Part shown: one piece after another, positions 1 through 24,501 of the stretch | How the letters are laid out: every line of letters starts with the position of its first letter | Position numbering within the stretch: the stretch's first letter is position 1 | Assembly (NCBI GenBank): GCA_016928995.1 | Contig: JAFGJS010000019.1 | Span: 1-24,501, forward strand | Length of the DNA stretch: 24,501 nucleotides | Reading direction: 5' to 3' | Source of the DNA: Candidatus Sumerlaeota bacterium | GTDB taxonomy: Bacteria; Sumerlaeota; Sumerlaeia; JAFGJS01 | Position numbers and translations under genes: made by a program | The notes under the pieces: model-generated | The model's database searches: none | What the model was told of the DNA's origin: nothing | The model's input: the letters and a program-made list of their open reading frames with translations, nothing else

Positions 1-74
1 ACCTGCTGCTGCTGGAACTGGCGCGACGAAACGACGACTGGGACGAAATCTGGAGCGAACGCTTGGTAGCTTGA
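1..74 (+). CDS. C-terminal tail of an unidentified protein (5' truncated)
   Basis: The frame beginning at base 3 is open to a TGA at 72-74 and reads LLLLELARRNDDWDEIWSER followed by LVA. The mixed hydrophobic and acidic/Trp-rich ending looks like a real soluble C-terminus, and a terminator-like hairpin follows within ten bases of the stop. Only 23 residues are visible, so neither the family nor the function can be named. It could also be chance reading in a non-coding edge. Confidence 0.45.
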   Translation, partial: LLLLELARRNDDWDEIWSERLVA

Positions 75-82
75 TCAAGATG

Positions 83-108
83 CGCCCTTGATCATGGAGG
101 GCGTTTTT
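83..108 (+). terminator. Intrinsic terminator after the truncated left-edge gene
   Basis: CGCCC (83-87) pairs with GGGCG (99-103) across an 11-nt loop and is followed directly by TTTTT (104-108). The stem is short but GC-only, and the site is 9 bases after a stop codon, which supports the reading. Confidence 0.5.
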
Positions 109-227
109 AACATCGCGACTCAATTCTTGCCTGAGATGTGATTATCGCAGCCGGTCAGCATATAACACCGCAGGGCAAGGCTGTTTCAGATAAAAAACGC
201 TGTTTTTGCTCAAGTGCACGGAATTTA

Positions 228-256
228 TTGACGAAAAATGAACCATAAGTTAAAAT
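228..256 (+). promoter_or_regulatory. Sigma70-type promoter P1, distal promoter of the secreted-protein gene
   Basis: TTGACG (228-233) and TAAAAT (251-256) are separated by 17 bp; each differs from consensus by one base. The surrounding DNA is AT-rich. Transcription would start near 263 and give a leader of about 390 nt ahead of the gene at 656. In that leader GGACG (290-294) can pair with CGTCC (300-304), and the earlier CCGGACG (279-285) can compete for the same 3' arm (CGTCCCGG, 300-307). Confidence 0.5.
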
Positions 257-424
257 AGTACAATTAAAAATCGAAAAACCGGACGTATAGGACGTGTTTC
301 GTCCCGGAAAGGTTGATTTTTAGCCCGATTCAGGTTTTTAGCGCGGATTTAGCGCGATAAAGCATCTTGGCGCATCTGCGCTGAATCTCATCAAAGCCTG
401 ATGGAATCTCATGGAAAAAAAATA

Positions 425-454
425 TTGACAGTTCTTTCAATCGGGTCATATACT
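425..454 (+). promoter_or_regulatory. Sigma70-type promoter P2, proximal promoter of the secreted-protein gene
   Basis: A perfect TTGACA (425-430) is followed after 18 bp by TATACT (449-454), five of six matches to the -10 consensus. The expected start is near 461, leaving a leader of about 195 nt. The -10 element overlaps the left arm of the inverted repeat at 452-501. This is the best promoter match in the window and suggests that the downstream gene is strongly expressed. Confidence 0.6.
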
Positions 455-501
455 TCGCATGTTTGTGGCATAAAGCGTTTTCAAAATGTACCATGCGAAG
501 T
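452..501. repeat. 10-bp perfect inverted repeat across the P2 start site
   Basis: ACTTCGCATG (452-461) is repeated as its exact reverse complement CATGCGAAGT (492-501), with 30 bases between. The left arm overlaps the -10 box and the likely start site. It could therefore be a dyad operator (centre-to-centre distance 40 bp, close to four helical turns) or, for RNA starting at P1, a leader hairpin hiding P2-derived sequence. The sequence alone does not decide between these. Confidence 0.45.
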
Positions 502-565
502 TTTAACTGCAGCAAATTCAGAAGGCAAGGAGGCGTCAAACACCTTATCTAACTATTTTGATGAG

Positions 566-599
566 GTCGCGTAGCGTCAAAAACAATAGACGCAGCGAC
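566..599 (+). promoter_or_regulatory. Leader hairpin upstream of the secreted-protein gene
   Basis: GTCGC (566-570) pairs with GCGAC (595-599), and GCGTC (574-578) pairs with GACGC (589-593), separated by a small gta/a internal loop and closed by a 10-nt AT-rich loop. It lies 56 nt before the ATG at 656 and has no U-tract, so it is not a terminator. A role in mRNA stability or translation control is possible but unproven. Confidence 0.4.
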
Positions 600-655
600 G
601 TAAATGCTCTCATTCCAAGAAAAATATCACTCCAAAAGTAAAGGGGGAAGTAAAC

Positions 656-2584
656 ATGCGGAATGGGTTACTCCTTGCAGTAGGGGTATTGACGCTTGCT
701 TTGCTGCCTGCAGTCAGCTATGCCTCTGCTCCAATCTTTATCGACGTCCCAGGTGTGGTCATCCTGAATCAGGATGGCGGCACTACGATGTCAGCAGTAA
801 ACGTGTTTGTGTTCGATGATTCCGTGTATGACCCTGACACGGATGTCGCGGACTTGGCTTGGTCGTTTGTTGAAACCGATGAAACCCTGACAGTTGATCC
901 TCTGCCGGGTGCGAACATCTTTTCATCAGTCACGGGCATTGGCGCCGTGGCCGACACGACTGCGGCCCGGAACTTGACGTCTGCCTCGGCGGAAAACCTC
1001 GCCGCAGACGCTAATTTCTCGCTGATGGTCAGCAAGAGCACGACGGGCCAGAGCGCAAGCGCAGTCGCGATGGCTGCTGGCACGGTTCAGGAAGCCACCG
1101 TTAGCGACGATCTGTTTACGACGATCATCATCGCCGTGACGGACAGCGTGAACGCGACCTACAAAACCGTGTTGGTCAAGTCCAATTACACCACGCCGTA
1201 TGCCGATAACTCCGGCGGCCTGTATGAGCAAATCACCACCCATAGCCCGACCAATGCCAATGCTGGCACCGTGCTGGGTTACTTGGGCCAGTATGGCAAC
1301 GGCACCATCGTTAGCTCGGCCAGCGGCGCGAGCGGTGTAACGATCAACTCCTCCGGAGCCAGTTTGGTGTATTCGACCTCTCTGGGCGGCTTCACGGGCG
1401 CGTGGGGTTTCGCGTACTGGACGACAGCTGCTGGTTCAGCCCTCGCATTTAACGTGGAAGAAGGCTATGTTTATCGTCTTCGTGTCACGGCCACGCTGAG
1501 CGGCGCTTCGACCAGCAACAATATGGGCAATATCCGTCTTCGTATGATGACGACGGACAGTGGTTTCGTGTCTGAATTCGTGATGGAGCGTGACGGGAGC
1601 GGTTCCGATCCGTTGTCTCCTATCGGCGGCGCAAAGACATACGAATGCCTGGTGGAGCCACCGCAGAACGCTCGTTTGGACACCACTGCTTACAATTGCG
1701 ATTTCAACTATTACCTGGATTACATGCCTCTGTTCAGCACGCATACGGGTGATATCACGTACAGCGATATTACGCTGGATCGCTTCCCGATTCCGGAAGA
1801 CTTCAGCAACGGCGCGATCTATTACGCTGATACGCTTGAACAGTTCGAAACCTTCACGACCGCTGGCGGCACGACGGAATCCGCGCCGATCGCTTTCGGT
1901 ATTGAAGGCCCTGCATACGATAGCAACCACGGCTGGCGTATTGCTCCTCGCGCTTTGACCGAGTTCTCGATCCTGGAAACCACCTACTACATGCTGTATG
2001 AAGATCATACAGATTACAACGTGGCTCAGGGCGGAGCCGGCACCAGTGTCAACGACAACATCACCACCGTTCGTGTTGGCGCAAACGCGACGGAAGGCAC
2101 GATCGAAGTCTATTCGATCGGCACACACGCCACATACCTGGGCGCCTACACCGAAATGTACATCGGTTATTCGCCCTCCAGCGTCGCCGCCGCGGACAAC
2201 AGCTTCTCGCTGGTTCCGGGAACGCTGCTGGATGCTTGCTTGGATAACGTGTACTATCGCTGCAAAATCAGCGTGAAACTGGGCACGGCGGACAACGCTG
2301 GCGAACAGTCGCAGTTCTATATTCGTTTGGGCAATCCGAACTCGAACTTCAACGGCAACTTGACCGTGAATGAGTATTGGGAATCGGCTGCTCCGAGCCC
2401 GACGGAATACACGGATTACACAGCGTGGGTTCGTGGCATGTCGGTCAACAATGGCAAAGCCCACAACATGTCCATCAAGGTCCAAATCCTTGATACGAAT
2501 GTTATCGGCTACTACCTGACCGAGGGTACGACGGTTATCGATACGGTATCCTTGGAAATGTTCCCGGTTGCTTTCTTCGAATAA
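656..2584 (+). CDS. Secreted repeat-containing beta-rich protein, unknown function
   Basis: This 642-residue protein begins with a classical Sec signal peptide (about 1-24; hydrophobic core LLLAVGVLTLALLPAV, probable cleavage after SYASA). The ATG at 656 is preceded by AAAGGGGGAAG at good distance. Residues ~25-180 resemble an Ig/cadherin-like segment (DPDTDVADLAWSF). The rest looks like two related beta-sandwich units: VYRLRVTATLSG...NIRLRM near residue 275 matches YYRCKISVKLGT...FYIRLG near 540, and each unit ends in a similar strand (SDITLDRFP near 375, VSLEMFP at the C-terminus). The protein is acidic, rich in Thr, Ser, Gly and Asn, and has few Cys. I see no PEP-CTERM, LPXTG or T9SS tail and no catalytic motif. 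It stands alone between its own promoters and terminator. A surface or matrix protein, or a carbohydrate-binding protein, is plausible, but I do not recognise the family. Confidence 0.85.
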   Translation: MRNGLLLAVGVLTLALLPAVSYASAPIFIDVPGVVILNQDGGTTMSAVNVFVFDDSVYDPDTDVADLAWSFVETDETLTVDPLPGANIFSSVTGIGAVADTTAARNLTSASAENLAADANFSLMVSKSTTGQSASAVAMAAGTVQEATVSDDLFTTIIIAVTDSVNATYKTVLVKSNYTTPYADNSGGLYEQITTHSPTNANAGTVLGYLGQYGNGTIVSSASGASGVTINSSGASLVYSTSLGGFTGAWGFAYWTTAAGSALAFNVEEGYVYRLRVTATLSGASTSNNMGNIRLRMMTTDSGFVSEFVMERDGSGSDPLSPIGGAKTYECLVEPPQNARLDTTAYNCDFNYYLDYMPLFSTHTGDITYSDITLDRFPIPEDFSNGAIYYADTLEQFETFTTAGGTTESAPIAFGIEGPAYDSNHGWRIAPRALTEFSILETTYYMLYEDHTDYNVAQGGAGTSVNDNITTVRVGANATEGTIEVYSIGTHATYLGAYTEMYIGYSPSSVAAADNSFSLVPGTLLDACLDNVYYRCKISVKLGTADNAGEQSQFYIRLGNPNSNFNGNLTVNEYWESAAPSPTEYTDYTAWVRGMSVNNGKAHNMSIKVQILDTNVIGYYLTEGTTVIDTVSLEMFPVAFFE

Positions 2585-2616
2585 GAAACAGTCGCGACCG
2601 AATCGTTTGACAATGA

Positions 2617-2649
2617 GGGTGAAAAGCGGAAACGCTTTTCACCCTTTTT
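2617..2649 (+). terminator. Strong intrinsic terminator of the secreted-protein gene
   Basis: GGGTGAAAAGCG (2617-2628) and CGCTTTTCACCC (2633-2644) form a perfect 12-bp stem with a GAAA tetraloop, followed by TTTTT (2645-2649). It lies 32 bases after the stop codon. Confidence 0.9.
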
Positions 2650-2741
2650 CAATGGCATCGAAGTGTTTCCCAGTTGGTGAAAAACACTGTTTCCAAAATG
2701 GCGAAGGCATGCTTCTCGTCCGATAGAACGGCGTTTCAAGC

Positions 2742-2769
2742 TTGCAAAGAAGATGGCAAGGCGTAAAAT
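2742..2769 (+). promoter_or_regulatory. Possible promoter of the polysaccharide cluster
   Basis: TTGCAA (2742-2747) and TAAAAT (2764-2769) are spaced 16 bp apart. This is the best sigma70-like pair in the 440-bp gap (2650-3087) before the wecA-like gene, which otherwise holds no coding signal. It implies a leader of about 310 nt. The -35 match is only moderate. Confidence 0.3.
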
Positions 2770-2877
2770 TTCCCAATATCGATTGATTTATGATTGACGG
2801 GCGGATTGCACAAAGAAGAACTTCAAGCAGATCAGTTCTCATGGGGGATATCATCCAACCATTTGCGAAGGGCGATT

Positions 2878-2911
2878 AAAAACAGGCTATTGTTGCATGA
2901 ATGCTGTTTTT
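2878..2911 (+). other. A/T-armed hairpin in the leader of the polysaccharide cluster
   Basis: AAAAACAG (2878-2885) is the exact reverse complement of CTGTTTTT (2904-2911), with an 18-nt loop in which ATT and AAT can pair further. The arms are weak and the T-run is inside the stem, so it could be a feeble bidirectional terminator or attenuator, or simply AT-rich chance structure. Confidence 0.25.
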
Positions 2912-3087
2912 CTGAAGTGATGTTCAAAGAGCGCCATTAAAACATTATTCACGAAAAGGCAAATCACGGCCGGAGACGCTTGCTCCTTGTTTGATGGTGT
3001 CAGGTTCAATTTTCAGGATGAGCGATATTATCAAGCCCCGGCGCATCAAGATACCTCAATCGATATCTCCAGGTGGAGCGGACAGCG

Positions 3088-4596
3088 ATGCTGCGAGAAA
3101 TTCTATTCGGGCCGCAATGCATATCGGTTTTTTGGGGGTGTATGCTGGCTACGATCGCTTTGACGCCGCTGGTGATCGTGCTGGCCAGAAAAACCGGCGC
3201 CGTTGAAGGCTCTGGTTATCGCAAAATTCACTGCGATCCCAAACCGCTGATGGGCGGCTTGGCGATCGGCGTCCCCTTTCTCATTATTTGTCTGGTTGGT
3301 CTGAGCCATCCCTGGCTGGTTTATGGCGCTCATCGAATTCAACCGCCGAATCTTTCCGTTTTAGCCGCAGGTTGCATCGGGATCATGCTGTTGGGCGCGA
3401 TAGACGATCTGTTTTGCATGCGCGCACGTTACAAGTTGCTGGGACAAATCCTGATCGCCCTGTTCGTTTGCGATTCAGGATATGTGATTCAATTCGTGAC
3501 AATTCCGGGCATGAATCAGGTCGAGTTAGGACCCTTGCTGGGCGTTCTGCTGACTGTGCTTTGGATCATCGGTTTGACGAACGCCTTTAATCTGGTGGAT
3601 GGCATGGATGGTCTGGCCGCCGGCATCGGATTGATCGGCGCTGTCGGGCTGGCTGTGCTGGCCGCGCTGGGCAACGAGATGATGACGCGGCCGTATGTCA
3701 GCGTTTTGTGTCTGGCGCTGGCTGGCAGTCTGTTGGGCTTCTTGCTCTACAATTTTTATCCGGCGCGAATTTTCCTGGGCGATACAGGGAGCATGTTTCT
3801 GGGTTTTGTGCTTTCCACGATCGCCTTAATGGCGAGTTACAAAGCCTCGACGGCGGTGATTCTGATCGCTCCCGTGCTCGCCTTGGGATTGCCGATTTTT
3901 GAAACGCTCGCGTCGATCGTCCGCCGCATGTATCGCGGCCATCCTATCTTCACCGCGGATCAGCGCCATACGCATCATCGCCTGCTGTCCCAAGGCTTCA
4001 CGCAGCGTCAAACGGCGATTATCCTGTATTCTGTGGCGCTGATGTTCACAATCGCCGCAGTGCTGAGCCGTCTGTTGGAATCAAAAACGCGGAGCCTTTG
4101 GATTCCGTTGGTGATTTATCTGACGGCCACGGCAGGGATCATCTGGCTGGCGGGATATCTGCGGCCGCAGAACCTGCGGCGCACTCTGGAGCAGCGCCAG
4201 CGCAACCGCCTGCTGCAGGCTTTCGCCAATTACGCCGTGCTGCATTTCAACAACTCGCCGTCATCGGAGAGCCTTAAAGAAGTCATTGGCCACGGTTTGC
4301 CCAATCTACGGCTGGTTTGGCTGGAGGCGACGCTGGAAGAAGAGAATTCACGCTTGCTGTATTGCGAGCGTCAAGGGGCTTTCTTGGCGGAGGCCGCGCC
4401 GGATGATTGCATTGGCAAGATTCAAGTCAGTTCAGCGCAAGGCGTGAGGCTTGTGCTGCGCTACCGTTACGATCACAAGCCGGATGCGTACGAAGCGCAT
4501 GATATCAACGCATGTCTGGCCAGTATGTTTAGTCAATTACAGTTAAAACGCATCATGCGAGACGCCCACGAGGCGGAACATCAACCCGTTCAGTAA
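3088..4596 (+). CDS. wecA: WecA/MraY-family undecaprenyl-phosphate sugar-1-phosphate transferase
   Basis: This is an integral membrane enzyme of the PNPT family. It would move a sugar-1-phosphate (GlcNAc-1-P in WecA/TagO) from a UDP-sugar to undecaprenyl phosphate, the first step of O-antigen, EPS or teichoic-type glycan synthesis. Visible motifs are the Asp pair IDDLF (D106-D107), NAFNLVDGMDG (168-175), FLGDTGSM (229-236; D232) and the cytosolic HTHHR (294-298), with about ten hydrophobic helices between residues 10 and 365. I chose the ATG at 3088 because AGGTGGAG (3071-3078) sits 9 bases before it; an in-frame GTG at 3073 overlaps that site. Residues ~370-502 form a non-membrane, charged extension that WecA/TagO proteins normally lack. 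It is the first gene of the cluster, with 7 bases to the next gene. Sugar specificity cannot be read from sequence; the wecB gene downstream favours GlcNAc chemistry. Confidence 0.88.
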   Translation: MLREILFGPQCISVFWGCMLATIALTPLVIVLARKTGAVEGSGYRKIHCDPKPLMGGLAIGVPFLIICLVGLSHPWLVYGAHRIQPPNLSVLAAGCIGIMLLGAIDDLFCMRARYKLLGQILIALFVCDSGYVIQFVTIPGMNQVELGPLLGVLLTVLWIIGLTNAFNLVDGMDGLAAGIGLIGAVGLAVLAALGNEMMTRPYVSVLCLALAGSLLGFLLYNFYPARIFLGDTGSMFLGFVLSTIALMASYKASTAVILIAPVLALGLPIFETLASIVRRMYRGHPIFTADQRHTHHRLLSQGFTQRQTAIILYSVALMFTIAAVLSRLLESKTRSLWIPLVIYLTATAGIIWLAGYLRPQNLRRTLEQRQRNRLLQAFANYAVLHFNNSPSSESLKEVIGHGLPNLRLVWLEATLEEENSRLLYCERQGAFLAEAAPDDCIGKIQVSSAQGVRLVLRYRYDHKPDAYEAHDINACLASMFSQLQLKRIMRDAHEAEHQPVQ

Positions 4597-4603
4597 AGAG
4601 CCA

Positions 4604-5812
4604 TTGTCCACCACCCCGAATGAAATCAGAGGAGAGGCGCAGTCTCCGGCAACCGTCTTGCTGGTCAACCGGCATTACGGCAACGACCACGTGCCCACGG
4701 CGCGCATGACGCATGATCTCGCTCAGGCGCTCCTGAAGCAAGGATGCCGTGTCCGTGTGATGGCGGCCGTGGAAGGACGCTATGTCGATACGCAAGGAAA
4801 GCTGCACGAGCATGACGATCAGGCCGAAGTCATCCATATGCCGACTTTCTGCGTCACATCGCGATTCTTGTGCTGGCTGATCTTCTGGATCCAAGCCGTG
4901 CTGTTCGTGCCTTTCTTGCGCTGGGATCGTTGCGTGTTGCTGACGGATCCTCCATTTATGCTCATTATCGCGCGCGTTGCGCAATGGATCCGGCGACGGC
5001 CGGTCTTCTGGTGGACGATGGACCTATATCCCGAAGGCCTTTCCGCCGGAGGAGTGATCAAGCATGATGGATTGATCTACCGGTTGTTCCACCGCATGAA
5101 TGAGTTCGGCATGCGAGGACTGACGGGAGTGATTGCGCTGGGCGAGGCTCAACTGCAGCGGCTGCGTGAATACCGTTATCTCCCGGAAGATGGCCGTGTC
5201 ATCGTCGTCCCGCCGTGGGACAGCCGGCCATGTCCCAAGCCTGATCCGGCGCAAAACAGTTTCTTAAGGCAGTTTAATCCGGATGGCAAGCGTCTTGCGG
5301 TATACGCCGGCAACCTCGGATTGGCGCATTCGTTTCAGGAATTGATCCGCGCCGCGAAACTCATGTGCGAGCGCGGGGAGGATGACTGGCGGTTTCTCTT
5401 TATCGTGCGCGGCGCGCGAAGGGAGGAACTGGAACGCGCTTCGAATGGGTTGCCCAATGTGCGGATTTCGGATTACCTGCCTCATGACATGACCCACGAG
5501 ATGCTCTGGGGCAGCGACTCGCATTTGATCACAATGATTCCGGGGTGGGAGGGGATCGTCGTTCCCAGCAAGCTTTACGGCGCGTTGCAAACCGCTTCGC
5601 CCGTGCTGTTTATCGGCCCGGAAAACTCCGATACCGCGCTTGAAATTCGCAAACATAAGGCCGGTCGCGTGCTGCCTTCCGGTTGCTCCGGCGAGGAGAT
5701 CATCGCGGCGCTGAAAGAAATGAGCGAGTCGAATGGACGCCTCCCCGCTGCGCCGCTGATGGACTGCTCCGGGAAAATCGCCCGGTTTGTGATCGGGACT
5801 CCGTTGCGTTAA
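4604..5812 (+). CDS. Glycosyltransferase, GT4/GT-B fold
   Basis: A 402-residue GT-B enzyme, probably cytoplasmic and membrane-associated, adding a sugar to the lipid-linked glycan begun by the upstream transferase. The N-terminal Rossmann strand TVLLVNRHYGNDHVPTARM (17-35) must be kept. The TTG at 4604 is the only in-frame start before it, although the AAGAG upstream is a weak, closely spaced Shine-Dalgarno site. A hydrophobic segment (about 88-105, FLCWLIFWIQAVLFVPF) and WWTMDLYPEG (136-145) match the acceptor half. The donor half has the linker VVPPWDS (201-207), YAGNLGLAHSF (234-244) and the nucleotide-sugar loop EGIVVPSKLYGALQTASPVL (316-335). It lies 7 bases after the wecA-like stop, so the two are almost certainly translated from one mRNA. 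Donor and acceptor are unknown. Confidence 0.82.
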   Translation: MSTTPNEIRGEAQSPATVLLVNRHYGNDHVPTARMTHDLAQALLKQGCRVRVMAAVEGRYVDTQGKLHEHDDQAEVIHMPTFCVTSRFLCWLIFWIQAVLFVPFLRWDRCVLLTDPPFMLIIARVAQWIRRRPVFWWTMDLYPEGLSAGGVIKHDGLIYRLFHRMNEFGMRGLTGVIALGEAQLQRLREYRYLPEDGRVIVVPPWDSRPCPKPDPAQNSFLRQFNPDGKRLAVYAGNLGLAHSFQELIRAAKLMCERGEDDWRFLFIVRGARREELERASNGLPNVRISDYLPHDMTHEMLWGSDSHLITMIPGWEGIVVPSKLYGALQTASPVLFIGPENSDTALEIRKHKAGRVLPSGCSGEEIIAALKEMSESNGRLPAAPLMDCSGKIARFVIGTPLR

Positions 5813-5863
5813 CGACGCCGGTATGCATGGCATTGAATTGTTGGTCTGATTGGCGGACGCCGT

Positions 5864-7567
5864 ATGTCCCTGGGTGCAATCTTAAAATACTGGCGCACAG
5901 CGAGGCATCTGCGCACGGTGCAAATCATCGGGCAGCTGCGCAACCGGCTTCGCCCGATATGGGAGAATCCGCAACGGTTTGCAGCGGAGCATACGCCGCC
6001 GCCGTATGCCGGTTGTCATTGGCGTCTGCGTGCTTCTTTTCCCTCGCCCTTGCCGCGCTTATTGGACGCCGGACAAATTCAGCAAGGCCGCTTGACATTC
6101 CTCAATCAAACACATGACTTGGGCTGGCCGCCGGATTGGCAGCCGCAGGAAGCGTCCAAACTCTGGCTTTACAATCTGCATTATTTCGATTGGCTCTGGG
6201 CGCTGGACTTTCCACAGGCGCGCGAGGCGGCTCTGGATTGGATCGAGCGCTATCCATTGCGCGCCGCAGTCGATGGATGGGAGCCTTATCCTGTTTCATT
6301 GCGCTTAATGAATTGGTGCGGATGCTTCCTGGACCGCTTCCGAAGAGAAACAGAAGCCGATCCGGATTTTCTACAATCGCTCTGGGGCAGCGTTTCGCTG
6401 CAAACGGAATGGCTGATGCGGCATCTGGAATATCACCTGCTCGGAAACCATTTGCTCGAAAACGCAGCCGCGCTGACTATCGCAGGCAGTTGTTTCGCCG
6501 GAGATCAAGCGCGAGAGTGGCGCGCGCGCGGACTGCGGATTCTTACGGATCAAATACCGGAACAGATTTTGCCGGATGGCATGCACTTTGAACGCTCTCC
6601 GATGTATCATTTACGGATCGCCTACTTGCTGCTGGTATTGCGCAATATTGACGACGACGGCGTTTACACCGCCGTGCAGGAGCCGTTGCCGCGCGTTCTG
6701 CAAGCGGCCCGGATGCTCGCTCATCCGGACGGCGAGATCGCCCTGTTCAATGACAGCGCTCAGAACGTCTATCCCGCGCCATCCAGGCTGCAGGACATGG
6801 CGGAAAGCATATTGGGAGCGAGCGCGATTTCCTCGGCCGAGGACGATTTAAACGGATTCTGGTCCCTGCCTGACGCTGGATATTACGGCTGGCGCGGAGA
6901 AAACGGCGAATACCTGATTATCGATGCCGGGGCGATCGGTCCGGACTACCAGCCAGGGCATGCGCATGGCGATATTTTTTCTTATGAACTGTCATGGCGC
7001 GGGACGCGATTGATTGTGGATAGCGGCGTTTGCACTTATGAACCCGGTGCAATGCGTCAGTATCTCCGCTCCACTCAAGCACATAACACTATTGAAATCA
7101 ATGGTCAGGATCAATGCGAGTTCTGGGGGGCGTTCCGTACCGCACACCGTGGCATGCCGCGTGATGTGGAGTGCTTTCCCTCTGCGACAGGATTCCGTCT
7201 TTCCGGCTGGCACGATGGGTACGAGCGGCTTCCTGGGGCGCCACGGCATCGGCGGGAATTCCACTGGGATGCGGCGTCAGGCTTGCAGGTGAAGGATCGG
7301 ATTGTCAGCAAACGGCCGGTTCGGATCGTATCCCGCATTCATCTCCATCCCGATTGCCGAGTCATGGAAAGTGGAAAAAACGCCTTTGATATTATTTGTC
7401 CGAGCGGTAAAGCTGTCATCCAATTTGAGGGGGATGGAGCTGCTTATATCAATGACGGGCAATATGGTTTAGAATTTAATAAACTCTTCAAAATGAAAAC
7501 ACTAGCCTTTCATGGCGAAGGTCGTAGGATGGACTCTGACTACATTGTGTCATTAAAAAAAAACTAG
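5864..7567 (+). CDS. Heparinase II/III-like protein of a polysaccharide cluster
   Basis: A 567-residue protein with an alpha/alpha-toroid first half (Trp-rich, WLYNLHYFDWLWALDF at 101-116; GNHLLENAAAL at 194-204; FERSPMYH at 242-249) and a beta-sandwich heparinase II/III C-terminal half. Candidate catalytic residues of the family are visible: GHAHGD (365-370) and the His of RSTQAHNTIEING (402-414). The family comprises polysaccharide lyases and related proteins; close relatives occur beside glycosyltransferases in EPS/O-antigen loci, where their exact role is unsettled. There is no signal peptide: residues 1-30 are basic and amphipathic. The ATG at 5864 lacks a strong Shine-Dalgarno site. It lies 51 bases after the GT gene, same strand. 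The last codons contain a run of nine A (7555-7563), where a slip would change the C-terminus. Confidence 0.82.
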   Translation: MSLGAILKYWRTARHLRTVQIIGQLRNRLRPIWENPQRFAAEHTPPPYAGCHWRLRASFPSPLPRLLDAGQIQQGRLTFLNQTHDLGWPPDWQPQEASKLWLYNLHYFDWLWALDFPQAREAALDWIERYPLRAAVDGWEPYPVSLRLMNWCGCFLDRFRRETEADPDFLQSLWGSVSLQTEWLMRHLEYHLLGNHLLENAAALTIAGSCFAGDQAREWRARGLRILTDQIPEQILPDGMHFERSPMYHLRIAYLLLVLRNIDDDGVYTAVQEPLPRVLQAARMLAHPDGEIALFNDSAQNVYPAPSRLQDMAESILGASAISSAEDDLNGFWSLPDAGYYGWRGENGEYLIIDAGAIGPDYQPGHAHGDIFSYELSWRGTRLIVDSGVCTYEPGAMRQYLRSTQAHNTIEINGQDQCEFWGAFRTAHRGMPRDVECFPSATGFRLSGWHDGYERLPGAPRHRREFHWDAASGLQVKDRIVSKRPVRIVSRIHLHPDCRVMESGKNAFDIICPSGKAVIQFEGDGAAYINDGQYGLEFNKLFKMKTLAFHGEGRRMDSDYIVSLKKN

Positions 7568-7893
7568 ACATTTTTGGAAAAATGTAATAGAAAAAATATC
7601 TAACTAAATGAATAGCAGGATGCGGCGTTGTTTGCGTGAACAAGCTAACATTCGCGATCTCAATCGGGCAGGATTACTTGTTGGCTTTTGGTGGTTGTGC
7701 TGAAGTGAAAGACATCGGGGACAGGGGCAGCTGACAGCGATTTGCGCCATTTTCTGATTCCGTGGCAAGCTCATATTTCATGCTCATGCGCCAGGCTCTG
7801 ACGCTCCAGCTTTACTCCTAATATAACATCTTTACGCGTAGAAAGCAGTCTCCCGCATGATCCGGCTGCTGGGGAGGTTTGATTGCTTATTCG
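7568..7893. other. Intergenic gap inside the polysaccharide cluster
   Basis: The stretch holds no credible gene. It begins with an A/T hairpin immediately after the stop codon: ACATTTTT (7568-7575) against AAAAATGT (7578-7585). It is more AT-rich at its left end than the flanking genes. A possible promoter lies near its right end. The remaining sequence (7620-7790) shows nothing I recognise. Confidence 0.5.
7798..7827 (+). promoter_or_regulatory. Possible internal promoter for the second glycosyltransferase and wecB
   Basis: CTGACG (7798-7803) is followed after 18 bp by TATAAC (7822-7827), four and five matches to consensus. It lies about 65 bases before the gene start and would let the last two genes be expressed apart from the first three. 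Confidence 0.35.
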
Positions 7894-9141
7894 ATGAAGG
7901 CAAAGATTTTGAAGATACTATTTTTTTCACATTATTTTCCGCCAGAATGCAACGCTCCCGCCTCGCGAACGTATGAAAACTGCAGGCGATGGGTGAGTCA
8001 TGGGCATCATGTGACTGTGATCACATGCGCTCCCAACTGCCCGAACGGAGTGTTGTATGAAGGCTATCAAAATCGGCTGTTTCAACGCGAATACGTTGAT
8101 CAGATTGAAGTTGTGCGCGTGGCGACCTTTATCGCGGCGAACAAAGGGACATTTCTGCGCATTGCGAATTATATCTCCTATCTGCTGAGCTCCCTGTTTT
8201 TTTCTTTTTTCCTCAAACGTCCCGACCTCATCATCGCAACCTCGCCCCAGTTTTTCTGCGGCTGGGCTGGCGTGCTGGCCAGCAAACTCCGCCGCGTGCC
8301 ATTTTTGCTCGAAGTGCGCGATATCTGGCCGGACTCGATCGTCGCCGTCGGCGCCATGCGCAATCGATGGATCTTGCGGATGCTGGGCTGGCTGGAGCAA
8401 AAAATGTACGCCTCGGCCCGGCATATCGTCACGGTCGGAGAGGGCTATAAGCAAAGTCTTGAACAGAAGGGAGTGCCGCCGGAGAAAATCACGGTGGTGA
8501 CGAACGGCGTCAATCGCGAAGTCTTCTATCCCCGCGAGGCCGATCCTGCGCTGAAAAGCGAGATGGGGCTCGAAGGCAAATTCGTTTGCAGCTATATCGG
8601 CACGATTGGCATGGCCTGCGGACTTGACGTCGTTTTGCGCGCCGGCGAGCTCTTGCAGCGGCGCAATGGCAACAATTACGCCTTTTTGCTGGTGGGGGAT
8701 GGCGCGGAGCGAGTGAAATTGGAAGAACAAGCCAAACAAATGGGGCTGAAAAACGTCTATTTTACCGGAAGGCAAGATCATCAACGCATCCCCGATTTTT
8801 TTGCTGTTTCCGATGTTTGTCTGATCCATTTGAAGAAAAAAGATCTCTTCAAAACCGTGATGCCATCCAAAATCTTCGAAGCGGCGGGGATGGCGCGCCC
8901 GGTCATCATCGGCGTGGAGGGATTCGCCTCGCAATTGGTCGATCAGGCCAAGGCGGGGATCTGCATCGAACCGGAAAATGAAACTCAGTTGCTTGAGGCC
9001 ATTGAGCGGATGGCTCAGGACAAACAGTATCGAGAGCAATGCGGAAACGACGGATACAACTACATTACGCGGCATTTCGACCGGGATCAATTGGCCGCGG
9101 ATTATTTGAAGGTTATTCAACGCACCGCGGCCCCAGCGTAA
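7894..9141 (+). CDS. WbuB-like glycosyltransferase, GT4 family
   Basis: A 415-residue GT-B glycosyltransferase resembling the WbuB (L-fucosamine transferase-like) branch of GT4. It starts with ILFFSHYFPPECNAPASRTYE (from residue 8, signature-like for that branch). It then has a hydrophobic patch LSSLFFSFFLKRPDLIIATSP, the acceptor-side EVRDIWPDS, the domain linker ITVVTNGVN, YIGTIGMACGLD, and the donor-site loop MPSKIFEAAGMARPVI. The start is uncertain. GGGGAGG (7871-7877) is one base before a TTG (7879) and 16 bases before the ATG at 7894; the ATG gives the N-terminus typical of the family. wecB follows after 30 bases with its own strong ribosome site, which suggests cotranscription. The presumed job is transfer of a (possibly WecB-derived) amino sugar; the substrate is an inference. 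Confidence 0.85.
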   Translation: MKAKILKILFFSHYFPPECNAPASRTYENCRRWVSHGHHVTVITCAPNCPNGVLYEGYQNRLFQREYVDQIEVVRVATFIAANKGTFLRIANYISYLLSSLFFSFFLKRPDLIIATSPQFFCGWAGVLASKLRRVPFLLEVRDIWPDSIVAVGAMRNRWILRMLGWLEQKMYASARHIVTVGEGYKQSLEQKGVPPEKITVVTNGVNREVFYPREADPALKSEMGLEGKFVCSYIGTIGMACGLDVVLRAGELLQRRNGNNYAFLLVGDGAERVKLEEQAKQMGLKNVYFTGRQDHQRIPDFFAVSDVCLIHLKKKDLFKTVMPSKIFEAAGMARPVIIGVEGFASQLVDQAKAGICIEPENETQLLEAIERMAQDKQYREQCGNDGYNYITRHFDRDQLAADYLKVIQRTAAPA

Positions 9142-9171
9142 CACGAAGCTGGAGGCGCCAGGAGGCTCATC

Positions 9172-10299
9172 GTGAAAATCATCAATGTTGTCGGCGCTCG
9201 CCCCAACTTCATGAAGATCGCACCTTTGATGGACGCTTTCCGGGAGTATGAAGACCTGGAGACGGTGCTCGTTCACACCGGTCAACATTATGATGAGCAG
9301 ATGAACGATCTGTTTTTCAATCAGCTGGAAATTCCGCGGCCGCAGATCAACCTGCAAATCGGCTCCGCCAGTCATGCCGTGCAAACCGCTGAAATCATGA
9401 AGGCCTTCGAGAAGGTTGTGCTGGAGGAAAAACCGGACGCCGTGCTGGTCGTCGGCGACGTCAACAGCACGATCGCCTGCGGCCTTGTCACGGTGAAACT
9501 TGGCGTGAAACTGATCCACGTCGAGGCTGGATTGCGCTCGAACGACCGCTCCATGCCGGAGGAGATCAACCGCATTCTGACGGATTCGATCAGCGATATG
9601 CTTTTCTGCACGGAGCAGCAAGCGGTCGAAAACCTTCGCAGGGAAGGCGTTTCTCCGGACCGGATTTTTCTCACGGGCAATGTGATGATCGATACGCTCC
9701 TGCGCTTTAAAAGCAAAATCCAGCAATCGACGATTCTTGAGCGGATCGAGGTGCGGGAGGGCAGTTACGCCGTGTTGACGCTGCACCGGCCTTCCAATGT
9801 GGACGATCCGGAGCAACTGGAGCGCATCATTTGCGCGCTTGAAACGGTGCAAAGAGAACTGCCGGTCATTTTTCCGATTCATCCTCGCACACAAAAAAAT
9901 CTCGAGGTTTGGGATTTGAATGCGCGCATTAACGAAGCTCCCAACCTGCATATCATCCCTCCGCTGGGGTATCTGGATTTTCATAAGCTGCTGGAAGGGG
10001 CGCGTCTGGCGCTGACCGATTCCGGCGGCATTCAGGAAGAGGCGCTCATCCTCAAGATTCCTTGCGTTACGTTGCGTGAAAACACTGAGCGTCCGATCAC
10101 CATAGAGATGGGCGGCAATTGCCTGGCCGGCTCGGATCCGGAGAGGATCGTCGCAGCCGCTCGGCGCGTCCTGAATGGCAATGGCCGTTCCATCCTTGCG
10201 CCGCCGCTCTGGGACGGCATGGCGGCCCGCCGCATCGCGCGATTGGTCTATGAATCATTGACGCAAAAGATCGCGCCCATCGGCATGACGCAAAATTAA
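9172..10299 (+). CDS. wecB: UDP-N-acetylglucosamine 2-epimerase (non-hydrolysing)
   Basis: A 375-residue cytoplasmic enzyme interconverting UDP-GlcNAc and UDP-ManNAc, supplying ManNAc-type sugars for surface glycans. The family pattern is complete: VVGARPNFMKIAPL (6-19), HTGQHYDEQMND (35-46), GDVNST with D96, HVEAGLRS with E118, MPEEINR (128-134), TLHRPSN with H205, IHPRT with H237, DSGGIQEEA (283-291) and LRENTERP (301-308). It lacks the kinase or sensor parts of hydrolysing epimerases. The GTG at 9172 is the right start: GGAGG lies 6 bases upstream (9161-9165) and KIINVVGARP begins at residue 2. It is the last gene of the cluster. No WecC-like dehydrogenase is adjacent, so the product is probably used as UDP-ManNAc or processed elsewhere. 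Confidence 0.95.
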   Translation: MKIINVVGARPNFMKIAPLMDAFREYEDLETVLVHTGQHYDEQMNDLFFNQLEIPRPQINLQIGSASHAVQTAEIMKAFEKVVLEEKPDAVLVVGDVNSTIACGLVTVKLGVKLIHVEAGLRSNDRSMPEEINRILTDSISDMLFCTEQQAVENLRREGVSPDRIFLTGNVMIDTLLRFKSKIQQSTILERIEVREGSYAVLTLHRPSNVDDPEQLERIICALETVQRELPVIFPIHPRTQKNLEVWDLNARINEAPNLHIIPPLGYLDFHKLLEGARLALTDSGGIQEEALILKIPCVTLRENTERPITIEMGGNCLAGSDPERIVAAARRVLNGNGRSILAPPLWDGMAARRIARLVYESLTQKIAPIGMTQN

Positions 10300-10318
10300 A
10301 TCTGCAATCGAATCCATA

Positions 10319-10354
10319 CCCGGAGATCGTTTATCCCCGGGCGACGGTTTTTTT
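10319..10354 (+). terminator. Possible intrinsic terminator after wecB
   Basis: CCCGG (10319-10323) can pair with CCGGG (10337-10341), and a run of seven T follows (10348-10354) after the spacer CGACGG. The gap between stem and T-run is longer than ideal, but the position, 20 bases after the stop codon, fits the end of the cluster. Confidence 0.4.
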
Positions 10355-10549
10355 ATATTCATCCAAAAAGAGTTGACAAAACGGCGCTTGAACGGATTTC
10401 TAATGATCCATGCGGCGCTATTTTTTTATCTTCGGCCGTGCCGGGCAGCGGCGATATGCGGCTCTTTTTTCACTCGAGCTGCATCCAAAGCTGGGAAGTT
10501 AATGTGATATCATTGCCATACCCTAATTGACCAGAAAGGGGAGTCAGTC

Positions 10550-12124
10550 ATGCATTCTTGGAGCCATCTGATGAAAGCCGCCATGCTGCTGCTCGGAGCG
10601 TACGTCTTCGGCGCGGGCATGGCCCAAGTCCAGGCGGCGGATCAAAACAAGCTGATCATTCACGCCGATCAAGGAAAGGATCGAATCGAGCCGGAGATTT
10701 ACGGTCAATTCGCCGAACATCTCGGCCGTTGCATCTATGACGGCATCTGGGTTGGAGAAGATTCGGAGATTCCGAATATCCGCGGTTTGCGCAAGGATGT
10801 GGTCGAGGCGCTGCAAAAGCTTGAGATCCCCATTTTGCGCTGGCCCGGCGGATGCTTCGCCGATGAATACCATTGGCGCGAAGGCATCGGCCCCAAGGAT
10901 CAACGGCCGCGGATGGTCAACACCAACTGGGGCATGATCACGGAAAACAATCATTTCGGCACGCATGAATTTCTGGACCTTTGCGAGCTGCTCGGGTGCG
11001 AGGCTTACATCGCAGGCAACGTCGGTTCGGGCACGCCGGAGGAATTGCAGGACTGGATCGAATACATGACGTTTGACGGCGACTCGGAAATGGCGCTGCT
11101 GCGCAAGCAGAACGGCCGCGAAGAACCGTGGAAGGTCAAATGGATCGGCATCGGCAATGAGAACTGGGGCTGCGGCGGCAACATGACGGCGGAATATTAC
11201 TCCGACCTTTACCGGCGCTTCGCCACATTTGTGCATGCCTATCCCGGCAACGAAATCGTCAAGGTGGGGTGCGGTCCAGGCGGCGCCGGTTACGACTGGA
11301 TGGACACGGTGCTGGAGCGCGCCGGCCGCTACATGAACGCGATCTCCATGCATTATTATGTGTTCACCGGCCCCGACTGGGACCATCAGGGCAGCGCGAT
11401 TGATTTTTCCGAGAAAGAATGGTTCATCCTGATTCGCAACACCCTGCGTTGCGATGAGGTCATCCAGAATTTCATTCAAATCCTCAACGCTCGCGATCCC
11501 GAAGGCCGCATCGACCTGTTGGTCGATGAATGGGGCACCTGGTGGGATCCGATCGAGGGGCAAAATGAACTTTTCTGCTTTCAACAGAACACGGTTCGCG
11601 ACGCAGTCTCCTGCGCGATATTCTTCAATCTATTTCACAAACATTGTTATCGCATCAAGATGAGCAACATCGCGCAGACCGTCAATGTGCTGCAAGCGAT
11701 GATTCTGACTGAAGGCGGCAAGATGACAGTGACGCCGACCTATCACGTCTTCGAAATGTATAAAGTTTTTCAGGGCGCGACGTACTTGCCCAGCGAGATG
11801 GAATGCGCCGATTACTCCATGGACGAACAATCGTTTCCCGCCCTGCATGCTTCCGTGGGTCGCGCGGAAGACGGCACGGTGCATGTGGCGGTCGCCAATC
11901 TGGATCCGAACAACGACATGCCGTTGACGTGCGAATTCGACGGTTATACTCCGAAATCGGCCAGCGGACGCGTGCTGACCGCCGATACGATGAATGCGCA
12001 TAACACCTTCGACGATCCGGATCGAGTGCAGCCGGTTGCGCTGGAGAACATCCAGCTTGAAGCGGACGGCCGGGTCGTTCTGCAAATCCCGTCCAAGTCC
12101 GTTTGCGTGGTCACGTTCGAATAA
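10550..12124 (+). CDS. Secreted alpha-L-arabinofuranosidase, GH51-type
   Basis: A 524-residue glycoside hydrolase expected to release terminal alpha-L-arabinofuranosyl residues from arabinan or arabinoxylan with retention. The (beta/alpha)8 barrel carries ILRWPGGCFADEYHW (95-109), the acid/base Glu in IGIGNENWG (E204), HYY (268-270) and the nucleophile Glu in LLVDEWGTWWD (E327). A beta-sandwich domain follows (about 400-524), ending in VVTFE. Residues 1-29 form a signal peptide (LLLGAYVFGAGMAQVQA, cleavage after A29), so it acts in the periplasm or outside, whereas many GH51 enzymes are cytoplasmic. AAAGGGGAG six bases before the ATG at 10550 fixes the start. It is monocistronic; a TTGACA at 10373-10378 upstream lacks a convincing -10 partner. 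Its length matches single-domain GH51 enzymes of about 500 residues. The assignment is good; exact substrate is inference. Confidence 0.9.
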   Translation: MHSWSHLMKAAMLLLGAYVFGAGMAQVQAADQNKLIIHADQGKDRIEPEIYGQFAEHLGRCIYDGIWVGEDSEIPNIRGLRKDVVEALQKLEIPILRWPGGCFADEYHWREGIGPKDQRPRMVNTNWGMITENNHFGTHEFLDLCELLGCEAYIAGNVGSGTPEELQDWIEYMTFDGDSEMALLRKQNGREEPWKVKWIGIGNENWGCGGNMTAEYYSDLYRRFATFVHAYPGNEIVKVGCGPGGAGYDWMDTVLERAGRYMNAISMHYYVFTGPDWDHQGSAIDFSEKEWFILIRNTLRCDEVIQNFIQILNARDPEGRIDLLVDEWGTWWDPIEGQNELFCFQQNTVRDAVSCAIFFNLFHKHCYRIKMSNIAQTVNVLQAMILTEGGKMTVTPTYHVFEMYKVFQGATYLPSEMECADYSMDEQSFPALHASVGRAEDGTVHVAVANLDPNNDMPLTCEFDGYTPKSASGRVLTADTMNAHNTFDDPDRVQPVALENIQLEADGRVVLQIPSKSVCVVTFE

Positions 12125-12155
12125 TTGGAATGAACAAGGTCAGCCAAGCATAGAG

Positions 12156-12205
12156 ACTGCGGAGATTCGCCGGGAGCCATACGGCGTTTTCTCCGCAGTT
12201 TTTTT
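12156..12205 (+). terminator. Strong intrinsic terminator of the arabinofuranosidase gene
   Basis: ACTGCGGAGA (12156-12165) pairs perfectly with TCTCCGCAGT (12190-12199), with an inner CGCC (12168-12171)/GGCG (12183-12186) stem, followed by a run of T to 12205. Confidence 0.85.
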
Positions 12206-12746
12206 ATATTGATTGCATGATTCCTTGCGATGTCGTGTTGCTCACATTTTATTCACACGGGCTGTGAAAAATGATGTTCTCATGAATGAATGCAGGATTT
12301 TAAATCAGATACTGCGCGTCTTTTCACAGGAATCATCCTTGCCGTTTTTGCATTAAAAGAGCGTCGTTTTCCATAAAAATAGAATGAGCTGATAAAAATT
12401 CAATTTCATAGAATATTGATATTTGATGACATATAGATTTATTTATTTTATGTTCGATGGGAGATAAGAACAAAAAAATAGGCCCGTAAACTAAGGGCCG
12501 TTCAATTCCCATTGGGTGCAATATCTATAGACAGTGCATGGAGTTTAATACAACATGTGGATATGTCAAGAAGAAAAAGCAAACAAATTTGTATTTTCAA
12601 AAAAAAGTGATTTTTATCCCGATATTTTTTTCACAATTTTTACACACCCTGTGGAAAACTCAGTTGCAAGACATGAGCATAGGGAGGCTGGCATTGAATG
12701 AGGGGAATAACTTTTTTCCACGGCTTAACGGCGGCGCGTCCGGCGA
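12206..12746. other. AT-rich convergent intergenic region with DnaA-box-like words
   Basis: There is no credible gene in these 540 bases, which separate the 3' ends of two convergent genes. Hand counts of three 60-base lines (12361, 12421, 12541) give about 25% GC, against about 55-60% in the neighbouring genes. DnaA-box-like words occur: TGTGGATAT (12556-12564) and TGTGGAAAA (12650-12658), each one mismatch from TGTGGATAA, plus several looser TTCACA/TGTGAA words (12251-12270, 12319-12330, 12629-12650). An unwinding-element or origin-like role is possible, but no dnaA, dnaN or gyrB neighbours support it. It may simply be a non-coding spacer. Confidence 0.35.
12472..12499 (-). terminator. Minus-strand terminator, probably for the UgpC-like gene
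   Basis: On the minus strand GGCCC (12499-12495) pairs with GGGCC (12485-12481) across a 9-nt loop and is followed by TATTTTTTTG (12480-12471). It lies about 250 bases past the stop of the ATPase gene, implying an unusually long 3' untranslated tail. Confidence 0.5.
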
Positions 12747-13850
12747 CTATGCCAACCGTTGCGTCGTTTTGGCGTCGAAGATGTGGGATTTTTCAACGTC
12801 GAGCGCGAAGGTCTGACGTTCGCCGGCTCGCGGATGGACGTTCGCCCCGACGCGCGCGATGAAGTGGCTTTTGCCGGTGTTCAGATAGACGTACGTTTCG
12901 GAGCCCATCGGCTCGACGACTTCGATGTTGGCCTCGATGTGATTGGTTTTTTGAATTTCCGGAGCGTTTTCCGGCGTCCATAGATCCTCGGGCCGCATCC
13001 CCAGCACCACGGCCTCGTTATTGTGGTTCTGCAGCGCATCGTATTTTTCCGCGGGCAACTGCAACCGGAAGGCGCCTTCGTTGAACCAAGCGGCGCCGCT
13101 TTCGATCTGGACCGAGCCTTCGATGAAGTTCATGCCGGGACTGCCGATGAAGCCGGCGACGAATTTGTTCGTTGGTTTGTTGTAGAGATGAACGGGATCG
13201 TCCACCTGTTGAATTTCTCCGCTTTTCATCACAACGATCCGGTCGCCCATGGTCATCGCCTCGGTCTGGTCGTGAGTCACGTAGATCATTGTCGATTGCA
13301 GGCGGGAGTGCAGTTTGGATATCTCAACGCGCATCTGCACGCGGAGCTTGGCGTCGAGGTTGGAGAGCGGCTCGTCAAAGAGGAAGACCTGCGGTTTGCG
13401 CACGATGGCGCGGCCGACCGCGACGCGCTGGCGTTCGCCGCCGGAGAGCGCTTTCGGTTTGCGGTTGAGCAGTTCCGTGATTCCGAGGATTTCGGCCGCT
13501 TCCTGCACGCGCTTTTCAATTTCTTTTTTGGGGAATTTGCGCAGTTTCAGCCCGAAGGCCATGTTGTTGTAGACGGTCATGTGGGGGTACAGCGCGTAGT
13601 TCTGAAAGACCATCGCGATATCGCGATCCTTGGGCGCCACGTCATTCACGCGGCGGTCGCCGATGAAGATGTCGCCGCCGGTGATGTCCTCCAGCCCCGC
13701 GATCATGCGCAGAGTGGTCGATTTGCCGCAGCCCGAAGGTCCGACAAACACGCAGAATTCCTTGTCCGGAACGTCCAGGTTGAAATTATCCACGGCCGTC
13801 ACGCTGCCTGGATAGACTTTTTTTACGCTGCTTAATCGCACTCGCGCCAT
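12747..13850 (-). CDS. ugpC: UgpC/MalK-type sugar ABC transporter ATPase
   Basis: A 367-residue cytoplasmic ATPase that powers CUT1-type sugar or glycerol-phosphate importers. Walker A GPSGCGKST (37-45), Q-loop VFQNYALYPHMTVYNN (81-96), signature LSGGERQR (135-142), Walker B VFLFDEPLSNLD (155-166) and H-loop THDQTEAM (192-199) are intact. The C-terminal ~130 residues are the MalK/UgpC-type TOBE/OB regulatory domain, with GMRPEDL and PMGSETYVYL. The start ATG at 13850 gives the canonical N-terminus ARVRLSSVKKVYPG. It has its own promoter (13937-13966). No permease or binding-protein gene is adjacent, which is common for a shared MsmK/UgpC-type ATPase serving several importers. The symbol marks family resemblance, not a proven glycerol-3-phosphate role. 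Confidence 0.92.
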   Translation of the reverse strand: MARVRLSSVKKVYPGSVTAVDNFNLDVPDKEFCVFVGPSGCGKSTTLRMIAGLEDITGGDIFIGDRRVNDVAPKDRDIAMVFQNYALYPHMTVYNNMAFGLKLRKFPKKEIEKRVQEAAEILGITELLNRKPKALSGGERQRVAVGRAIVRKPQVFLFDEPLSNLDAKLRVQMRVEISKLHSRLQSTMIYVTHDQTEAMTMGDRIVVMKSGEIQQVDDPVHLYNKPTNKFVAGFIGSPGMNFIEGSVQIESGAAWFNEGAFRLQLPAEKYDALQNHNNEAVVLGMRPEDLWTPENAPEIQKTNHIEANIEVVEPMGSETYVYLNTGKSHFIARVGANVHPRAGERQTFALDVEKSHIFDAKTTQRLA

Positions 13851-13875
13851 GATCCCGCCGCCTTGCGCTGAAATA

Positions 13876-13899
13876 GATCGAGGCTAGCGCCTCAAGATC
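13876..13899 (-). promoter_or_regulatory. Hairpin in the leader of the UgpC-like gene
   Basis: GAGGC and GCCTC (13880-13884 / 13889-13893) enclose a 4-nt loop, and outer GATC blocks (13876-13879 / 13896-13899) can extend the stem with a two-base bulge. It sits in the presumed ~80-nt leader, 26 bases before the start codon. The function is unknown. Confidence 0.3.
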
Positions 13900-13936
13900 G
13901 GCCTCGCGTCGCTCATGCGCCTTACGAAGCGCTTTT

Positions 13937-13966
13937 AGTAAATTGAAGATCGTGAAAAGCTGTCAA
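13937..13966 (-). promoter_or_regulatory. Promoter of the UgpC-like gene
   Basis: Read on the minus strand: perfect TTGACA (13966-13961), 18-bp spacer, TTTACT (13942-13937; four of six matches). It lies between the aroE stop and the ATPase start, so the ATPase can be expressed independently of aroE. Confidence 0.5.
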
Positions 13967-14020
13967 GGCAAAAGAACATCGCCGCAAACGCCAGGACGCA
14001 GTTCAACGTGTCAACCGGCG

Positions 14021-14890
14021 TCAGGATTGCAGGCGTTCCATGACGACCCGGCGCATCACTTCGACCGGCGCATCGGCGTTGGCGAATCGTTCGAATTGCA
14101 GCGCTGCCTGGTTGACGAACATCTCGACGCCCGAGATTGTTTGCAGTCCGCGCGACTTGGCGTCCGCGAGCAACTTTGTTTCGAGCGGCGTATAGACGAT
14201 GTCAAACACGACTTGCCCGGGCCGGAAGAGCTCGGCGGGAATCAGCGACGCGCCTTCCTTGGGGTGCATGCCGACCGGCGTGCAATGGATGATGACGTCG
14301 GCCTTTTCCATCGCGGCGGCGAGCGAATTTTCATTGAGCAGTTCGGCGTTAATGTCGGCTTCGGTTCCGGCTTTCAGGTCGGCCGTCAATTGCTGGAGCA
14401 TCTTTTCATCGATGTCCAGCATCGCAAGTTCGCTCATGCGGGTACAGCGGGCCAGGGTGAAGGCGATCGCTCGCGCCGCGCCGCCCGATCCCAGCATCAG
14501 GATTTTTTTGCCGTCGACGGACACTCCGGCGTCCGCCAGGGCCTTCAGCGCGCCCGGTCCGTCCGTGCTGAAGCCCAGCAGTTTGCCGTTTTCATGGATC
14601 ACGGTGTTGATGCAACCGATGGAGCGATCCACCTCCGCGACTTCATCGACGTGCTTCATCGCCTCGATTTTATGCGGAATCGTGATGCTCATGCCGCGAA
14701 AATTTTCCCGCGACCGCATCTCGTCCAGGATCGCCTTCACGTCCGTGACGAGGCAGGCGAAATATTCGAAATTCAGGCCCAGCGCCTGGAACGCGGCGTT
14801 GTGGATCGCGGGCGAGAGGCTATGGCCGATTGGATTGCCGATCACGCAACAGACCTGCGTGCCGGGTTGGATGGATTCAAAGTCGATCAT
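14021..14890 (-). CDS. aroE: Shikimate dehydrogenase
   Basis: A 289-residue cytoplasmic NADP-dependent enzyme reducing 3-dehydroshikimate to shikimate on the path to chorismate and aromatic amino acids. Motifs: GNPIGHSLSP (18-27) with the substrate-binding serines, ITIPHK with the catalytic Lys74, NTV (95-97), FSTDG with the catalytic Asp110, the dinucleotide loop LGSGGAARA (133-141), and C-terminal MFVNQAALQFERF. The open frame extends 71 residues further upstream, but AGGAG five to six bases before the ATG at 14890 and the family's N-terminus fix the start. At 289 residues it is near the usual 270-290. It is not followed by other aro genes here; the ATPase gene downstream has its own promoter. 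Confidence 0.95.
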   Translation of the reverse strand: MIDFESIQPGTQVCCVIGNPIGHSLSPAIHNAAFQALGLNFEYFACLVTDVKAILDEMRSRENFRGMSITIPHKIEAMKHVDEVAEVDRSIGCINTVIHENGKLLGFSTDGPGALKALADAGVSVDGKKILMLGSGGAARAIAFTLARCTRMSELAMLDIDEKMLQQLTADLKAGTEADINAELLNENSLAAAMEKADVIIHCTPVGMHPKEGASLIPAELFRPGQVVFDIVYTPLETKLLADAKSRGLQTISGVEMFVNQAALQFERFANADAPVEVMRRVVMERLQS

Positions 14891-14950
14891 GACGGCTCCT
14901 GAAAAGCGATGTCCGGTTGAAGGCTTAAGACATCTTGGTTGTGTTGGAGC

Positions 14951-14979
14951 ATGATCTTCGGGAGCAGGTGTTCTGTCAA
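14951..14979 (-). promoter_or_regulatory. Promoter of aroE
   Basis: On the minus strand a perfect TTGACA (14979-14974) is followed after 17 bp by GATCAT (14956-14951; four of six matches to TATAAT). The expected start is about 55 bases before the aroE ATG. No equally good promoter for the divergent oppA gene is visible in the remaining gap up to 15139. Confidence 0.45.
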
Positions 14980-15139
14980 GCGCCTCCTGTTGATCCACAG
15001 TCGCGCGATTGTGATGGCCAATACGCATGATGAATTGATTCGTGCTTGCACTTGCGGGAGGAACTCGGCAAGATCGCAGCCGAATCAGCGGATTGTGCGA
15101 CAACGGCGCGCATGTCCGGCTGTCATCGAAGGGATCTTA

Positions 15140-17362
15140 ATGGGCGTTGATGCATGGCATCGTTGGCTGCAATCTTGCGCGCTGTTCGTCATATGCGCGG
15201 GGCTTTGCATGTGCACGAACGATCCGTATCGCAAGGGGGAGACGCAGGAGCCGACTGTGTTCAAGGTGTTGGGCACGCCGACGACGCGTCTCGATCCTAC
15301 CCAGGCCTATTACTCGCATGAAGGGGCGATCATCGACCAAATTTACGAGCCGCCCTTCACCTATCACTACCTCAAACGTCCTTATGAATTGATTCCGCAG
15401 ACAGCCGAGGAAATCCCGCAGCCGGTTTATTTCGATAACGACGGAAATCGCATCGAGGAAGAAGATCCGCCGGCCGATCAAGTGGCGCGCGTGGAATACA
15501 CCATCCGTCTGCGCAAAGACATCCGCTATCAGGATCATCCATGCTTCGCCAAGGATGACGCCGGCAATCCGCTTTATCGCAACCTCGAACTGAAAGCGAT
15601 CAAGGCCTACGAATCGCCGAACGACTTTCCGGTCAAAGGCTCACGCAATGTGACGGCGCATGATTACTCGTTGCAGATCCGGCGCATCGCCGATCCGCGC
15701 AACACATGCCCGATCTACAGCACCATGGCGCGGTATATTCTCGGCATGGAGGAGCTCAATCAGCAAATCACCAACGTGCTTGAAGTGGAACGCTCCCGCC
15801 GCAAGGAGGAGCAAGGTTCGGCCTATAACCAGCTGCAGGATGAAAAGGACAATCCCATTCAAATCGACCTGATGGCGCTGGAGTTTCCCGGCTGTGTTGT
15901 GCTGGATGATTATACCTATAAAATCGTGTTGAGCAGAAAATATCCGCAGATCCTCTACTGGATGTGCATGCATTTTTTCGGACCGGCGCCGCAGGAAGTT
16001 TTGGATTTTTACAATCAGTCCGCGATGATCGAGCGGCAATTCAACCTGATGCGCTGGCCCATCGGCAGCGGTCCGTACTATATGGACTACTACAAACCCA
16101 ACGAGAAAATCATCCTTTCGGCCAATCCGAATTTTCACGAATCTTATTATCCTGATGAAAAAGACGAAGACGACGATCCGATTTTGCTTAAAGACGCAGG
16201 AAAGCGCCTGCCGTTCATCACCAAGCAGGTCTGGATTCTGGAGAAAGAAGGCATGCCTGCCTGGAATAAATTCCTGCAGGGCTATTACGATTCCTCGGGC
16301 ATCGATAGCGAAGTTTTCGACAAGGTTGTCGTGATGAGCGACAGCAACGATCCCAATCTTTCCGAGGAAATGCAGCAGCAAGGCATTCGCCTGATCACAT
16401 CGATCAACACAGCATTTTATTATATGAAATTCAACATGCTGGACGACGTGGTGGGCGGATTGGATGAAAAACACTGCAAACTGCGTCAGGCGTTAAGCAT
16501 CGCTTACGACGCCAATGAATACCTGGAGATTTTCTACAACGGTCGCGGCGTCTCGGCGCAAGGGCCTTTGCCGCCTGGCATCTTTGGTTATCGTAAAGGC
16601 GAAGAGGGGACCAATCCATACACCAGCGTTTGGAATTCGATCACGGAAAAGCATGAACGAAAGCCGTTGGCCGAAGCGAGGAAGTTGCTGGAGGAGGCTG
16701 GATATCCCGGCGGCATTGATACCCAAACCGGCAAGCAACTCACCCTGTATTGGGACACTGCATCCGCCGGCGACACGGGATTCCGCGCCATAGTGGATTG
16801 GACGCGTGATCGCTTCGCGCAACTCGGCGTCAATCTGGTGCAGCGCGATATGGATCTCAGCCAATTCCGGAAGAAACAGGACGAGGGCACATGGCAACTC
16901 GGCGCCAGCGGATGGCTGGCCGATTATCCCGACCCGGAAAACTTCCTATTTCTGTTCTACGGTCCCAATGGCAAGGTCAAGCATGACGGCTCAAACGCAG
17001 CGAATTATGAGAATCCAGAATTCGACGAATTGTTTGTTAAAATGGAAAGCATGCAAAACGGGCCGGAGCGGCAGGCGATCATTGATCAGCTCATGCGGAT
17101 CGTTCAGCATGACGCCCCTGCGATCTGGCAAATTTATCCCATCGGTTATGGGCTTTACCACGAATGGCAAACGAACAACAAACCGCATCACATGTCGTAT
17201 AACACGATCATGTGCCATCGGATTGATCCGGAACTGCGCTATCAGCGCCAGCAGGAATGGAACAAACCGAACTATATGCCGTTGTTGATTCTGCTGGCTG
17301 TCATCGTCATCGGCACGATTCCGGCGACCGTGCTGATCTATCGCCGGGAGAGGGGGCTCTAG
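15140..17362 (+). CDS. oppA: Oversized peptide-type ABC substrate-binding protein (SBP family 5)
   Basis: A 740-residue extracytoplasmic binding protein of the OppA/DppA family, delivering peptides (or similar solutes) to the downstream permeases. The ATG at 15140 follows AAGGGA by 6 bases and gives a hydrophobic leader (CALFVICAGLCMC) resembling an imperfect lipoprotein signal with Cys near 25. A longer upstream frame from 14939 looks non-coding. Recognisable SBP_bac_5 features: TRLDPTQAYYSHEGAIIDQIYEP near residue 50, GSGPYYMDYYKPNEKIIL near 310, LRQALSIAYD near 450, DYPDPENFLFLFYGPN near 595. It is about 200 residues longer than the usual ~540, with acidic inserts such as DEKDEDDD. It also ends in a hydrophobic helix (714-733, PLLILLAVIVIGTIPATVLI) capped by YRRERGL, suggesting a C-terminal membrane anchor. 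Three bases separate it from oppB. Confidence 0.88.
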   Translation: MGVDAWHRWLQSCALFVICAGLCMCTNDPYRKGETQEPTVFKVLGTPTTRLDPTQAYYSHEGAIIDQIYEPPFTYHYLKRPYELIPQTAEEIPQPVYFDNDGNRIEEEDPPADQVARVEYTIRLRKDIRYQDHPCFAKDDAGNPLYRNLELKAIKAYESPNDFPVKGSRNVTAHDYSLQIRRIADPRNTCPIYSTMARYILGMEELNQQITNVLEVERSRRKEEQGSAYNQLQDEKDNPIQIDLMALEFPGCVVLDDYTYKIVLSRKYPQILYWMCMHFFGPAPQEVLDFYNQSAMIERQFNLMRWPIGSGPYYMDYYKPNEKIILSANPNFHESYYPDEKDEDDDPILLKDAGKRLPFITKQVWILEKEGMPAWNKFLQGYYDSSGIDSEVFDKVVVMSDSNDPNLSEEMQQQGIRLITSINTAFYYMKFNMLDDVVGGLDEKHCKLRQALSIAYDANEYLEIFYNGRGVSAQGPLPPGIFGYRKGEEGTNPYTSVWNSITEKHERKPLAEARKLLEEAGYPGGIDTQTGKQLTLYWDTASAGDTGFRAIVDWTRDRFAQLGVNLVQRDMDLSQFRKKQDEGTWQLGASGWLADYPDPENFLFLFYGPNGKVKHDGSNAANYENPEFDELFVKMESMQNGPERQAIIDQLMRIVQHDAPAIWQIYPIGYGLYHEWQTNNKPHHMSYNTIMCHRIDPELRYQRQQEWNKPNYMPLLILLAVIVIGTIPATVLIYRRERGL

Positions 17363-17365
17363 GCT

Positions 17366-18349
17366 ATGATTGCGTATATTATCCGCCGTGTGGCCTACGC
17401 CGTCCCAATCCTGCTTGGCGTGAACCTGCTGTTGTTCCTGCTGTTCTTCTGGGTCAATTCTCCCGATGATCTGGCGAAGACCGCGCTGGGAGAAAAATTC
17501 TCCAATAAAGAACAGATCGAAATATGGAAACAGGAACACGGGTATAATCTGCCGTTGTTCTTCAATGCCCGTGAAGGCAGCCTGAAGCTGATGCTGACGC
17601 AGACGATTTTCTGGCAGAAAAGCATGCCGTTGTTCTGGTTCAATTTTGGCAAATCCGACATGGACGACAGCAGCATCACCGGAGAAATCTGGAAGCGCAT
17701 CCCGCCTTCGCTGTGCATCACGGCGCCCACGTTCTTTTTCAGCCTGGCGTTCACCATCTTCGCCGCGATGATCGTCGCTTTTTATCGCGGCACCTATGTG
17801 GACCTTTGGGCGCTGCTGCTGTGCGTGTTGATGATGTCTATCTCACAGCTTTTCTACATCATCGGCGGCCAGTTCGTGATTGCAAAATGGATGATGCTCA
17901 CCCCGGTCTCCGGCTGGGATACCGGAATCTATTCCATCAAGTTTTTAATCCTGCCAATCATCGTCGGATTGATCAGCGCCATCGGCGGCGGCATCCGTTA
18001 CAACCGCACGATCTTTCTGGAAGAAATCGGCAAGGACTACGTGCGCACGGCGCGCGCGAAAGGGCTGGGCGAAGGGACCGTGCTGTACAAACATGCGCTG
18101 AAGAACGCCATGCTGCCGATTTTGACCAGCGTGGTCGTATCGATCCCGTTCCTGATTATGGGATCGCTGCTCATCGAAAATTTTTTCGGCATACCCGGCC
18201 TGGGCAGTTACACCATCGACGCGATCACCAAGCAGGATTTCAGCGTCATCCGCGCGATGGTCTTTCTGGGATCGGTGCTGTATGTTTCCGGCCTGATCAT
18301 GGTGGACATCAGTTACACCCTGGTCGATCCGCGCATCCGGTTTGAGTGA
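17366..18349 (+). CDS. oppB: Peptide ABC transporter permease, OppB/DppB type
   Basis: A 327-residue inner-membrane permease with the family N-terminus (MIAYIIRRVAYAVPILLGVN). It has about six helices and the cytoplasmic EAA-type loop contacting the ATPase (GKDYVRTARAKGLGEG...NAMLPILTS, about 218-248), then IENFFGIPGLG and the closing DPRIRFE typical of OppB. The ATG at 17366 follows AGAGGGGG. It lies three bases after oppA, implying one mRNA. Residues 40-110 form a larger periplasmic region than usual (EQIEIWKQEHGYNLP, then SMPLFWFNFGKSDMDD). It should pair with the OppC permease, from which it is now separated by about 1 kb of inserted DNA. Confidence 0.93.
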   Translation: MIAYIIRRVAYAVPILLGVNLLLFLLFFWVNSPDDLAKTALGEKFSNKEQIEIWKQEHGYNLPLFFNAREGSLKLMLTQTIFWQKSMPLFWFNFGKSDMDDSSITGEIWKRIPPSLCITAPTFFFSLAFTIFAAMIVAFYRGTYVDLWALLLCVLMMSISQLFYIIGGQFVIAKWMMLTPVSGWDTGIYSIKFLILPIIVGLISAIGGGIRYNRTIFLEEIGKDYVRTARAKGLGEGTVLYKHALKNAMLPILTSVVVSIPFLIMGSLLIENFFGIPGLGSYTIDAITKQDFSVIRAMVFLGSVLYVSGLIMVDISYTLVDPRIRFE

Positions 18350-18474
18350 AGGATTGTTGCATATGCGAGAAAAAACGCTAAAATCCTGTGTCGAATTGTC
18401 AAATGATAAACTCATGAATATCGGCATGGACGCCGCTGCCGATGGGGCTGTTGTTTATATCAATAGAACAATAG

Positions 18475-18574
18475 GGATACGAAGAACGCGAAGGATATGC
18501 GAAAACAGAACATCGAAGGATATACGAAGACAGAACGCCGAAGGATATAAGAAGACAGGACACCGAAGGATGCA
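18475..18574. repeat. 25-bp degenerate tandem repeat left of the IS200-like element
   Basis: Three consecutive 25-bp units start with GAAGGATAT or close variants (18490-18514, 18515-18539, 18540-18564), preceded by a partial unit (from about 18475) and followed by a partial unit GAAGGATG (18565-18572). Units share the pattern GAAGGATAT..GAA.ACAG.AC..C. The unit length is not a multiple of three, so this is not coding. The array ends 9-16 bases before the element's left end. Confidence 0.7.
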
Positions 18575-18580
18575 ATTATA

Positions 18581-18677
18581 TTATCCCAAAGGGATATCAT
18601 AACAAAGCCCAGGGTTGCGGCCTATAGCCGCAACCCTGGGATGGATGCAAAAAATATTTTTCCCTGAAAGGGAAAAA
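18581..18677. repeat. Left end of the IS200-like element: three nested hairpins
   Basis: The outermost palindrome is TATCCCAAAGGGATA (18583-18597). Next, a perfect 14-bp stem CCCAGGGTTGCGGC / GCCGCAACCCTGGG (18608-18621 / 18627-18640) has a CTATA loop. Third, TTTTTCCCT / AGGGAAAAA (18657-18665 / 18669-18677) has a GAA loop. The third lies just before the transposase ribosome site. Confidence 0.75.
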
Positions 18678-18697
18678 TAACAAGAGGCAACCATTCA

Positions 18698-19153
18698 ATG
18701 CCGCAATCACTTGTTCAAAATTACCAACATATTGTTTTTTCCACCAAAAATCGAGCGGCATTTTTATCCGATTCCGGAATCCGTCAGGAAATGCATGCAT
18801 ATTTAGGCGGCGCATGCCGCGATTCCGATTCACCGTCTTTGGCTGTTGGAGGCGTTGCGGATCACGTGCATATTCTCTGCCGGTTGTCCAAGCATCTTGC
18901 CATCGTCAATTTTATCCGGGACATCAAACGGGAATCATCGAAATGGATTAAAACCAAGGATTCAACTTATCAAGCATTTCAATGGCAAAATGGGTATGGC
19001 GCTTTCTCGGTCAGCCCTTCACATGTTCCGGATTTAATTCGTTATATTGGAGAACAAGAGGCGCATCATCATCGCGAGTCTTTCCAAGATGAGTTTAGAA
19101 GATTATTGAAAAAGTATGGATTGGAATGGGATGAACGGTATGTATGGGATTGA
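18698..19153 (+). CDS. tnpA: IS200-like / REP-associated HUH-tyrosine transposase (Y1 family)
   Basis: A 151-residue single-domain transposase that should nick and rejoin single-stranded DNA at the hairpin ends of its element. The HUH motif is visible in VADHVHIL (H56 and H58). RYIGEQ near the C-terminal helix supplies the probable nucleophile Tyr116 with Gln120 four residues later, the Y-to-Q spacing of IS200-type TnpA. The N-terminus NYQHIVFSTKNR and WQNGYGAFSVS (96-106) are also typical. AAGAGG (18682-18687) lies 10 bases before the ATG at 18698. The length is normal and nothing looks broken, so the protein may be active. Whether it acts on its own element or on dispersed non-autonomous copies cannot be told from this window. 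Confidence 0.92.
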   Translation: MPQSLVQNYQHIVFSTKNRAAFLSDSGIRQEMHAYLGGACRDSDSPSLAVGGVADHVHILCRLSKHLAIVNFIRDIKRESSKWIKTKDSTYQAFQWQNGYGAFSVSPSHVPDLIRYIGEQEAHHHRESFQDEFRRLLKKYGLEWDERYVWD

Positions 19154-19168
19154 CTTACACTTTCGATT

Positions 19169-19275
19169 GAACCCTTTCAGGGTTCGTGTTTGCGCGATTC
19201 GACCCAGGGTTGGGGGATTTCACTTTCGTTCAATCCTCCAACCCTGGGCTTTGGTATCATATCCCTTCAGGATAA
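19169..19275. repeat. Right end of the IS200-like element
   Basis: GAACCCT / AGGGTTC (19169-19175 / 19179-19185) form a 7-bp stem with a TTC loop. Next, CCCAGGGTT(GGGGGATT) at 19203-19219 pairs with 19232-19248 at 16 of 17 positions across a 12-nt loop. Last, TATCCC-TTCA-GGATA (19260-19274) mirrors the outer palindrome of the left end. Order and content are thus a mirror image of the left end. Confidence 0.75.
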
Positions 19276-19365
19276 CAAACTGATGCACAACAATTCAGTG
19301 AGGAATCGGGATAAAAGATTGATGCGCTGCAATCCCACGAGAAATCGGGACAACAGATTGATGCG
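19271..19365 (+). repeat. 39-bp tandem repeat carrying in-frame start codons
   Basis: Unit 1 (19271-19309) and unit 2 (19310-19348) agree at 28 of 39 positions; a third partial copy runs from 19349 to about 19365. Each contains GATAACA/AAAAG..TGATGC, so ATG codons fall in the same frame at 19283, 19322 and 19361. The length is a multiple of three, and the frame reads DNKLMHNNSVRNR, DKRLMRCNPTRNR, DNRLMR. It begins inside the right end of the IS200-like element and ends at the oppC start. Confidence 0.6.
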
Positions 19366-20986
19366 ACATGCATTGCTTGGGTCGTTATCTCTGATCCTGC
19401 CGTTGCTCATCACGGGATGTCTAAGCTCTGGTGAAAATGCTGAGACAGATCATCCCACGGAAGCACAGATCGCCCGATGTGTTTCCGAAATGAAAATCAA
19501 TCCATCATTGGAATTGACGCCGCTCGGATACAAAGCCCAAGGCTCAATTTTCACCAATCAAATTCTATTTAAATTTCAGACACAACCTGCCGATCTTACT
19601 GAACTTTTTGATGCTGAAGCGATTCACGAATCTGATTTCAAAGAAGGTGTTGAATTTCATCATGATATGCATCCGGCGCTATGGTGGGATGCAGATGGCA
19701 AAGCACTGTCTGGATGTAAAATCAAGTTTGCTGACAACAACATGATGCAGATCGGCATGCAAACACTCAGTGACCGCGAAATAGTATACATCTATTGGCA
19801 TGAAGAGCGAACGTTGCGCGATGCATTCGATACTTTCAAGTCGTGGTGGGCCGGCGCGTTGTGGGGCAATTGGTATTTCCACGATGTGCTCGTGGCGATC
19901 TTTTTGCTCATCATGGCTGTCATCATTTACAAAATGCTGCAACGCGAATACTGGCGCGTGGCTTTCCGCGAAGTTTTTCGCCGTCCCATCGTCGTGGTCT
20001 GCTTTGTCATTCTCTGCGCCTACACATTGATCGCGCTGCTCGACAGCGTGGGCTATCATCCGCCGTTGCGCGATGAAAACGACAAAATCGTGCGTAACGA
20101 AGCCGGTGAAGCGATCATCGATCACTATGGGCTGTCGTTGCTGGACGTGATCCTCAAACCTCTGCGCAAACATAAAGAGCGAACGTACAGCGCTCCTTTC
20201 GCCGATGCGGAATTCACCAAATCGCCGGAGATCGTCACGAAGCCCGGACCGGATGGCGCGGTGATTTCGAAAGTCGAGCGCATCAATAAACCGCTAAAGC
20301 ACAGACATTGGTTCGGCACGGATAAAACCGGCCGCGACGTGCTGTACCTGGCGTTGAAAGGCGTCCGCACTGGCATGATCATCGGCGCCTTCACCACGGC
20401 GTTGATCGCGCCGTTCGCGATGTTTTTCGGCATCGTGGCAGGCTATTACGGACGTTGGATCGACGACCTCATTCAGTACTTCTATTCCGTGCTTGCTTCG
20501 ATCCCATCAGTGCTGCTCGTCGTGGCGTTCATGATCGTCTTTGGCCGTGGATTGCCGCAGCTATGCATCGTCATGGGTATCACCTCCTGGACCGGTCTGT
20601 GCCGCGTGTTGCGCGGCGAGACGTTGAAGCTGCGCGAAATGGAATACATCCAGGCCTGCCAGGCGATGGGCGTGCCGCGATGGAAGATCATGCTCAAGCA
20701 CATCGCGCCGAACGTGATGCACATTGTGCTGATCACGTGCGTGTTGAATTTTTCCGGCGCCGTGCTGGCCGAGGCGGTCCTTTCGTACATCGGCATCGGC
20801 GTGGGTCCGGACACGATCTCCTGGGGCGTGATGATCAACGACGCCCGTTCAGAACTGGCGCGCGATCCAGTGATCTGGTGGAAGCTCGGCGCGGCTTTCA
20901 TCTTCATGCTGGGCCTGGTGCTGCCGGCGAATTTGTTTGGCGACGCGTTGCGCGACGCGCTCGACCCACGGCTGAGGACGCAATGA
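19361..20986 (+). CDS. oppC: OppC-type permease with an N-terminal lipoprotein domain fused on
   Basis: Counting from the ATG at 19361 the protein has 541 residues, against about 300 for ordinary OppC. Residues 1-20 are a lipoprotein signal (LLGSLSLILPLLITGC, Cys20). Residues ~25-150 form a soluble domain (ILFKFQTQPADLTELFD, PALWWDADGK, EIVYIYWHEE) like small uncharacterised bacterial lipoproteins. An extra helix (~176-190, VLVAIFLLIMAVIIY) and a basic loop (REYWRVAFREVFRRP) lead into normal OppC: first helix ~210-227, HWFGTD (316-321), EAA loop EYIQACQAMGVPRWKIM (428-444), LDPRLRTQ end. A lipidated domain outside, helix inward, basic loop inside fits OppC topology. ATGs at 19283 and 19322 and a TTG at 19190 are in-frame alternatives, but only 19361 starts a clean signal peptide; its Shine-Dalgarno site is poor. 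GC rises from about 42% to 55-60% near 19805. It overlaps the next gene by four bases (ATGA). Confidence 0.85.
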   Translation: MRHALLGSLSLILPLLITGCLSSGENAETDHPTEAQIARCVSEMKINPSLELTPLGYKAQGSIFTNQILFKFQTQPADLTELFDAEAIHESDFKEGVEFHHDMHPALWWDADGKALSGCKIKFADNNMMQIGMQTLSDREIVYIYWHEERTLRDAFDTFKSWWAGALWGNWYFHDVLVAIFLLIMAVIIYKMLQREYWRVAFREVFRRPIVVVCFVILCAYTLIALLDSVGYHPPLRDENDKIVRNEAGEAIIDHYGLSLLDVILKPLRKHKERTYSAPFADAEFTKSPEIVTKPGPDGAVISKVERINKPLKHRHWFGTDKTGRDVLYLALKGVRTGMIIGAFTTALIAPFAMFFGIVAGYYGRWIDDLIQYFYSVLASIPSVLLVVAFMIVFGRGLPQLCIVMGITSWTGLCRVLRGETLKLREMEYIQACQAMGVPRWKIMLKHIAPNVMHIVLITCVLNFSGAVLAEAVLSYIGIGVGPDTISWGVMINDARSELARDPVIWWKLGAAFIFMLGLVLPANLFGDALRDALDPRLRTQ

Positions 20987-22992
20987 GCCCGGAACCGCTG
21001 CTGCAAGTGCGAGACTTGAAAGCCTATTTCACCACGCGTAAAGGTCCTGCGCGCGCCGTGGACGGAGTTTCCTTTGACATCCATCCCGGCGAGACCTTCG
21101 CCCTTGTCGGCGAGTCGGGCTGCGGCAAGTCGGTCACGGCGCTGTCGATTCTGCAACTGCTGCCGCGTCCGGCGGGCTACATCGCCGGCGGCGAGATCCT
21201 GTTCGGCGGACGCGACATCGCCAAACTGCCGCCAGTGGAAATGCGCAAGATTCGCGGCAACGACATCTCGATGATTTTTCAGGAGCCGATGACTGCGCTC
21301 AATCCCGTTTTCACCGTCGGCCAGCAGATCAATGAAGTGTTGATATTGCATCAAAGGATGAACACTGCGCAGGCGACTCGTCGCGGCATCGAAATGCTCG
21401 ATCAGGCCGGCATTCCCTCGCCGGATGCGTGCTATAACGAGTATCCACATCAGCTTTCCGGCGGCATGCGTCAGCGCGTGATGATCGCCATGGCCCTGGC
21501 GTGCAAACCCAAACTGCTGATCGCGGACGAGCCGACCACGGCGTTGGACGTGACGATTCAGGCGCAGGTGCTTGCGCTGATCCGCGACCTGCAAAAAGAA
21601 ACCGGCACGGCGGTCCTGCTGATCACGCACGACATGGGCGTGGTGCGCGAGCAGGCGCATCGCGTCGCCGTGATGTACGCGGGCAAGCAGGTCGAGGAGG
21701 CGCCAGTGGAGCGGCTGTTCGCCGAACCCGCGCATCCATACACCGAACTGCTGATGCGTGCGCTGCCGTCACGCACGTTGCGCGGACGAAAACTCGAGAC
21801 CATTCCCGGCCTCGTGCCTCAGGCCACGCAGGAGATCGCCGGATGCCGTTTCCACACCCGTTGCCCGGTGAAATTGGAGCATTGCCCGCATCAACCGCCG
21901 AAGACGGAACAAATCACATCCAGCCATCTCGTGGCATGTCATTTATTTACCGCCGCCGAACTTCAAGCGCGCGCCCAGATTGGAGCGCAATTAGCGGATG
22001 CTCCGGCGAGTTCCATCAAGGAAGAAGCGGCGCTGGAGGCGCGCGAATTGCAAACCTGGTTTCCCATCCGCAAGGGGATTTTGAAGCGGACCGTGGGGCA
22101 TGTGCGCGCTGTGGACGGTGTGACGATCACGATCCGCAAAGGCGAAACGCTGGCGCTAGTCGGCGAGTCCGGCTGCGGCAAAACCACCGTGGGCAAGACG
22201 ATCATCCGTCTGCTGGAGCCGACTGGCGGCTCCGTGTTGTATCAGGGGACGGACCTTTCCAGTTTGTCGCGCGCGGAAATGAAACCGTACCGCAAGCGCA
22301 TTCAATTTGTCTTTCAGGATCCCTTTTCCAGCCTGAATCCGCGGCGCATGATCAGCGAAACGCTGGTCGAGGCGATGGAGACGCACGGCATCGGCGCGAA
22401 TCATAAGGAGCGGCTGGACAAGGCTGGATTTTACCTGGAGCGTGTGGGGCTGGACGCCGATATGATGCATCGCTATCCGCATGAATTTTCCGGCGGACAA
22501 CGCCAGCGCGTCGTCCTGGCGCGCGCATTGGCCACGGATCCCGATCTGTTGATCTGCGACGAAGCCACTAGCGCTCTGGACGTTTCCGTCCAAGCCTCAA
22601 TCTTGAATTTGCTCAAAGACCTGCAAAGCGAATTCGGTTTGTCGTTTCTCTTCATTACGCATGACCTGAGTGTGGTGGAGTATCTCGCCGACCGTGTCGC
22701 CGTGATGTATCTTGGCCGCATCGTGGAGGAAGGCAAGACCGAGGAGATTTTCAAAGCGGCCAAGCACCCCTACACTGTGGCGCTGCTTTCCGCCGTGCCG
22801 CAGATCGCCGCGGAAGATCAGCGCAAAAAGATCATCCTCGAAGGCGACGTGCCTTCGCCCGTCAAACCCCCCAGCGGATGTCACTTCCATCCGCGCTGTC
22901 CACAGGTGCTGGCTCAATGCAAGACGGCGTACCCCGGCGTCAGCGGCTTCAGCGAAACTCACACCTGCCGCTGCTGGCTGCATGAACAGTGA
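20983..22992 (+). CDS. oppDF: Single-chain peptide ABC transporter ATPase (OppD-OppF fusion)
   Basis: A 669-residue protein with two complete ATPase halves that energises the OppBC permease. Half 1 (about 1-325): Walker A GESGCGKS (43-50), signature LSGGMRQR (158-165), Walker [10 protein letters not shown] (178-186), His216. Half 2 (about 350-669): Walker [10 protein letters not shown] (394-402), signature FSGGQRQR (502-509), Walker [10 protein letters not shown] (522-530), His560. Each half ends with the OppD/DppD-type C-terminal domain, including spaced cysteines (C288, C294, C301, C319; C633, C639, C646, C662/C664) in the pattern proposed to hold an Fe-S cluster. OppD and OppF are usually separate genes; fused versions such as GsiA/YejF are known. 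The ATG at 20983 overlaps the oppC stop, showing translational coupling; the frame upstream of it is only oppC in another reading. Confidence 0.93.
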
Positions 22993-23018
22993 AAACCGGA
23001 AGAATAGACTGGTTAACA

Positions 23019-23039
23019 GCCCGTTGAAAAAGGGCCTTT
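23019..23039. terminator. Terminator-like hairpin or IS end between oppDF and the transposase
   Basis: GCCC (23019-23022) and GGGC (23032-23035) enclose GTTGAAAAA and are followed by CTTTTC. The word AACAGCCCGTTGAAAAA also resembles the terminal sequence of IS1182-like elements, so the site may be the insertion-sequence terminus doubling as a weak terminator of the opp operon. Confidence 0.4.
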
Positions 23040-23055
23040 TCTTGTTCCAGCCACG

Positions 23056-24501
23056 TTATGCGGCCTTCCAGCGCGATGTTTGTTGTAAGGCCAAGATCGC
23101 GCGGTGTTTTTCGATGGGCCGCCGGAAAAATTCGTTCATCGCTCGCCACAAGGCGAAAATTGCGTTTGGAAGCGCCGCAAGGCGGCGTTGCGCGGCGATG
23201 GACAGGGGATGCGCGGCTTCCCGCAGCCCGCCGCCGGCCTGCAGACTCCGCGATGTGCCAATTCTAAACAACGCCCGCATGATGATCCCGAGATTGAGGC
23301 CCATCAGCAGGCCCAGCCAGCGCTTGCCGGCCTTCTCGAGCCCGCGAAGCCACATCCGCCGGCCGCCGCCCGTCTCGCAGCTGTGCGCAAAACTGCGCTC
23401 GATCCGCTCGCCGCGCTTGCGTAAAAGCGCCTTGCCGCGCGCCCCCTTCACCCGCCGCCGGTTCGCGTAATGCGCTTGCTGGAATCCCTCCGGCTTGTCC
23501 GTCCACTTGCGGCGATGCGGCTCTTGCTTTTCCGGAATGTAACTGCGAACTTGCGCGGCCTCCAGAAAGACCAAAGTTTCGTCCTTGTGATACCCGGTGT
23601 CCGCCACAACTTCCTTCAAAACGACGTGCCCGCCCTGCGTAACGACTTGCCCTTCCTTCGTAACTACGGACCCGTCTCCGATCAGCAGTTGCGCCGCGGC
23701 CGCTTCAAGAATCCGTTTCTTGATCGTTTCGCTGTCCGACGATTCGCCGCCGTCCGCATGTTCGATCCCCGCGCTGACGATCAGCCCGCTGCCTGCGTCC
23801 GCCGCGTGCTCCGCCTTGTAGGCCAAGTGCGTGCTGCCGTCCTTCATCCTGGCGATCCGCGCGTCGCGATCCGTGGAAGACTCCCACTCGGCGTTCGAAA
23901 CCTTTTTCCCTTTGCGCTTGCGGTCGAGGCGGCGCGCGTCCTCGTCCGTGGGATTCTCGATCCCTTCCTCCTCGGCCAGACGCCTGATGTACTCGTTCCA
24001 CGTCTCGCGGCTGACCTTGCGCACGATTTTTTTCATCGCGGCGTTCGCTTCGAGCAATGTCGAGTCGACCAGCAGCGTTTTGCCTTTCAGGATTTTCTTC
24101 TCGCTGGCGATTTTCAGAATCAGCAGGAAGGCTTGCTCATGCACGTCAAACGGCAGCCGGTCGCGGATGCGCGTCAGGCTGGAGTGGTCCGGCGTCTGGC
24201 GATCGCGGGGCTTTTCCGCGTTCAGCGGGCAGCCCAGGAACTCGCGCAACGCCAGACTGTCGGCGCAGCGCCACGCGATGCCGCGCTGCGAGCCGATCCC
24301 TTCGAAGTAGCCGGTCAGCAGCATGCGGAAATAGCGCCCCGGCGGGATTGACGGCCGCCCGCCGTCCTTGTAATGCGGCTCGCACAGCGCCTCGACCTCG
24401 CGGTCGAAGTTGGCCTCGGCGAGCAGGCGGTTGAGTTTCTGGTAGAACGGGCTTCCCGTCGCTTGCGGCAATTCGTCCGCCGCGATCCACAGCTCCAACT
24501 G
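23056..24501 (-). CDS. IS1182-family DDE transposase (5' end beyond the window)
   Basis: At least 481 residues are visible. They include the N-terminal DUF772-type DNA-binding domain (GGRPSIPPGRYFRMLLTGYF, then EFLGC, then TPDHSSLTRIRDRL) and a DDE nuclease domain. Numbered from the TTG at 24498, the catalytic triad is D145 (LLVDSTLLEAN), D300 (VVADTGYHKD) and E367 (RIERSFAH). The C-terminus RAILALQQTSRWKAA ends at TAA 23058-23056. The frame is open through the edge (CAG at 24501-24499), so the true start is probably just outside. No internal stop or frameshift is seen, so the enzyme may be functional. Confidence 0.88.
   Translation of the reverse strand, partial: QLELWIAADELPQATGSPFYQKLNRLLAEANFDREVEALCEPHYKDGGRPSIPPGRYFRMLLTGYFEGIGSQRGIAWRCADSLALREFLGCPLNAEKPRDRQTPDHSSLTRIRDRLPFDVHEQAFLLILKIASEKKILKGKTLLVDSTLLEANAAMKKIVRKVSRETWNEYIRRLAEEEGIENPTDEDARRLDRKRKGKKVSNAEWESSTDRDARIARMKDGSTHLAYKAEHAADAGSGLIVSAGIEHADGGESSDSETIKKRILEAAAAQLLIGDGSVVTKEGQVVTQGGHVVLKEVVADTGYHKDETLVFLEAAQVRSYIPEKQEPHRRKWTDKPEGFQQAHYANRRRVKGARGKALLRKRGERIERSFAHSCETGGGRRMWLRGLEKAGKRWLGLLMGLNLGIIMRALFRIGTSRSLQAGGGLREAAHPLSIAAQRRLAALPNAIFALWRAMNEFFRRPIEKHRAILALQQTSRWKAA

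Follow-up and report, generated by a model that had tools for sequence, protein, structure and literature searches.

In the window, the whole 24,501-nt stretch of DNA analysed here, a single unbroken frame on the forward strand (19361-20986, 541 aa) encodes a signal peptide, a soluble domain, an extra membrane helix and a full OppC permease. We consider it probable that a lipoprotein gene was inserted between oppB and oppC and became fused in frame to oppC, giving a lipid-tethered product in which the added domain is probably a tolerated passenger. A preliminary description of this DNA had proposed that a small lipoprotein gene landed next to oppC, and that the two were joined in frame. This proposal is supported by the finding that the complete domain occurs as a free-standing protein elsewhere, and that OppC relatives lack it. 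No report of an OppC-lipoprotein fusion was found in the open-licence literature.

The signal peptide spans residues 1-19 (19361-19417, +), has a hydropathy peak of 2.0 and ends in the lipobox LITGC, with MRHALLGSLSLILPLLITG followed by the cysteine, Cys20 (codon 19418-19420). The mature domain follows at residues 20-149 (19418-19807, +) and comprises ~128 residues, in agreement with the earlier reading of a lipobox and a ~130-residue soluble domain. Searches with the soluble domain gave nothing in the curated libraries: it had no match in Pfam, NCBIfam or PDB sequences, and none among phages, plasmids and viral contigs. One clear relative was found in a search of 386 genomes, a free-standing lipoprotein of 148 aa in a distant, unrelated genome (G546, L134:1495-1941, minus strand), which is 41% identical to the window domain over 130 residues (BLASTP, E = 9e-40). 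The homologue carries its own lipobox (LSFAGC), and the lipobox position and the length are the same as in the window domain, but it is a separate gene with no peptide transporter beside it in the 9.6 kb examined. It ends in YIMWHQT followed by a stop, at the place where the window reads YIYWHEERTLRD. Since both the lipobox and the end of the homologue match the window domain, the window contains the entire lipoprotein; the homologue therefore identifies the domain as a protein and locates the end of the old gene.

The lipoprotein family is very sparse, with nothing beyond weak partial matches elsewhere in the sampled genomes. Only such matches were obtained in the window's class, and the other matches in the 386 relatives of G105 were likewise weak and partial (best E 6e-4). 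A search of the relatives of G546 returned only G546 itself, the domain was absent from seven genomes with the same operon, and the window's own genome held no lipoprotein paralogue. The single-sequence model of the domain had a pLDDT of 58.7, and in the full-length AlphaFold2 model (22 aligned sequences) the domain was below 50. Fold matches of the weak single-sequence model (best Z 6.9, BamC 6.5, DcrB 6.0) included none with E < 0.001. Naming a fold (BamC, DcrB, Flpp3, PsbP or LpqN) was rejected, as these were background-level matches to a poor model. A substrate-binding-protein fold was also rejected, because ~128 residues are too few for a two-lobe binding protein and no sequence match to binding proteins was found in Pfam or PDB sequences.

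The open frame begins just past the TGA at 19151 and ends with the stop codon 20984-20986. Between 19361 and 19810 the assembled sequence has no stop or frameshift, as had been described, and both remaining frames contain many stops. The likeliest start is the ATG at 19361. This is the third of the in-frame ATGs supplied, one per copy, by a 39-nt tandem repeat of 2.4 copies (19270-19364, +), which duplicates the start-codon region of the lipoprotein in frame and ends on the likely start codon; the choice is short of proof because the repeat offers two further in-frame ATGs, at 19283 and 19322. The low GC content of about 42% over ~19501-19800, with a step at the end of the soluble domain, was confirmed: GC was 42.0% over 19500-19799 and 53-63% in oppC. 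GC at third codon positions (GC3) was 0.41 for the domain and 0.39 for the adjoining transposase gene, compared with 0.67-0.77 across the opp genes, and the best GC3 step lay in 19718-19844, a step reached by 0 of 1000 permutations. The compositional step coincides with the stop position of the homologue and with the start of native OppC. The fusion junction is assigned to residues 148-158 (19802-19834, +) by the homologue's stop, the GC3 step and the first residues of relatives, and the predicted point of joining is just after residue 148, at about 19802-19813.

The OppC core occupies residues 197-541 (19949-20986, +) and matches Pfam BPD_transp_1 above the cut-off (E 4e-29). The first-helix domain OppC_N scored 16.5 bits over residues 197-227, below the cut-off of 23.9, as did the relative L017 at 22.9. 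Only one of the 93 columns that are invariant in the other 21 sequences differs in the window, so by its sequence the core is not decayed, and because these conserved columns are intact the transporter probably still works. OppC was well predicted in the full-length model, and the OppC model superposed on M. tuberculosis OppC (8j5t_C) with a TMt of 0.76. In front of the core, an extra N-terminal membrane helix at residues about 171-192 (19871-19936, +; helix 171-194 in the AlphaFold2 model, where this block has a pLDDT of about 84-91) is followed by a positively charged stretch, LQREYWRVAFREVFRR.

Relatives 55-67% identical to the window OppC occur in Lentisphaerae/Verrucomicrobiota genomes. 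The start could be seen in 23 distinct relatives, and not one of them has the lipoprotein domain or the same fusion. The extra helix aligned in all of them; OppC starts 1-16 residues ahead of it in 21, and an OppB-OppC fusion is present in the other two. As no relative has the lipoprotein and all have the helix, the helix is ancestral in the clade, and the fusion has been seen in the window only. The preliminary description was thus correct in noting the helix but not in treating it as part of the fusion. A tree of 22 OppC rows left the nearest kin of the window OppC unresolved. M. tuberculosis OppABCD and E. coli OppBCDF/DppBCDF share the OppC core, BPD_transp_1 and the fold (TMt 0.76-0.86), whereas the window OppC has in addition the N-terminal helix, a clade feature, and the lipoprotein domain, which is found in this genome only.

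Standard OppC has a cytoplasmic N-terminus and six helices. One added helix at the front should therefore put the N-terminus outside. Two assemblies have OppB and OppC fused in one frame: L024 (4621-6999, a spirochaete assembly) and L129, a 743-aa frame in a second, more distant genome. Both place one further helix between the last OppB helix and the extra helix. Because this added helix follows an OppB end that lies inside, the fusions suggest that the native OppC N-terminus of the clade faces outside the cytoplasm, and placing a secreted lipoprotein ahead of such an OppC would therefore leave its topology unchanged. In E. coli, leucine directly after the lipoprotein cysteine leads to outer membrane sorting. 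The residue following Cys20 is leucine, but the OppC tether should keep the lipoprotein domain in the inner membrane.

The flanking operon is otherwise conventional for the clade. Upstream are oppA (15140-17362, +; SBP_bac_5, E 2e-44; inferred ATG start at 15140), with an N-terminal signal and cysteine and a C-terminal membrane helix, and oppB (17366-18349, +; BPD_transp_1, E 7e-31). Downstream, an oppD-oppF ATPase fusion gene (20983-22992, +) with two ABC_tran domains and oligo_HPY overlaps the oppC stop at its start (ATGA). The order oppA-B-C-DF is thus retained on both sides of the insertion. Operons of Lentisphaerae, Victivallales and Verrucomicrobiota (L017-L023; OppC 57-66% identical to that of the window, oppDF fused in L018 and L019) share this gene order, the anchored OppA and the extra OppC helix, but have neither the lipoprotein nor a transposase element between oppB and oppC. 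The C-terminal OppA helix was found in the window and in seven relatives. The anchored OppA, which the preliminary description had taken for a companion peculiarity of the fusion, is therefore clade-wide and also present in relatives without the lipoprotein. An N-terminal lipoprotein-type signal together with a C-terminal helix was seen in 8 of 8 OppA proteins checked; the window lipobox is atypical, with methionine before the cysteine (LCMC).

In relatives, oppB and oppC adjoin or overlap or are separated by short gaps (147 nt in L017, 13 nt in L018). In the window, the gap is about 1.46 kb and forms a low-GC3 island containing a transposase element and the lipoprotein sequence. The element is enclosed by inverted repeats at 18581-18617 and 19239-19275 (89% complementary; element 18581-19275, +), with terminal hairpins at 18608-18640 and 19203-19248 (DNA folding z -7.1 and -6.5). 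Within it is an ORF of 151 aa (18698-19153, +) for a Y1 transposase, IS200-like or RAYT-like (Pfam Y1_Tnp, E 8e-22; NCBIfam matches below cut-off). RAYT elements have a Y1 transposase ORF between two inverted palindromic repeats, and their palindromes are abundant genomic REPs (PMC2817692). The window ORF is flanked by inverted palindromic repeats, but a DNA search of its own genome found no copies of the island palindromes outside the window; the sole outside match of the island, on contig C118, lies inside a transposase gene. Five diverged copies of the Y1 transposase (38-49% identity) are present on contigs C118, C67, C148, C25 and C130 of the genome. A 25-nt tandem repeat of 3.3 copies (18489-18571, +) is located near the left edge of the island, so that 25-nt and 39-nt tandem repeats stand on either side of the element. 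Carriage of the lipoprotein by the transposase was considered and not adopted: the inverted repeats do not enclose the domain, and the ORFs seen near the G546 homologue included no transposase. A chimeric contig was judged unlikely, because the operon continues in order on the far side of the island and two joins would be needed.

Several other explanations of the long frame were weighed against an in-frame gene fusion. That its upstream part is no gene but a frame left open by chance can be dismissed almost entirely. The domain has no Pfam, NCBIfam, PDB-sequence, phage or plasmid match, as such a frame would predict, but the full-length homologue (E 9e-40) refutes this reading, the lipobox is present in window and homologue alike, and a 660-nt frame stayed open in only 3 of 20,000 shuffles that kept dinucleotide content, putting the probability of the upstream opening at about 1e-4 to 1e-3. 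It is also possible, but quite unlikely, that two separate adjacent genes are present, with a true stop ending the lipoprotein, a one-base assembly error hiding it, and OppC starting at TTG 19814. An out-of-frame TGA at 19801 adjoins the expected lipoprotein end, beside the homologue's stop point, GAAGAG stands upstream of TTG 19814, and the fusion is known from one assembly, with no close relative among the genomes compared. However, the junction sequence, TCTATTGGCATGAAGAGCGAACGTTG, has no homopolymer that would invite indels, and an out-of-frame stop within three codons is expected by chance with a probability of 0.51, little more than a coin toss.

The same TTG, which may once have been the OppC start, raises the somewhat less remote prospect that two products are made: the full-length fusion from 19361, minor and harmless, and a normal OppC from 19814. 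GAAGAG lies within 13 nt before the codon, and a start there would give an OppC N-terminus close in length to that of the relatives, but TTG initiates weakly, and the GAAGAG site was judged by eye. Finally, the domain could be a selected part of the importer, docking OppA, binding a ligand or fixing the permease to another envelope layer. The domain has kept its full length and 41% identity to a free-standing relative, OppC stays intact, and covalently attached extracytoplasmic domains work in other importers such as OpuA (PMC11065425). Against this, the domain is found in one genome only and is unlike binding proteins, and relatives have the same operon and anchored OppA without it. None of the evidence favours the contact with OppA that the preliminary description had suggested. 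We therefore regard selection as unlikely, and the more specific proposal that the domain works as a periplasmic module of the importer, tethered by lipid and extra helix and not acting as a binding protein, as a little more doubtful still.

The preferred explanation, insertion followed by in-frame fusion, can be set out as follows. A complete lipoprotein gene would have been inserted between oppB and oppC on the low-GC3 island together with the IS200/RAYT-like element, and loss of its stop would have let it read in frame into native oppC. Translation would begin at 19361, and the signal peptide would export the domain and be cut before Cys20, which would be lipidated. The ~128-residue domain would then lie outside the membrane, tethered at two ends by the lipid and the extra helix, and the fused OppC would assemble with OppB and OppDF. 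Because native OppC is predicted to be N-out, this single-lineage fusion is most likely tolerated, and the domain most likely a passenger; at most it would serve as an accessory domain outside the cytoplasm.

In OpuA, an 11-residue linker and an anchoring helix connect the binding domains to the membrane domain (PMC11065425). In the window OppC, as in OpuA-type importers, a membrane helix links the permease covalently to a soluble extracytoplasmic domain; in the OpuA type, however, the attached domain is substrate-binding, whereas in the window it is a small, unrelated N-terminal lipoprotein and OppA is still separate. By its sequence and size, the window domain is not a binding-protein fold of the kind fused in OpuA/GlnPQ-type importers. 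Covalently attached extracytoplasmic importer domains are thus already known, and the lipoprotein-OppC fusion is so far unique to the window. The mechanism is ordinary, and the fusion is better seen as a curiosity than as a new type of system. Its interest is that an inserted island can place a ready-made secreted gene before an N-out membrane protein and so would yield a lipid-anchored permease in one step, and that OppC proteins in this clade possess a seventh helix, its N-terminus probably outside, which tolerates an upstream lipoprotein or, elsewhere, fusion to OppB.

The opp operon may be of horizontal origin, or the contig may be misbinned. Comparable OppC was seen in 1 of 38 genomes of the window's class, at 47% over the C-terminal part, and close relatives are found in Lentisphaerae. 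Directly past the operon is a transposase-like ORF (23056-24498, minus strand), of IS1182/IS5-type appearance as named by eye.
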